Part shown: positions 1 to 64,000 of the stretch, piece after piece
How positions within the stretch are numbered: the first letter of the stretch is position 1
Layout: every line of letters starts with the position of its first letter
Assembly: GCF_003977755.1 (NCBI RefSeq)
Contig: NZ_RQWN01000002.1
Span: forward strand, 434,001 to 498,000
Direction: 5' to 3'
Length of the DNA stretch: 64,000 nt
Source of the DNA: Haloterrigena salifodinae
GTDB taxonomy: Archaea > Halobacteriota > Halobacteria > Halobacteriales > Natrialbaceae
Made by a program: the position numbers and the translations under genes
Notes under the pieces: generated by a model
The model's input: the letters and a program-made list of their open reading frames with translations, nothing else
The model's database searches: none
Told to the model about the DNA's origin: nothing

Positions 1-1807
1 TCGGCGGGCCGCCCGCGAGGTCGGTCGCCAGTTCGAGTGCGCGCTCCTCGAGCGCATCGTTGTCGACGACCTCGTTGACGAAGCCGTAGTCGGCCATCGT
101 CTCGGCGTCGAACCGCTCGGCAGTGAGGATTATCTCCTTCGCACGGCCTTCGCCGACGATGTGTTTGAGCCGCTGCGTGCCGCCCCAGCCGGGGATGAGA
201 CCGAGGTTCAGCTCGGGCTGGCCGAACTCGGAGCGCTCGCTGGCGACACGGAGGTCTGCGCAGGTGGCCAGCTCCATCCCGCCGCCGAGACAGAAGCCGT
301 CGATTCCGGCCACGACGGGCATCTCACAGGACTCGAGTTTTCCGAATGCTTCCTGCCCGGCCTTCGAGAGCTCGGTGATCTCGAGCGGGTCGGCGCCGCT
401 GCCGGCCATGCTCTGGACGTCCGCGCCCGCGGAGAAGGCCTGCTCACCCTCGCCGGTGAGCAGGATCGAGCGCACCTCGTCGTCGTCCTCGAGGAGGTCG
501 ACGGCCTCGGAGAGTTCCTCGAGCAGGTCGTCGCTGATCGTGTTCATCCGGTGGGGTCGGTCGAGGACGACGTGGCCGACCATGTCGCCGGGGTACTCGA
601 TTCGGATCGTCTCGAACTCGGTCGCTTCGGCGTCGCCGCCCTGTTCGTAGAACCCGCCCGCTTCGGCGCGTTCCTCGAGGTAGTCGGCCGGCTCGTAGCG
701 CGGATGGCCAGTCTCCTCGTAGGCCTCTTCGAGGGCCTCGAGGACGTTCTCGATCCCGAACTCGTCGACCATCTTGACGGGGCCGTCCGGGAAGCCGGCG
801 CCGAGCTTGGTCGCCTCGTCGATCGATTCGGGCGGCGCGACGTCGTTGCCGATCAGCTTGGCGGACTCGTTGGCCAGCGTCGCGATCAGTCGCTTCTCGA
901 CGAGGTCGGACTGTTCGTCAGTCGGGATCTGGGCGCCTTCGCCGTCTTCGTAGTCGTAGAATCCCTTGCCCGTCTTCTTGCCGAGTTCCTCGTCCTCGAC
1001 CTTCTGCTCGAACAGCGGACTCGGCTCGTAGGCCTCGCCGAGCACCTCGTTCATGTAGTCGAGCACGTGATAGCCGACGTCGATACCGGTGAGGTCGGCG
1101 AGTTCGAAGCTCCCCATCGGCAGCCCCATCCCGTACTTGGTCGTCGAGTCGACCTCGGCGATGGTTGCCTCGTCGTTGTGAACGAGCCAGCAGGCCTCGT
1201 TCATCAGGGGAACAAGCACGCGGTTCACGATGAAGCCGGGCGAGTCCTTGTGGACGCGCACGGGCGTCTTGCCGATATCCTCGGCCAGCGCCTCGATCGT
1301 CTCGAGGGTCTCCTCGGCGGAGTCGGCGCCCGAGATAACCTCGACGAGGTCCATGCGGACCGGCGGGTTGAAGAAGTGCATCCCACAGAACCGCTCGGGG
1401 CGCTCGGTAACCTCCGCGAGGTCCGTAATCGAGAGGCTCGAGGTGTTCGTCGCGAAGATGGCGTCGTCGTTGGCGGCCTCCTCGAGTTCGGTATAGACGT
1501 CCTTCTTAATCTCCATCTGTTCGGGGACGGCTTCGATGACGACGTCGGCGTCGCCGCAGGCCTCCGCCATGTCGACCAGCGGCGTCACTCGTTCGAGGGC
1601 CGCTTCGGCCTCGTCCTCGGTGAGCTGGTCGTTCTCGGCGAGCTTGTTCAGCGACCACTCGATCTGCTCGTAGCCGTTCTGGACGAACTCGTCTTTGATA
1701 TCCCGCATGTTCACGTCGTAGCCCGCCATCGCGAGTACCTCCGCGATGCCGTGGCCCATATTCCCTGCGCCGAGAACTGCGACGGTGTTGATGTCTTCCA
1801 GCTCCAT
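1..1807 (-). CDS. 3-hydroxyacyl-CoA dehydrogenase / enoyl-CoA hydratase fusion (3' end cut by window)
   Basis: Bifunctional beta-oxidation enzyme: hydrates enoyl-CoA and oxidises (S)-3-hydroxyacyl-CoA with NAD+. The minus-strand frame is open from ATG at 1807 to the window edge (about 602 codons), so the C-terminus is missing. The N-terminal Rossmann motif GAGNMGHGIA lies near residues 11-20, followed by the NTSSL and HFFNP motifs of the dehydrogenase. A C-terminal crotonase domain carries DRPHRMNTIS, the oxyanion-hole segment AFSAGADVQ and GFCLGGGMELA. Dehydrogenase-before-hydratase order is the archaeal arrangement, opposite to bacterial FadB. It is divergent from an acyl-CoA dehydrogenase, which supports a fatty-acid or short-chain acyl-CoA degradation role. 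Substrate chain length cannot be read from the sequence. Confidence 0.93.
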   Translation of the reverse strand, partial: MELEDINTVAVLGAGNMGHGIAEVLAMAGYDVNMRDIKDEFVQNGYEQIEWSLNKLAENDQLTEDEAEAALERVTPLVDMAEACGDADVVIEAVPEQMEIKKDVYTELEEAANDDAIFATNTSSLSITDLAEVTERPERFCGMHFFNPPVRMDLVEVISGADSAEETLETIEALAEDIGKTPVRVHKDSPGFIVNRVLVPLMNEACWLVHNDEATIAEVDSTTKYGMGLPMGSFELADLTGIDVGYHVLDYMNEVLGEAYEPSPLFEQKVEDEELGKKTGKGFYDYEDGEGAQIPTDEQSDLVEKRLIATLANESAKLIGNDVAPPESIDEATKLGAGFPDGPVKMVDEFGIENVLEALEEAYEETGHPRYEPADYLEERAEAGGFYEQGGDAEATEFETIRIEYPGDMVGHVVLDRPHRMNTISDDLLEELSEAVDLLEDDDEVRSILLTGEGEQAFSAGADVQSMAGSGADPLEITELSKAGQEAFGKLESCEMPVVAGIDGFCLGGGMELATCADLRVASERSEFGQPELNLGLIPGWGGTQRLKHIVGEGRAKEIILTAERFDAETMADYGFVNEVVDNDALEERALELATDLAGGPP

Positions 1808-1894
1808 GGTCACAGTTGCAATGTGCACGTGTTTGAACGTTTCCCTCATTCGCACATGAAACTATAGTTCGGTTTATTTCCGGTTACAAACCTC

Positions 1895-1900
1895 TTTATC
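1895..1900 (+). promoter_or_regulatory. TATA box for the acyl-CoA dehydrogenase gene
   Basis: TTTATC lies about 25 nt before the ATG at 1923, the spacing expected for a leaderless haloarchaeal transcript. The 115-nt divergent intergenic region also holds a 10-bp palindrome AACTATAGTT at 1860-1869, a possible regulator site shared by both beta-oxidation genes. Confidence 0.45.
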
Positions 1901-1922
1901 GATGGGGTAGGAATACCGTCAC

Positions 1923-3074
1923 ATGGAATTCGGGCTCTCAGAAGAACAGGAACAGATTCGCGACGAAGTCGCGCGGTTCGCGGAGAACGAAATCGTTCCC
2001 CACGCCGAGGAGTATGACACCGAGGAGAAGTTCCCCCACGACATCGTCGACGAGGCCGCCGAGATGGGACTGGTCGGCGCCTCGATCCCGATCGAGTACG
2101 GCGGCGCCGGCTACTCGACGCTCGAGTCGGCGATCATCGCCGAGGAACTGTTCTCCTACGACCCCGGCATCGCGCTCTCGATCCTCGCCTGTTCGTTCGG
2201 GACCGAGGCCATCCGGGAGTTCGGCAACGAAGACCAGAAGGAGCGCTTCTTAGAGCCCGTCGCGCGGGGCGAGAAGATCTCCGGGGCCGCCATCTCGGAA
2301 CCGGACACCGGGTCGGACGTCTCCTCGGTCTCGACGCGCGCCGAGAAGGACGGCGACGAGTGGGTGATCAACGGCAACAAGATGTGGATCACCAACGGCA
2401 CCGTCGGCGACTTCTTCGTCATGCTCTGTAAGACCGATCCGGACGCTGAGGGCCGCTACGACGGCTTCAGCCAGATCGTCGTCGAGGCCGACCGCGACGG
2501 CTTCACGTCCGAGAAGATCACCGGCAAACTCGGGATCCGCGCCTCCGACACCGCCGAACTCATCCTCGACGACGTCCGCGTCCCCGAGGAGAACCTCATC
2601 GGCGATCAGGGCGCCGCCTTCCTCCAACAGATGCAGTTCTTCGACGCCACCCGAACCGGCGTCGCCGCACAGGGGGTCGGCATCGCGAAGGGCGCGCTTC
2701 GAGCGGCCCTCGACTACGCCGAGGATCGCGAGCAGTTCGGCCAGCCGATCAGCGAGTTCCAGGCCATCCAGCACAAACTCGCCGACATGGCGACCAAGAC
2801 CGAAGCCGCGCGCAACCTGACCTACAAGGCTGCCTGGAACGTCGATCAGGAGAACGACATCACCATGGGCGCCTCGATGGCCAAGGAGTACGCCTCCCGC
2901 ATCGCCGTCGACGTCGCCAACGAGGCCGTCCAGATCCACGGTGGTTCGGGCTACGTCAACGACTTCCCCGTCGAGCGCTTCTACCGCGACTCGAAGATCA
3001 CCCAGATCTACGAGGGAACCACGGAGATCCAGAAGAACGTTATTGCACGCGAATTGCTCGGTAAAGGGTTCTAG
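1923..3074 (+). CDS. acyl-CoA dehydrogenase
   Basis: FAD-dependent alpha,beta-dehydrogenation of acyl-CoA, the first step of beta-oxidation, in the cytoplasm. The protein is 383 aa, the usual length. Family signatures are AAISEPDTGSDVSS (flavin/substrate loop), KMWITNG, and the C-terminal IYEGTTEIQ motif, whose Glu is the catalytic base position of short/medium-chain and butyryl-CoA dehydrogenases. It is divergent from the hydroxyacyl-CoA dehydrogenase/hydratase gene, so the two probably act in one pathway. The ATG at 1923 follows a well-spaced TATA box and is the only sensible start. Electron acceptor would be ETF, not seen in this window. Confidence 0.95.
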   Translation: MEFGLSEEQEQIRDEVARFAENEIVPHAEEYDTEEKFPHDIVDEAAEMGLVGASIPIEYGGAGYSTLESAIIAEELFSYDPGIALSILACSFGTEAIREFGNEDQKERFLEPVARGEKISGAAISEPDTGSDVSSVSTRAEKDGDEWVINGNKMWITNGTVGDFFVMLCKTDPDAEGRYDGFSQIVVEADRDGFTSEKITGKLGIRASDTAELILDDVRVPEENLIGDQGAAFLQQMQFFDATRTGVAAQGVGIAKGALRAALDYAEDREQFGQPISEFQAIQHKLADMATKTEAARNLTYKAAWNVDQENDITMGASMAKEYASRIAVDVANEAVQIHGGSGYVNDFPVERFYRDSKITQIYEGTTEIQKNVIARELLGKGF

Positions 3075-3093
3075 GAACGAACTTTTACTCTGC

Positions 3094-3290
3094 GTGCGGT
3101 CGCTGCGCGACCGCACTCGGTAAAACTTCGATGAAAAGCACTCCTCCTTCACCTCCAGCCGCGTGAACGCGGCTTCCGGGTCAGTCGTCGGCCCGCTCGC
3201 TCACCCTTCGGGTTCGCTCGCGGTGACTATCGGGTGACTGCCTGCCCTCCCCCGAGTCGCGGACGCGGCGAGGTTCGCCACGTCCGATCC
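3094..3290. repeat. dispersed hairpin-containing element, copy A
   Basis: Gene-free stretch after the acyl-CoA dehydrogenase. It begins with a perfect 10-bp stem, 3-nt loop hairpin at 3094-3116, then GATGAAAAGCACTCCTCC (3131-3148), a 6-bp hairpin at 3158-3173, TCGTCGGCCCG, and CCCTCCCCCGAGTCGCGG near 3246-3263. The same blocks occur in the same order, inverted, at 26675-26940. No reading frame in it looks like a gene. Confidence 0.6.
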
Positions 3291-3431
3291 CGGCCATTAG
3301 TTCCCGTCTTCGGCGTTGGGCGAGTAGCTGTGCCACCGCTCGAGTCCCCGCGAGAGCTACCTCCGGCGCTATCGCTCGAGTGCGACCGGGTCGAGCCGCG
3401 GGTGACAAACACAGTCGACAGATCAGAAGGC

Positions 3432-3459
3432 TATTTATACACTTTGGAAAGTACACTTT
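3432..3459 (+). promoter_or_regulatory. TATA box and three-half-site operator
   Basis: TATTTATA (about 3432-3439) is 28-31 nt before the ATG at 3467. Immediately after it come alternating inverted half-sites ACTTT (3441-3445), AAAGT (3448-3452) and ACTTT (3455-3459), exactly 7 bp apart, also readable as an 8-bp direct repeat TACACTTT at 3438 and 3452. The site covers the expected transcription start, so bound protein would block transcription. The HTH protein encoded second in this operon is the obvious candidate for autoregulation. Confidence 0.55.
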
Positions 3460-3466
3460 ACACACG

Positions 3467-3847
3467 ATGTCAGAACGTCGATCAGTTGCCAGCGTCGTCT
3501 TGATGGCCGTCGGAGCCCTCAGTATGGGACCGGTCTCGGATATCGTCGACTCGGAGACGCTCGGACTCGGTCTGGCCATCGGCGGCGGGGCGGTGTTTCT
3601 CGTCGCCGGCCTGTGGTGGTTGCAGCTCCTCGACGACCGGGACACGACCGACGAGCGATTCCTCCAGATCGGATTCCGCGCCTCGACGCTCTCGTTCTGG
3701 ACGCTCCTCGTGGGTCTGATGACGGTCGGTAGCGTCGAGAGCGGCGCCGACGTCACCTATCCCGTGTTCAGCCACTACACGTGGCTGTTGCTGGCCGGGC
3801 TGGCCGTTTTCGTAACTGCTTGGTCGTGGTACAGCCGACGAATGTAA
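3467..3847 (+). CDS. small four-helix membrane protein (DUF2178-like)
   Basis: A 126-aa hydrophobic protein with about four predicted membrane segments (around residues 5-22, 32-52, 70-88 and 103-121). There are no catalytic motifs. It is followed after 2 nt by a small XRE-type HTH gene. This membrane-protein plus YozG-like regulator pairing is common in haloarchaea and bacteria (DUF2178 family), and its role is not known. The ATG at 3467 was preferred to an upstream in-frame codon because it lies at the right distance from the TATA box. Confidence 0.75.
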   Translation: MSERRSVASVVLMAVGALSMGPVSDIVDSETLGLGLAIGGGAVFLVAGLWWLQLLDDRDTTDERFLQIGFRASTLSFWTLLVGLMTVGSVESGADVTYPVFSHYTWLLLAGLAVFVTAWSWYSRRM

Positions 3848-3849
3848 CG

Positions 3850-4053
3850 ATGGAGAACGACCTGAAGGTCTGGCGGGCGAAGCGAGATGTGACGCAGGGG
3901 GAACTGGCCGCGGAGGTCGACGTCTCGAGACAGACCATCAACGCGATCGAGCGCGGCCGGTACGACCCGAGTCTCGAGCTCGCGTTCGAGCTGGCGGCGT
4001 ACTTCGACTGTCGTATCGAGGACCTCTTCGACTACCAGGCCGAGAACGAGTGA
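3850..4053 (+). CDS. XRE-family helix-turn-helix regulator
   Basis: 67-aa Cro/CI-type HTH protein. Nearly the whole chain is the HTH domain: QGELAAEVDVSRQTINAIERGRYDPSLELA covers the helices (key residues Q-ELA, VSRQTI, IERGR), and it ends in CRIEDLF as in the YozG/RmsR type. It is cotranscribed with the preceding membrane-protein gene (2-nt gap) and probably binds the repeated ACTTT/AAAGT half-sites in the promoter of that operon. Confidence 0.88.
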   Translation: MENDLKVWRAKRDVTQGELAAEVDVSRQTINAIERGRYDPSLELAFELAAYFDCRIEDLFDYQAENE

Positions 4054-4217
4054 ACCGGCGGGAGGCTCCGAATCACCGGTTCGGCCTACCGTTGTTCCCG
4101 AAACGGGTCTCGCTAGCGAGAGCGCGACGAAGACGACGTGCGCGAAGACGTGGGCCGACACGGTCGCCTTGAGTCGCCCCGTCGTCGCCGTTTCCGATCC
4201 GGCCTTCGCCTCGTCCG

Positions 4218-4694
4218 TCAGCTATCGCTATCTGAGTCGGTATCGCCGTCGTCGCTGTCCGAATCCGTGTCGGTACCGTCGCTGTCCGAATCCGTGTCAC
4301 CGTCGTCTGAATCGCTGTCAGTATCGCCGTTTCCGAATCGGGGACTCGAGTTCGTCCTCGAGTCGTCGCTACTCGAGCGATCCGCGATCGACCGCCGTTT
4401 CGTCGTGTCGACGGTTCGCGCGGTGTGCTCCGCGGGACGATCCTGCCGCGGATCGCCGCCGTCGGAACCGGGCACTCGTTCGTCGGCGAGGGCGTACAGC
4501 ACCACGGGCGGCCCGACGTACGAGCCGATGGCCAGCACCGCGAACCACGGATCGAGGAAGATCAGCAAGCCGAAGATCGTCAGCGCCGCGGTCGCGGCCG
4601 TGTGGATCGTCGTGTCCGTGTAGCGCCGATAAAACGCCCAGAACTCGCTTATCTGTCCGCTGACGGTCGAGAACACTACCGGCGGTACCATCAT
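4218..4694 (-). CDS. hypothetical membrane protein with Asp/Ser repeat tail
   Basis: 158 aa. Two hydrophobic segments near residues 31-48 and 50-68 are followed by a hydrophilic tail. The last 35 or so residues are a near-perfect 9-residue tandem repeat of the type DTDSDSDDG (four units). The function is unknown. The tail is probably disordered and highly charged, and the underlying 27-bp DNA repeats make its length prone to slippage. Start is ATG 4694 or the adjacent ATG 4691. It is divergent from the HTH-10 regulator. Confidence 0.65.
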   Translation of the reverse strand: MMVPPVVFSTVSGQISEFWAFYRRYTDTTIHTAATAALTIFGLLIFLDPWFAVLAIGSYVGPPVVLYALADERVPGSDGGDPRQDRPAEHTARTVDTTKRRSIADRSSSDDSRTNSSPRFGNGDTDSDSDDGDTDSDSDGTDTDSDSDDGDTDSDSDS

Positions 4695-4753
4695 CGGATC
4701 GTATGGGCTCCAGCGAGAAACCCCTTTGTCGTGTGGCGCCCTACGACTGGGTA

Positions 4754-5500
4754 ATGAGAGAGTTCGTCTTCGCCCTCGAGTACGAACCGGGCACGAATCC
4801 CGTCGCCGACGTTCTGGCGGCGTACCCCGACGCCTCGATCCGCTCGCTGTCGTGTCACGTCACGGCCGACAGCCTCTGGCGGGTCGACCACGCAGAGGGC
4901 TCGGCTGAGGCGCTCGAGGCCCTCGAAGACGCCTACAAGAACGCGGACTTCTTCGCCGATTGTCTGGTGAAAGACGACTGCGGGGCCGACTGCGAGGTGC
5001 AGGTGCTGGATCGATCGAACGACACGCTCGTGGTCTACACCTACTGGGATCGCACGGATGTCTGTACCTCGGTTCCCCACGTCGCCCTCGAGTACTTAGG
5101 CGAGGGGCTGCTGTTCGAGACCTACCGCGAGGGCCGGCGCTACCGCTGGCGGATCGTGCTGGGCAGCGACGCGCCGATCCACGAGTTTTTCGACGCGCTG
5201 GGCGACGAGGTCGGCGAGTGTACCGGTATCGAGATGCTGCGATTGACGGAACTCGACCCCGATCGCGCGCCGCTCGAGCCCGAACAGGACCTCCCAGTCG
5301 AGCAGCGCGAGGCGCTGCGGACGGCCGTCGAGCACGGCTACTACGAGACGCCCCGACGGATCGAACTCGGGGAATTGGCGGAACAGTTGGAGATTCCGCG
5401 CTCGACCCTCTCGTATCGGCTGCGGCGGGCCGAATCGAGTCTCGCGACGAACTTCGTGGAAGCGGACGACTCGCTCGAGACGCTGGCTGCCGGGCTGTGA
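4754..5500 (+). CDS. HTH-10 (bacterio-opsin activator-like) transcriptional regulator
   Basis: 248 aa. The C-terminal ~50 residues are the HTH_10 domain (YETPRRIELGELAEQL, then PRSTLSYRLRRAE), typical of the large haloarchaeal Bat-like family. The N-terminal ~170 residues form the cysteine-containing sensor-like region found in many of these proteins (CLVKDDCGADCEV near residues 74-86), suggesting a possible metal or redox input; this is inference. The start was set at ATG 4754 (MREFVFALEYEPG), where homology-like sequence begins, rather than the upstream ATG 4703. Target genes are not evident. Confidence 0.85.
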   Translation: MREFVFALEYEPGTNPVADVLAAYPDASIRSLSCHVTADSLWRVDHAEGSAEALEALEDAYKNADFFADCLVKDDCGADCEVQVLDRSNDTLVVYTYWDRTDVCTSVPHVALEYLGEGLLFETYREGRRYRWRIVLGSDAPIHEFFDALGDEVGECTGIEMLRLTELDPDRAPLEPEQDLPVEQREALRTAVEHGYYETPRRIELGELAEQLEIPRSTLSYRLRRAESSLATNFVEADDSLETLAAGL

Positions 5501-5551
5501 ATCGCTGAACCAGAAGCCGGTATTTCCCAGTGCGAACTGCATGCCGGAATT

Positions 5552-6127
5552 TCAGTTGACGCCCATCGAGCCGTGCTGGATACGCAGCACAGATCTCTCA
5601 CTCCCAACGATTGAACTCACTTCATCAGTGACGAGTCCGATAACGGCCCCGATGAACATCGAGACGATGGCTGCGAGTGTCTCTCCGGGAAGCCCCGCGA
5701 TGCCGAAGGCGGCCGCGTCGGCTGCAGACACACTAAACATGGTCGCATATCCGAAGAACCCGCCCGGAGTGAACGACAGTACCGGAACGAACTCGTGGAG
5801 GCTGGCGAGGAACATGAAGACACCGACGACGAGGCTGAGTGCAACGACCCCGCCACCGAGATAGGTATTCACGACGGCGAGCGTCGCTGCGGCGTAGATG
5901 ATACCGACGAGATTACTCGCGTATCCCCGAACGAGCCCGTTCAGTCCGGTCCCCGCCGCATAGAACGTCCCGGAGGCGATAAATGACGGCCACAGCGGAA
6001 CGTGTAAGCCAGCTACGAACCCGTACGTCCACGGAATCGAGGCGAGTCCGAACACAACTGCGAGCGCCCACGTGTCGTTCCAGTTGGCGATGCGCGCCTC
6101 GAGCCGCGGGCTTTGTCGACGGCTCAT
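5552..6127 (-). CDS. DUF1097-like membrane protein
   Basis: 191 aa, with about five hydrophobic segments spaced over residues 20-175 and small-residue-rich helices (AAGTGLNGLV, FGYATMFSVSAADAAAFG). The pattern resembles DUF1097 inner-membrane proteins of unknown function. The ATG at 6127 (MSRRQSPRLEAR) gives a short basic N-terminus before the first helix; an upstream in-frame ATG at 6226 would add a non-conserved-looking 33 residues. It is convergent with the HTH-10 gene, with a 51-nt gap. Confidence 0.7.
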   Translation of the reverse strand: MSRRQSPRLEARIANWNDTWALAVVFGLASIPWTYGFVAGLHVPLWPSFIASGTFYAAGTGLNGLVRGYASNLVGIIYAAATLAVVNTYLGGGVVALSLVVGVFMFLASLHEFVPVLSFTPGGFFGYATMFSVSAADAAAFGIAGLPGETLAAIVSMFIGAVIGLVTDEVSSIVGSERSVLRIQHGSMGVN

Positions 6128-6336
6128 GACTGTCCTCTCCTCCGAGCGTAGAGATACAACCAGCCAGTCGCTGATAGATATATCCTCCGTATCCGACACG
6201 TAGCCTCGAGAGGCCGGACCGATCACGGTTTGTCGTGTTTCTCCGCCCGTACCGAGTGATCCGATACGGTGCGTCGAGCTTTCAGTGGGCGACTACGGCT
6301 GTCCGAAGCCGGATTATTAGCTCGAACCGCCACTCC

Positions 6337-6354
6337 ATTTGGCGCACGCCAAAT
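6337..6354. promoter_or_regulatory. 18-bp palindromic operator candidate before the metal ATPase
   Basis: ATTTGGCG-CA-CGCCAAAT is a perfect 8-bp inverted repeat, centred 44 nt before the ATPase ATG at 6390. Its right end merges into AAATAA (6351-6356), the best TATA candidate, so a bound repressor would occlude TBP. A metal-responsive ArsR- or DtxR-type regulator would be the natural partner; none is encoded next to it. Confidence 0.5.
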
Positions 6355-6389
6355 AACCCGTATGGTAGCGGGGCGACTACTGTCCAGTA

Positions 6390-8996
<2,607 letters not shown>

Positions 8997-9011
8997 GGCG
9001 AGCGAGCCGAC

Positions 9012-9170
9012 TCAGACGGCTTCACCGAGTTCGTCCGCTTGCCACTCGGCGACGAGTTGCTTGGCCAACTCCCGCGGTTTGTGTTGGTACACGAGGTGGT
9101 GTTCGAGGTCCTCGTCGAGGACCATCTCTTCGTTGCACACGTAACAGAAGACAGAGGACGTCGTCGACAT
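9012..9170 (-). CDS. small C2H2-type zinc-finger protein
   Basis: 52 aa. One zinc finger: CYVC followed by HHLVYQH gives two Cys and two or three His ligands. Such very small single-finger proteins are abundant in haloarchaea, and some affect lipid synthesis, biofilm or stress responses. Start at ATG 9170 (MSTTSSVFCYVC), or the ATG at 9176 two codons upstream. It is convergent with the metal ATPase, with a 15-nt gap. Confidence 0.75.
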   Translation of the reverse strand: MSTTSSVFCYVCNEEMVLDEDLEHHLVYQHKPRELAKQLVAEWQADELGEAV

Positions 9171-9255
9171 ACGCATAGTAGACGGTCCGAAACGAAAACT
9201 GGCTCGCCGAATCACGTCGGTATTCGGAGCGGGAGAACGCGCCACTTCACCGCTG

Positions 9256-9780
9256 CTATCCGTCGGAGCGCTGCCTGCTCGGCTCGAGTCCCGGTCGTCC
9301 GTCGACCCACCACAGCGCGGCGCCGGCGACCAGAATTACGGCCTCGAGCCAGAGCGTCGTCACCTCGACTCCGCCGACGGTCGCCAGCGGCTTCGTTCCG
9401 CTGTACGGCGGCATAGGCGTGATCGGCCACAGGAGAAACCCGAGTTCGTCGTAGTCACCGGCGATTACGTGCCACGGGACGTCGGTCGCCAGATGGGAGG
9501 CGACGCCGATCGCGAAGGCGATCCCGAGCGACGGTCGACCGCTCGAGCGCGCCAACAACCAGCCTGCGAGAACCAGCGGGACGGCGAACAGCAGCGAGTG
9601 GCCGATCGTTCGGCCGACCGTGAGCCCGAGCAGCCACGGCGGTTTGTCGAGCAGATCCGGCAGGGCCGTGCCGACGGCTGCGACGACCGTCGCTCGCTCT
9701 CCCGGGGGCGTCCCCTCGCTCCAGCGGACATAGCCGGCGTAGCAGAGGTAGCCGACGGCGAGATGGACAATCGGTTGCAT
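9256..9780 (-). CDS. YdjM/DUF457-type membrane-bound metal-dependent hydrolase-like protein
   Basis: 174 aa, with about four membrane segments. Conserved polar motifs fit the LexA-binding/YdjM family of inner-membrane putative metal hydrolases: His6 in the first helix, ALPDLLDKP, GHSLLF and SHLATD. The actual reaction is not established for the family. It sits between the zinc-finger gene and the divergently oriented NadB-like gene. Confidence 0.75.
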   Translation of the reverse strand: MQPIVHLAVGYLCYAGYVRWSEGTPPGERATVVAAVGTALPDLLDKPPWLLGLTVGRTIGHSLLFAVPLVLAGWLLARSSGRPSLGIAFAIGVASHLATDVPWHVIAGDYDELGFLLWPITPMPPYSGTKPLATVGGVEVTTLWLEAVILVAGAALWWVDGRPGLEPSRQRSDG

Positions 9781-9922
9781 CCTCTTCGATCGTTCCGACG
9801 GCCTCGAGCCGGGTAACGGATAGGCCGCCGACTAACGCCGAACGTACACTACAGCCGTCATCTCTGCCGAATTGTATCGTTTGGGACGACCCCTAAGTAC
9901 GCGCAGCCCATACATTAGTTGT

Positions 9923-11803
9923 ATGACAGAATCACCCGCTGACGATCGTCGGCCGGCGGAGAACGCGCGTCGGGAATCGGCCGCAGCAGCCGACCTCGGC
10001 GGCGTAGCGAACCGAATCGGTCGAACGAACCGATCGGCATCATCGGACGGCCTCGAGTACGACGTCGTCAGGACGCCGGTACTCGTCGTCGGCGCGGGGG
10101 CGGCGGGCGCCCGCGTCGCGATCAGCCTCGCCGAATCAGGCCTCGAGCCGCTGGTGATCGGGAAGCGAGACCACGGCGACGCGCACACGACCTGGGCGGC
10201 CGGCGGGATCAACGCCGCGCTCGGCTCGCTGGACGACGAAGACGACTGGACGATCCACGCCGCGGACACGCTGAACGAGGGGCACCACCTGAACGATTCC
10301 GAGGCGGTCGAACTGACCGCGCGCGAGATGCCGGATCGAATTCGCGAACTCGAGGAGTGGGGGATGCCGTTCGACCGGACCGACGACGGGGCGATCAACC
10401 AGCGGTACTTCGGCGCCCAGTCGTATCGCCGGACCTGCTTCGTCGGTGACCGGACCGGCGAGGCGATGCTCGAAACGCTGATCGGACGAGCTCGCGACCT
10501 CGAGATCCCCTACCGCGAGAACGTGATGGTCACGCGGCTGCTCTCGGACGGGCGGCGCGTCTTCGGCGCCGCCGGTTTCGACATGGAGACCGGCCGCGGG
10601 CTGTTGTTCCGGTCGAACCACGTCGTCCTCGCCGCGGGCGGCTTCTCCGCGCTCTACGACCGCCACTCCTCGCGGGACGACGAGAATAACGGGGATGCTC
10701 AGGCGCTGGCCCTCGAAGCGGGCGCTCGACTGATGGACCTCGAGTTCGTTCAGTTCCACCCGACGGGGATGGTCGGCGAACGCTACGGGGAGGAGTGGGA
10801 CGGCCGACTCGTCACGGAAGCCGTACGCGGCGAGGGCGGACGGCTCTACAACAGTGAGAGCGAACGGTTCATGGAACGGTACTCGCCGGATCAGATGGAA
10901 CTCGACGCGCGTGACGTCGTCGCGCGGGCGATCGGGAAGGAGATCGACGCGGGCCGAGGAACCGAGAACGGCGGCGTCTATCTCGACATCTCGCATCGAG
11001 ACGCCGACTACGTCCGGGAACGGCTGCCGCGGATGGTCGAGCGCTTCGCGTCGCTCGGCGTCGACATCACCGCGGAACCGATCGAGGTCGCGCCGACCGC
11101 CCACTACACGATGGGCGGCGTCGATATCGACTTCCGCACCGGCGAAACCAACGTCGACGGCTTGTATGCCGTCGGCGAGGCCGTTGCCGGCGTCCACGGT
11201 GCGAACCGTCTCGGCGGCAACTCGCTCGCCGAGACCGTCGCGATCGGCAAGCTCGTCGGCGAGCACGTCGCAACCGCGGTCGACGGATCGGACGCCGAGC
11301 CAGCGGTGACCGACGAACAGCGAGCCCTCGCCGAACGGGAGTTTCGGTCGCTCGCATCGCTCGCGGACGCCGACGGGGAGGTCACGCCGACGACCTTGCT
11401 GGAAGAACTCCGCGAGTTGCTGTGGGATCGCGCGGGCATTCTCCGCGACGAGGCCGGGCTTCGAGCCGGACTCGAGGAACTCGAGGCGCTCCGCGATCGA
11501 ACGGGGGACTTGCGCGTCGAGGGCGGACTCACCTCGCGATCGTTCGAGTTCGCCGTCGACCTCTCGGTTAGCCTCACCGTCGCCGAAGCGATGCTCCGAA
11601 CGGCCCTGGCTCGAACCGAATCCAGGGGCGCACACCACAGGACGGACTATCCGGAGACTGACCCGGACTGGCGCGTCAACCTGCTCGTCTCGGCCGACGA
11701 GGGCGGCCTCGAGATCGACCGTCGCGGCGTCGCCGAGCCGAGCGACCCGGTCCGAGAGGCGCTCGCGGAAGGGTACGAACTCGACTACCACCACCTCGAG
11801 TAA
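9923..11803 (+). CDS. FAD-dependent oxidoreductase, L-aspartate oxidase / fumarate reductase flavoprotein family
   Basis: 626 aa. A Rossmann FAD-binding motif GAGAAGARVAI lies about 55 residues in, preceded by a low-complexity extension. Family motifs are HTTWAAGGINAALG, HPTGMVGERYG, RGEGGRLYNSESERFM, and GVHGANRLGGNSLAETV near the C-terminal third. The C-terminal helical domain of the SdhA/NadB family follows. A standalone gene without nadA/nadC neighbours leaves two readings: L-aspartate oxidase (first step of NAD synthesis) or a soluble fumarate reductase/succinate dehydrogenase-type flavoprotein. It is clearly distinct from the sdhA in this window. ATG 9923 was chosen over 9872 by position of the promoter-like AT-rich sequence. 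Confidence 0.8.
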   Translation: MTESPADDRRPAENARRESAAAADLGGVANRIGRTNRSASSDGLEYDVVRTPVLVVGAGAAGARVAISLAESGLEPLVIGKRDHGDAHTTWAAGGINAALGSLDDEDDWTIHAADTLNEGHHLNDSEAVELTAREMPDRIRELEEWGMPFDRTDDGAINQRYFGAQSYRRTCFVGDRTGEAMLETLIGRARDLEIPYRENVMVTRLLSDGRRVFGAAGFDMETGRGLLFRSNHVVLAAGGFSALYDRHSSRDDENNGDAQALALEAGARLMDLEFVQFHPTGMVGERYGEEWDGRLVTEAVRGEGGRLYNSESERFMERYSPDQMELDARDVVARAIGKEIDAGRGTENGGVYLDISHRDADYVRERLPRMVERFASLGVDITAEPIEVAPTAHYTMGGVDIDFRTGETNVDGLYAVGEAVAGVHGANRLGGNSLAETVAIGKLVGEHVATAVDGSDAEPAVTDEQRALAEREFRSLASLADADGEVTPTTLLEELRELLWDRAGILRDEAGLRAGLEELEALRDRTGDLRVEGGLTSRSFEFAVDLSVSLTVAEAMLRTALARTESRGAHHRTDYPETDPDWRVNLLVSADEGGLEIDRRGVAEPSDPVREALAEGYELDYHHLE

Positions 11804-11878
11804 CGGACCGCGACCGAACCGCGAACTCGACGACCGAGAGGCCTTTCATCCTTCGAGCCCTCCCTTTCCTCTACGTAG

Positions 11879-12469
11879 ATGTTAGACGAGGCCGAACCCG
11901 TTATCCGGACCGACCCCGTGATGGCGGAACTCATCGAGCGACACGACCCCTACGTCGAACCCGACTGGAACGAGTTCGAACGGCTCTGTATCTCCATCAT
12001 CAACCAGCAGCTATCGACCGCGAGCGCGACCGCCGTCCGCGAACGGGTCTTCGAACTGCTCCGCGACGAGGTGACCCCCGAGACTGTCCTCGAGGCGGAG
12101 GACGAGGCCCTGCGAGCGGCCGGGCTCTCCGAGAGCAAGGTCGAGTACATACGCAACGCCGCGCAGGCCTTCCGGGAGAACGACTACACTCGAGCGGGCC
12201 TCGACGACTACTCGAATGACGAGGTTATGGATTTGCTGACCGAGATCAAAGGCGTCGGCGAGTGGACCGCCCGCATGTACCTCCTGTTCGTGCTGCAACG
12301 CGAGGACGTGCTGCCACTGGGCGACCTCGCGATCCGCCGCGCGATCGAGGACCTCTACGGCGACGGCGATGACATGTCCCGCGCCGAGATGCGCGAGATC
12401 GCCGAGCGGTGGCGCCCCTACCGAAGCGCCGCGACGCGGTATCTGTGGGCCGAGTACGAGTCGGACTGA
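11879..12469 (+). CDS. DNA-3-methyladenine glycosylase (AlkA-type HhH-GPD)
   Basis: 196-aa base-excision repair enzyme removing alkylated bases. The helix-hairpin-helix IKGVGEWTARMYL and the downstream catalytic Asp in LPLGDLAIRRAI are the HhH-GPD hallmarks. CISIINQQLSTASA matches the conserved N-terminal helix of AlkA proteins. It lacks the extra N-terminal domain of E. coli AlkA, as is usual in archaea. Single gene, same strand as its neighbours but separated by 75 and 244 nt. Confidence 0.9.
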   Translation: MLDEAEPVIRTDPVMAELIERHDPYVEPDWNEFERLCISIINQQLSTASATAVRERVFELLRDEVTPETVLEAEDEALRAAGLSESKVEYIRNAAQAFRENDYTRAGLDDYSNDEVMDLLTEIKGVGEWTARMYLLFVLQREDVLPLGDLAIRRAIEDLYGDGDDMSRAEMREIAERWRPYRSAATRYLWAEYESD

Positions 12470-12713
12470 CGGCTCGAGCGCAAACGCTTGTTTCGCGGGG
12501 AGAAACGGTTGTTGATCTGACCTTCTTGAAGCGACCGAACGCGGTAATACGCTCCTATCCGCGCCCCCGAACGGTGGGGATCGACCCGACACGGCGACTA
12601 ACCGGCGATTACGAGCCCGATAATTCATGCCCGTGCAGGGGTCTCGAGAAACGAGATACTGACCGATGAGAAGGCCCCGCTGACTCAAGTGTGACTCGAA
12701 CGGGAACGAACGT

Positions 12714-14078
12714 ATGGCAAACGATATGCCCGCGGACGAACCGTCGACAGGCGACTCATCACAGCGGCGAATGACCACCGATCCCGAGCGCATCAGGGAG
12801 TGGGCGGAGGCGCGCAACGCGGTCCCCGTAACGATCCGCGACAGCGAGGGACACGGCCACTCCTTCGCCCGTCGGGACGACCTCGGAACGGACCACGAGG
12901 AGTATACGTGGGACGAGTTCATCGAGACGTTCCGAGACGAGGATCTGGTGTTCGTCTACCACGAGGACGAGCCCACGGAGGAGGGGCTGGGCCACTTCGA
13001 AATCGTCGAACGCGAACGGGCGTTCGAACGCGCCGACCTCGGCCGCGAGGAACTCGAGGACCAGCTTCGCGAGGGCGAGACGGTCACGACCGAAATCGTC
13101 GAAACGCAGGTCGTCGAGACGGAGGTCGTCGAACGGGACACGATCGAGAGCGAGGTCGTCGATACCGAGATCGCCGAGCGCCACGTCGTCGACTCGGAGC
13201 TGCTGAAACGGGAGATCGTCGACACCGAGTTTGTCACCGCCGACGAGATCGAGGTCATCACCGAGGAGAGCCGCCTCGATACGGTCGAGGAAGTCGAACG
13301 CTACACGATCGAGAGCCGGGTCGTCGACGTCGACGTCGATCAGCACGACGAACTCGAGAGCGACAAGATCGAGACCGATATCGAACTCGAAAGTGTCCAG
13401 CGGTCGATCCTCGATAGCGACGTCGTCCGCACGGACGTAACCGCCGATGACGTCATCGATCAGGAGGTCATCCAGAGCAAGCGCGCCGAAGGTGACGTCG
13501 TCCGGAGCGAACTGCTCGAGCGGCGCACGGTCGAAGAGCAGATCGACGAGCGAACGCGCATGATCTTCACCCTAGAAGAGACCGACCTACTCGAGTCGGA
13601 AGTCATCGGCAGCGACGTCATCGAGGGCGAGATTATCGACGTCGAAGAGTACGGCGCGATCGAGACGTCAGCCGAAACCGATGAGGCCGGTACGGGCACC
13701 GGAGCCGGTGGCGGCGCCGGGACCGGCGGGGAAGGGGCCGGCGATCCCACTCCGGACGTCGAGGTCGAGTCCGGAACCGGCGGATCGACTGCCGACGCGG
13801 GCGACATGGGCCGGGTCGAACTCACCGAGGACGATCAAGGAAAAGACGTCGTCGACGAGACGGGCGAACAGATCGGTATCGTCGCGGAAGTCGAGGGCCA
13901 GACCGCCTACATCGATCCCGAGCCGGGACTGACGGATCGGCTCAAGGCGCGGATGAACTGGGGCAGCGGCCATGACGACGAGGACTACCCCATCGATGCG
14001 TCGGAGATCAACGAGATCACCAACCGCGAAGTGATCGTCCAGCACCGGGACGATGAGGACACCACCGGCATCGAGTAG
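12714..14078 (+). CDS. acidic pentad-repeat protein with C-terminal PRC-barrel-like domain
   Basis: 454 aa, three parts. Residues ~20-100 (DPERIREWAE, TWDEFIETF, DLVFVYHED) resemble a small domain found alone in many bacteria, of unknown role (family recalled, not searched). Residues ~120-305 consist of about 37 consecutive five-residue repeats with consensus h-[DE]-[ST/R]-[DE]-h, for example VETEV, IESEV, VDTEI, VDSEL. After a Gly/Thr-rich linker, residues ~365-450 (GKDVVDETGEQIGIVAEV, then AYIDPEPGLTDRLKARMNWG) resemble a PRC-barrel fold. There is no signal peptide or membrane segment. The five-residue period suggests a stacked beta-helix or solenoid. The function is unknown. Confidence 0.8.
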   Translation: MANDMPADEPSTGDSSQRRMTTDPERIREWAEARNAVPVTIRDSEGHGHSFARRDDLGTDHEEYTWDEFIETFRDEDLVFVYHEDEPTEEGLGHFEIVERERAFERADLGREELEDQLREGETVTTEIVETQVVETEVVERDTIESEVVDTEIAERHVVDSELLKREIVDTEFVTADEIEVITEESRLDTVEEVERYTIESRVVDVDVDQHDELESDKIETDIELESVQRSILDSDVVRTDVTADDVIDQEVIQSKRAEGDVVRSELLERRTVEEQIDERTRMIFTLEETDLLESEVIGSDVIEGEIIDVEEYGAIETSAETDEAGTGTGAGGGAGTGGEGAGDPTPDVEVESGTGGSTADAGDMGRVELTEDDQGKDVVDETGEQIGIVAEVEGQTAYIDPEPGLTDRLKARMNWGSGHDDEDYPIDASEINEITNREVIVQHRDDEDTTGIE

Positions 14079-14169
14079 GGACGACTGATCGCGGACCGAT
14101 CACAATGCGAACGGCGCGTCGAACGAGAAAGCGAGAGTGAGACGAAGTCGGTGGTGACGGCTCGAGTCC

Positions 14170-16370
<2,201 letters not shown>

Positions 16371-16402
16371 GATTTCTCTACAAAGGGAAGATCGGATCAG
16401 AG

Positions 16403-16413
16403 AATAATATATG
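16403..16413 (-). promoter_or_regulatory. TATA box of katG
   Basis: Read on the minus strand, CATATATTATT. It predicts transcription starting near 16380, about 10 nt before the leader ORF ATG and about 70 nt before the annotated katG ATG. Confidence 0.5.
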
Positions 16414-16600
16414 TACCGATCGCGACTTCCGGTTCACTATTCGCCCATATTATTTCCGGTACTGGAAACAAACCTCGTTAATATCGCTATCGGCCACCGC
16501 TCGAGCGTACTCGCTTCCGGACGAGTATCGATCTTCCGCTCACATCGATGTCGGCGAGGCGAGAAAGAGACTCTGACCGCGGATCGCTCGAGCGCTTCCG

Positions 16601-17977
16601 TTACGCGTCCGTCGCTTCGTCGACTTCCGCTTCTTCTTCCTCCTCTTCGGGCGTATCCGGTGCGTCCTGATCCGCGCGACGGCCGACGTCGACCTGGTAG
16701 TTCCCGAGGATGTCCCGGCCGAGGATGACGGGGTAGTCCATGTGGCTGCGGTCCTCGACGCTGGCCGTGACGGTGTGCTGGGTGCCGCCGACGCCGACGA
16801 CGACGTCGACGACGGGGCGGCTCTTGGACTGTTTGCTGCTGCCCGATCGGATGCGGGTGATGGATTTGATCGGTCCGGCGCCGATGTCGGCGGCGAGGGC
16901 GGTGTCGATGCTCGTCCGCGTCGCGCCTGTGTCGGACTTCGCGAGGACGGTCTTCGAGCCGCTGGTCCCCGAGAGCACGATCTCCTCGGTGTAGCCGATC
17001 ACGCTCGGTTCCGTGTCCGGCGCCGACGTCTCGACGGGCTGGGCAGTCGGCCGAGAGTCGTCGAGGACGTTCGAGATGTCGTTGACGCGGTCCGCGTCGA
17101 CCTCGCCGCCGGCGCGTTCGATCGCCAACTTCGCGATGTAGGGGGCCGGACTGACCTGGGTCGCCTCGTAGAGGCCCTTGAATCCGGCTGTCGGATTGAC
17201 CTCGAGGACGAACCAGCCCTCGTCGCCCTCGACGAGATCGACGCCGGCGTAGTCGAGGCCGATGGCGTCGGCCGCGCGGCGGGCCATGTCGCGGGCCTCC
17301 TCGGGGAGGTCGTCGGTTGCGTCCTCGACGCTGCCGCCGAGGGCGACGTTCGTCCGCCAGTCGTTGTCCGGCGCGTAGCGGTACATCGCACTGATGATCT
17401 CGCCGCCGACGACGTAGACGCGGACGTCGCGGTGGCGGACGTCCTCGCGATCGATAAGTTCCTGCAGGAAAGCGTAGCGGTTGCCGACCTTCGCGTTGAT
17501 CGGATCGTTGGGGCCGACCTTCCACGTTCCACCGCCGTGGGTACCGATCGCCGTCTTGTAGACCGCTTCTTCGCCGTACCGATCCCGTGCCGCGTTGAGC
17601 TGATCGCCGCTGAGCGCGAGGGTGACGTCGGGGGTTCGGACGTCGTTGGCCGCGAGCGTCGTCGCCGTCGAGAGTTTGTGGATCGCCGTCAACACCGTCG
17701 ACGGCTCGTTGAGCGTCGGCACCAGTTGCGCGAACGTGTTCGCCAGCCCGAGTTCCTCGGCGGGCTGTTCGGTGTTCGACAGCAGCATCCGGTTCGCGAT
17801 GACGTCGACGTCCGGCTCTAAGACGACGCTCCCGTCGGTGACGCTGATCGACGTGTTCTCGGCACGGAGCCACTCGGTATCGTGGCCCAGATCTTCGACG
17901 GCGTTGAGAATCGCTTTCGTTTCCTTGCTCGTGTGTAGACTCAGTACCCCGACAGTGACAGGATCGGCAACAGCCAT
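16601..17977 (-). CDS. RimK-type ATP-grasp ligase fused to a RimB-like (retropepsin-fold) protease domain
   Basis: 458 aa. Residues ~1-290 are a RimK-like ATP-grasp ligase: Lys141, the glycine-rich loop GTHGGGTW (145-152) and the metal/phosphate motif FVLEVNP (257-262). It would join an amino acid, classically glutamate, to a carboxylate. Residues ~325-435 form a PF05618-type domain, once called ATP-dependent zinc protease, with SDTGA (348-352, catalytic Asp) and MDYPVILGR (413-421). The tail is Glu-rich. In bacteria these are usually separate adjacent genes, and modification plus removal is the proposed cycle. The ATG at 17977 begins the canonical beta-strand (VTVGVLSLH). It lies 135 nt downstream of the flippase gene on the same strand. 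Confidence 0.88.
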   Translation of the reverse strand: MAVADPVTVGVLSLHTSKETKAILNAVEDLGHDTEWLRAENTSISVTDGSVVLEPDVDVIANRMLLSNTEQPAEELGLANTFAQLVPTLNEPSTVLTAIHKLSTATTLAANDVRTPDVTLALSGDQLNAARDRYGEEAVYKTAIGTHGGGTWKVGPNDPINAKVGNRYAFLQELIDREDVRHRDVRVYVVGGEIISAMYRYAPDNDWRTNVALGGSVEDATDDLPEEARDMARRAADAIGLDYAGVDLVEGDEGWFVLEVNPTAGFKGLYEATQVSPAPYIAKLAIERAGGEVDADRVNDISNVLDDSRPTAQPVETSAPDTEPSVIGYTEEIVLSGTSGSKTVLAKSDTGATRTSIDTALAADIGAGPIKSITRIRSGSSKQSKSRPVVDVVVGVGGTQHTVTASVEDRSHMDYPVILGRDILGNYQVDVGRRADQDAPDTPEEEEEEAEVDEATDA

Positions 17978-18112
17978 ACTCAAACACACGACTACGGGGG
18001 GCAAAAGGATACTGTCATCAGCAGGCGGCGCCTGCTTTCGATTGTCACTTCGAGGACGCCCCGTCTCGTCGGACCACACCTCTCACGAGTCGGATCCACG
18101 GTCGCCGCGCCG

Positions 18113-19582
18113 TCACGTGATCGCCGCCCGGACCTCGTTGGGATCGACCAGTCCGCTCGCGACGACGAGGACGGCCCACGTGATCGCGCCCAGCGCGATC
18201 GCGCCTGCCAACATCGCGAGACTCGAGACCAGCGGCGTCACGAGCAACACGGCGCCGGCCATGATCCCGGTGATCACGCAGATGACGCAGATCGACCGGG
18301 CGAGTCGTTTGAGCCGGAGTTCGAGTTCCAAGTGGACGATGTAGAGGTTCACCGCCACGTACACCGAGTGCGTCGCGACAGTCGCGATGGCCGCGCCGAC
18401 GACGCCGATCGTCGGGATGAGAACGAGGTTCAACAGGAAGTTGGCGACGGCCGTCCCTCCTTTCGCCATCGCCCGGTGGCGTGCACGCCCGAGGTAATCT
18501 AAGCTGTCGCTGGTCAGGTTCGTGATCGCCTGCAGGATGATGAACGCGGCCAGGACCTGCAACACCGGCACCGCACCCGCGTACTCGGCGCCGATGACCA
18601 TCGGAATGAACGGATCGGCGACGATCACGAGCCCGGCGGCCGCGGGGATGTACACCATCATCGTGTTCGTCAGCGCCGTCTCGTAGATCTGCCTGGCCTG
18701 CTCGAGTTGGTTCGAGGCCTTCTGTTCGCCGAAGTTCGGCGAGATCGTAAAGCCGAGCGATTCGGCGGGCGCGAGCACGAAGTCGGTGATCTGCTTGCCG
18801 AGCGTGTAGAACGCGACCGCGGTCGGAGTCAGGATGACGCCGACGAGCACGGTGTCGACCTGTTTGTCGATGACATTCGCGCTTCGCGTCGCGGTCAGCG
18901 GCACGCTGTACTCGATCATCCGTCGCGTCAGCCCCTCTTCGTGGGTCTCCGCGGCGTCGTACTGCGCGTAGAAGGCGTAGTAAAGGACCGCGAGCCCGAC
19001 CGCGGCCGACAGCGCGTAGCCGACGACGTAGCCGAAGAATGCGCCCAGCGCCCCCAGTCCCATGAGCACGAAGCCGACGGCGAAGACCAGTCTGGAGAGG
19101 CCGCTGATCGCCCTGACGGCGGCGCTGTACGGGAGGTGGTTGAACCCCTGGAAGGCGACTTCCGTGAACGTGCTAAAGGAGAAGACGGCGATGTAGAGCA
19201 CGCCGGCCGCGAGAAACGGCGCGGCGTCCGGCCGACCCAGCGCGGCCGCAAGCTGCTCGTGGAACACCAAGAGGAGGTAGCCGACCAGCGCCATGATGAC
19301 GATCTTGAACGTGATCGTCGATCTGAGCAGGTGCGGAATCTGGCCCGGATCGTCCTCGCGGTACTCCGAGAGGTATCGCGCCGCGGATTTGCCGATCCCG
19401 AGATCCGCGACCAGTCGGATCATCGCCAGTATCCCGATCACCCAGTACAACGTCCCGTAGCCGTCGGGATCGAGGAGATAGCGCGCCAGTACGAACATCA
19501 ACAGCGCGCTCGAGATCATGTAGATCGCTCGAGCGAGCAGCGTTGCCTTGAACCCGCGGACGATGTGGTCCTCTCGACTCAT
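18113..19582 (-). CDS. Wzx-like polysaccharide/oligosaccharide flippase
   Basis: 489-aa membrane protein with about 14 predicted helices, beginning right after MSREDHIVRGFKATLLARAIY. The pattern is that of the MOP/PST (Wzx, RfbX) superfamily: conserved charged/polar breaks such as GKSAARYLSEYRE near residue 65, FTEVAFQG and GKQITDF, and a C-terminal helix pair. It probably moves lipid-linked glycans across the membrane for surface glycosylation. No glycosyltransferases lie beside it. It precedes the RimK-RimB gene on the same strand, so a shared transcript is possible. Confidence 0.85.
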   Translation of the reverse strand: MSREDHIVRGFKATLLARAIYMISSALLMFVLARYLLDPDGYGTLYWVIGILAMIRLVADLGIGKSAARYLSEYREDDPGQIPHLLRSTITFKIVIMALVGYLLLVFHEQLAAALGRPDAAPFLAAGVLYIAVFSFSTFTEVAFQGFNHLPYSAAVRAISGLSRLVFAVGFVLMGLGALGAFFGYVVGYALSAAVGLAVLYYAFYAQYDAAETHEEGLTRRMIEYSVPLTATRSANVIDKQVDTVLVGVILTPTAVAFYTLGKQITDFVLAPAESLGFTISPNFGEQKASNQLEQARQIYETALTNTMMVYIPAAAGLVIVADPFIPMVIGAEYAGAVPVLQVLAAFIILQAITNLTSDSLDYLGRARHRAMAKGGTAVANFLLNLVLIPTIGVVGAAIATVATHSVYVAVNLYIVHLELELRLKRLARSICVICVITGIMAGAVLLVTPLVSSLAMLAGAIALGAITWAVLVVASGLVDPNEVRAAIT

Positions 19583-19952
19583 GTGATAGGGGAGGGTATT
19601 CGGTTGCGCGCGGTCGGTCAGCCGCTCGACCGTGGGAACCCGTCGTATCTATGCCGATGACTGAGTCGGCAATTGTAATGCGGGGACAACAGGTGTAACG
19701 TCCCGGTACCATCGCTGAAACGGCGTCTTAAGTCGATATCTCTGGGACGGAATCAGTCGACGGACACCGCAGCGACCGGACGGCTCGACGCTTCCGATCG
19801 ACCGTTCAGCCGAGTACGGATCGCATACTGTCTTCGACCCGGTCAGTTCGCCGGCGTATCGCCAGTGCGGCGGTCACCCGACAGCCCGACCGAACGAGTT
19901 CGTCTAAGACGAGACGGGGACGGTGCGACCGTGATGTATCGACGGCCGCCCC
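19583..19952. other. gene-free intergenic stretch
   Basis: 370 nt with no convincing coding frame. It holds the promoter side of the flippase gene and the 3' flank of the acetyltransferase gene. TCGTCT-A-AGACGA (19900-19912), a perfect 6-bp inverted repeat about 40 nt past the acetyltransferase stop, may be part of its termination region. GCCGA...TCGGC near 19653-19670 is a weaker inverted repeat. Confidence 0.4.
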
Positions 19953-20702
19953 TCAAAGATACGACGCGTCCCAGCGGGTCGCCTTCCGGCGGTTCCCGCA
20001 GTTGTTACACTCAATTCGGCCCATCGTGTCCATAGTGTTTTCCAGCGAGTCGCAGTTACCGCAGAACCAGCCGTACAGGTCCTGACGCCCCTCGCTCTTG
20101 TAGGCGCTGTAGAACGGCGCCTTGGCGCCGCGAGCGGCCTCGCCGTAGCTCACGTAGATCGTCTCGCCGTCGTTCTCGAGTTCGTCGACGGCGCCCCACC
20201 CCTCCTCGCCGATCTCGTCTTCGGCGTAGACGTTCTCCGTGAACGTCTCGTCGCCGATCTCGACCTCTCGCTGGCCGGCCCGTTCGAAGCCGTTGTCTGC
20301 GTAGAACTCGTTGCCGCCCTCGTTGTCCTCGAGGACGAGCCCCTGTACGTGGTCGGCGCCCTCGTCGAGCAACCGCTCGCGGGTGCGGACGAGCAGCCGA
20401 ACGCCCGTGCCGCCGCCGCGGTGATCGGGATCGATGTGGAGCCACAGGATTCGGCCGGTGTCGTAACGCTGGCCGATCAGGTCGTTCTGCGAGAAGCCGA
20501 CGACGTCGCCGTCGTTCTCGACGACGAGGATCAGCGAGTGATCGTCCTCGAGCACGTCGTCGAAGGAGTCGCCGTACCACTGATCGATCGCGTCGGCGAC
20601 GGTGTCCTCGTCGAGGAACTCGGTGTAGGTCGATTCGAGTGAGCGCTGGGCGATCGATCGGATCGCGTCGATATCGTCGGCTGTCGCTTCGCGAATCTCC
20701 AT
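19953..20702 (-). CDS. GNAT acetyltransferase with C-terminal zinc ribbon
   Basis: 249 aa. The N-terminal ~150 residues are a GNAT fold with the acetyl-CoA loop HRGGGTGVRLL (about residues 97-107) and the GFERAGQREV strand. The C-terminal ~60 residues have CGNC and CNNC pairs 20-25 residues apart followed by a basic, aromatic end (RKATRWDASYL), a zinc-ribbon module recurrent in haloarchaea (DUF5816-like). The substrate is unknown. The start at ATG 20702 (MEIREATADDID) fits the GNAT N-terminus; ATG 20729 is possible. It is divergent from the deacylase gene, whose ATG lies 174 nt away. Confidence 0.85.
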   Translation of the reverse strand: MEIREATADDIDAIRSIAQRSLESTYTEFLDEDTVADAIDQWYGDSFDDVLEDDHSLILVVENDGDVVGFSQNDLIGQRYDTGRILWLHIDPDHRGGGTGVRLLVRTRERLLDEGADHVQGLVLEDNEGGNEFYADNGFERAGQREVEIGDETFTENVYAEDEIGEEGWGAVDELENDGETIYVSYGEAARGAKAPFYSAYKSEGRQDLYGWFCGNCDSLENTMDTMGRIECNNCGNRRKATRWDASYL

Positions 20703-20875
20703 GCCCGGTGCTACCATGTCTTCATACAAAACGTATGCCCACGGGGAGAGATTTTCCCCGTCTTCAGTTCAGCGGAACGAGCCGTCTCGACGTAAAATCT
20801 ACACCGGCAGTTTCCGGCGCCGTTAGGTCCGGTCTCGAAGGGAAGATTCACATTGCCACCCGCCGAGCCATCGTT

Positions 20876-21982
20876 ATGAGCGACGTTACGGACGAACCGC
20901 CCGACGACGGTCCGTCCGACCGCACGGCCGAGCCGTTCACATACAACGGCGGCCGGGTCGATCCCGGCGAGTCGGCTAACATCCGGTACGGAATCAGCGA
21001 GACGTATCTCGGCGATCCCGTCAGGATCCCGGTCACGGTCGTCAACGGCGAACGACCCGGGCCGACGGTGTTTCTCTCCGCGGCCGCTCACGGGGACGAA
21101 CTCAACGGCATCGAGGTGGTCCGCGAGGTGGCCCACGACTGGGATCACTCGGAACTCCACGGGACGCTCATCTGTCTGCCCGTGATGAACGTCCCCGGCT
21201 TTCTCGCTCAGGAGCGGTACCTCCCGATCTACGACCGGGACCTGAACCGGTCGTTTCCCGGTCGCGAGGGCTCGACGAGCGCCCGGCGGATGGCCTACCA
21301 GATCTTTACGAACTTCATCGAACCCTGCGACCTCGGTATCGACTTTCACACGTCGACGCGGGGGCGGACGAACATGCTCCACGTGCGGGCCAACATGGAG
21401 GAGTCGACGGTCGGCCGACTCGCGAAGGCGTTCAGTTCGAACGTCATCATCGCCGGCGAGGGTCCCTCGGGGACGCTGCGCCGCGAGGCGACCCTGGCCG
21501 GCATCCCGACGATCACCGTCGAGATGGGCGAAGCCCACCGGTTCCAGCGCCGGCTGATCGACCGCGCGCTGACCGGCGTCGCCAGCGTCTTCGCCGAGTT
21601 CGGCTGTCATCCCGACTCGTCGGTCCACTGGCCCGGCTGGCGGACCATCATCGACGACGATAACGAGAAGACCTGGATTCGGGCCGACGCCGGCGGCATC
21701 GTCGACATGAAACGCGGCCGCGGCGAGTTCGTCCGCGAGGGCGAAACCATCTGTACGATCACCAACCCGTTCAAGGAGGAAGACGACATCGTCACCGTCG
21801 AGGCGCCGTTTACCGGCCTCATCGTCGGCGTCCTCGAGAACCCCGTAGTCTACCCCGGCAACCCGCTGTGTCACCTGGTCGGGCTGTCGCCGGACACGCG
21901 GACGGCCCTAGAGCGCGAGCGGACCACGGCGAGTTCGCGGTCGGAACTCCGCTCGGCCGGTCCGGACGACTACGGCGCGTAA
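20876..21982 (+). CDS. succinylglutamate desuccinylase / aspartoacylase-family zinc hydrolase
   Basis: 368 aa. Zinc-dependent M14-like amidohydrolase: zinc ligands His72 and Glu75 in AAHGDELNG and His158 in DFHTS; substrate-binding DLNRSFPG (122-129); catalytic Glu in TVEMGE (about 214-219). The C-terminal ~90 residues form a barrel-sandwich-like domain (GGIVDMKRGRGEFVREG), as in COG3608-type deacylases. There are no arginine-catabolism neighbours, so a true AstE role is unlikely. Genes of this type are frequently found next to RimK and RimB genes in other genomes, and a RimK-RimB fusion lies 3 kb away here. ATG 20876 is preferred to 20639, which would add 79 unlikely residues. Confidence 0.87.
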   Translation: MSDVTDEPPDDGPSDRTAEPFTYNGGRVDPGESANIRYGISETYLGDPVRIPVTVVNGERPGPTVFLSAAAHGDELNGIEVVREVAHDWDHSELHGTLICLPVMNVPGFLAQERYLPIYDRDLNRSFPGREGSTSARRMAYQIFTNFIEPCDLGIDFHTSTRGRTNMLHVRANMEESTVGRLAKAFSSNVIIAGEGPSGTLRREATLAGIPTITVEMGEAHRFQRRLIDRALTGVASVFAEFGCHPDSSVHWPGWRTIIDDDNEKTWIRADAGGIVDMKRGRGEFVREGETICTITNPFKEEDDIVTVEAPFTGLIVGVLENPVVYPGNPLCHLVGLSPDTRTALERERTTASSRSELRSAGPDDYGA

Positions 21983-22173
21983 CCCGCGCCTCCGATCGCC
22001 GGTTGTCGGCGGCTCTATGGCAAACGGGCACGCGATCGTTCCCGTCCCGAACGAATTCATGATTTGTAGCCGTCGCCGATTTATTTCTTCTAACTATTAT
22101 TCGCAGGGAAGGTTTGGCAAGAGAGATAAAAGTAACTTCTATACCCCCGCGGTCTAACGGTCAACATGAGCGC

Positions 22174-22569
22174 ATGAGTCAGTCTTACAATCGCGGTCTC
22201 ATCGAGGACTTCGGTCGCTGGAAGGAGTTCTCGGCGGGCATGTGGGCGTGGATCTTCCACAAGTTCACCGGGTGGATGTTGATCGGCTACCTGTTTACCC
22301 ACATCGCCGTGTTGAGTAGTTCGCTAACCGGGCCGGAGGCGTACACGAACACGATCGGCGGACTCGAGTCGCTGTTTATCGTTCGAGTGCTCGAGGTCGG
22401 ACTGCTCGCCGTCGCAGTCTTCCACATCCTGAACGGGCTTCGCCTGCTGATGGTCGACCTCGGCGTCGGCCTGGAGGCCCAGGACAAGAGTTTCTACGCC
22501 TCGCTGGTGTTGACGGCGATCATCACCGTCGCGAGCGTGCCGACTTTCCTCGACGGGGTGACCCTCTAA
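22174..22569 (+). CDS. sdhC: succinate dehydrogenase cytochrome b556 subunit
   Basis: 131-aa membrane anchor of complex II. It has three helices; [15 protein letters not shown] carries the His and Ser/Thr-type pattern of SdhC, and [15 protein letters not shown] the likely heme-ligand His. First gene of sdhCDBA. A 3-codon mini-frame (ATG 22166 to TGA 22177) overlaps the start codon. A TATA candidate AGATAAAA lies near 22124-22131. Confidence 0.93.
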
Positions 22570-22934
22570 TGGCAGAACGATACTCCTCCTTCGCGCCGGG
22601 CGGCACCGCGTGGCTACTCCAGCGAATCACGGCGGCATTTCTCGTCGTGGTACTTGCTTTCCACTTCTTCCTCCTGCACTTTGTCAACCACGCCGCGGAG
22701 ATCGAGTTCGCCGGCACCCAGGCCCGCATGGAGAACGTCGGCTACTTCCTGACGATGGTGTCGTTCCTGATCGCAGGTACCTTCCACGGCGTCAACGGCG
22801 TCTACAACGCCCTGATCAACCAGGGGCTGGACGGAACGCAGAAGAAAGTCGTCCTTGCAGTGCTTGTTATCGCGAGCCTTGCACTCATCGCGCAGGGAAT
22901 CTACGTTGCGACTACCATGGCGGGGTGGACCTAA
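22569..22934 (+). CDS. sdhD: succinate dehydrogenase membrane anchor subunit
   Basis: 121 aa, three transmembrane helices (about residues 14-40, 56-78 and 90-116). Polar/His positions in LAFHFFLLHFVNH and TFHGVNGVYN fit quinone- and heme-facing helices. The start overlaps the sdhC stop by one base (TAATG), indicating translational coupling. Together with SdhC it anchors the catalytic SdhAB pair and passes electrons to menaquinone. Confidence 0.92.
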   Translation: MAERYSSFAPGGTAWLLQRITAAFLVVVLAFHFFLLHFVNHAAEIEFAGTQARMENVGYFLTMVSFLIAGTFHGVNGVYNALINQGLDGTQKKVVLAVLVIASLALIAQGIYVATTMAGWT

Positions 22935-22935
22935 T

Positions 22936-23817
22936 ATGAGTACTCAACAACAACAACCAGAGGAACCGCAGAGTCAAGAGGCACCGGAAGACCCCGAAAT
23001 GCGAGGGGCCGAGTCGCCGGTCGACGAGAAAGAGAAGCAGGGCGGCGATATCGACCAGCAGACGACCCCCGAGGACGAACTCGAGGGCGAGACGGTACAC
23101 ATCAAGGTGTTCCGCTACGACCCCGAGGTCGAGGGCAAACAGGAACCGCGGTTCGACGACTTCCACGTCCCCTTCGAGAAGGGGATGACCGTCCTCGACG
23201 CGGTCATGTACGCACGGGACACCTACGACTCCTCGCTGACCTTCCGACACTCCTGTCGGCAGGCCGTCTGCGGTTCGGACGCCTTCTTCGTCAACGGCAA
23301 GCAGCGACTGGGTTGTAAGACTCAGATCGCGGATCTGGAACAGCCGATCCGCATCGAGCCCCTGCCCCACCAGGAGGTCGTCAAGGACCTGGTCGTCGAC
23401 ATGGACCACTTCTACGACCAGATGCACACCGTCGAGCCGTACTTCCAGGACGAGGAGACGCCGAACCCGGCCGACTTAGAGGAGCAGCGCCAGAGCCCCG
23501 AGAACCGCGAGAAGATCAAGATGTCCTCGCGGTGTATCTGGTGTGGCGCCTGCATGTCCAGCTGTAACATTGCGGCCGGCGACAACGACTACCTCGGCCC
23601 GGCGGCGATCAACAAGGCCTACAAGTTCGCGATGGACGACCGCGAGGGCGAGGAGATCAAGGAGCACCGACTCCGCATTCTCGAGCAGGAACACGGCGTC
23701 TGGCGGTGCCAGACCCAGTTCTCCTGTACCGAGGTGTGTCCGAAGGATATTCCGCTCACCGAGCACATTCAGGAGCTCAAGCGGGAAGCAGTCAAGAAGA
23801 ACCTGAAGTTCTGGTAA
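22936..23817 (+). CDS. sdhB: succinate dehydrogenase iron-sulfur subunit
   Basis: 293 aa. An N-terminal ferredoxin-like [2Fe-2S] domain has CRQAVCGSD...C; Asp replaces the third Cys, as in E. coli SdhB, so this is normal. The C-terminal domain has CIWCGACMSSC for the [4Fe-4S] cluster and CQTQFSC...CP residues for [3Fe-4S]/[4Fe-4S]. The first ~55 residues are an acidic Gln/Glu-rich extension not found in bacterial homologues and typical of halophile adaptation. The ATG at 22936 is one base past the sdhD stop. Confidence 0.95.
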   Translation: MSTQQQQPEEPQSQEAPEDPEMRGAESPVDEKEKQGGDIDQQTTPEDELEGETVHIKVFRYDPEVEGKQEPRFDDFHVPFEKGMTVLDAVMYARDTYDSSLTFRHSCRQAVCGSDAFFVNGKQRLGCKTQIADLEQPIRIEPLPHQEVVKDLVVDMDHFYDQMHTVEPYFQDEETPNPADLEEQRQSPENREKIKMSSRCIWCGACMSSCNIAAGDNDYLGPAAINKAYKFAMDDREGEEIKEHRLRILEQEHGVWRCQTQFSCTEVCPKDIPLTEHIQELKREAVKKNLKFW

Positions 23818-23819
23818 CC

Positions 23820-25658
23820 ATGTACGAACACGACGTAATCGTGGTCGGCGCCGGCGGCGCCGGCCTCCGGGCAGCGATCGCAGCGCACGAGGCGGGATCG
23901 GACGTGGCGATCGTCTCGAAACTCCACCCGGTCCGCAGCCACACCGGCGCGGCCGAGGGAGGCATCAACGCCGCGCTCCAGGAGGGCGACGACTGGGAAC
24001 TCCACGCCTACGACACGATGAAGGGGTCTGACTACCTCGGGGACGCCCCCGCGGTCGAGACCCTCGCCCAGGACGCCCCTGAAGACACCATGCGCCTCGA
24101 ACACTGGGGAATGCCGTTCTCCCGCGAGGAGGACGGACGCGTCTCCCAGCGACCGTTTGGCGGCCTCTCCTACCCGCGAACCACCTACGCCGGCGCGGAG
24201 ACGGGCCACCACCTGCTGCACACGATGTACGAGCAGGTCGTCAAGCGCGGGATTCAGGTCTACGACGAGTGGTACGTCATGGAGCTGGCCACCTCCGGCG
24301 AGGACGACCCCAACGACCGAAGCTGTCACGGCATCGTCGCCTACGACGTCCAGTCCGGCAACGTCGAGGGCTTCAAGGCCAACGACGGCGTCGTCCTCGC
24401 GACCGGCGGCCCCGGGCAGGCCTTCGATCACACCACCAACGCCGTCTCCTGTACCGGCGACGGCCACGCGATGGCCTACCGTGCCGGCGCGCCGCTCGAG
24501 GACATGGAGTTCATCCAGTTCCACCCGACCTCGCTGCCCTCGACGGGCGTCCTCATCAGTGAGGGTGTCCGCGGCGAAGGCGGTATCCTCTACAACAGCG
24601 AGGGCGAGCGGTTCATGTTCGAGCACGGCTACGCGAACAACTCCGGCGAGCTCGCCTCCCGGGACGTCGTCGCCCGCGCCGAACTGACCGAGGTCAACGA
24701 GGGCCGGGGCGTCGACGACGAATACGTCCACCTCGACATGCGCCACCTTGGCGAAGAGCGCATCATGGACCGCCTCGAGAACATCCTCCACCTCGCGGAG
24801 GACTTCGAGGGCGTCGACGGCCTCGTCGAGCCGATGCCGGTCAAGCCCGGCCAGCACTACGCGATGGGCGGCATCGAGGTCGACGAGAACGGCCAGACCT
24901 GCGTTGACGGCCTCTACGCGGCCGGCGAGAGCGCCTGTGTCTCCGTCCACGGTGGCAACCGACTCGGCGGCAACGCCCTGCCGGAACTGATCGTCTTCGG
25001 CAAGCGCGCCGGCCGCCACGCCGCCGGCGAGGACCTTGGCGAGCCCCAGATTCGCACCGGCTACGGCGACGACGTCGAGGACGAGACCGAGACCGAACTG
25101 CCCGTCCAGCCCGGCGACGCCGGTCTCGATACCTCGAGCGGCGTCGCGGCCGACGGCGGCGTCACGGCCGACGCCGAAGGGCTCGTCGAGCGCAAGGTCG
25201 AGCAGGCCCGCACGCGCGTAGACACTCTTATGGACCGCGACGACGGCGTCCAGCACGCTGAGATCCGTCAGAAGCTCCAGAACGCGATGACGGATTACGT
25301 GAACGTCTTCCGAACCGAAGAGGGCGTCAAGAAGGCGCTGCGGATCATCCGCGAGTGCCGCGAAGAGTACCAGAACGTCTACGTCGACGACCCCTCGCGG
25401 ACGTTCAACACCGACCTCCAGCAGACTATCGAGACGCGCAACCTGATCGACGTCGCCGAGACCATCGCGCTCGGCGCGCTCGTCCGCGACGAGTTCCGCG
25501 GCGCCCACTGGCGTAAGGAACACCAGGAGCGCAAGGACGACGAGTGGCTCAAGCACACGCTGATCTCCTGGAACGACGGCCAGCCGGACATCTTCTACCG
25601 GCCGGTCATCCTCGAGGGCCAGGACAAGACCTACGAGCCGAAAGAGCGCAGCTACTAA
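23820..25658 (+). CDS. sdhA: succinate dehydrogenase flavoprotein subunit
   Basis: 612 aa, oxidises succinate to fumarate. FAD motif GAGGAGLRAAI near residue 10; RSHTGAAEGG carries the His that binds FAD covalently; the substrate-site segments are HPTSLPSTG, RGEGGILYNSEGERFM and SVHGGNRLGGNAL. The C-terminal helical domain contains RDEFRGAHWRKEH. An acidic insert of about 40 residues (DDVEDETETELPVQPGDAG region) separates the capping and helical domains. Last gene of sdhCDBA, 2 nt after sdhB. Confidence 0.96.
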   Translation: MYEHDVIVVGAGGAGLRAAIAAHEAGSDVAIVSKLHPVRSHTGAAEGGINAALQEGDDWELHAYDTMKGSDYLGDAPAVETLAQDAPEDTMRLEHWGMPFSREEDGRVSQRPFGGLSYPRTTYAGAETGHHLLHTMYEQVVKRGIQVYDEWYVMELATSGEDDPNDRSCHGIVAYDVQSGNVEGFKANDGVVLATGGPGQAFDHTTNAVSCTGDGHAMAYRAGAPLEDMEFIQFHPTSLPSTGVLISEGVRGEGGILYNSEGERFMFEHGYANNSGELASRDVVARAELTEVNEGRGVDDEYVHLDMRHLGEERIMDRLENILHLAEDFEGVDGLVEPMPVKPGQHYAMGGIEVDENGQTCVDGLYAAGESACVSVHGGNRLGGNALPELIVFGKRAGRHAAGEDLGEPQIRTGYGDDVEDETETELPVQPGDAGLDTSSGVAADGGVTADAEGLVERKVEQARTRVDTLMDRDDGVQHAEIRQKLQNAMTDYVNVFRTEEGVKKALRIIRECREEYQNVYVDDPSRTFNTDLQQTIETRNLIDVAETIALGALVRDEFRGAHWRKEHQERKDDEWLKHTLISWNDGQPDIFYRPVILEGQDKTYEPKERSY

Positions 25659-25710
25659 GCGTTCGCTGCGATTTCGGTCGCCGTCACCCGTCGCAGCATA
25701 ACAATACTGC

Positions 25711-25718
25711 TATATATG
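25711..25718 (+). promoter_or_regulatory. TATA box of the following small membrane-protein gene
   Basis: TATATATG, about 26 nt before the ATG at 25741, implies a leaderless transcript separate from the sdh operon. Confidence 0.5.
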
Positions 25719-25740
25719 CGGTCCCGTTTGGTGTACGTAG

Positions 25741-25929
25741 ATGGGTCTCGAACGGTTCGTCCGTCTGAATCTGATTCTCCTCCCGGTGCTCGTGACCAGC
25801 GGCTACCTGTTGCGCGACTCGATACCCCTGATTCTGTACATTCCCGTCGCCGGATACTGCATCTTTGCCGGCATCATCTGCTTTACGTGGCTGCTCTCCC
25901 AGCTAGAGATGTTCGGCCAAAACTCCTGA
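25741..25929 (+). CDS. small two-helix membrane protein
   Basis: 62 aa with two hydrophobic segments (about 8-24 and 28-52) and little else. No recognisable motif. The well-placed TATA box and coding-like base use support a real gene. It lies directly downstream of sdhA but has its own promoter. Function unknown. Confidence 0.6.
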   Translation: MGLERFVRLNLILLPVLVTSGYLLRDSIPLILYIPVAGYCIFAGIICFTWLLSQLEMFGQNS

Positions 25930-25957
25930 ACGGCCCGGGGACCGTTCCGGACGGGTC

Positions 25958-26152
25958 TCACAGCCTCAGCGTCTCGAGGAGATCGATGCCGACGCCGAAG
26001 TGGTCGATTACCCTGTAGCCGACGTAGATTCCGATGATCCCCATGATCCCGGGGAGTTCCGGCGGCGCGGGGATCGGAACGTTGAGGAGGCGAAAGAGCG
26101 CACCGGTGACCGCTCCGGTTAGCAGGGCGAGAACGGCGAGCTGGGTCGACAT
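25958..26152 (-). CDS. XapX-domain membrane protein
   Basis: 64 aa, two membrane helices joined by the conserved turn NVPIPAPPELPGIMGI, which defines the small XapX/DUF1427 family found in bacteria and archaea. The role is unknown. Start at ATG 26152 (MSTQLAVLALL) fits the family N-terminus; the longer upstream frame does not look coding. Confidence 0.8.
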   Translation of the reverse strand: MSTQLAVLALLTGAVTGALFRLLNVPIPAPPELPGIMGIIGIYVGYRVIDHFGVGIDLLETLRL

Positions 26153-26385
26153 TTCGTGTTGGTTTGCTCCGGTATCTACAAAAGCGATGCGCCTAGCTCC
26201 CCGCGTTCCGCCGACTCGAGCCGTGTGCTGGCAGATCACACGCGAAATCTCGGTCACGTCGATCGTCTCATCTCGAGAGCGGTCGATATCGAGTCGTTCA
26301 GACCGTTTCCAGCCGTATCCGGTCTGTCGAACTGCCAACCGTCTCCGTATTGCCCGCCGCATTTCGACGATTGTTGTAGCTGAGA

Positions 26386-26393
26386 TTTATTAT
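26386..26393 (+). promoter_or_regulatory. TATA box of the small HTH gene
   Basis: TTTATTAT, about 27 nt before the ATG at 26417, implies a leaderless transcript. Confidence 0.5.
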
Positions 26394-26416
26394 CGTCGAA
26401 ACACAGACTCTGGCGT

Positions 26417-26641
26417 ATGGCGTCACAGTCACCACAGGGGATCGACGTTTCGATACCGACGAGTCTGGATTCTGCACAGGCGAAACTGGTCTACCTCTAC
26501 GTCGCCGCGAGCGGCACTGCGACGGCCGAACGCCTCTGCGACGATCTCTGCGTCAAGAAGGGAACGGTCCTCTCGATCACCAGCACCCTTCGGGACCGCG
26601 GCCACCTCGAGCGGACCGACTCCGGCTTCAAACTGGCCTAA
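26417..26641 (+). CDS. small winged-helix/HTH regulator
   Basis: 74 aa. The pattern AKLVYLYVAASGTATAERL, then CVKKGTVLSITSTLRDRGHLERT, is a MarR/TrmB-like winged helix: helix 2, recognition helix 3 and wing. It has no effector domain. Likely a DNA-binding protein acting on few promoters. It is convergent with the HD phosphohydrolase gene across a hairpin-rich repeat element. Confidence 0.75.
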   Translation: MASQSPQGIDVSIPTSLDSAQAKLVYLYVAASGTATAERLCDDLCVKKGTVLSITSTLRDRGHLERTDSGFKLA

Positions 26642-26674
26642 AGACCCGGATTTCTCACTCTCTCTAACTCAGCG

Positions 26675-26940
26675 AACTGGCCGGGAGCGGGGTCGCCGAA
26701 ATGACGGCGACTCCGCGACTCGGGGGAGGGAAGGCAGTTGCACGGTCGATTACCGCGAGCGCCCGGAGGGCGCGAACGGGCCGACGACCGATGTGAACGA
26801 ACGACTGAAAGGAGTGAGGGAACGGAGGGAGGAGTGCTTTTCATCAACGCTAAGCGGGATCTTCGATCCCGCGAGGTCCGAGAGAGCTTTGCTCTCTCGA
26901 GATTTTGCCGAGTGCGGTCGCTGCGCGACCGCACGTGGTT
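26675..26940. repeat. dispersed hairpin-containing element, copy B (inverted relative to copy A)
   Basis: On the minus strand this region repeats the block order of 3094-3290: the 23-nt hairpin (26912-26934), GATGAAAAGCACTCCTCC (26829-26846 on this strand as its complement), TCGTCGGCCCG, CCCTCCCCCGAGTCGCGG and CCCGGCC. Compared with copy A it carries two extra hairpins between the first two blocks. No gene is present. Confidence 0.6.
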
Positions 26941-27038
26941 CGAGACGCCTTCGGCGTCTCGTCATCAAGCGAGACCTCCGGTCTCGCGGACCTCGCGAAT
27001 CGAAGATTCGCTCAGTCACGAGAGAGCTTCGCTCTCTC
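26854..27038. repeat. array of seven trinucleotide-loop hairpins
   Basis: Seven perfect inverted repeats with 7-10-bp stems and 3-nt loops: 26854-26872, 26880-26898, 26912-26934, 26941-26961, 26969-26987, 26995-27011 and 27020-27038. The stems have different sequences, so this is not a simple tandem repeat. It lies between two convergent genes, where it could act in transcription termination or RNA protection. Confidence 0.7.
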
Positions 27039-27063
27039 GAACGACAGAGCAAAAGGTTGTTTC

Positions 27064-27879
27064 TTAGAGTTCGATCCGCTCGACTAACTGGTCGCGGTTC
27101 TCGTTCGTGTTGACGGCGACGATGCGAATCTCCTCCTCGAGACCCGAGCCCTCGAGTTTCGCCTTGAGCAGGTTGTCGACCTGGTAGACGCCGGCGGCGT
27201 TGGTCATGGCGATCTCGACCATGACGGGGCTGTCCTCCCCTTCCTGGAGGGAGACGCGGCTGATCGCCTGGCTCGAGAGGGTGTTGATGCCGCGACCGCC
27301 GTGTTCGTAGGGGATCCGGGAGCGGCCCCGTTCCATGTCCAAGGCGTCGGCGACGCGGATGACGCCGGCTTCGGTCGTCAGCGGCGTCTCCGAGCGGTGG
27401 TGACAGAGGATCGCGTGGAGGACTTCGCCCCTCATGCGGACGGTTTCGGCGACGTCGTAGAACTCGGGGAGGATTCGATCGAGGATGTCAGCGGCCAGCG
27501 GGATCGAGTAGTAGGCGTGCTGGTCGCGGTGAACGACGTGGCCGACGTCGTGGAGCATCGCCGCGAGCGCGATGATGACCGCCTCGTCGGCCTCCTCGAG
27601 ATCCTGCTGGCGAGCGCCGTTGAAGTCGACCCCGCCGGCCTTGAGCAGGTCGTAGAGACACAGCGCGCGGTTGCGGACGATCTCGATGTGTTTCGCGCCG
27701 TGGTCGTTGTACCGCATTCGGTCGACGGCGTTGACGTTCTGGGCCTCGAGGTAGGTCTGGATCTCCTCGTCGCTAGTGATGAATTCGAGAACTCGGTTCA
27801 GTTTCGCGTCCGGAAAGTTGTGATTAGCATCGGGGGAGTAGACGCGGCGAGCGGTGTCGTCGCCGGTAGAATCGCTCAT
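27064..27879 (-). CDS. HD-domain metal-dependent phosphohydrolase
   Basis: 271 aa. HD-superfamily residues: His in NDHGAKHIEIV, the signature MLHDVGHVVHRDQHAYYS with the metal-binding HD pair, and CHHRSET plus RVADALDMERGR further on. It probably hydrolyses a phosphate ester or nucleotide; the precise substrate is unknown for this haloarchaeal group. Single gene, upstream of the peroxiredoxin on the opposite side of its start (123-nt gap), same strand. Confidence 0.85.
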   Translation of the reverse strand: MSDSTGDDTARRVYSPDANHNFPDAKLNRVLEFITSDEEIQTYLEAQNVNAVDRMRYNDHGAKHIEIVRNRALCLYDLLKAGGVDFNGARQQDLEEADEAVIIALAAMLHDVGHVVHRDQHAYYSIPLAADILDRILPEFYDVAETVRMRGEVLHAILCHHRSETPLTTEAGVIRVADALDMERGRSRIPYEHGGRGINTLSSQAISRVSLQEGEDSPVMVEIAMTNAAGVYQVDNLLKAKLEGSGLEEEIRIVAVNTNENRDQLVERIEL

Positions 27880-28002
27880 AGGTGACCATCGCTTGCGTGC
27901 TAAAAAAGCCCTGCGACGGACCGAGCCGTCAGTCCCAAACCGGCGGTCGACGGAGCGTCGGTGCCGGAGGACGCTGTTGTCGGGTGCGGTATCGACGGTC
28001 GT

Positions 28003-28482
28003 TCAGGCCAGCTCCTCGACGGCGGCCTCGACCTCGTCATAGTCGGGTTCGACACCCGGATCGTCGCTGACCCACGAGTAGGCGATTTCGCCGTCGGCGT
28101 CGACGACGAACACTGAGCGCTTGGCGACGCCGTAGACGCCCAGGTCGGCGAAGTCCATCTCAATGCCGTAGTCGTCGATGATCTCTTTGTTGTAGTCGCT
28201 GATGAGTCCGAACTCGAGGTCGTTCTGCTCGCGGAACTCGTTCAGGGTGAACGGCGAGTCGCGGCTGACGCCGTAGACGCTGGCGTCGAGGTCGTTGAAC
28301 GCGGCGAGCCGATCCTGGAACGTACACATCTCGGTGGTACAGACGCCGGTGAATGCCCCCGGGAAGAAGGCGAGCACGATCGGCGCCTCGTCCTCGAGGT
28401 GGTCGGAAAGCGTGAACTCCTCGATGTCGCCGTTTGCGAGCGGTGCCGTGAAGTCGGGTGCGGCGTCTCCAGTTTCTGGCAT
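28003..28482 (-). CDS. peroxiredoxin (AhpC/TSA family)
   Basis: 159-aa thiol peroxidase reducing H2O2 and organic peroxides. The active-site segment PGAFTGVCTTEMCTFQD contains the peroxidatic Cys in VCT; the second Cys five residues on (TTEMC) resembles the BCP/PrxQ arrangement, in which it can act as resolving Cys. A later SVFVVDADGEI strand is the thioredoxin-fold core. Start ATG 28482. It lies upstream of the HD gene on the same strand. Confidence 0.9.
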   Translation of the reverse strand: MPETGDAAPDFTAPLANGDIEEFTLSDHLEDEAPIVLAFFPGAFTGVCTTEMCTFQDRLAAFNDLDASVYGVSRDSPFTLNEFREQNDLEFGLISDYNKEIIDDYGIEMDFADLGVYGVAKRSVFVVDADGEIAYSWVSDDPGVEPDYDEVEAAVEELA

Positions 28483-28709
28483 CGTCCTCCCTTTGTCGGT
28501 AACCGGGAAAGACAGTTTCGTTCGCGGACGAATCGTCCGTCCGGCGACGGTCGAACCGGGATCCGGACGTTCGGGGGCGTTCGGGGACGAACGGTCAGTT
28601 GCTGTTCAGCGGGGGTACATTCCCCTCTATCCGACGATTGTTCTTAGGAAACTCATGGGTCGTAACTGGACTTTCGCTGAAACTTGCTATACTTAGTGGT
28701 CCAAAAAGG

Positions 28710-28716
28710 TTATAAT
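28710..28716 (+). promoter_or_regulatory. TATA box of tatA
   Basis: TTATAAT, about 27-33 nt before the ATG at 28743, implies a leaderless transcript. Confidence 0.5.
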
Positions 28717-28742
28717 TGCCAGCGGGTAAGCCACGTATAGAG

Positions 28743-29060
28743 ATGGCAATCGAAACCGCACCGTTGTTCGTCCCTACCCCGGGGGCACCAGAACTCCTGA
28801 TCATCCTCTTCGTCGCGATCTTGTTATTCGGGGCCAACAAGATCCCGCAACTGGCTCGGTCCACCGGCGAGGCCATGGGCGAGTTCCAGAAGGGGCGTGA
28901 GAAGGTCGAGACCGAACTCGAGGAGATGCGCGAATCCGGCTTCGAAGAGGAGATCGAAAACGAGGACGACGACTTCGTCGACACCGAGCCCGTCACCGAG
29001 GAGGGCGAGACGGAGACGGAAACCGAGACGAAGACGGAGACGGAAACCGAGACCAACTGA
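28743..29060 (+). CDS. tatA: Sec-independent protein translocase subunit TatA
   Basis: 105 aa. A single N-terminal membrane helix (PELLIILFVAILLFG) is followed by the TatA hinge and amphipathic helix FGANKIPQLARSTGEAMGEF with its conserved FG-KxP-A motif. The tail is a Glu/Thr-rich low-complexity stretch (TETETETKTETETETN) in place of the usual acidic C-terminus. Tat export dominates in haloarchaea because proteins fold before export. No tatC is in the window. Confidence 0.93.
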   Translation: MAIETAPLFVPTPGAPELLIILFVAILLFGANKIPQLARSTGEAMGEFQKGREKVETELEEMRESGFEEEIENEDDDFVDTEPVTEEGETETETETKTETETETN

Positions 29061-29062
29061 CG

Positions 29063-29068
29063 TTTTTT
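29063..29068 (+). terminator. T-tract terminator after tatA
   Basis: A run of six T starts 3 nt after the tatA stop codon and ends 4 nt before the tRNA. Archaeal terminators are usually oligo-T tracts of this type. Confidence 0.4.
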
Positions 29069-29072
29069 CTGC

Positions 29073-29145
29073 GGGCGTGTGGCCTAGCGGAGAGGGCAGG
29101 AGGTTCCTAACCTTCTGATCGTGGGTTCGAATCCCGCCACGCCCG
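29073..29145 (+). tRNA. tRNA-Arg(CCT)
   Basis: A full cloverleaf can be drawn: acceptor GGGCGTG/CACGCCC, D stem GCCT/GGGC, anticodon stem GGAGG/CCTTC with loop TTCCTAA (anticodon CCT, reading AGG), T stem GTGGG/CCCGC with loop TTCGAAT, discriminator G73. It is 73 nt with no intron and no encoded CCA, as is usual in haloarchaea. Confidence 0.95.
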
Positions 29146-29381
29146 TGTAGCGAGCCACGGAGTGGCGAGCGAACCGGATAGCGGATTCGAATTAGGGAGT
29201 GAAGCGAAGCGGAACGACCGCGGTTCAAATCCTGCCATGCCCGTTTTCCTGCGAGCGGCGGCGAACAGTGAAAACAGGGTTGGGGATTTGAATTACGAAA
29301 CGAACGAGCGCAGCGAGTGACGGTTAGGTGGTTCAAATCCTGTCACGACCATGCAGCGAGCCGCGGTGTGGCGAGCGAACC
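29124..29381 (+). repeat. decayed tandem copies of the tRNA-Arg 3' end
   Basis: The T-arm/acceptor end plus flank (29124-29175, 52 bp) recurs at 29330-29381 with 8 mismatches, and a shorter copy (GGTTCAAATCCTGCCATGCCCG) lies at 29222-29243. The rest of the 363-nt gap to 29508 contains no gene. This is the usual footprint of integration into a tRNA gene followed by loss of the insert. Confidence 0.65.
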
Positions 29382-29508
29382 AGCACGAGCCGCGCACAGC
29401 CACCACCGCGTCGTTCACTGTAGCGGACGGATTTTCGGAGCCGAGCCGTCTCTTCATACATCTACGAGCGACGGGACAACAGACCCGGACGAGGATACCC
29501 GTACTCGG

Positions 29509-30750
29509 TTAGTGGCCGCTGCCGCGTCGCGTGTTCGGATCGCCGAATCGGGTTAGCGGCTCGAGTTCCTCGCGATTCACGTCCGCGAAGGCGTCGCGGG
29601 CGATGACCCGTCGGTGGACCTCGTCGGCGCCGTCGACGATGCGGAACGTGCGGACGGCCTCGTAGAAGTCCGCCAGCGGGAGGTCCTTCCCGATGCCGTT
29701 GGCGCCACAGCACTGGACGGCGAGGTCGACGGCCTCCTGCGTGACGTTCGCGGTGAAGACCTTGCACATCGAGACGGGCACGCGGGCTCCGTCGCCGTCC
29801 TCGATCCGGTCGGCCGCGTCGCGGATCGCGGTCCGGGCGACGTGAAGCCGCGTCTCGGCGTCGGCGATCTGGTGGCGCAGCGACTGTTTGTCCGACAGGG
29901 TCGACCCGAACCCCTCGCGCTCGCTGGTGTAGGCCGTCGCGATCTCGAGGGCGCGCCGGGCCATTCCGGAAAAGCGCATGCAGTGGGTGAGGCGGGCCGG
30001 GCCGAGTCGCGCCTGGGCATGGGAAAATCCCTCGTTCAGATCGCCGAGCAGGTGTTCATCGGGGATTCGGACGTTCTCGTAGACGATTTCGGCGTGGGAG
30101 GCGCCGCGAGCGCCGTCCCCCATGTGGGGAACGTCGCGCACGATATCGACGCCGTCCGCGTCGGCGGGAACGAGGAAGAGCGAACAGCCCTCGTAGGGAT
30201 GGGTGTCGGGGTCGGTGCGCGCGAGAACGATCAGGACGTCGGCCTCGACGCCGTTTGACGTCCACCACTTATGGCCGTTGATGACCCACTCGTCGCCGTC
30301 TCTCTCCGCAGTCGTCCGGATCATCTTCGGGTCCGAGCCGGCCCCGTCCAGCGGTTCGGTCATCGAGAACCCCGACGTGATCTCGCCCTCGACGAGCGGC
30401 TCGAGGTAGGTCTCTTTCTGTAGCTCGTCGCCCGCCAGTTCCAGCAGGTGCATGTTCCCCTCGTCGGGGGCGTCGACGCGCATCGCGGCGGCGCCGAGGA
30501 GGCTGCGGCCGGCCTCCTCGAAGATGGGCAAGACATCGCGGAAGCGTTCGCCCATGCCGCCGTACTCCGCGGCGATCTGGGGCGCGTAGATGTCGTACTC
30601 GCGGGCGGCGTCCCGAAGCTCCGCGATCGTCCCGCTCGAAACGGCCATCCCGCCGGCTCGCTCCCGCTCGATCGGGAGGACGACCTCTTCCATCAACTCG
30701 CGGGCGCGGTCGGCGAGTTCCTGTGCGCGGTCGGAGTCGGCGTAGTCCAT
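29509..30750 (-). CDS. acyl-CoA dehydrogenase (ACAD10/11-like subgroup)
   Basis: 413 aa. The acyl-CoA dehydrogenase fold is shown by FSMTEPLDGAGSDPKM, GHKWWTSNGVEADVLIVLARTD and the C-terminal RIVDGADEVHRRVIARD. The DGADEVH end, with Asp in place of the YEGT-Glu of the acyl-CoA dehydrogenase at 1923, is typical of the ACAD10/11-like branch, whose substrates include hydroxylated or unusual acyl-CoAs in other organisms. Start at ATG 30750 (MDYADSDRAQEL); the upstream extension to 30855 is not plausible. It lies downstream of the SDR gene on the same strand (181-nt gap), so they may share a pathway. Confidence 0.9.
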   Translation of the reverse strand: MDYADSDRAQELADRARELMEEVVLPIERERAGGMAVSSGTIAELRDAAREYDIYAPQIAAEYGGMGERFRDVLPIFEEAGRSLLGAAAMRVDAPDEGNMHLLELAGDELQKETYLEPLVEGEITSGFSMTEPLDGAGSDPKMIRTTAERDGDEWVINGHKWWTSNGVEADVLIVLARTDPDTHPYEGCSLFLVPADADGVDIVRDVPHMGDGARGASHAEIVYENVRIPDEHLLGDLNEGFSHAQARLGPARLTHCMRFSGMARRALEIATAYTSEREGFGSTLSDKQSLRHQIADAETRLHVARTAIRDAADRIEDGDGARVPVSMCKVFTANVTQEAVDLAVQCCGANGIGKDLPLADFYEAVRTFRIVDGADEVHRRVIARDAFADVNREELEPLTRFGDPNTRRGSGH

Positions 30751-30931
30751 ACGGCTACTGGGTCCGGCGCGGCGATAGGTGCCGGCGGAAACTACCGTGG
30801 CTGTGGAACTCTCCCCAACTGTATTTACGATGGAAGCTGTAGTTGCATAACTCAATTCCAGAAGAAATACTTCGAGTTGAATAGGTATCGATGTAAAATG
30901 GGGCGCTGACGGATCGGCCGATCGCCGCGCG

Positions 30932-31699
30932 CTATCGGGCGGTCCAACCGCCGTCGACGGCCAGACAGGCGCCGGTTACGTAACTCGCGGCCTCGCTCGC
31001 GAGGAAGACCACTGGGCCGGCGATTTCCTCGGGGTCGGCGAACCGTTCGAGGGGCGTGCGGTCGATGATCGACTGCCGAAGTCGGTCGTCGGCCTCGAGG
31101 TCGTCGGTCAGGGCCGTCGAGACGTAGCCGGGGGCGACGGCGTTAACCCTCACTTCGGGGGCCCAGTCGAGTGAGAGGCTCTTCGTAAGGCCGACGAGGC
31201 CGTGTTTCGAGGCGACGTAGGGGTGCTGACGCGGCAGGCCGACCAGCCCGCCGACGCTCGCGACGTTGATCACCGACCCGCCGTCGCTCTCGAGGAGGTG
31301 GTCGGCCGCGGTGCGGGTGACCTCGTAGGCGCCGTTCAGGTTGACGTCCAGCACCCGATCGAGGCTCTCGGTCTCGACGTCCTCCGGCTGGCCAAGCGCG
31401 TCGTCGGGGTTGAAGCCGGCGTTGTTGACGACGACGTCGACCCCGCCGAAGGCGTCGTCCGCCCGGTCGATGACGTCCGCGACCGCATCGGGATCCGTCA
31501 CGTCCGCGGGGACGGCGACCGCGTCGCCGCCCGCGGCCTCGATCTCGTCGGCGACCGCCTCGATCTCGTCGCTCGAGCGCGCCGACGGGACGACTGCGGC
31601 TCCGGCGTCGGCGAGTTCGATCGCGATCGCGCGGCCGATCCCTCTCCCGCCGCCGGTGACGACCGCGACGCGGTCCTCGAGACTGAACTGGTCGTTCAT
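30932..31699 (-). CDS. short-chain dehydrogenase/reductase
   Basis: 255 aa, classical SDR: NAD(P)-binding TGGGRGIGRAI (residues ~15-25), NNAG, catalytic Ser in INVASVGG and YVASK, and the C-terminal SYVTGACLAVDGGW typical of FabG/3-oxoacyl reductase-like enzymes. The specific substrate is unknown. Its place upstream of an acyl-CoA dehydrogenase suggests acyl-CoA or hydroxyacyl metabolism. Confidence 0.92.
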   Translation of the reverse strand: MNDQFSLEDRVAVVTGGGRGIGRAIAIELADAGAAVVPSARSSDEIEAVADEIEAAGGDAVAVPADVTDPDAVADVIDRADDAFGGVDVVVNNAGFNPDDALGQPEDVETESLDRVLDVNLNGAYEVTRTAADHLLESDGGSVINVASVGGLVGLPRQHPYVASKHGLVGLTKSLSLDWAPEVRVNAVAPGYVSTALTDDLEADDRLRQSIIDRTPLERFADPEEIAGPVVFLASEAASYVTGACLAVDGGWTAR

Positions 31700-31995
31700 T
31701 TACCCGACCGATACCGGTGCCGAACCCATAGCTGTTCTCCCGTCGGGACCGCGCTGCTCAAAACTCGTCACAAATACGGACGGGTTTCCATTAGAAATAG
31801 ATAACGTAGTCCGACAATATATGTAGGATGGGTCTGAAAACGGGAGTGTATTTGAGAGTGACAGTAGCGTGGATTGGATTGTGATAGCGGGGAGACACGT
31901 ACGGATACGTCGGGAAGGAGACTGTGCTCGGGGGATTATCAGAAGTGGTAATGTATGGATGAATTTTTTGAAGGGTGAGAGTTTGGGTGAAGTCA

Positions 31996-34900
31996 ATGGC
32001 TATTGACGAGGCCGACCAGTCGGATGCCGGGGACTTTTCTGAGGGTGAGGCGTCCGAGTCTGCGTCGGAGGCGAATCGATCTCGCGGGTCGGACGGCGAC
32101 GCGAATCCGGACGGGGGAGTTCGCGTCGGCGACTACACGTGGGAGCATTTCATGGAAGAGTATGGGTACGGCGACGACGCGTCGGTTCTGTATCCCGACG
32201 ATCCTGTTGAGGCGACGTCGGACGACCAACTGGGATTAGATACCGACGAAGGACCCGAACGCACGGTCCCGTCCGGCGAGGACTGGACCCGAGTCGAGTT
32301 CGATCCCGAGTCCTACCTCGGCTATCACCCCGACGATCTGGACTCGACGGTCGTGCCGACCGCCGGCGACAACGCCGAGGAACTCTGGGACGTCTTTCGG
32401 GAGTACGCCGACCCGGAGACGACGCCGGTCGTCAAAGATACCTGGACCTGGGAGCACTACAAGTGGGAGTACTACTACGAGGACGACGGCTCCCGGCCGC
32501 GGGATAGCGACGGCGACATCGTCACCCACGATAAGGAGGAGTCGCTCGGCTTCGATCCGGACACGCTAGAACAGCGCCTGTCCGCGGCCGACGACGCCGC
32601 GATGGAGCTGGACGAACTCGTCGAGGAACGAACCGTCAACGTCCAGGAGGAGGTCGACGAGGACGAGTTCTTCTCGACGGTCGCGGGCAACACGACCGTC
32701 ACCAACCGCTACGATCTGGAGAAGGCCGTCCCGATGGACAAGAAGACCCACTTCAGAGAGGTCGAGCGCTACTGGGTGAACAAACCCTACGCCTGCGTCG
32801 TTATCTTCCACTCCGAGAAGGAAAACGAGAAGAAGTACTACCTGATCGAGCCCTACCTGAACGAGATCGAACTCGAGTTACAGGAGTTCCTCTCAGGCAA
32901 ACTGCGAACCGCGATCAAGTACTCCGACGAGGGGATCAAGGAGAAGGCGACCGAGGACGGACGCCGGACGGTTATCGAGGACGAGACCCGCCAGTTGCTC
33001 AAGCGCTACGACCTGTTCGAGAAGACGGCTAGCGGGTCCCAGGAGAGTATCCTCGACACGCTGCGGAATCTGCTCGACGACGACGAGGGCGACGGCGACG
33101 GCGACGGCGAGAACGACGGCCCCGACCCGCTCGAGGGGCTCTCCGTTCGGCCCGAGCCGGCGATCCTCGCCGACGATCCGGACACGCTAAGTGAGTATCA
33201 GGTCGAGAAACTGCTCTATCTGCTCAAGCGCAACTTCATCGGCTACGAGCGCATCGACGGGATCAAACACGACATCAACGTCGAGGACATCTCCGTCGAC
33301 GGCTACAACTCGCCGGTGTTCGTCTACCACTCGGAGTACGAGCAGATCATCTCGAACGTCTACCACGGCGAGGACGAACTCGACGACTTCGTCGTCAAAC
33401 TCGCCCAGCGCTCCGGAAAGGGTATCAGCAAACGGCTGCCGCAAGTCGACGCGACCCTCCCCGACGGATCGCGCGCCCAGTTGACGCTGGGAGAGGAGGT
33501 GTCCGACCACGGGACCAACTACACCATCCGTCAGTTCAAGGACGTCCCGTTCACCCCGATCGACCTCATCAATTGGAACACCTTCTCGCTCGACGAGATG
33601 GCGTTCCTCTGGCTCTGCATCGAGAACCACAAGAGCCTGATCTTCGCCGGGGGTACCGCTTCCGGGAAGACGACCTCGCTGAACGCGGTCTCGCTGTTTA
33701 TCCCCTCGAGCGCCAAGATCGTCTCCATCGAGGACACCCGGGAGGTCGAACTCCCGCAGCGAAACTGGATCGCCAGCGTCACGCGCCCGTCCTTCGCCGA
33801 CGACGAGCAGGGCGACGTCGACGAGTTCGACCTGCTCGAGGCCGCGCTCCGTCAGCGACCCGACTACATCGTCATGGGTGAGATCCGGGGCGAGGAGGGA
33901 CGGACGCTGTTCCAGGTCATGTCGACCGGCCACACGACCTACACCACGTTCCACGCTGACTCCGTCGACGAGGTGCTCAAGCGGTTCACGACGGATCCGA
34001 TCAACGTCTCGAAGACGATGTTCACCGCCTTGGACCTCGTGTCGATCCAGACCCAGACGCGGGTCCAGGGCCGGAAGGTCCGCCGGAACAAGTCGCTGAC
34101 CGAGATCAATCACTACGAGGCCGAACACGACGAAATCAACGTCCAAGACGTCTACCAGTGGCAGGCCGAGACTGACGAGTTCCTCAAGATGGGGGACTCG
34201 AACACCTTAGAGGAGATCCAGTTCGACCGCGGCTGGAGCCGCGAGAAACTCGAGGAGGAACTGTTCAAACGCGAGGTCATCCTCGCCTACCTCATCAAGA
34301 ACGGGCTCAACACGTACGCGGAGGTCGCCGCCACGGTGCAGGCGTTCATCAACGATCCCGACACGATCCTCACGCTCATCGCGAACGGCCAACTCGAGGA
34401 CAGCCTCGAGGACCTCCGGGAGATGGAGAGCGTCCTGATCGACGTCGATCCGGAGAAAGAGGAACTCGTCCCGCGACCGGATGCGACTGACGAGACGTAC
34501 AACACCTCGATGGACCTCCTGGAACGCGCCGAAGAGTCGCTGTTCGAGGAGTACCGCGGCAAAACGCCGAGCGGACTGGACAGCGCCCTCGGTGGAGCCG
34601 AGGCGGCGGACGCGATCGAGGTCGACGGCGCCGACGCCGACGAGTTCGACTTCGCCGGCGACGTCGACGACTCGGTCGAAGACGACGAGTGGGAGCTCGG
34701 CGACGGCTCGAGCGGGTTCGGCGCCGGCGAGGACGCCGGGGAGCCGGCGTGGCTCAGCGACGATACCGGTTTCGATATCGGCGGCGACGAGGGCGAGGCT
34801 GCTGCCGACAGCGCCGAAGCGGCTTCGAGTGCCGGCGAGGGAGTCGCCGCCGAGACGGTCGGTGACGGAACGGCCGCCGGGACGGGCAGCGACGGGATCG

Positions 34901-36039
34901 CGGCCGAGTCGCCCGATGCCGGCACCGCGGACGAGACGTCCGACGGGTTCGAGATCGACGACGAGACGGGCGGCGTCAGCGGCCCGCCTGCGCCGGCGGC
35001 GAGCGCGAATGGCGCGGACGCGGAGACCGAAACTCCGCAGCCGGCGGCCGTCGACGAGACGGAGACGACCGTCATGCCGACCGACGACGCCGACGACGCG
35101 GATCTCGGCGGGCTGTTCGACGACATGGGCGACACTATCGATCGGCTCGACGCGGACGGCCAGCCGGAACCGCCAACGGAGGCCGACATCGCGTCGACGG
35201 CCAAGCCCGACACCTCCGGCTTCGATTCGATGTTCCCCGAAGACGACCTCGAGTCGATCTTCGACCCCGAATCCGACGCGGAGACGGCCGGCGACTTCAG
35301 CGATCAGTTCGAACCGGCGACCGCCGACGAGCCGGTCGGCGACGGACTCGAGACCGCCGACGAACCCGACGAGACGCCGACAATCGACCTCGGCGGTTCG
35401 ACCGACAACCCTGCCGAAGGCGACGAGACATCGACGGCCGCTCCCGAGGAGATGACCGACGAAGGTATCGAGACCGACGAGACGCCGACTATCGAGCTCG
35501 GAGGGGCGGCCGACGACTCCGCAGCGACGGACGCCGAGGAGGGTGTCGCGTCGGAAGCTGACGCCGGTTCCTCGAGCATCATCGACGACGGCAGCGATGA
35601 GAGCGCCGCTGTCGAGAACGGCAACGGTATCGTGGCCGGCGAGCCGACCGCCGACGCGCCGGAGTCGGACACCACGTCCCCGGCGAACGAACGAAGCGAA
35701 CACGACGGGCGTCTCGAAGGCGATGGCGACGACCAGCCGGCCGACGAGGAGCCGACGGTGACCGCGGCCGATCCGCCCGGCAAGGATCGCGACGATCCGA
35801 CGGAGCCAGCAGAAGTCGACGATACCGACGAATCGGAGTCGATCTTCGGGACCAAGTCCGACTCGATCTTCTCCGAGGATTCGGCGGCGGACGATAGCGA
35901 CGACGAGTCGCTGTTCGACGGCGAACAGGCGCAGGCCGAGACTGACGATTCGATCTTCGAACCGGCCGAGAGCGAGGACGATGGACCGGCGGACGGCGAA
36001 ACCGATCCCGCCGACGATAACGGGGATACCGACGCATGA
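31996..36039 (+). CDS. PilB-type secretion/pilus assembly ATPase with giant acidic tail
   Basis: 1347 aa. The ATPase core (residues ~380-830) has Walker A GGTASGKTT (about 552-560), an Asp box VSIEDTREVELPQ, Walker B YIVMGEIRGEE (about 625-635) and a His box TGHTTYTTFHADS. It powers polymerisation of type IV pilin-like subunits at the membrane. The N-terminal region has a duplicated WEH motif (YTWEHFMEEYGYGD; WTWEHYKWEYYYED). The last ~480 residues are acidic, low complexity and contain seven short Phe-centred motifs (for example DSMFPED, ESIFDPE, DSIFSED). The normal family length is 500-900 aa. The ATG 31996 start is preferred to GTG 31975. It overlaps pilC by ATGA. Confidence 0.92.
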   Translation: MAIDEADQSDAGDFSEGEASESASEANRSRGSDGDANPDGGVRVGDYTWEHFMEEYGYGDDASVLYPDDPVEATSDDQLGLDTDEGPERTVPSGEDWTRVEFDPESYLGYHPDDLDSTVVPTAGDNAEELWDVFREYADPETTPVVKDTWTWEHYKWEYYYEDDGSRPRDSDGDIVTHDKEESLGFDPDTLEQRLSAADDAAMELDELVEERTVNVQEEVDEDEFFSTVAGNTTVTNRYDLEKAVPMDKKTHFREVERYWVNKPYACVVIFHSEKENEKKYYLIEPYLNEIELELQEFLSGKLRTAIKYSDEGIKEKATEDGRRTVIEDETRQLLKRYDLFEKTASGSQESILDTLRNLLDDDEGDGDGDGENDGPDPLEGLSVRPEPAILADDPDTLSEYQVEKLLYLLKRNFIGYERIDGIKHDINVEDISVDGYNSPVFVYHSEYEQIISNVYHGEDELDDFVVKLAQRSGKGISKRLPQVDATLPDGSRAQLTLGEEVSDHGTNYTIRQFKDVPFTPIDLINWNTFSLDEMAFLWLCIENHKSLIFAGGTASGKTTSLNAVSLFIPSSAKIVSIEDTREVELPQRNWIASVTRPSFADDEQGDVDEFDLLEAALRQRPDYIVMGEIRGEEGRTLFQVMSTGHTTYTTFHADSVDEVLKRFTTDPINVSKTMFTALDLVSIQTQTRVQGRKVRRNKSLTEINHYEAEHDEINVQDVYQWQAETDEFLKMGDSNTLEEIQFDRGWSREKLEEELFKREVILAYLIKNGLNTYAEVAATVQAFINDPDTILTLIANGQLEDSLEDLREMESVLIDVDPEKEELVPRPDATDETYNTSMDLLERAEESLFEEYRGKTPSGLDSALGGAEAADAIEVDGADADEFDFAGDVDDSVEDDEWELGDGSSGFGAGEDAGEPAWLSDDTGFDIGGDEGEAAADSAEAASSAGEGVAAETVGDGTAAGTGSDGIAAESPDAGTADETSDGFEIDDETGGVSGPPAPAASANGADAETETPQPAAVDETETTVMPTDDADDADLGGLFDDMGDTIDRLDADGQPEPPTEADIASTAKPDTSGFDSMFPEDDLESIFDPESDAETAGDFSDQFEPATADEPVGDGLETADEPDETPTIDLGGSTDNPAEGDETSTAAPEEMTDEGIETDETPTIELGGAADDSAATDAEEGVASEADAGSSSIIDDGSDESAAVENGNGIVAGEPTADAPESDTTSPANERSEHDGRLEGDGDDQPADEEPTVTAADPPGKDRDDPTEPAEVDDTDESESIFGTKSDSIFSEDSAADDSDDESLFDGEQAQAETDDSIFEPAESEDDGPADGETDPADDNGDTDA

Positions 36040-38114
36040 GCCTCCAGACCGACAGCAGCGGCGGTGGCGGTTCCGGCGGGCTCTCAGGGGGCTCCGACGT
36101 GCTCGGCGAGACGTTCTACCCCCTCTACGACTGGTTGTTCACCGACGATAGCGAGTTCGTCGGCGACGTCGAGACGAAGTTAGCTCAGGCTCGAATGACC
36201 AACACGGTCGAACTCTACCTCTCCCGAGCCCTCGGGATCGGCTTCATCAGCGGCCTGGCGCTGTGGCTGCTCGGCCTCCTGCTCGGCTACACGCTGTTTG
36301 CCACCGGCATCATTCAGGTCGACGTGATCCTCGGCTTCCCCGTCAGCAGCGAGCTGGTGCTCCAGATCATCGACACGCTCCGCATCCCGGCGTTGATCTT
36401 CTTCACCGGACTCCTCTTCGGTTCGATCGGCTTCGCGATCGGGTTCGGATCGCTGGTCGCGATCCCCTACTCGCGTGCCTCGACCCGCAAGCGCCAGATC
36501 AACATGCTCCTGACCGACTCCGTTTCGTTCATGTACGCGCTGTCGGTCGGCGGCCTGAACCAACTCGAGATCATCGAGGCGATGGCCCAGGCCGACGACA
36601 CCTACGGCGAGGTCGCAAAGGAGTTCCAGAGCATCGTCAAAGAGACCGAGTACTTCGACATCGACTACCGGACCGCGATCCGGAAGCAGGCCCTGGAGAC
36701 GCCCAGCGACGAACTCTCGCAGTTCCTGACCGACATGCTCTCGATCGTCAACAGCGGCGGCGACATGGAGAGCTTCCTCGAGGACAAGAAGGAAAAACAC
36801 ATGCGGACCGCCAAACAGGAGCAGGAACTGACCCTCGAGACGCTCGAGCTGTTCGGCGAGATGTACATGACGCTGTCGCTGTTCCCGCTACTCTTGATCA
36901 TCATTATGGTCGTCATGCAGATGATCCCGCAGGCGAGCGTGACGAACACGATGCTCTATATGACCGTCTACGCACTGATCCCGCTGACCGGGGTCGGCTT
37001 TCTCATCATGGTTTCGACGGTCAAAGAGGACGAACCGGGTGACGGCTACCTCTCGATGGGGGACACCGACGACCGCCTCGAGAGCCAGGGAGATCAGGGC
37101 CTGCTGGATCTCGGGCTGGTCGAGAAGTTCACGGGTGACCACAGCGTTTTCGACCGGATCAAGAACCGCGAGGGGACCTACGAGACGATGGAGGTCCTTC
37201 AGAAACCCCACCTGTTCTTCCGGGACAATCCGCTGCTCACGCTCGCGCTGACGGTGCCGGCGTCGCTCGTGATCGTTACGACGGCGATGATGAACGGCTC
37301 GGCGCCCACGTCGTGGGATGGCCTCCTCGAGAACGCTGTCTGGGGGACGTTCATCTACGTCTACGTCCCGCTGTACGTTATCGCGATTCCGCTCGCCGTC
37401 TTCCGCGAGTGGAACGTTCGATACCGTAACTCCGTCGTCAGTCAACTCTCCGAGGACCTGCGCAAACTCTCGAGTTCGAACGACACCGGACTGACGCTGC
37501 TCGAGTCGCTAAAGGCCGTTTCCGACACCACGAGCGGGAAGCTAGCCCGCGAGTTCGAGATGATGCACACGAAGGTCAACTACGGGACCAGTCTGAAGCA
37601 GGCGCTCATCGAGTTCAACAACAAGTACCACATCCCGCGGCTGGCTCGGACGACGCGGCTGATCACCGAGGCTCAGGAAGCCTCGAATCAGATCTCGGAC
37701 GTGCTCCGGACGGCCGCCCGCGCAAGCGAGAACCACGACGATATCGAGCGCGAGCGCAAGTCCCGCACCCGGATGCAGGTCGTGATTATCATCATGACGT
37801 TCATGACCGTACTCGCGGTGATCGCGATCCTCAAGACGCAGTTCATCGACACGATGGCCGGCCTCTCGAGTTCAACCGGCGGCGGTACCGACGCGGCCAG
37901 CGGCGGCGGTAGTGGCGGCCTCGGGGAGGCCGACCTGAGCGACAACATCGACGTCAATATGCTGTCGGTGTTGTTCTTCCACGCCGTGACGATGCAGGCG
38001 ATCCTCTCCGGGGTCATCTGTGGGTACATCCGCGATGCGGACGTGCTGAGCGGACTGAAATACGCCGTCATACTGGCGACGATCGCACTCGTCGGCTGGA
38101 CGCTGGTGGCTTAA
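36036..38114 (+). CDS. PilC/TadC-type pilus assembly membrane protein
   Basis: 692 aa, polytopic. Two T2SSF-type domains each have a cytoplasmic helical region followed by membrane helices: first about residues 160-290 (SVGGLNQLEIIEAMAQ), second about 470-590 (SNDTGLTLLESLKAVSDTTSG). It is the integral membrane platform that the PilB ATPase drives. The start codon overlaps the ATPase stop (ATGA), so the pair is translationally coupled. A Gly/Ser-rich loop near residue 620 separates the last helices. Confidence 0.92.
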   Translation: MSLQTDSSGGGGSGGLSGGSDVLGETFYPLYDWLFTDDSEFVGDVETKLAQARMTNTVELYLSRALGIGFISGLALWLLGLLLGYTLFATGIIQVDVILGFPVSSELVLQIIDTLRIPALIFFTGLLFGSIGFAIGFGSLVAIPYSRASTRKRQINMLLTDSVSFMYALSVGGLNQLEIIEAMAQADDTYGEVAKEFQSIVKETEYFDIDYRTAIRKQALETPSDELSQFLTDMLSIVNSGGDMESFLEDKKEKHMRTAKQEQELTLETLELFGEMYMTLSLFPLLLIIIMVVMQMIPQASVTNTMLYMTVYALIPLTGVGFLIMVSTVKEDEPGDGYLSMGDTDDRLESQGDQGLLDLGLVEKFTGDHSVFDRIKNREGTYETMEVLQKPHLFFRDNPLLTLALTVPASLVIVTTAMMNGSAPTSWDGLLENAVWGTFIYVYVPLYVIAIPLAVFREWNVRYRNSVVSQLSEDLRKLSSSNDTGLTLLESLKAVSDTTSGKLAREFEMMHTKVNYGTSLKQALIEFNNKYHIPRLARTTRLITEAQEASNQISDVLRTAARASENHDDIERERKSRTRMQVVIIIMTFMTVLAVIAILKTQFIDTMAGLSSSTGGGTDAASGGGSGGLGEADLSDNIDVNMLSVLFFHAVTMQAILSGVICGYIRDADVLSGLKYAVILATIALVGWTLVA

Positions 38115-38116
38115 TC

Positions 38117-38659
38117 ATGAGTCGAAAACGGACCCGAACCGACCGCGACCGCCGCTCGAAGACGGTGTCGATCTCCCTGCGCGAGCGTGGCCAGACCACG
38201 CAGGACTTCGCCATCGGGATCGGCGTGTTCATCCTGGCTGTAGCCTTCGTCTTCTCGTTTCTCCCGTCGATCCTGACCCCGTTCGACTCGTCGGTTTCCG
38301 GCGGGCAGACGGCCCAGGCCGACCGCGTCGCCGACCGAGTCGTGCACAATCTGTCGACGGAGACGGGGCCGGAGACCGAACTCAACGGCAGCGCGTTCGA
38401 GGAGTTCGTCGACGATGACGAGGGACTGTCCGAACGGCTCGGCCTCAGGGAAGACGAAGCCCGCTACGATCGGATCGACGTTCGCCTCGAACCGCTCAAC
38501 GAAAGCGAACCGCTCGGGGACGAGTGGACGGTCGGCGACGGCTACGAAAACCAGTCGGCGGCCAGTTCCGCGCGGATCGTGACGTTCGAAGCGGGCTCGT
38601 TCACCGGGGCTGCGCCGGAGTGCGATCCGGCCTGTCGACTCGTCGTGAGGATGTGGTGA
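38117..38659 (+). CDS. prepilin-like protein 1 (DUF7287-like)
   Basis: 180 aa. Basic N-terminus, then RERGQTTQDFAIGIGVFILA: a class III (prepilin) signal-like segment, with cleavage expected after the Gly in RG and a hydrophobic helix after it. The rest is a soluble acidic domain ending in two Cys (PECDPACR) that could form a disulfide. First of five such genes after pilC, 2 nt downstream. Its DUF assignment is from memory of haloarchaeal pilus operons. Confidence 0.8.
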   Translation: MSRKRTRTDRDRRSKTVSISLRERGQTTQDFAIGIGVFILAVAFVFSFLPSILTPFDSSVSGGQTAQADRVADRVVHNLSTETGPETELNGSAFEEFVDDDEGLSERLGLREDEARYDRIDVRLEPLNESEPLGDEWTVGDGYENQSAASSARIVTFEAGSFTGAAPECDPACRLVVRMW

Positions 38660-38663
38660 TACG

Positions 38664-39338
38664 ATGCGAGACACACCCCACTCCGAAACCGACCGCGGAC
38701 AGGCCTACACCCTCGAGGGATTCGTCTCGGCGATGATCGTCCTGATGGCGGTCCTGTTCGCGCTCCAGTCGGTCGTTATCACACCGACGACGGGCGGGCT
38801 CGCCGATCGGACGTCCCAGGCGCAACTCGAACAGGAGGCACAGGACGCGCTGGTGGTCGGCGCAACGACCAACGGGAGCGCGGAGAACGGAACCGGCGAT
38901 CTATCGACGCTCGTTCGCTACTGGAACGACTCGACCGACGAGTTCCACAACGCGAGCGAGCAGAACGTCGAGTTCTACTACAACGCCTCGAACGACACGG
39001 AACTCTATCGGAAGTTCGCCCTCGGCGAGGTGCTCTCGGAGCGGTTCACCGAGCGCGGACTGAGCTATAACGTCGAACTCGTCTATCAGGATAAGAACGG
39101 CGAGTTCGACGAGGAGAACAGTACGTATCTCGTCTATCAGGGGCAATCGGAGGCGGTGACGGCGAGTTACACCGTGACGCTGCTCGAGTCGGACAATCTG
39201 ACGGCTCCCGACGACGAGAACAGGGACATATCAGTTCGAAAGGCCCACCAAGATGGGAAGTACCCCATCCCGCCGGCGACCGGTGAAAACGAGTCTGAAC
39301 TCTACAACGTCGTGGAGGTGCGCGTCGCAGTATGGTAA
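38664..39338 (+). CDS. prepilin-like protein 2 (DUF7288-like)
   Basis: 224 aa. DRGQAYTLEGFVSAMIVLMA is a prepilin-type signal with the conserved Glu about seven residues after the Gly, followed by a membrane helix. The remainder is acidic and Asn/Thr-rich with several potential N-glycosylation sequons (NGS, NAS, NGT), suggesting an exported, glycosylated domain. Starts 4 nt after the preceding stop. Confidence 0.8.
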   Translation: MRDTPHSETDRGQAYTLEGFVSAMIVLMAVLFALQSVVITPTTGGLADRTSQAQLEQEAQDALVVGATTNGSAENGTGDLSTLVRYWNDSTDEFHNASEQNVEFYYNASNDTELYRKFALGEVLSERFTERGLSYNVELVYQDKNGEFDEENSTYLVYQGQSEAVTASYTVTLLESDNLTAPDDENRDISVRKAHQDGKYPIPPATGENESELYNVVEVRVAVW

Positions 39339-39880
39339 CTGACAGAACTCGCAGCCGACGAAGCGGAACCGGTGATCGATCGGACGACCGACCTGACAGG
39401 GGACAGGTGATGCTCATCGGCGCGGTCGCGCTCGCGTTCATCGTGCTCGGCGTGGTCGTCGTCTTCAACGGCGTCCTCTACACCGAGACGCTGTCGTCGG
39501 GCGAGACGAGCCAGAGCGCGAGCAGTGCCGAGACGACCGAACTCGAGGTCCGACAGGGAGTCGGCTGTTTGATCGCGGAGTACGAAGGCGATCAAACGGG
39601 GAACAACCAACTGGTCGATGGCGGCGAGGTGCAACCGTCGCTAGTGGAATCGAATCTGGAGAACGATATCGAGAACTACTCGGTGCTGTATCGAAACGCA
39701 ACGGCTCACTCGCAGCCGACCGTCGTGCACGCCGAAGCCAACGACGACCTAGCCGATAAAATCGACGTGGACGACAACGAGGTCGACATCGAGAACGTGA
39801 CCGTCACGATCTCCGCCGACTCCACCGATCAGCGCTACGATCGGACGATAGACGTCAGCTCCGAGGGGTGTCCATCGTGA
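39332..39880 (+). CDS. prepilin-like protein 3
   Basis: 182 aa. DRGQVMLIGAVALAFIVLGV is the prepilin-type signal and helix. It is followed by an acidic beta-rich-looking domain with a Cys at VGCLIAEYEG and one at the C-terminus (EGCPS), which could pair. The gene overlaps the previous one by 7 nt, showing tight coupling. Confidence 0.8.
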   Translation: MVTDRTRSRRSGTGDRSDDRPDRGQVMLIGAVALAFIVLGVVVVFNGVLYTETLSSGETSQSASSAETTELEVRQGVGCLIAEYEGDQTGNNQLVDGGEVQPSLVESNLENDIENYSVLYRNATAHSQPTVVHAEANDDLADKIDVDDNEVDIENVTVTISADSTDQRYDRTIDVSSEGCPS

Positions 39881-40371
39881 TTCGCCGTCCCGACCACACG
39901 TCCGACCGCGGGATGTCGATCGCGCTCACCCACGTCCTCACGATCGGCATCACGACGATCCTCATCGCCATGCTGTTGATGGCCGGCAGCACGATGCTCG
40001 AGTCCGAGACCGAGCGGTCGACCGAAACCGCCCTCGAGACCGTCGGCGAACGGCTGGCGGGCGATATCGGCAACGTCGATCGAATGGCCAACGACAGTGA
40101 CGACGTATCGATCGTCTCCGATCGGCCGAGAACGGTCTCGAACTCCGGATACACCGTCACGACGCTGTCACCCGGGGACTGCGGGGAACGGGCGCCACTG
40201 CTCGACGACTCGAACCAGTGTCTCGAGTTGGAGGCCTCGAGCGCCGACGTGACGGTTTACGTGCCGATCAAAGTCGACACCGGGATCGAAACCGGAACGT
40301 CCGTTGCGGGCGGCTCGCTTGAGATCACCTATACGGGTAGCAACATCGAGATTACGGAGGCGGACCGATGA
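39877..40371 (+). CDS. prepilin-like protein 4 (DUF7266-like)
   Basis: 164 aa. DRGMSIALTHVLTIGITTIL is the signal and helix. There are two Cys near the middle (GDCGERA, NQCLELE). GTG 39877 overlaps the previous stop by four bases (GTGA), so it was taken as start; GTG 39868 is possible. Related in layout to its neighbours; a minor pilin-like component. Confidence 0.75.
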   Translation: MIRRPDHTSDRGMSIALTHVLTIGITTILIAMLLMAGSTMLESETERSTETALETVGERLAGDIGNVDRMANDSDDVSIVSDRPRTVSNSGYTVTTLSPGDCGERAPLLDDSNQCLELEASSADVTVYVPIKVDTGIETGTSVAGGSLEITYTGSNIEITEADR

Positions 40372-41171
40372 GCGACCGACGAGCCGACTCGACGCTGCGA
40401 GTCGGACTCGGTGCCGACGATCGTGGCATCTCCGAAGTCGTCGCCTTCATTCTCACCTTCGCGATCATCCTCGGCTCGGTCGGCTTGCTATACACGACCG
40501 CGTTCGGGGCGATGATGGACTATCAGGAGAACGAGCAGGAGACCAACGCCGTGCGCGCGATGGATTCGTTGACGGACAACTTCAACGACGTACTTCGTTC
40601 GAACGGCGTCAACCAGCGCTACGGTGAACTCTCGCTACGAGACGGGCGGATCACGACCGGGAACGGCGGAACGGCACTCAACATTTCGATCAACGGTAGT
40701 GACCCGATCGGTACCGACGGGAGCGATCAGCGGTTCGCCGGCTACGGTGACGGCGTCACCGCTGAACTCGGCGAGTTCGCCTACGAGTCGGGCGACGGCA
40801 CGGTTGCATATGAGGGAGGCGGTCTCGTCCGCGGGGACGAGACCGGAAGCGTCGTCCTCCGAGAACCGCAGCTGCGGTGCAATCCGGACCAGAATACGGC
40901 GATCATCTCGCTGGTCGCCGTCTCCGCCGAGGACCGTTCGGTACAAGCTAGCAGCGGGCTCGGCGTGGCGATGACCGTCGAAGATCGCAGCAGTAAGGTC
41001 TACACTGGCGTCGAGAACGTGACTATCGAGCGCGAAGACGACGGCGCGTACGAAAACGCGTGGAACGACATCCTTTCGGGATGGAGCGAGGACGACGGCG
41101 GCTGCGGTGACTTCGACGGCAACGACGGTCGCGTCGTCGTCACCATCGTCGAAGTCGACATCGACTACTGA
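40368..41171 (+). CDS. prepilin-like protein 5 (DUF7289-like)
   Basis: 267 aa. DDRGISEVVAFILTFAIILG is very close to the archaeal pilin signal (RG, then S/I-x-V and a helix). A larger extracellular domain follows, with Cys at LRCNPDQ and DGGCGDF. Overlaps the preceding gene by ATGA and ends the operon, convergent with the next gene after 23 nt. Confidence 0.82.
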   Translation: MSDRRADSTLRVGLGADDRGISEVVAFILTFAIILGSVGLLYTTAFGAMMDYQENEQETNAVRAMDSLTDNFNDVLRSNGVNQRYGELSLRDGRITTGNGGTALNISINGSDPIGTDGSDQRFAGYGDGVTAELGEFAYESGDGTVAYEGGGLVRGDETGSVVLREPQLRCNPDQNTAIISLVAVSAEDRSVQASSGLGVAMTVEDRSSKVYTGVENVTIEREDDGAYENAWNDILSGWSEDDGGCGDFDGNDGRVVVTIVEVDIDY

Positions 41172-41194
41172 GCGGGCGAACCCGACGGTTCGTT

Positions 41195-42472
41195 TTACTC
41201 CCAATCGCCGGTTAGCATCGCCCGAAACCCCGCTTGAGTGGCGAGCGCTTCGACGCGGTTGGCCCGTCGCTCGGCGTCACCGCCGGTCTCGAGGTAGAGT
41301 CCGTTCGAGAGCTGCTGGGGAGTGGTCATCGGGGTCCCGTCGGGATGAGTCGGGGACTCGTGGAGGACGGCTCGCGTATCGTCGCCCTCGTCGGGACTCC
41401 AGGGCACCGAGAGCCCGGAGAGACCGCGCTCGAAGAGGTACTCCGCGGCGGCGACCAGCGCCCGATCAGATCTGGAGTGGCCGATCGCGCCGATCGAGCC
41501 CCGCTCGTTGAAGAAGCGAACGATATACTCGCCCGCGTCGGCATCGGCGTCGCTTCGTTCGGGTCTCGAGGCACTCGCGCGGGCGGCATCGTCGCCGCCC
41601 CCGTCCGGTTGTGACTCGTCCCCGTCTGCAGCGTCTGCGTCGGCGTCGGTCTCGCATTCCTCGGTCGCGCTCGTCTCGTCCGTCGAGGAGTCCGGGTCGC
41701 CGGTCGAAGGGTGGTTCGGTCGACTCTCATCCGTCGACATCGACTGTCGAGTCGCTTCGCTCTCATCGCTCGAGGAACCGGGTTCGGAGAACTCGAACGA
41801 CACGTCGGCGTCGGCGGCCTCCAGATCGCCGGCTACGGGTCGCTGTCCGTCGTCGCTGAAGGCGGCGACGAGTCGATCGACGAACCGGCCGGCCGCGGAG
41901 TCGAACTCCGTGCGGTAGGCGTCGCCCTGATCGGTTACGGCCGTCAGTTCGTCGACGATCGACGCGACGATCTCGTCGCGTGCGACGGCGAGTTGGCGGG
42001 CGACGAACGGCCGGGAGTGGCGCTCGAGTCGCTGGCCGATAGTCTCGCGCGTGTAGTGGGCGAGCGCCGACTCGTGGTCGGGTAACGTGGCGAGCCGACA
42101 GGCCAGCCGATCGGCGTCGGTTGTTCCGGCCAGCAGGAGGAAGTCGCGGCCGTCGGTGTAGATCACGCGGTCGATCCCCGTCCACGCCATCGTCTCGAGG
42201 AGGGACACGGCGCGGTCTCGGTCCAGCGACTCCCCGTAAGGTTCGACGGCGACCAACAGTGCGGGGACCCCGCCGACGGCGGTGACGTACTCGAGTCGGG
42301 TACCGTCGACAGTCGTCTCGCTCAGACAGGTATCAGCGCGGACGTCCCAGCCCAGCGTTTCGAGAAGGGGATCGACGAGCCAAGTACGCGTTTCCCGGCG
42401 CGTCGCGGGCGGCGCGGACTCGACGAGCGCTCGAGAGCGACCGACGAACGCGTCGAGATCGAATGCACTCAT
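41195..42472 (-). CDS. haloarchaeal protein with degenerate restriction-nuclease-like N-terminal domain
   Basis: 425 aa. Residues ~25-125 (ETRTWLVDPLLETLGWDV, then VGGVPALLVAVEPYG and RVIYTDGRDFLLL) follow the layout of type I restriction HsdR_N/PD-(D/E)XK domains, but the catalytic E-x-K is not intact (VAVEP). Residues ~215-305 are acidic and low complexity. The C-terminal ~110 residues (EYIVRFFNERGSIGAIG to LTGDWE) form a separate small domain. It lies 91 nt downstream of cheR on the same strand, so it may be read through from the che operon. Function unknown. Confidence 0.7.
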   Translation of the reverse strand: MSAFDLDAFVGRSRALVESAPPATRRETRTWLVDPLLETLGWDVRADTCLSETTVDGTRLEYVTAVGGVPALLVAVEPYGESLDRDRAVSLLETMAWTGIDRVIYTDGRDFLLLAGTTDADRLACRLATLPDHESALAHYTRETIGQRLERHSRPFVARQLAVARDEIVASIVDELTAVTDQGDAYRTEFDSAAGRFVDRLVAAFSDDGQRPVAGDLEAADADVSFEFSEPGSSSDESEATRQSMSTDESRPNHPSTGDPDSSTDETSATEECETDADADAADGDESQPDGGGDDAARASASRPERSDADADAGEYIVRFFNERGSIGAIGHSRSDRALVAAAEYLFERGLSGLSVPWSPDEGDDTRAVLHESPTHPDGTPMTTPQQLSNGLYLETGGDAERRANRVEALATQAGFRAMLTGDWE

Positions 42473-42563
42473 CTCGACTCCGTTTTCGCGGTCCCGATAC
42501 GTAAGCGTCGCTATGTGTTACAGAAGACGGATTGCGAACCGTACCGCGGTTACCGGCCGTGGT

Positions 42564-43409
42564 CTACTTCGACGGTGTCCGTTCGCCGGTCAACGAGGCC
42601 GTTTCCAGTGTGTCTCGGTGGTAGATGCGAAGCCGAGCGTCGCGGACGGTGAACGCGGATTTGAGGTTCGGGGGGATCGTCTCGGCCTTCCCGATAACGA
42701 GATACCCCTGTTGCCGAAGCGACTGGGCGATCGTCGCCAACATCGACTGCTTGTACTCGTTGTCGATGTAGATAAACAGGTTCCGACAGATGACCAGATC
42801 GAATCCGGTCTTGGGGTCGTCGTTGATCAGGTCGTGGCACGCGAACGTGACGTTCCGTTTGACGGCGGGATCGATCCGGAAGGTCCGGTCGTCGCACTCG
42901 ACGTACGCGTCGTAGTCGTTGAGGAAGTCGAGCTGGTCGGCGAAGTCGACGGTCCGGGATTCCTCGTAGACGCCCGACCGGGCCGTCTCGAGCGCGGGTT
43001 CGCTGATGTCGGTGCCGAGAATCGAGACCGACGATTCGTCGATCTCGGGGTCGTCGTGGGCGAGCATCGACACGGAGTAGGGTTCCCGCCCGTCGGCGCA
43101 GGCGGCGCTCCAGACGCGGACGGTCTCGTTGGTCGCGGTCAGCCGTTGCAGGACCTCTCGGATCCCGTCCCAGACGTCGGGATTGCGGAAGAACCCGGTG
43201 ACGTTGATGCTCATCGCCTCGAGCAGCGCGGTCTGTTCCTCAGGATCGTCCCGGAGCGTCTCGAGGTACGTGGCGTACGTCTCGGACTGGGTCCGGCGCA
43301 TTCGCGAGGAGACGCGCCGATCGAGGTAGCTGTCGTTGTAGTGGCTCGTCGCGAAGGCAAGTTCGTCCTCGACGAACTCGAGGAGTTCGTCGAACGCCGC
43401 GTCGCTCAT
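42564..43409 (-). CDS. cheR: chemotaxis protein methyltransferase
   Basis: 281 aa. SAM-dependent methylation of glutamates on transducers. The N-terminal helical domain has RRVSSRMRRTQSETYATYL; the methyltransferase core has INVTGFFRNPDVW, WSAACADGREPYS and VICRNLFIYI. Last core gene of the minus-strand che operon; overlaps cheD by ATGA. Confidence 0.95.
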   Translation of the reverse strand: MSDAAFDELLEFVEDELAFATSHYNDSYLDRRVSSRMRRTQSETYATYLETLRDDPEEQTALLEAMSINVTGFFRNPDVWDGIREVLQRLTATNETVRVWSAACADGREPYSVSMLAHDDPEIDESSVSILGTDISEPALETARSGVYEESRTVDFADQLDFLNDYDAYVECDDRTFRIDPAVKRNVTFACHDLINDDPKTGFDLVICRNLFIYIDNEYKQSMLATIAQSLRQQGYLVIGKAETIPPNLKSAFTVRDARLRIYHRDTLETASLTGERTPSK

Positions 43410-43927
43410 AGCTCCACCCGTCCGTTCTCGGCGCTTTCGTCGGCCGTTTTGACGAGGAGCGTCCCCGTTCCGGGCGTGAACTCGACGGTCCGGCCGTACT
43501 CGCCACCGACGTCCTCGGCGATCAGGGGAACGCCGAGCTTTTCGAGTTCTTCCTTGGCGGCGGCGATGTTGCGCTGGCCGACGCCGTCGCCGAAGCTCTC
43601 GAATTCGAACATGTCGCTGCCGCCGGCAATCTTGGCCTTGACGGTGGTGTAGCTGGCTCCCTGCTCGACCATCCGTCGCAACAGCGCCCGGATCGCGGTG
43701 TCGGCGTACTTGCCGGGTTTTCGGTCACTGTTGTCGGCGGTGTCGCCGTCGGGGAGCATAACGTGGGCCAGTCCGCCGATATCGCTGTCGGGGTCGTAGA
43801 GGGTGATCGCGAGACACGAGCCCAGCCCGTAGGATTTGAGCGTATCGTCGCCGTCGCTGACGACCAGTTCGGAGATTCCGACCTGGACCGGCGTCGGCGC
43901 GCCCGGTTCGGTTCCGTACGTCTTCAT
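43406..43927 (-). CDS. cheD: chemoreceptor glutamine deamidase
   Basis: 173 aa. Deamidates receptor glutamines and binds CheC. The signature KSYGLGSCLAITLYD holds the catalytic Cys and GGLAHVMLP the catalytic His; Thr/Ser in the YTTVKAKIAGG strand completes the site. Adjacent to and overlapping the double-domain CheC gene, fitting the known CheC-CheD interaction. Confidence 0.95.
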   Translation of the reverse strand: MKTYGTEPGAPTPVQVGISELVVSDGDDTLKSYGLGSCLAITLYDPDSDIGGLAHVMLPDGDTADNSDRKPGKYADTAIRALLRRMVEQGASYTTVKAKIAGGSDMFEFESFGDGVGQRNIAAAKEELEKLGVPLIAEDVGGEYGRTVEFTPGTGTLLVKTADESAENGRVEL

Positions 43928-45177
43928 GAGTTGTTGACTTCCTGGAACTCGGCCGTCGTCGGCGTCTCTTCGATCCGATCGACGTCGAGGTTGTTCAGCG
44001 CCCGCTCGAGGTCGGCTTCGTCCGGGATCGCGTACACCTCGCAGTCGAACTCCCGGCCGTCGGCGACGACGACCGTGTCGAAGACGAACGCGAACTCCTG
44101 GTTCTCTCCGAGCTGGATGATCACGGGGTCGACGGCGGCGGCGCCCATATCGTGGATGAACTCCGGTGTCGAGTGGTCGATCGTCGTGTCGAGGACGTTC
44201 GCCCAGCCGTCGAGGAAGCCGCTGGCCATGATGTTGCCCAGTTCCTTGATCGCGCTGGTGCCCATCTCACCAAACCCGTCCTCGTCGACCTCCATCGGAA
44301 CCATCGCGTCGACGATCTCGTGGGCCGACTCCTCGTCGAACAGGAAGAGCAGATAGCCGCTGGGCATGCCGTCGAACTCGAAGGCGACGCCGACGAGTTT
44401 CTGGTCGGCCACCTGCTCGGGGATCGCCTCGAGCGAGACGAAGTTCAGCCGCCGGATCTCGACGCTGGTGTCGATGCCGGTCAGCGTCGTCGCCGTCTTG
44501 GCGACCTCCTCGGCGCCGCGTTCGGCCATGCGGTCGAAGCCGTCGAGTTTGTCGTACTCGATACCGCCGCTGGTCCGCAGGCGGTCGAGCAGCGCCGACA
44601 TCGACTCCCGTTTCGGGAAGAGGTAGTGGCTGAAGCCAACTTCGGTGCCGACGGTCTCGATCTGGCTCTGGAAGAGCAAGGCGAGGTCGTCGTCGTCGGG
44701 CGCCTCGCTGACGTCGCCGAAGAAGGGTTCCGCCGTCGCCCCCTGGACGAACTCGGGCGTCGAGACGTCGATGACGGTCTCTAAGACGTCGGCCCAGCCG
44801 TCGATGAACCCGCTGTTCATGATGTGGCCCACCTCGGTCGCGGCGCTGCGCGTCATTTCGTCGAACTCGCCGTCGACGTCGATTTCGGCCTCGTCGGATT
44901 CGGCGAGCAGCGTCTCGACGATCCGGAACGCGTTCTCGCGTTCGAAGACGATCATCGAGTAGCCCTCGATGGCGCCGGTGAGCTTGACTCGCACGCCGAC
45001 TTTCTCCGTCGAATCCTCGAAATCCCGCTGGATCTCGCGGCCGCGCATGAAGTTGAGTTTCGTGACGCCGACCTGCGTTTCGACCCCGGTCATGTGGGTC
45101 AGTCGCCCCGCGGCCAGTCCGGCGCCCTCTCGGGCCATTCGGTAGAAGGTTCCGAGTGCGTTGACGTCGAGTTTCAT
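43924..45177 (-). CDS. tandem CheC-domain chemotaxis protein
   Basis: 417 aa, made of two CheC-like domains (about 1-200 and 205-400). The CheC phosphatase site is E-x2-N. The second copy is intact (IKELGNIMASGFLDGW), while the first has His in place of Asn (ATEVGHIMNSGFIDGW) and is probably inactive. It likely dephosphorylates CheY-P and/or binds CheD. Overlaps cheD and the single-domain cheC by ATGA on each side. Confidence 0.92.
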   Translation of the reverse strand: MKLDVNALGTFYRMAREGAGLAAGRLTHMTGVETQVGVTKLNFMRGREIQRDFEDSTEKVGVRVKLTGAIEGYSMIVFERENAFRIVETLLAESDEAEIDVDGEFDEMTRSAATEVGHIMNSGFIDGWADVLETVIDVSTPEFVQGATAEPFFGDVSEAPDDDDLALLFQSQIETVGTEVGFSHYLFPKRESMSALLDRLRTSGGIEYDKLDGFDRMAERGAEEVAKTATTLTGIDTSVEIRRLNFVSLEAIPEQVADQKLVGVAFEFDGMPSGYLLFLFDEESAHEIVDAMVPMEVDEDGFGEMGTSAIKELGNIMASGFLDGWANVLDTTIDHSTPEFIHDMGAAAVDPVIIQLGENQEFAFVFDTVVVADGREFDCEVYAIPDEADLERALNNLDVDRIEETPTTAEFQEVNNS

Positions 45178-45770
45178 GCGTGCTGGACTTCGATGCCGTT
45201 GACCATCTCGACGAACTCCTCCAAGTCGGGGAAGGCGTAGATTTCGGCTTCGATCTGGTAGCTCGGAACGGTCAGATCCGAGTCGAAGAACAGCGCGAGA
45301 TCGTCGCCGCCGAGCCCGGCGGTTCGGGTGACGATATCGCCCGTCGGCGCGTAGACGAGCTGCGGCGCGGCGATGTCGATCGCGCGTCCGAGCACGTCGG
45401 CCCAGCCGTCGATGAAGCCACTCGCCATCATGTTGCCCATCTCCTCGACGGCGCTTCTGGCCATCTTGCCCGAGACGTCCGACATGTCGTCGACGACATC
45501 TCGGAGCATGATCGCCGTGATCTTCTTGGCGCTGGCCTCGGGGAAGAGGATGAGGATGTGGCCGTGTGGCGGATCGAGCAGCCGGACGCGGACGCCGACT
45601 CGCTTGCCCGAGTCCAGCTGGGACTCGATGTCGTCGACGTCGATGAAGTTCGTCTTCGTCACCTCCATCTGTGCGTCCTCGCCGGTAAGCTTGCTCATGT
45701 TGTCGGCGACGCCGTTCGTCCCGACCTTCGCCATTTCGTTGATGAAACTCAGCTTTCGAATATCGACCAT
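45174..45770 (-). CDS. cheC: CheC, CheY-P phosphatase-type chemotaxis protein
   Basis: 198 aa, single CheC domain. VEEMGNMMASGFIDGWAD carries the E-x2-N catalytic pair; only one such motif is present, as opposed to two in bacterial CheC. ATG 45770 is chosen; ATG 45779 adds three residues. It lies 43 nt downstream of cheA. Confidence 0.92.
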   Translation of the reverse strand: MVDIRKLSFINEMAKVGTNGVADNMSKLTGEDAQMEVTKTNFIDVDDIESQLDSGKRVGVRVRLLDPPHGHILILFPEASAKKITAIMLRDVVDDMSDVSGKMARSAVEEMGNMMASGFIDGWADVLGRAIDIAAPQLVYAPTGDIVTRTAGLGGDDLALFFDSDLTVPSYQIEAEIYAFPDLEEFVEMVNGIEVQHA

Positions 45771-45813
45771 TAGCGTCATGGGTTCCTCCGTGGGTGTGGG
45801 TAGTCGTTCGTTG

Positions 45814-48800
45814 TCATAGTGTTGTTACGTCTAGTATGTTGACCACTTCCCCCCGTCCTCGCACCGTCGCTCCGCTGAGTCCAGGAATATCGCTCATGAA
45901 GCCTTCGAAGGGCTTGACGACGACTTCCTGTTGGCCGTACACGTGGTCACAGTGAAGGGCAACCGACCGGACGTCGTCGCGGATCCGCACGACCATCCCG
46001 TCGCCGTTGGCGCTCGCTCGCGGCGTCTCGAGGACGTCGTCGAGTTCGATGACGGAGTAGGTGTCGTCGCCGTCGGTGAGGACCCGCTGTCCGTCGACGG
46101 TCTCGAGGGTGGCGGCCGATTCGATGTCCTGGACGGCCTTCGTCGGCACCCCGAACTCCTCACCACCGCACTCAACGAACAGGATGTCGTCGATGGCGAC
46201 CGACACCGGAAGCGTCATCGTCACGGTCGTCCCCTCGCCGGCCTCGCTGTCGATCGCGACCGTGCCGTCGAGGTCCTCGATCGTCCGCTTGACAACGTCC
46301 ATGCCGACGCCGCGGCCGCTGACGTCGGTCACCTCGTCCGCTGTCGAGAGCCCGGGGTGGAAGATGAGGTCGTACGCCTCGTCGTCGGACATGTCAGCGA
46401 CCTCGTCCTCGGAGCGGACGCCGGCCTCGACGGCTTCGTCGCGAAGCCGGTCCGGATCGAGGCCGCTCCCGTCGTCCTCGACGGTGATCCGCACCTGGTC
46501 TCGAGACCGGTCGGCGTGGACCTCGACGGATCCCTCGCGCGGTTTATCGGCCGCTTCGCGCTCCTCGGGCGGTTCGATCCCGTGGTCGACGGCGTTGCGA
46601 ACCAGGTGGATCAGCGGGTCGCCGATCCGGTCTAAGATACTGCGGTCGAGTTCGACGTCCTCGCCGGTCATCTCGAAGGCGACCTCCTTGTCCTGATCGC
46701 GCGCGATGTCGCGGACGACCCGCGGCAGTCGGCTCGCGACCGTCTGCAAGGGGACCAGTCGGATGTCCATCACCGTCTCCTGGAGGTCCGTCGTCAGGTC
46801 CTCCAGGTCGTCGAGTTCCGTCTCGAGCGCGTCGGTCGCCTCGCTTTCGGTCGCGGTGTGGCGGAGCCGAACGCGGCTCGTGACCAGCCCCTCGACGAGG
46901 GTCAGCAGCGAGTCGATCTGGTCGATGTCGACCCTGACCGACTGGATCTCGTCGGTTTGCTCGTCGGCGTCCGGGCGGTCCGTCGACTCCGGAACCGTCA
47001 GCCCGGGGTTCTCGAAGGTCGGTTCCTCGATCCGGTGGACGACCTCCGCTGCCGATTCGTCGCTGTCGTCGGCCCCGGCGTCATCGTCGAACGACGGCGT
47101 TTCCGCACTCGAGTCGGTCGCCGCCTCGCCGTCCTCGTCACCGAACGAATCGTCGAAGCCGTCGACGACTTCGTCGACCGACTCCGCGTCGGCGTCGGTC
47201 GCGGAGGTCACGTCGTCGAAATCGTCGTCCGGCGACTCGAACTCGGTGTCGAACGACTCGTCCGCAAAGGGATCGTCCGCCGCGAACGCGTCGTCTTCGC
47301 CGAAGGCATCGTCCGCCGCGTCGTCCGCGAACGGATCCTCGTCCGCGAACGGATCGTCCTCGTCAGCGGCGAACGGGTCGTCGCTCGAGTCGTCGGCCGA
47401 CGCCGTCGAATCGAATTCGTCCTCGAAACTCGTCTCGAGATCGTCGTCGAACTCGCCCTCGGCGTCGTCCGCGGTCTGTCCGTCGCCGGCGGAGTCGGCC
47501 GTGACGGCGTCGTCGCCGAACGTCTCGTCGCGTTCGTCGGTCGCCGCCTCGGGTTCGGAGTCCGCCTCGACGGATTCGTCGTCCGTACCGTCGGTCTCGA
47601 CGGCGGTATCGGGCGTCTCGAGGTCGGTCGACTCGGCATCTGACTCGTCCTCGAGCGCGTCGCCGTCGTCTCCCGGTTCCGACGCTGCTTCGATCGCGTC
47701 GTCCAACTCCGCCGTCGACGGATCGTCGACCGCGGGTTCGTCCTCGTCCAGCAGTGTCGCGTCTCCGTCCTCGCCGTCAAAATCGGTTTCCGCAGCCGTC
47801 GAGGACTCGAGACCGTCGTCTGCATCGGTCCGTGTCTCTGTTTCGACTGCGGGCGACGCCGAGTCGGTGGCCGACTCTGCTTCGGCAGCCGGCTCCGGGT
47901 CTGCAGCAACCGACTCCGCTTCGACGGCCGGTTCTGAGTCTGCAGCCGACTTTGATTCGGTCGCCGACTCCGGTTCTGCGTCCGGATCCGCTTCGGCGAC
48001 CGCTTCGACGTCATCGTCCGTCGACAGCTCGTCGACGATGTCCTCGTCGTCCTCGAGCACGGGCTCGGACTCTACGGCGGCGTCCGGTTCCGACTCGGCT
48101 GTCGCCTCGGCGGATTCCGGTTCGGGTTCGGGTTCGAACGGTTCGACCGCCGTGCCTTCCTCGTCGGTCGACGCGGTGGCGGTCTCTTCGTCGCCTGCAA
48201 ACAGGTCGTCGAAGTCGTCGTCCGTTGCCGCGTCGGCGGGTTCGTCCGTCGTTGCAGCGGCAGTATCATCCGTCGCTGCGTCGGCGGACGCTTCGTCGTC
48301 GCCTGTAAACAGGTCCTCGAGTTCGTCGTCTGTCGCCGCGTCGGCGGACGCTTCGTCGCCGCCGGCCAGCAACTCGTCGAGCTCGTCGTCCGATACGGCG
48401 TCGGCCGCCGCCGGTTCGTTGGCGTCGCCGGCGTCGACCAGAAGGTCGTTGACGTCGTCCTCGGTCGGTTCCGGCCCCGCGAGGAACGCGTCGTCGGCGT
48501 CGGCGTCCTCGCCGAGGAGTTCGTCCATATCGACCTCGTCGTCGCTGTCGAACTCGTCGAACTCGAGTTCCTCGAGTTCGTCCTGCAACTCGTCGAAGCC
48601 GACCATCTCGACCTCGTCTTTGAGTTCGTTGAAGACGGCGTTGGCGTCGTCAACGTCGTCCGCTTCGGCGTTGGCCGACGCGTCGTCGGCCGCCTGCTCG
48701 CTCGCGTCGTCCTCGATCGGATCGACCGCCGGTTCCCCGAGTTCGCCGTCGACTTCGAGGTCGTCCTCGTCGAGGAGGTCGTCGAACGAACCGGCCTCGC

Positions 48801-49692
48801 CCATCTCCTCGAAGGCCTCGAGTTCGTCGTCGTCGACGTCGTCGACCATCTCGTCTAAGTTGTCGAACTCATCGAACTCGTCGAGCAGGTCGTCGACCTC
48901 GAGGTCCGCGGCGTCTTCCGTGGAGATCCCGTTGCCCGGCTCGGTCGCCGCGTCCGACCCGTCGGAACGGGCGTCGAACTGGTCGCTGATGTCGACGAGT
49001 TCGAAGTCGGCGACCTCCTCGACCGGCTCAAGACCGGACGTGATCGCGGATTTTCCGACCGCGCTGCCGAAGACGGCGTCGAACGTGCCGTCGTACTCGC
49101 CGGCCTCGATCTCGTCTCGGGGCGGCTGGGTCCCGATCAGAGCGAACGCGTCGATCAACGCGTCGACGACGAGTTTGCCGCTGTTGACGCCGTCTCGCTC
49201 GGCGATCGCGAGCCGCACCAGATAGGCGCGGTGTTCGTCGTCGGTCGGCGGATCGAACCGCTCGGTGACGGCGTCGATCTCGTCGGTCGAGGGCGTCGCG
49301 ATCGCGGCGGGCCCGTCGGTGGCCTCGAGTTGGTCCCGAAGGGCCGCAATCGTCGCCGACGGGTCGGTCTCGATCTCGCCGCCGGCCGCGACCTCGTCGA
49401 TCATCGTCTCGAGTTCGTCGACCGCGTCGAAGACGACGTCCATCAGTTCGGGCGTCACTTCGAGGCCGCCCTGCCGGACGGCGTCGAGCAGATCCTCGAT
49501 CGCGTGGGCGAGATCGCTCGCCGGCTCGAGTCCCATCGCGCCACAGTTGCCCTTGAGCGTGTGTGCGACCCGGAAGATGTTCTCCATCGCCTCGTCGTCG
49601 GTCGGATCGCGCTCGAGCGTGAGCAACGCGTTGTTCAGTTCCGTAATTCGTTCTTCGCTCTCCTGAACGAAGTCGGTTAGATAGTCAGTCAT
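45814..49692 (-). CDS. cheA: chemotaxis histidine kinase with very long acidic linker
   Basis: 1292 aa, about twice the usual length. The Hpt domain has the phosphorylated His44 in VAHTLKGNCGAMG. A P2-like region follows (~130-240). Residues ~245-905 are an acidic, Ala/Asp/Glu-rich insert with repeats (DELEDLFTGDDEASA type; DPFADE type). The kinase part has dimerisation P3 (VRVDIDQIDSLLTLVEGLV), N box HLVRNAVDHGI, G1 VEDDGSGLDPDRL and G2 DVSGRGVGMDVV, then a C-terminal CheW-like P5. Start ATG 49692 fits the Hpt N-terminus. Overlaps cheB by 8 nt. Confidence 0.95.
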   Translation of the reverse strand: MTDYLTDFVQESEERITELNNALLTLERDPTDDEAMENIFRVAHTLKGNCGAMGLEPASDLAHAIEDLLDAVRQGGLEVTPELMDVVFDAVDELETMIDEVAAGGEIETDPSATIAALRDQLEATDGPAAIATPSTDEIDAVTERFDPPTDDEHRAYLVRLAIAERDGVNSGKLVVDALIDAFALIGTQPPRDEIEAGEYDGTFDAVFGSAVGKSAITSGLEPVEEVADFELVDISDQFDARSDGSDAATEPGNGISTEDAADLEVDDLLDEFDEFDNLDEMVDDVDDDELEAFEEMGEAGSFDDLLDEDDLEVDGELGEPAVDPIEDDASEQAADDASANAEADDVDDANAVFNELKDEVEMVGFDELQDELEELEFDEFDSDDEVDMDELLGEDADADDAFLAGPEPTEDDVNDLLVDAGDANEPAAADAVSDDELDELLAGGDEASADAATDDELEDLFTGDDEASADAATDDTAAATTDEPADAATDDDFDDLFAGDEETATASTDEEGTAVEPFEPEPEPESAEATAESEPDAAVESEPVLEDDEDIVDELSTDDDVEAVAEADPDAEPESATESKSAADSEPAVEAESVAADPEPAAEAESATDSASPAVETETRTDADDGLESSTAAETDFDGEDGDATLLDEDEPAVDDPSTAELDDAIEAASEPGDDGDALEDESDAESTDLETPDTAVETDGTDDESVEADSEPEAATDERDETFGDDAVTADSAGDGQTADDAEGEFDDDLETSFEDEFDSTASADDSSDDPFAADEDDPFADEDPFADDAADDAFGEDDAFAADDPFADESFDTEFESPDDDFDDVTSATDADAESVDEVVDGFDDSFGDEDGEAATDSSAETPSFDDDAGADDSDESAAEVVHRIEEPTFENPGLTVPESTDRPDADEQTDEIQSVRVDIDQIDSLLTLVEGLVTSRVRLRHTATESEATDALETELDDLEDLTTDLQETVMDIRLVPLQTVASRLPRVVRDIARDQDKEVAFEMTGEDVELDRSILDRIGDPLIHLVRNAVDHGIEPPEEREAADKPREGSVEVHADRSRDQVRITVEDDGSGLDPDRLRDEAVEAGVRSEDEVADMSDDEAYDLIFHPGLSTADEVTDVSGRGVGMDVVKRTIEDLDGTVAIDSEAGEGTTVTMTLPVSVAIDDILFVECGGEEFGVPTKAVQDIESAATLETVDGQRVLTDGDDTYSVIELDDVLETPRASANGDGMVVRIRDDVRSVALHCDHVYGQQEVVVKPFEGFMSDIPGLSGATVRGRGEVVNILDVTTL

Positions 49693-50893
49693 CGGTCTCA
49701 CCGTCCGTATCGAACGCGTCGACGATCGCCGCAACGAGTTCGGGGGCGGGCGCGATGTCGTCGACACAGCCCGTTTGAATCGCCTGACAGGGGATGCCAA
49801 AGACCGGACTCGTCGCTTCGTCCTGTGCGATGGTTCGTCCGCCCGCGGCGTGGATCGCTTCGATTCCGTCCGCCCCGTCCCGCCCCATCCCGGTCAGCAC
49901 GACGCCACAGAGCGGGTCGTCGACCCGCTCAGCGGCGGTCCGCATCGTCACGTCGATCGCCGGACGCACGCCGTGAAGCCGCTCGCCGTCGTCGAGTCGG
50001 ACGCGAAGGCGCCCGTTGACGTTGCTGAGGGCCTCAAGGTGGGCGTCGCCGGGGGCGATCACCGCCTCGCCGGGATGGATCGATTCGCCGTCGGTTGCCT
50101 CGCGGACGTCGTACTCGCTGCGCGTATCGAGGCGGTCGGCGAAGCGCTCGGTGAAGCCAGCGGGCATGTGCTGGACGACGAGAACCTTCGCGTCGAGCTC
50201 GATCGGCAGCCGTTCGAACAGTCGTTCGACGATCTTCGGACCGCCGGTCGAGGCGCCGAGGACGACGACCGGATCGGCCGCGTACTCGCCCTCGAGATCG
50301 ACCGGCGGGAAGTCGCCGATCTCGGTTCCGGCGGCGGCGCGGGGCCCGACCGCCGGACCGTCCGGCGATGCCTGAGGACCGCCACCGGAACCGACCTGTG
50401 CATCGTTTCCGGAGCCGGCGACGGCCCGGCCGGCGGCTGCCTCCTGGTTGGATCGCGTCGCGTAAGCGGAGGCGGACGCGCGAGCGAGAGCGATCGACGA
50501 GACGTTCGCGTCGGCGAGTTCGTCGACCTTCGCGACGACGTCGTCGGTCAGGTCGGTGACCGTTCGCTCGTCGGCTCCGTCGGGTTTGTGAAGGAAGTCG
50601 ACGGCACCACGCTCGAGCGCGTCGAGCGTGGCTTCCGTGCCCTCCTCAGTGTGAACGCTGAGCATGAGAATCAGCGTCGGATTCGTCGCCATGATTCGCT
50701 CGACGGCGTCGATACCGCCGAGTTCGGGCATTTCGACGTCCATCGTGACGACGTCCGGGTCGTACGCCGCCACCGCTTCGATCGCTTCCGAACCGTTCGT
50801 GGCCGTCTCGACCTCGTAGCCAGCCCCGGTAAGCGCGTTGCCGATGACTGTCCGCATAAACCCCGAGTCGTCGACAACGAGTACTCTCGTCAT
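49685..50893 (-). CDS. cheB: chemotaxis response regulator / methylesterase
   Basis: 402 aa. The N-terminal receiver has DD, phosphorylated Asp in VVTMDVEMP, and Lys in DFLHKPDG. The C-terminal methylesterase/deamidase has the catalytic Ser in LGASTGGP, His in VVQHMPAGF and Asp in TGMGRDGADG. A Gly/Ala-rich linker of about 60 residues joins them. Overlaps cheY and cheA. Confidence 0.96.
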   Translation of the reverse strand: MTRVLVVDDSGFMRTVIGNALTGAGYEVETATNGSEAIEAVAAYDPDVVTMDVEMPELGGIDAVERIMATNPTLILMLSVHTEEGTEATLDALERGAVDFLHKPDGADERTVTDLTDDVVAKVDELADANVSSIALARASASAYATRSNQEAAAGRAVAGSGNDAQVGSGGGPQASPDGPAVGPRAAAGTEIGDFPPVDLEGEYAADPVVVLGASTGGPKIVERLFERLPIELDAKVLVVQHMPAGFTERFADRLDTRSEYDVREATDGESIHPGEAVIAPGDAHLEALSNVNGRLRVRLDDGERLHGVRPAIDVTMRTAAERVDDPLCGVVLTGMGRDGADGIEAIHAAGGRTIAQDEATSPVFGIPCQAIQTGCVDDIAPAPELVAAIVDAFDTDGETDD

Positions 50894-51252
50894 GCCGCAG
50901 CGACGTCTGTGAGGGCCTTTCTGACGCTGGGTTCTTCGAACGGTTTCGTGACGTAGCCGTCCGCACCAGCCTTCACGGCGAGTTTCATTTTCTCACGTTG
51001 CCCGACACTCGTACACATGATAACGCGGGCGTCCGGATCGATCTTCTTGATCGCCGCGGTCGCCTTGATGCCGTTGCATTTGGGCATCACAATGTCCATC
51101 ATGACGATATCGGGGTCGTGTTCTTTGTACAGTTTGACTGCTTCGGCGCCGTTGGACGCCTCTCCGAGAATGCGGTAATCCTGTTCCAAGATCTGGCGCA
51201 GTAAGTTCCGCATAAAATGAGAGTCGTCCACGATGAGCACCCCTGTCGACAT
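50890..51252 (-). CDS. cheY: chemotaxis response regulator CheY
   Basis: 120-aa single receiver domain: acidic pair in LIVDDSHFM, phosphorylated Asp in IVMMDIVMP, Thr in VIMCTSVG and Lys in GYVTKPFEE. Carries the CheA signal to the motility machinery via CheF, not in this window. Overlaps cheB by ATGA. A 144-nt gap from cheW suggests its own promoter. Confidence 0.96.
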   Translation of the reverse strand: MSTGVLIVDDSHFMRNLLRQILEQDYRILGEASNGAEAVKLYKEHDPDIVMMDIVMPKCNGIKATAAIKKIDPDARVIMCTSVGQREKMKLAVKAGADGYVTKPFEEPSVRKALTDVAAA

Positions 51253-51396
51253 TCAGTAGTACACCAACCGCTGATAACAATACAACTACCATAAATGCTG
51301 TCTCTCGATTATCAGTCATGATAAGTGACGTATACGGGACGGAGACATCATCCAGAATGCGACATCGTCGACCCCGTAACCGGCGGCTCCGTCGCC

Positions 51397-52197
51397 CTAT
51401 TCTCCCTGTCCGGACGCCAACAGGAGACGTTCGATATCTACCACGGGTGTCGCCTCGATGACGACCTCCCGAGTCGATCCCGCGTCCGCCGTTCGGTCGT
51501 CCCCCTCGTCGGCGTCGTCCGGCGCTCCCGCGTCCGCGGACTCGAGTTCGAACGGGTTCCCAACCGCGTCGTCTGCCCCGTCCGAACCCGACCGCTGCAC
51601 GGCTGACAGCGCACTCCCGTCGGCGCCGCGGTCGGCATCGACTGCGCTCGCGCTCCGCTGGGAACCGCGACCGGCCCTCCCGCCCGCGAGTTCGCGCTCC
51701 GTTTCGAAGAGCGCGACGACGAGCGGATGGTCGAGCGCATCGCCGGAGAGCCGGCTCTCCTCGACGGTCGTTTCGTCGACGATATCGTCCTCGGGAACCG
51801 TCTCCACGCCGATCACGTCGTCGACGTGGATCGCGGCTGACTGCTGGTCGGACGGTCGGTCGAGCACGAGCAACCGTTCGCGCCCCGCGGTGGCCTCGCG
51901 CTCGACGGTCGGGAAGTGAACGCCCGGATCGACCATGGCCGTGATATCCCCGCGCAGGTCCACCATCCCCTCGATCGCCGGTGGCGCCCGCGGAACGCGG
52001 GTAACGTCGTCGGGGACCTCTGCGAGCGTGCGCACGGTCGCGACCGGCATCGCAAACCGGTGGTCGCCCAGTCCGAAGACGACGAACTGTTCGAGTTCCG
52101 CCCGCGGTTCGTCCGTCTCGCTACCGTCGCGTTGCCGTCGCTCGTCGGCGTCGTCGATATCGATTCCGAGAAGCTTCTCGGAGAGATCCGGGGTCAT
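51397..52197 (-). CDS. cheW: CheW coupling protein with long C-terminal insert
   Basis: 266 aa. Core CheW fold: EQFVVFGLGDHRFAMPVATVRTL, then the conserved GMVDLRGDITAMVDP and LLVLDRPSDQQSAAIHVDDV. A low-complexity insert of about 70 residues (Ser/Gly/Ala/Asp, about 175-245) precedes the last strand-helix EATPVVDIERLL. Typical CheW is 150-180 aa. It couples transducers to CheA. First gene of the minus-strand che set. Confidence 0.9.
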   Translation of the reverse strand: MTPDLSEKLLGIDIDDADERRQRDGSETDEPRAELEQFVVFGLGDHRFAMPVATVRTLAEVPDDVTRVPRAPPAIEGMVDLRGDITAMVDPGVHFPTVEREATAGRERLLVLDRPSDQQSAAIHVDDVIGVETVPEDDIVDETTVEESRLSGDALDHPLVVALFETERELAGGRAGRGSQRSASAVDADRGADGSALSAVQRSGSDGADDAVGNPFELESADAGAPDDADEGDDRTADAGSTREVVIEATPVVDIERLLLASGQGE

Positions 52198-52314
52198 GTT
52201 CTTGCTCGAGCATCACATTCCAACACTAAAACGTTGACTCCCGCCGCCGGAAATCGCCGCCGCCGACGCGGATCCGCCGTCCGCCGTTTGTTGTTCGAAT
52301 TCCGATCGAAATCC

Positions 52315-52323
52315 TTATATTTA
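52315..52323 (+). promoter_or_regulatory. TATA box of the second cheW-like gene
   Basis: TTATATTTA, centred about 27 nt before the ATG at 52346, implies a leaderless transcript divergent from the main che set. Confidence 0.5.
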
Positions 52324-52345
52324 CACAGTTAAATTTCGCAGCAGT

Positions 52346-52804
52346 ATGGCATCGTCCGTAAACCGGGACTGCGACGACGATCGGGTCTCCGTGCTGACGT
52401 TTACTCTCGAGAGAGACCGGTACTGCGTCCGGGCCGCCTCGGTCGACTCCGTTCTCGGCGTCGGCGACGACCAGTCCGTCGCGACGGCCGACGACCCGTG
52501 GAACGCCGGGACCGTCTCCGTCGCCGGCGACCGCATTCGGGTCGTCGACCTCCCCCGAGCGTTCAGTTCGTCGGTCCGGACGATAAACCGGATCGAGACG
52601 CCGAAACTGCTCGTCTTTCGGCTGACCGACGCCGACGACGCGTACGTCGGCTGGCTCGTCGACGACGTCGACGTCACGCGAACCGTGCGGACGAGCGACC
52701 TCGAGCCGACGCCGACCAGCGCTCGGATCGCCCACGTCAAGGGCCGACTCGAAATCGACGGCGACGAAGTGCTCTGGCTCGATGAACGGGCGATTCACGG
52801 CTGA
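52346..52804 (+). CDS. second, shorter CheW-domain protein
   Basis: 152 aa. The CheW-like pattern is LTFTLERDRYCVRAASVDSVLG, GTVSVAGDRIRVVDLPRAF and LLVFRLTDADDAYVGWLVDDV, ending in KGRLEIDGDEVLWLDE. It is more divergent than the other CheW, and the usual NLRG-type motif is altered to SVAGDRI. It is divergently transcribed from cheW and may couple a different transducer set. Confidence 0.82.
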   Translation: MASSVNRDCDDDRVSVLTFTLERDRYCVRAASVDSVLGVGDDQSVATADDPWNAGTVSVAGDRIRVVDLPRAFSSSVRTINRIETPKLLVFRLTDADDAYVGWLVDDVDVTRTVRTSDLEPTPTSARIAHVKGRLEIDGDEVLWLDERAIHG

Positions 52805-52865
52805 CGATTCGTCTCGATCGGTCGCGAAAATCGACGCGCCGATAGCACGGAGTCCTTGAGCCGGG

Positions 52866-53645
52866 TTAGCCCATTCCCGGCGGCGGACCGTCGTTCGAAT
52901 CGTCGTCGATATCGACGTTCAGGCCCATCTCCTCGCGTTCTTTGCGGAGTCGCTTGACCTCCCGGTAGTAGTACGCGATGCCGGCGCCCCCGATGAGCGC
53001 GACGGTGCCGATCAGTCCGATGAACAGGGGGATGTCGCGGCTGAGGTAGTAGCGGACCGAGATTTCGTTCTCGACTTCCTCCCAGTAGAGGCGTTCCTCG
53101 TCGTCGACGATCTCTCGCTCGTAGCCGCTCGGGCTGACGTCGCCGAAGATGAAGTTCGTCGTCCGGTGACCCTCGGGGAGCCGGACCTCGTGGGAGCCCT
53201 CGACGTACGCCGGCAGGCTAAACGTCTTCCGGCCCGCCTCGCCTGAAAACGCGAGCGTCCCGTTCTTGTCGGGGACGCGAATCTCGGTGCTCGAGCGGCT
53301 CTGCTCGATGTCCAGTTCCGACCCCGTCACCTCGGTTCCGTTGGGGTACCAGTAGCGGACGCTGTGGATGTCGAGCGCCTGCTCGCTGAAGAGAGCCGAC
53401 TGGGAGAGCGAGAGCTCCTCCGTCCCGTCGAGGTCGTACACGGCGCGGAATTCGCCGCTGTTGAGCATGTTGCCGCCCTCGACGTCGATGGTGACGTCGG
53501 CGTCGGACGCGTTGCCTCGCAGGTCGTCGTACTTCTGATCCCGATCGAGCTGCTCGTCGGAAATCCCGCCGAAGACGCCCGAACAGCCGGCCGTGGTAAC
53601 GATCAAACCGACCGCGATCACCGCGAGAACGAGCCGTCGATTCAT
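52866..53645 (-). CDS. membrane-anchored lipoprotein (DUF5803-like)
   Basis: 259 aa. An N-terminal signal ends in the lipobox TTAGCSG (Cys20), so the protein is lipid-anchored outside the membrane. A beta-rich extracellular domain is followed by a C-terminal membrane helix (IPLFIGLIGTVALIGGAGIAY) and a short basic then acidic cytoplasmic tail. Starts 1 nt after the DUF2110 gene, in the tfe operon. Function unknown. Confidence 0.82.
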   Translation of the reverse strand: MNRRLVLAVIAVGLIVTTAGCSGVFGGISDEQLDRDQKYDDLRGNASDADVTIDVEGGNMLNSGEFRAVYDLDGTEELSLSQSALFSEQALDIHSVRYWYPNGTEVTGSELDIEQSRSSTEIRVPDKNGTLAFSGEAGRKTFSLPAYVEGSHEVRLPEGHRTTNFIFGDVSPSGYEREIVDDEERLYWEEVENEISVRYYLSRDIPLFIGLIGTVALIGGAGIAYYYREVKRLRKEREEMGLNVDIDDDSNDGPPPGMG

Positions 53646-53646
53646 G

Positions 53647-54348
53647 TTACGGAACGACGCAGCGGAGCTCCGCCGGGAGGTACTCGCCAACGCTCGCGAG
53701 CAGTCCCGGTGGGTCGGTATCTTCGGTACAGATCACGCTCTGTTCGAGGAGGCCCAGCCGCTCGACGGTGACGTAGTCCTGGGCGTGGCCGGCGCGGTTT
53801 AGCGTCGCCCGCACCTCGGCGCGGGTGGCGCTGTTGACGTTGAGCCGACCGTCGCCGCGGGTCCAGTCGTAGAGGCGATCCCGTTCCGCATCGGCGAGTC
53901 GGGACGGCTCGCCTTCGCCGTCCTCGCCGGCGTCAGCCGAGCCGTAGACGAACCGCAGCGGCAGATGCTGGACTAGCCCGTACCGCTCGCGGAGCTGTTC
54001 GGGTGATCCTGGACCGAGTCCGAGTTCGTCGGTCGGGATCCGCACGCCCTCGCCCTGTCCCGCGTCGAGGACGAAGCCGTCGTCGTCCCAGGACTCGAGG
54101 GTACCGATGTACGTTTCGCCGGGCTCGAGATCGGGGACGATCTCGCCGAACTCCTCGCGGAGGGCGTTGCGCGCGACGGTGGCGTCCTCGCCTTCGATGG
54201 TCACCGACGGAAAGTCGTCGTGGCGCACGCCGAGTTCGAACTCGACTTCGAGCTCGCCGATCTCGTTGGCGACCAGCGAGCGAAGCGAGTCCAGCGCCCG
54301 CTCGCGGGCGTCGCCTTCGACGTATAGTTTGGTTGCGAGTACGACCAT
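53647..54348 (-). CDS. DUF2110 family protein
   Basis: 233 aa, no enzyme motif seen. Contains a central TYIGTLESWDDDGFVLDAG segment resembling an OB/S1-like strand pair and a C-terminal helical part (RLNVNSATRAEVRATLNRAG) like a helix-hairpin-helix, which would fit nucleic-acid binding; this is inference. Its ATG overlaps the tfe stop by one base, and DUF2110 is known to neighbour tfe in many archaea. ATG 54348 preferred to 54456. Confidence 0.85.
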   Translation of the reverse strand: MVVLATKLYVEGDARERALDSLRSLVANEIGELEVEFELGVRHDDFPSVTIEGEDATVARNALREEFGEIVPDLEPGETYIGTLESWDDDGFVLDAGQGEGVRIPTDELGLGPGSPEQLRERYGLVQHLPLRFVYGSADAGEDGEGEPSRLADAERDRLYDWTRGDGRLNVNSATRAEVRATLNRAGHAQDYVTVERLGLLEQSVICTEDTDPPGLLASVGEYLPAELRCVVP

Positions 54349-54866
54349 CAGGCCTCTAGGTTGAGTTCGTCCTCGAGGGCGTCGAGGCGGTCGTCCATCG
54401 CGTTGACGAGCCGATCGTTGTCCATCGATTCGAGCGGCGAGCCACACTCGGGGCACTCGAAGCCGAAGTCCATGGCCTCGCCGAACTCGAACCGGATCGA
54501 GCAGATTTCACAGAGGTAGAACTCGTGGTTGCGCTCGTACTCCCGGCGTTCCTCGAGGGCCTCGTGAAGGCGGTACATCTCGTCTTCTAAGTTCTCCGGA
54601 ATGTTGTCGTACTCGAACGTCCAGAGGTAGGTGAGCCACCCCGAGTCCTCGTCGCGCAGCCGTCGGTAGGTCGCGAGATCGTTCTCGTACAGGATAAACA
54701 GCGCCCGCCGCACGTCGTTCAACTCGAGATCCAGCTCCTCCGAGAGCTCCTCGTCGGTCACTTCCCCGTCCGGCGGCGCCGCCGCGACAGGCATCCCCTT
54801 GGGACCGACCAGCTCGTGCAAGTACTTCTGGATGACCGGATCCTCGAGCAGGTCCTCAAAAGCCAT
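54348..54866 (-). CDS. tfe: transcription initiation factor E, alpha subunit
   Basis: 172 aa. An N-terminal winged helix (LEDPVIQKYLHELVG, then SEELDLELNDVRRALFILYEN) and a C-terminal zinc ribbon with CEIC and CPEC pairs, joined by a coiled helix (NLEDEMYRLHEALEERREYE). Stabilises the open RNA polymerase complex. First gene of a three-gene operon. Confidence 0.95.
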   Translation of the reverse strand: MAFEDLLEDPVIQKYLHELVGPKGMPVAAAPPDGEVTDEELSEELDLELNDVRRALFILYENDLATYRRLRDEDSGWLTYLWTFEYDNIPENLEDEMYRLHEALEERREYERNHEFYLCEICSIRFEFGEAMDFGFECPECGSPLESMDNDRLVNAMDDRLDALEDELNLEA

Positions 54867-54974
54867 TACCTACGTGTAACGGCATGTGGCCATTAAGTCT
54901 TGTTAACTGCCTCGCGTGCCGGGCCCGCGGCGGAGTCTCCGGATCGTTGAACCGTTGCCCGGTGGGTGTCCCCG

Positions 54975-55208
54975 CTACTCGGTCGGTTCGTCGTCCGACC
55001 GGCCTGTTCGCCCCAGTACCAGACGCAGGGTGGCGACGATCAGCAAGAGCATGGTCGCTTCGAAGAGCCCGAAGAACAGCCCCCTCGGAATCGCCACCAG
55101 GAGGCTGTGGCCGGTCGCGACCAACACGACCATGTTGAGCACGACCAGCACCGCGGCGAACATGTAGTACTCGATCGGCGTCCGCTGAAGCGGCGCGTCC
55201 GAATCCAT
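54975..55208 (-). CDS. small two-helix membrane protein
   Basis: 77 aa, with hydrophobic segments at about residues 15-32 and 42-65 and a charged C-terminal tail. No recognised motif. Lies between tfe and an acyl-CoA ligase gene, all on the same strand but with gaps of about 100 nt. Function unknown. Confidence 0.6.
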   Translation of the reverse strand: MDSDAPLQRTPIEYYMFAAVLVVLNMVVLVATGHSLLVAIPRGLFFGLFEATMLLLIVATLRLVLGRTGRSDDEPTE

Positions 55209-55302
55209 ACTCGATTTGGGACCTCGAGGGGTGAAAAACTAGCCGTTCGCGGTCAGCACCGGAATCACCGCTCGCGGCTGCGCCGAATCGACCGTCGCGG
55301 CC

Positions 55303-56880
55303 TCAGTCGTCGACGGACTCGAGCTTGTACTTCTGCACCTTGCCGCTGGTGGTCCGGGGGAGTTCGTCGACGAACTCGACCTCCCGAGGATGTTTGTACT
55401 CGGCGACGCGGTCGAGGCTGTACCGCTTGAGTTCGTCGGCGGTAACGTCCGTTCCCGGGTCGACCCCGGCCGCGGGAACGACAACGGCCTTGGGGACTTC
55501 ATTGCGGCGGTCGTCCGGGACGCCGATGACGGCGACGTCCGCGACGGCCTCGTGTTCCAACAGCAGGGCCTCGAGTTCGCTTGGGTAGACGTTGTAGCCG
55601 GCGCTGACGATGACGTGTTTCTTGCGGTCGACGATCTCGTAGTAGTTGTTCTCGTCCCGTCGGGCGACGTCGCCGGTCCGGAAGTAGCCGCGCTCGGTGA
55701 ACGCCCGCTCGGTCGCGTCGGGCATCCCGTGGTACCCCTTCATGACCGCCGGACCGCGCACGAGGAGTTCGCCCTCCTCGCCGGGGGCGACCTCGTCGCC
55801 GTTCTCGTCGACGATCTTGCAGTCGGTCATCCGCAGCGGCTGGCCGATCGTCCCGTGTTTCAGGCCGAACGACGAGCCCAGTTGGGTGTGGGTGGCGCCG
55901 TGGGTTTCGGTGAGGCCGTACCCCTCGGAGATGTCGACGCCGGCGGTCTCCTCGAACCGTTCCTGGACCGCCGTCGAGAGCTTCGCACCACCCTCAGATG
56001 CGGCCTCGAGGCTCGTCAGGTCGTAGTCGCTGAAGCCGTCGGCCTCGACCATGTCCGCGTACATCGTCGTCACGCCGACGAAGTGGGTGATCTCCTCCGC
56101 CTCGATGAGTTCCATACACTCCTGGGCATCCCACTCGAGGGCGCTGCGGAAGTACAGCCCGCCGCCGCCGACGAGCGGCTGAAGGGCGGTGTGGGTGAAG
56201 CCGGTGATGTGATACAGCGGCAGCCAGATGAGGCTGCGAACGTCCTCGCCGTCGACGTCGACGTTGGAGGTCGTCAGCGGCCAACTCATCTGTGCGCGCG
56301 TGTTTCGGTGGGTCAGCTGGACGCCCTTCGGATCGCCCGTGGTTCCCGACGTGTAGGGCAGCAATGCGACGTCGTCGTCGGCCCGCTCGACCAGCGTCGA
56401 CTCGCCGCTGACGTCCTCGAAAAAGACGTCGTCGGGGTTTCGGTCCGCCATCTCGCTCTCGATGGTGACGACCGTGGGCTCTCGATCCGCCTCCTCGAGA
56501 GCTTCGTCGACGACCTCCTGGAGCAGCGGGTGGGTGACGATTGCCTTCGCGTCGGCGTTCTCGAGCTGGTAGGCGACCTCGCGGCGCTTGTACTGCGGGT
56601 TGACCGGCGAGAAGACGACGCCCGCCTTGAACCCGCCGAGCGCGGCTACGAGGTACTCCGGACAGTTCGGCAGAAAGAGTAGCATGCGATCGCCGGGTTC
56701 GAGACCCAGCTCGTGGAGTCCGCCGGCGAAGGCGGCGGTCCGCGCCTGGAGCTCAGCGTGGGTCGTCCGCTCGCCGCGGTGTTCCATCGCCTGGGCGTCC
56801 CCGTGGTGTGCGGCCGTCTCGTCGAACAGCTTCGCGACGTTCCCCGCCCGCGCGGTCGGATCGACGTCGTCCAGATCCAT
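55303..56880 (-). CDS. AMP-forming acyl-CoA ligase (fatty-acyl-CoA synthetase-like)
   Basis: 525 aa. ANL superfamily: P-loop-like YTSGTTGDPKGVQLTH (about residues 169-184), GYGLTE, then YFRTGDVARRDENNYY and the C-terminal Lys in PRTTSGKVQKYKLE. Activates a carboxylic acid to its CoA thioester through an acyl-adenylate. Medium- or long-chain fatty acids are likely substrates, in line with the beta-oxidation genes in the window. Start at ATG 56880 (MDLDDVDPTARAG). Confidence 0.92.
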   Translation of the reverse strand: MDLDDVDPTARAGNVAKLFDETAAHHGDAQAMEHRGERTTHAELQARTAAFAGGLHELGLEPGDRMLLFLPNCPEYLVAALGGFKAGVVFSPVNPQYKRREVAYQLENADAKAIVTHPLLQEVVDEALEEADREPTVVTIESEMADRNPDDVFFEDVSGESTLVERADDDVALLPYTSGTTGDPKGVQLTHRNTRAQMSWPLTTSNVDVDGEDVRSLIWLPLYHITGFTHTALQPLVGGGGLYFRSALEWDAQECMELIEAEEITHFVGVTTMYADMVEADGFSDYDLTSLEAASEGGAKLSTAVQERFEETAGVDISEGYGLTETHGATHTQLGSSFGLKHGTIGQPLRMTDCKIVDENGDEVAPGEEGELLVRGPAVMKGYHGMPDATERAFTERGYFRTGDVARRDENNYYEIVDRKKHVIVSAGYNVYPSELEALLLEHEAVADVAVIGVPDDRRNEVPKAVVVPAAGVDPGTDVTADELKRYSLDRVAEYKHPREVEFVDELPRTTSGKVQKYKLESVDD

Positions 56881-57088
56881 GATGCATGATACCGAAGGCC
56901 GCGTATAAAATTTCGCCCCGGTTACACCTCTGCTGCGAATCGCCGGACGATCCGCTCGTGCACGCTCAGTCGGTCGGGTGTTCGCTGGGGCGCTCGAGGG
57001 CACCAGCCCACTGGAACCGAACGCGTCTTCAGTCGATCGTCCGCCCGAGCGATAGTATTAATACCGATGATGTGAGATTCAATACACG

Positions 57089-57763
57089 ATGATCCGTCGA
57101 TTCGCTGCCCGATTTCGGGACGAGATCGACCGCGACGACGTCGCCACCGCCGCCGTCTTCGGCGCCGTCCTCGCGCTCTCCGGTAACGAGTCGACCGCGA
57201 TCGGCGTCGTCGTCGGCCTCCTCGTTGGCGTCCCCGTCCTCACCGCCCTCATCGATGCCGCCGGACTGGACCTCGAGCCCGGTCCCGCCGGCGTCGCCCT
57301 CGGGACGCTGGTCGTCGCCGCAGGCGCCTCCCTCCTCCTCGACGGCGGTCGTTGGGTTGGCTGGGGAGTCGTCGCGATCGGCGCGTGGATCCTCCTCGAC
57401 GGGGTCGACAAGTGGCGGCGCCGTGACTCCGCCGACGCGGGCGATTCGACGGCCGACGAGGACGACATGTCGAAAGCGGACGTGTTTCGCTACGGCGAGT
57501 ACAACCGCTGGCTGCTCGAGGAACTCCGGGCGGCCGACCGTCCGTTGACCGCCGACGAGATCCAGTCGCGAACGGGACTCACCGAGGACGACTTCGAACG
57601 CCTCCTCGAGAGCCACGGTGAGTCCGGACCGATCGAACGCGTCGGAAACGGCTACGCGCTCGACGAGAACGAGTTGGGCGCCGTCGCGTTCGTCCGGAAC
57701 TTGGTCCGCACGGTCGGCGGTCGCCTTCTCCGTCCGTTCCGACTGTTCCGGCCTGCGGGCTGA
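57089..57763 (+). CDS. membrane protein with C-terminal winged-helix-like domain
   Basis: 224 aa. Three or four hydrophobic segments (residues ~18-105) are followed by a soluble part; residues ~145-195 (NRWLLEELRAADRPLTADEI, then GLTEDDFERLLESH) look like a small winged helix or DNA-binding-like helical domain. The arrangement suggests a membrane-tethered regulator, but no family is recognised with confidence. Confidence 0.65.
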   Translation: MIRRFAARFRDEIDRDDVATAAVFGAVLALSGNESTAIGVVVGLLVGVPVLTALIDAAGLDLEPGPAGVALGTLVVAAGASLLLDGGRWVGWGVVAIGAWILLDGVDKWRRRDSADAGDSTADEDDMSKADVFRYGEYNRWLLEELRAADRPLTADEIQSRTGLTEDDFERLLESHGESGPIERVGNGYALDENELGAVAFVRNLVRTVGGRLLRPFRLFRPAG

Positions 57764-57796
57764 GGCTTCGTCGCTCGCGTCTCGAGTCCCCCTCGG

Positions 57797-58345
57797 CTAC
57801 TCTTCGTCGGTCGACTCGACGCGCTTGCCGGTCTCCATCGGAATGACGTGACGGTCGGCGTCCTCCCAGCCGCGCTCGAGTTCCCGCCCCTCGAACAACC
57901 GGTCTAAGAAGACCGCGAGGCCGGCGACCTCCGAGTGGGGCTGGTTGGTGACGCCGACGTTCCAGTCGGCTTCCTCGTAGACGTCGAAGGGGACCTTCTC
58001 GGCGCCGACGACGACGAGCAGGGGCTGGCTCTCGTTGCCGTGGGCCGCCCGGATCTCGTCCTCGACATCCTGGACGCGCTCGCCGTACATCGTGAGGTGG
58101 ACGACCCGACCCTCCCAGTTGCGGATGACCCCCTGGGGCGAGTCGGTGAGTTCGACCCCGAAGGGGCCGCCGAAGCGGTCGGTAATGTCTGCGACGGTCT
58201 CCTTCGATTGGCCCGCGTTATCGGGCAGGAGGACGCGGTCGGCGCCCAGCGCCCGCGCGGTCAGGCCGACGTGGGTCGTCATCCGCTCGTCCCGGCCGGG
58301 GCGGTGGCCGAGCCGGAGGACGGCGACCTCGCTGTCGTCGTGCAT
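57797..58345 (-). CDS. trm56: tRNA (cytidine(56)-2'-O)-methyltransferase
   Basis: 182 aa, archaeal SPOUT enzyme that methylates C56 in the T-loop of tRNAs. Trm56 motifs are VLRLGHRPGRDERMTTHVGL at the N-terminus, HLTMYGERV, LLVVVGAEKVP and VGVTNQPHSEVAGLAVFLDRL, the last forming the knotted SAM site. Start ATG 58345; ATG 58357 would add four residues. Confidence 0.93.
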   Translation of the reverse strand: MHDDSEVAVLRLGHRPGRDERMTTHVGLTARALGADRVLLPDNAGQSKETVADITDRFGGPFGVELTDSPQGVIRNWEGRVVHLTMYGERVQDVEDEIRAAHGNESQPLLVVVGAEKVPFDVYEEADWNVGVTNQPHSEVAGLAVFLDRLFEGRELERGWEDADRHVIPMETGKRVESTDEE

Positions 58346-58399
58346 GCTCGAAGTCACTCTCGGACGGGGTTAGGGGGTTTCGTTTTCCGACCGAACTTT

Positions 58400-58680
58400 T
58401 TGCGCCTTGGGTTCGCTCGCTACGCTCGCTCACCACTCGGCGCAAAAACGTCCTCAGAAATATTTGATTTCTGATGGGCCCGCGAGAGCAGAGCTCTCGC
58501 GGACTTCGATGAAAACACCGGGAGAGCAGAGCTCTCCCGAGCCCTCGTTCGCCCGTTGGACTCACGAGGAAGGCCGCCTCCGCGGGGCTTCGCCCCGCTT
58601 CGGCGGACGACCGCTCACTTCGTTCGCGGATTCTGAACTGCCTCCGAGGCTGTTTCGTTCACTTAGCAAAACGGAGTGAG
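58400..58680. repeat. dispersed hairpin-containing element, copy C
   Basis: Gene-free stretch between aTrm56 and the cupin gene. It holds hairpins 58455-58473 (7-bp stem), 58480-58502 (10-bp stem, AGA loop), 58519-58539 (9-bp stem, AGA loop) and 58582-58598 (7-bp stem, TTC loop). ACTTCGATGAAAA (58503-58515) matches the core of copies A and B, and ACTGCCTCC also recurs. More diverged than the other two. Confidence 0.5.
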
Positions 58681-58727
58681 TCGGCCCCGAGAAATATTAT
58701 ACCGTTGACTAGTGTCGATAACTGAGC

Positions 58728-59228
58728 ATGGGAAAGATCAACGAACGCGACCTCGAGTGGGACGAATACGACCCGAAACCCGACGACACCGCGTTTCGCC
58801 GTAAGGAACTCTCGACCGCCGCCGACGCCGACGACCTCGGCTGTAGCCTCTACGAACTCCCGCCGGGGAAGCGCTCGTGGCCCTACCACTATCACACGGC
58901 CAACGAGGAGGCGGTGTACGTACTGGCCGGCGAAGGACTGCTCGTCGCGGCAAACGGAGAAAAGCCCCTCGAAGCGGGGGACTTCGCGAGCTTCCCGGCC
59001 GACGAAAGCGGGGGCCACCGGATCGTCAACGACGGGGACGACCCCCTGCGCTACCTGATGGTCTCGACGATGAACGAGCCGGATATCACCGTCTACCCCA
59101 AGATGGAGAAGTTCGGCGTCTACGTCGGCTCGCCGCCCGGCAGCCGCGAGGAGCGGACGCTCGAAGGCTACTACCGCATCGACGACGAGGTATCCTACTG
59201 GGACGCAGACGACCCCGACGACGAGTAG
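58728..59228 (+). CDS. cupin-domain protein
   Basis: 166 aa. Single cupin barrel: motif 1 is WPYHYHTANEEAVYVLAGEG (metal-binding His, His, Glu) and motif 2 is around FPADESGGHRIVN (His). The reaction is unknown; relatives include metal-dependent isomerases and sugar-binding proteins. The C-terminal ~40 residues (GSPPGSREERTLEGYYRIDD) lie outside the barrel. Monocistronic. Confidence 0.88.
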   Translation: MGKINERDLEWDEYDPKPDDTAFRRKELSTAADADDLGCSLYELPPGKRSWPYHYHTANEEAVYVLAGEGLLVAANGEKPLEAGDFASFPADESGGHRIVNDGDDPLRYLMVSTMNEPDITVYPKMEKFGVYVGSPPGSREERTLEGYYRIDDEVSYWDADDPDDE

Positions 59229-59391
59229 CCGGTCGCCGCGATAGCGAGTTCACCGTCACCCAGCGACTCCGACGCTCTCGCGCGGGGCAGGCATGGGATC
59301 GTCGGCCGGTAACCGGCGACGATAGGCTTTTTTCGCCGGGCACGAGACGGTATGTCATGGACGCGTTCGAATCCGGGCGGGTGACCGGCCG

Positions 59392-59607
59392 ATGACGGGG
59401 CTCGGTGAGCGACTCGAGGCGCTTCGCGAGGAGCGGTGGGGGATGCTGGCGGATCTGGTCTTCGCCATCGTCTGGGTGACGCTCGTCGACGTCATCTTCC
59501 GGTTCCTCGAGGGGCCCCAGTGGGCATACTACCTGTTCATGCTCGCCGGGATCATCGCCTACTTCGGCTTCTTCGCAAGCCTCGATTTGGCGAGATCCGA
59601 GCAGTAG
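59392..59607 (+). CDS. small two-helix membrane protein
   Basis: 71 aa. An amphipathic N-terminus (LGERLEALREERW) and two membrane helices (about residues 20-38 and 45-64). No family recognised. Its ATG overlaps the stop of a 12-codon upstream frame (59357-59395). Confidence 0.65.
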   Translation: MTGLGERLEALREERWGMLADLVFAIVWVTLVDVIFRFLEGPQWAYYLFMLAGIIAYFGFFASLDLARSEQ

Positions 59608-59781
59608 GTCGACGCGAGAGCAATCTCGCCCGGCCTCGAGAGCAACAGCGTACTTCTTCCTTCTGCACCGGTCGTCGGCCCGCCGACAGAGTCGAAGGCT
59701 CGATTTCGAGGATCGATCGTCGTGGGCACCGCTATTGGTCGTTGCGCTCCGAAAAACACCGCAGTCCGCGTCCGCGCCGCG

Positions 59782-60240
59782 TTACTCTCGGTCCGTGTCG
59801 ACGACGAGGACCGGCGCGCGTGTCGATCGGAGCGTCCGTTCGGTGACGCTGCCGAGCAGCGTCCGTCGGATCCCCGACCGTCCGTGCGATCCCATCACGA
59901 CGAGGTCGATATCGTTGTCTTCGACGTACTCGGCGATCAGCGAGTGGGGTTTCCCCGCCGAGACGTGCTCGACGACCTCGAGGCCGCGCTCTCGGGCGCG
60001 GTCGGCGACGTAGTCGGTGGCGCGCTCGGCGCGCTCCCGGACTTCGTCCATCTCGCCGAACTTGCCCTGTTCGATGCGATCGAGCTGTTCGGCGCCGAGG
60101 GTGAGGCTCATCGAGTCGGTGTCGACCACGTACAGGGTGTGGACGACGGCGTCGTATCGCTCGGCGAGCTCGAGCGCGTGGTCGATGGCCGCCTCGGCCG
60201 TTTCGCTACCGTCCGTGGGAACGAGGATGCGTTCGTACAT
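59782..60240 (-). CDS. universal stress protein UspA family
   Basis: 152 aa. The UspA fold begins MYERILVPTDGSE. The ATP-binding loop GSHGRSGIRRTLLGSVTE matches G-x2-G-x9-G-[ST], so it probably binds ATP. It sits 2 nt after the symporter gene as last member of the acetate operon, a common place for UspA in haloarchaeal transporter operons, where it may modulate the transporter. Confidence 0.93.
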   Translation of the reverse strand: MYERILVPTDGSETAEAAIDHALELAERYDAVVHTLYVVDTDSMSLTLGAEQLDRIEQGKFGEMDEVRERAERATDYVADRARERGLEVVEHVSAGKPHSLIAEYVEDNDIDLVVMGSHGRSGIRRTLLGSVTERTLRSTRAPVLVVDTDRE

Positions 60241-60242
60241 GA

Positions 60243-61931
60243 TCAGTCATCCGCGGGGGTTTCGCCCCCGTCGGTGACGACGTCTTCCGCGGCCTGTTGC
60301 TGGCCCATCGGTTCAGGGCTGTGACACTGTCGCACGACGCGCTTCGTCTCGATCGGCGGCTCGTCGGTCATCGCCGAGACGCCGATCGTGACTGCGAAGA
60401 CGATCGGGACAGCGACGAGCGCCGAGCCGATGGCCGGCACCCACTGCGCCAGCACCGGAACGAACGGGTCACCGGTGCTGGTTGTGTACGTCGGAACGAC
60501 TTCGTTGATCATCGGGATCACCCAGATGGTCAGCCCGGTGAGCATCCCGGCGAGCGCGCCCTCGCGGTTCGTGTTCTCCCACCAGAGACCGAGGAAGAAC
60601 ATCGGGAACAGCACCGCGCCGGCCAGCGAGAACGCGTAGGAGACCAGCGCGGCGATCGGCGCCGCGGGGTCGAGCGCGGCCAGCGTGGTCAGCACGCCCA
60701 GGGCGATGATGCCCAGGCGACCGACGAGGATCTGCTGGCGCTGAGTCGCGTCCTCGTTGATGAGGTTTGTGTAGATGTCGTGGGAGACCGCCGAGGAGCC
60801 GGTGATGAAGAGGCCGGCGGTCGTCGCGATCGCGGCGGCGATCCCGCCGGCGGCCACGAGGCCGACGAACCACTGGGGCAGGTTCGCGAACTGCGCCGCG
60901 ATCACGACGAGGACGTCGGCGGTCGAGCCGGACATGCCGGGGTCGCCGTAGGTCGTCCCCGTCGCCGAGTTAAGGTCGTAGAGACGCGTCCCGAACGCCG
61001 TGTAGGCGGGGGCGCCGAGGTAGAGCAGGCAGATGAAGAAGAGGCCGGTCACGGTCGACCAGCGGGCGGTCCGCTCGTTTTCGACCGTGTAGAACCGGAC
61101 TAGCACGTGCGGGAGCCCGCAGGTCCCGACGACCAGCGAGAAACACGTCGCGATCCACAGGTACGGACTCGAGTTCGCGAAGGGTTCGGTGAACTCGTTG
61201 CCGAGTTCGCTCAGGAGCATCCCGTACTCGATCTGCGGGAGCACCGTCGAGTACCCCTGCGTCCAGCCGACCACGTACATGCCGGCCAGGAAGGCGCTGA
61301 TGAGGATGACGTACTGCACGGCCATGTTCTTCGTCGCGCCCAACATGCCCGAGAGCGTTAGGTAGCCGACCGTGATCGTCATCATGAAGATGACCATAGC
61401 CTGGTAGCCGCTGAACCCGGCGAAACCGAGGTCGCCGAAGATGTAGAGGCCGACCAGGGCCATCCCGCGAGCCTGTCCGATCGCGTAGACGAACGCGATG
61501 AGGAAGGTCGTGATCGCCGCGATGGCGCGGGCGCTGTCGGAGTTAAAGCGATCGCCGACGAAGTCCGGCGCCGTGTACTTCCCGAATCGGCGCATCTGCG
61601 CGGCCATGAAGATGAGCAGGATGAAGTACCCCGTCGTCCAGCCGACGACGAATGCCAGGCCGTAAAAGCCCGACAGCGCGATCAGCGCCGCCATCCCGAG
61701 GTAGGACGCGGCGGACATCCAGTTGGCGCCGATCGCCATCCCGTTCTCGATGTTCCCGATCGAGCGGCCGGCGACCCACATGTCCTCTGTGTCGGCCACG
61801 CGGAACACGAACCCGATTAGGAGGAAGGTGCCGAGCATCCCCAGAACGAGGATAGCCGGCGCGAGCTTGAACGAGACGTCCATCCCCTGGGGCAACAGCT
61901 CGGACTGCAGGACGGTCGCCGTTCCCGTCAT
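60243..61931 (-). CDS. sodium:solute symporter, ActP-like (acetate/monocarboxylate)
   Basis: 562 aa with about 13 membrane helices. SSS-family features are WVAGRSIGNIENGMAIGANW near the start and the Na+-site helices with GFVFRVADTEDMWV. The position after acs and the DUF4212 small subunit argues for acetate or short-chain carboxylate uptake. It overlaps the DUF4212 gene by ATGA and is followed after 2 nt by uspA. Substrate is inferred from context. Confidence 0.92.
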   Translation of the reverse strand: MTGTATVLQSELLPQGMDVSFKLAPAILVLGMLGTFLLIGFVFRVADTEDMWVAGRSIGNIENGMAIGANWMSAASYLGMAALIALSGFYGLAFVVGWTTGYFILLIFMAAQMRRFGKYTAPDFVGDRFNSDSARAIAAITTFLIAFVYAIGQARGMALVGLYIFGDLGFAGFSGYQAMVIFMMTITVGYLTLSGMLGATKNMAVQYVILISAFLAGMYVVGWTQGYSTVLPQIEYGMLLSELGNEFTEPFANSSPYLWIATCFSLVVGTCGLPHVLVRFYTVENERTARWSTVTGLFFICLLYLGAPAYTAFGTRLYDLNSATGTTYGDPGMSGSTADVLVVIAAQFANLPQWFVGLVAAGGIAAAIATTAGLFITGSSAVSHDIYTNLINEDATQRQQILVGRLGIIALGVLTTLAALDPAAPIAALVSYAFSLAGAVLFPMFFLGLWWENTNREGALAGMLTGLTIWVIPMINEVVPTYTTSTGDPFVPVLAQWVPAIGSALVAVPIVFAVTIGVSAMTDEPPIETKRVVRQCHSPEPMGQQQAAEDVVTDGGETPADD

Positions 61932-62434
61932 TCGGAGACACCTCCGTCAGACCGCTCCGCGTCCTGACGCGGATCGCGATCGCTCTGCGATCGCTCACCC
62001 CCGTCGGTCGCCGCGGCGTCCTCGCTACCGCCGCCGCCGGATTCCGTCGTCGTCGTGTGATCGATCCCGTACTTCGCGTCGAGCTGGTCGCGCTTGCGAG
62101 CGTACCACGCCGAAAGGATCAGCGCGCCGCTCGGGCCACAGACGGCTACCAGGAAGTAGTGCAGCGGGAACTCGATGACCGGCATCGTCGTCGTCATGAG
62201 GTCCGGCATCGCGGCCGTCAGGAGCACGGGGCCGAACACGAGGATGGCCCAGGTAACGAATCCGGTCCAGATAATGCGCAGGTGATCGCGCATGAACGGC
62301 GTACTCGGATTCAGGAGGTTTACCTCCGCGTTGAGATAGTCGGTGTTTCGGTGGGACTGACCGTGATGCCCGGCCACCCCCCCGTCCGTTGCGGTCCGTT
62401 CGTCCGTCGAGTCTTGAGTGTTATTGTCTGCCAT
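61928..62434 (-). CDS. DUF4212 small subunit of sodium:solute symporter
   Basis: 168 aa. A central pair of membrane helices (about 60-83 and 94-118), with FPLHYFLVAVCGPSGALILSA and the nearby WYARKRDQLDAKYG, is the DUF4212 signature. The acidic Gly/Ser-rich tail is halophile-specific. These proteins act with a large SSS subunit, here directly downstream with ATGA overlap. Start ATG 62434 (MADNNTQDS). Confidence 0.88.
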   Translation of the reverse strand: MADNNTQDSTDERTATDGGVAGHHGQSHRNTDYLNAEVNLLNPSTPFMRDHLRIIWTGFVTWAILVFGPVLLTAAMPDLMTTTMPVIEFPLHYFLVAVCGPSGALILSAWYARKRDQLDAKYGIDHTTTTESGGGGSEDAAATDGGERSQSDRDPRQDAERSDGGVSE

Positions 62435-62489
62435 ATTTTGGTGCAGTGTGTCGATATCGTGTGGTATCGTTCGAAAATCGAGGAAGTGT

Positions 62490-64000
<1,511 letters not shown>

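Follow-up and report, generated by a model that had tools for sequence, protein, structure and literature searches.

A RimK-retropepsin fusion and its AspA-like partner are a haloarchaeal variant of the RimB-RimK-AspA module

Results

A ligase-protease fusion near a deacylase gene

The window analysed here is a 64,000-nucleotide stretch of the genome of a haloarchaeon, Haloterrigena salifodinae (G000; 5.0 Mb assembly). On its reverse strand lies a gene, hereafter RimKB, that joins a RimK-type ligase to a retropepsin-like domain (16601-17974; 457 amino acids plus stop, coding part 16604-17974). Next to it are a MOP/Wzx-type polysaccharide flippase gene with a Polysacc_synt match (18113-19582, reverse strand), a gene for a GNAT acetyltransferase with a Cys-rich, zinc-ribbon-like DUF5816 tail (19953-20729, reverse strand) and, on the forward strand, a gene for an AspA/AstE-like zinc deacylase of the COG3608 type (20876-21982; PF24827, 4.4e-47). 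The Pfam matches bear out the neighbours named in a preliminary description of this DNA; the flippase and the GNAT are lineage-specific. Elsewhere in the window, positions 12714-14078 of the forward strand encode a 454-residue acidic protein with 'VVxTEVVERDxIES'-like repeats and no Pfam match, which is syntenic in part of the window's family, f1.

The single open frame of RimKB spans 16601-18079 on the reverse strand, with a mechanical start at a GTG at 18079. The methionine at 17974 is the likely start, because alignments of relatives begin there. Pfam recognizes RimK (PF08443, 3.3e-22), Zn_protease (PF05618, 1.8e-9) and also Asp_protease_2 (PF13650), and the motifs SDTGA and DYPVILGR are both present, so a RimK-type ligase and a RimB-type hydrolase do share one chain, as had been proposed. 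The ATP-grasp domain (residues ~99-274; 17153-17680, reverse strand) is delimited by PF08443, conservation and fold match; the retropepsin-like domain (residues ~323-434; 16673-17008, reverse strand) by PF05618/PF13650 and a model of the domain alone. In an alignment of 81 homologues (80 loci and the window copy), the ATP-grasp K, R, R, D, E and N columns are kept in 79 to 81 sequences and the catalytic-type D-T-G of SDTGA (16925-16933, reverse strand) in 79. Full-length recurrence across the order, together with these near-invariant residues, confirms at the level of sequence that the fusion is real, neither a chance product nor a frameshift artefact. An acidic, disordered tail closes the protein (16604-16672, reverse strand), in which positions 16631-16648 encode six Glu in a row and AEVDEATDA comes after them.

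An AlphaFold2 model of RimKB built from 21 homologues has a mean pLDDT of 84, with the last 21 residues disordered. Fold searches with the full model return ArgX/LysX structures first and RimK structures next. Modelled alone, the C-terminal domain finds RloA2 (9g59; Foldseek, 5e-8), then HIV protease (9e-5) and Ddi1. Given the DTG motif and this predicted fold, the modelled domain is a retropepsin and no zinc protease; 'ATP-dependent Zn protease' is an inherited label.

Curated profiles place the chain by family. It passes TIGR00768, the RimK family of alpha-L-glutamate ligases (152.7 bits; cut-off 143.4), and fails NF007764, the bS6-glutamate ligase RimK (65.5 bits; cut-off 331), and the RimB equivalog NF052261 (15.9 bits; cut-off 200). 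The RloA2 profile gives 37.7 bits (cut-off 250), and the DTG motif and fold are those of the retropepsin-like aspartic peptidase superfamily. 'RimK' and 'RimB' are used here as family-level names, with no claim of orthology. The preliminary description had also noted that an RpsF-type target is missing. This holds for the window genome: the bS6 family, PF01250, has no match there and is found in 10 bacterial control genomes, and on this profile evidence bS6 is excluded as the target of RimKB.

Distribution of the fusion

Full-length RimKB is present in 83 of the 99 Halobacteriales genomes sampled. Across 197 genomes of the phylum full-length matches are confined to this order, and elsewhere the ligase part alone is matched. 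These counts come from protein and alignment searches, since PF05618 alone misses many fusions; the genome of the laboratory strain Haloferax volcanii does match this profile. A search of the literature outside most subscription journals found no publication on the archaeal fusion.

Some copies depart from the common form. Extra RimKB genes lie on the haloarchaeal plasmids NZ_CP054588.1 (L114) and NZ_CP101162.1 (L118), each with a divergent AspA gene alongside, and on NZ_CP101160.1 (L117) and NZ_CP147842.1 (L119), both without AspA; the L119 copy adjoins universal stress protein genes. NCBI labels plasmid copies 'RimK/LysX family protein'. The second copy at L108 (G094:C1:3481800-3501200, fusion at 9039-10367) has lost DTG (AEPVA) and has no Glu tail but retains the residues of the ligase, which makes it a naturally protease-dead copy, and the L110 copy reads DSG in place of DTG. 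Stand-alone proteins of ~105-125 residues that match the retropepsin domain only, at 37-40% identity, occur on plasmids of Natrinema thermotolerans and Natribaculum luteum (L115, 6998-7372; L116, 6992-7309), annotated as 'glutaminyl transferase' or hypothetical.

The AspA-like gene accompanies RimKB

The AspA-like protein scores 160.6 bits against PF24827, the AstE/AspA catalytic domain (threshold 25). Its motifs HGDE, DxNR, DFHTS and E-G-E/A-H are invariant or near-invariant among relatives, and the Zn ligands H71, E74 and H157 are invariant. It fails the DoeB model (87.5 bits of 402.7), and AstE and aspartoacylase proper score lower and fail too.

With orthologues of AspA called above 340 bits, 82 of the 99 Halobacteriales genomes have both genes, 15 have neither and two are discordant, the latter being drafts that are 86% and 78% complete. 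Among the 80 genomes at least 90% complete, 70 have both, 10 neither and none is discordant, where each joint loss of the adjacent genes may represent one deletion. Genera g12 and g30 each include species with both genes and species with neither. We compared regions of ~19 kb, each enclosing one of 72 main or 8 secondary RimKB genes. Most families have AspA directly beside RimKB and in divergent orientation; at 59 loci the aligned starts are a median of 137 nt apart. In five genomes both genes are retained although they are not directly adjacent, and in four of these (G063, G094, G026 and G038) they are far apart. Plasmid- or megaplasmid-borne second copies in Halolamina and Halorarius repeat the divergent pair, as does the second-replicon copy in G072; the remaining second copies of RimKB lack AspA. 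Taken together, the concordance in near-complete genomes and the divergent arrangement at most loci support a functional link between the two genes, as the preliminary description had supposed. In the intergenic regions of the divergent pairs, 94-253 nt long, a search for a common regulator site turned up only recurring start-codon and TATA-like words.

Unfused counterparts in other genomes

Iyer et al. in 2009 reportedly proposed clusters of RimK, RimB and AspA genes, and the preliminary description drew on such clusters. We do see them. Methanosarcina-type archaea (family f19) have an operon of a stand-alone RimB-type gene, a RimK gene with Rimk_N and an AspA-type gene, and the same triad is carried by plasmids of Salinivibrio, Vibrio, Acaryochloris and Phaeobacter. 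A contig search with the triad AspA returned 80 loci, from Cyanobacteria, Proteobacteria, Planctomycetota, Actinomycetota, Chloroflexi and others, with one archaeon (Methanolobus). RimK and RimB are both in reach at no fewer than 50 of them, nearly all bacterial, and 39 have the order RimB-RimK-AspA. Similarity to the haloarchaeal proteins is remote: the Methanosarcina-type ligase and AspA are 28% and 34% identical to theirs.

The three enzyme types are found linked or co-retained in haloarchaea as well, with catalytic-type motifs kept. Judged by gene content, RimKB and AspA are the fused haloarchaeal version of the conserved RimB-RimK-AspA module, because Methanosarcina-type archaea and many bacteria have the same three parts in an operon. 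The arrangement differs: the operons have three separate co-directional genes, whereas haloarchaea combine ligase and protease in a single chain, with AspA transcribed divergently.

Two bacterial systems invite comparison. The RimBK hybrid of Desulfotalea psychrophila also has a RimB-type retropepsin and a RimK-type ligase in one chain, but there RimB is N-terminal (PMC11957791), whereas the retropepsin of RimKB is C-terminal; RimKB therefore falls outside this hybrid type and is a separate fusion. The study of the hybrid sampled bacteria alone and does not mention archaea (PMC11957791). In the RloA/RloC system of Pseudomonas (PMC12239564), RloA2 is the closest to the RimKB retropepsin by profile and fold, and the protease is likewise paired with an ATP-grasp protein. 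RloA, however, is secreted and acts with the membrane protein RloB (PMC12239564), and for RimKB neither a signal peptide nor an RloB partner is evident.

Bacterial triad loci (L160-L225, L140-L144) often lie beside CorA, MgtE or MscS genes. One of these genes flanks 26 of 89 unfused AspA or triad loci versus 3 of 80 haloarchaeal loci, two sets unmatched for taxonomy or for the length of flank covered. We found no mention of this neighbourhood in the literature searched.

A conserved Glu-Glu end on a variable tail

After the retropepsin domain, the tail of RimKB varies in length and sequence, except at its end. The chain closes with Glu-Glu in 61 of the 71 main orthologues (final Glu in 62, Glu at -2 in 61, final Asp in none), the species being related and the counts not phylogenetically independent. 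By genome, a Glu-Glu end is found in 56 of 72, across 11 of 13 families and on 52 distinct ten-residue ends. By comparison, of 1012 other ORFs at the same loci, called heuristically, 13% have a final Glu and 13 (1.3%) a final Glu-Glu, and not one closes with Glu-Glu-Glu. Scanning the 99 whole genomes for four Glu codons followed by TAA or TGA gave 46 sites, 10 of which are RimKB genes; the reversed control pattern gave 21.

The window copy itself ends not in Glu-Glu but in six Glu and the nine residues AEVDEATDA. In its genus three species end in EEEE, and three, including this one, have six to nine Glu before AEVDEATDA. Families f2 and f13 lack the terminal EE, and f2 has no tail at all; with the different end of the window copy, this means that the tail is not essential everywhere. 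The f2 loci L104 and L105, from genomes of ~1 Mb, retain the divergent RimKB-AspA pair and have no acidic tail.

Scanning the same 99 genomes for six Glu codons and a stop, as a search for other substrates, gave 8 sites, two of which read TGG, no stop. Genus g11 (L120-L122, L132) has, at an equivalent position in four genomes, a protein of ~39 residues with six terminal Glu (...ARAVWERGRVPVEEEEEE; MTDADRDTMKD...VPVEEEEEE, for example L122, 5900-6018, forward strand), which in three genomes lies 1-2 kb from an AspA paralogue. G090, which has three RimKB copies, encodes a DUF5790 protein (L130, 5223-5846, reverse strand) and an unassigned protein (L131, 5450-5989, reverse strand) with long terminal Glu runs, possible poly-Glu proteins.

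Discussion

Ligases of the RimK type attach Glu to the carboxylate at a C-terminus or synthesize poly-alpha-glutamate, and relatives of the retropepsin work as homodimers. Against this background our main reading, to which we assign a probability of about 0.6, is that RimKB and the AspA-like protein form a two-protein system that builds and dismantles an amide-linked glutamate addition, most likely poly-alpha-glutamate. Going by their families, the ATP-grasp domain would activate a carboxylate with ATP and ligate glutamate, the retropepsin would cut the chain once several Glu are contiguous, and the AspA-like zinc enzyme would hydrolyse the remaining acyl-glutamate amide or recycle the fragment. 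Building and cutting would then form a cycle inside one chain. RimB cuts at six or more contiguous Glu, terminal or internal (PMC11957791), a threshold that the six Glu of the window copy reach, and RloA cuts poly-Glu and requires eight or more (PMC12239564). We count against our reading that the published RimBK hybrid had an active protease and gave no glutamylation of RpsF (PMC11957791).

The acceptor is a weaker step. It may be the C-terminal Glu tail of RimKB itself, possibly along with other acceptors, and tail length would be set by the protein's own ligase and protease. Since Glu-Glu is conserved on otherwise variable tails, we suggest that RimKB modifies and trims its own tail, a plausible first target. 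More tentatively, and with doubts, we propose that this self-modified tail would serve as a variable-length glutamate tag or carrier, with the AspA-like enzyme taking part in its readout or recycling.

It is possible, if hardly the expectation, that the product is instead a small molecule: the acceptor of the ATP-grasp domain would be a soluble acid or a coenzyme, extended with glutamate or some other amino acid as by MptN/CofF or NAAG synthase, the retropepsin would trim, the AspA-like protein would degrade an N-acyl-amino acid, and the tail would be merely acidic. Enzymes of the AspA/AstE/DoeB family act on N-acyl amino acids, as this reading supposes. The MptN and LysX_arch models are also the next-best curated matches of RimKB (123.5 and 118.9 bits), and by curated score the ligase is nearer to them than to the S6-ligase model, so that its amino substrate is not necessarily glutamate. 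Both scores nevertheless fail by far the cut-offs of 350 and 275.6. MptN and CofF are RimK-family archaeal alpha-glutamate ligases, like the predicted RimKB ligase, but have no protease domain, and the conserved terminal Glu-Glu would be left unexplained. The long Glu runs that relatives of the retropepsin require (PMC11957791, PMC12239564) are also easier to reconcile with a chain than with a dipeptide or tripeptide.

We regard as improbable a chemistry of the ArgX/LysX kind, in which a carrier protein, or RimKB's own tail, would receive an amino acid on its C-terminal Glu, where this would be processed and then released. The ATP-grasp fold is shared, ArgX with LysW is the best PDB match of the RimKB model, and LysX and ArgX attach their substrate to the carrier's C-terminal Glu (PMC10433800), a residue that is conserved at the end of RimKB. 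On the other hand, the carrier-recognition motif GSWGR (PMC10433800) is replaced by GTHGGG at the same position in RimKB, haloarchaea already have a separate ArgX, and no kinase/reductase set is conserved beside RimKB. Membership of RimKB in ArgX/LysX itself was ruled out by the absence of GSWGR and a score below the cut-off.

A four-gene amide or glycan pathway that includes the GNAT and the flippase, as the preliminary description had it, seems to us very improbable. All four genes do lie within ~6 kb in the window and in 7 other genomes of family f1, but gene order in this family is generally kept, sdh and katG included, which explains their proximity. Only in f1 do the flippase and the GNAT-DUF5816 gene sit between RimKB and AspA; other families have AspA and RimKB directly adjacent without them, and we ruled both out as members of the module. 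Comparison across the order thus upholds the co-occurrence of RimKB and AspA and removes the other two genes from it. Equally hard to credit is that RimKB and AspA are mere syntenic housekeeping neighbours, like the sdh genes that also flank AspA at most loci: the pair is intact where sdh is located elsewhere, both genes are co-retained even when far apart, they move jointly to plasmids, and an unfused operon counterpart exists in other phyla.

For the two-protein glutamate system, the weakest step is its role. Because bacterial triads often lie beside CorA, MgtE or MscS genes, a rimK gene of Photobacterium damselae, not necessarily one in a triad, is 52-fold up at low salinity (PMC10308900), and RloA-type proteases are required under hypo-osmotic stress (PMC12239564), analogy suggests ion or osmotic homeostasis, which for haloarchaea would be an extrapolation.

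The RimKB-AspA pair is real and conserved, an archaeal form, so far unstudied, of a known three-enzyme module. To our knowledge, a ligase and a retropepsin dedicated to C-terminal polyglutamylation have been described in bacteria only, with the ribosomal protein bS6 as target. With the fusion highly conserved in an archaeal order without bS6, the target of the module must be a different one there, and the conserved Glu-Glu end provides a first candidate substrate. The tie to an AspA-like deacylase adds a third activity, not covered by the bacterial work on RimK and RimB. As Halobacteriales include genetically tractable species, the role of RimK-like enzymes beyond ribosome modification is directly testable in this order.
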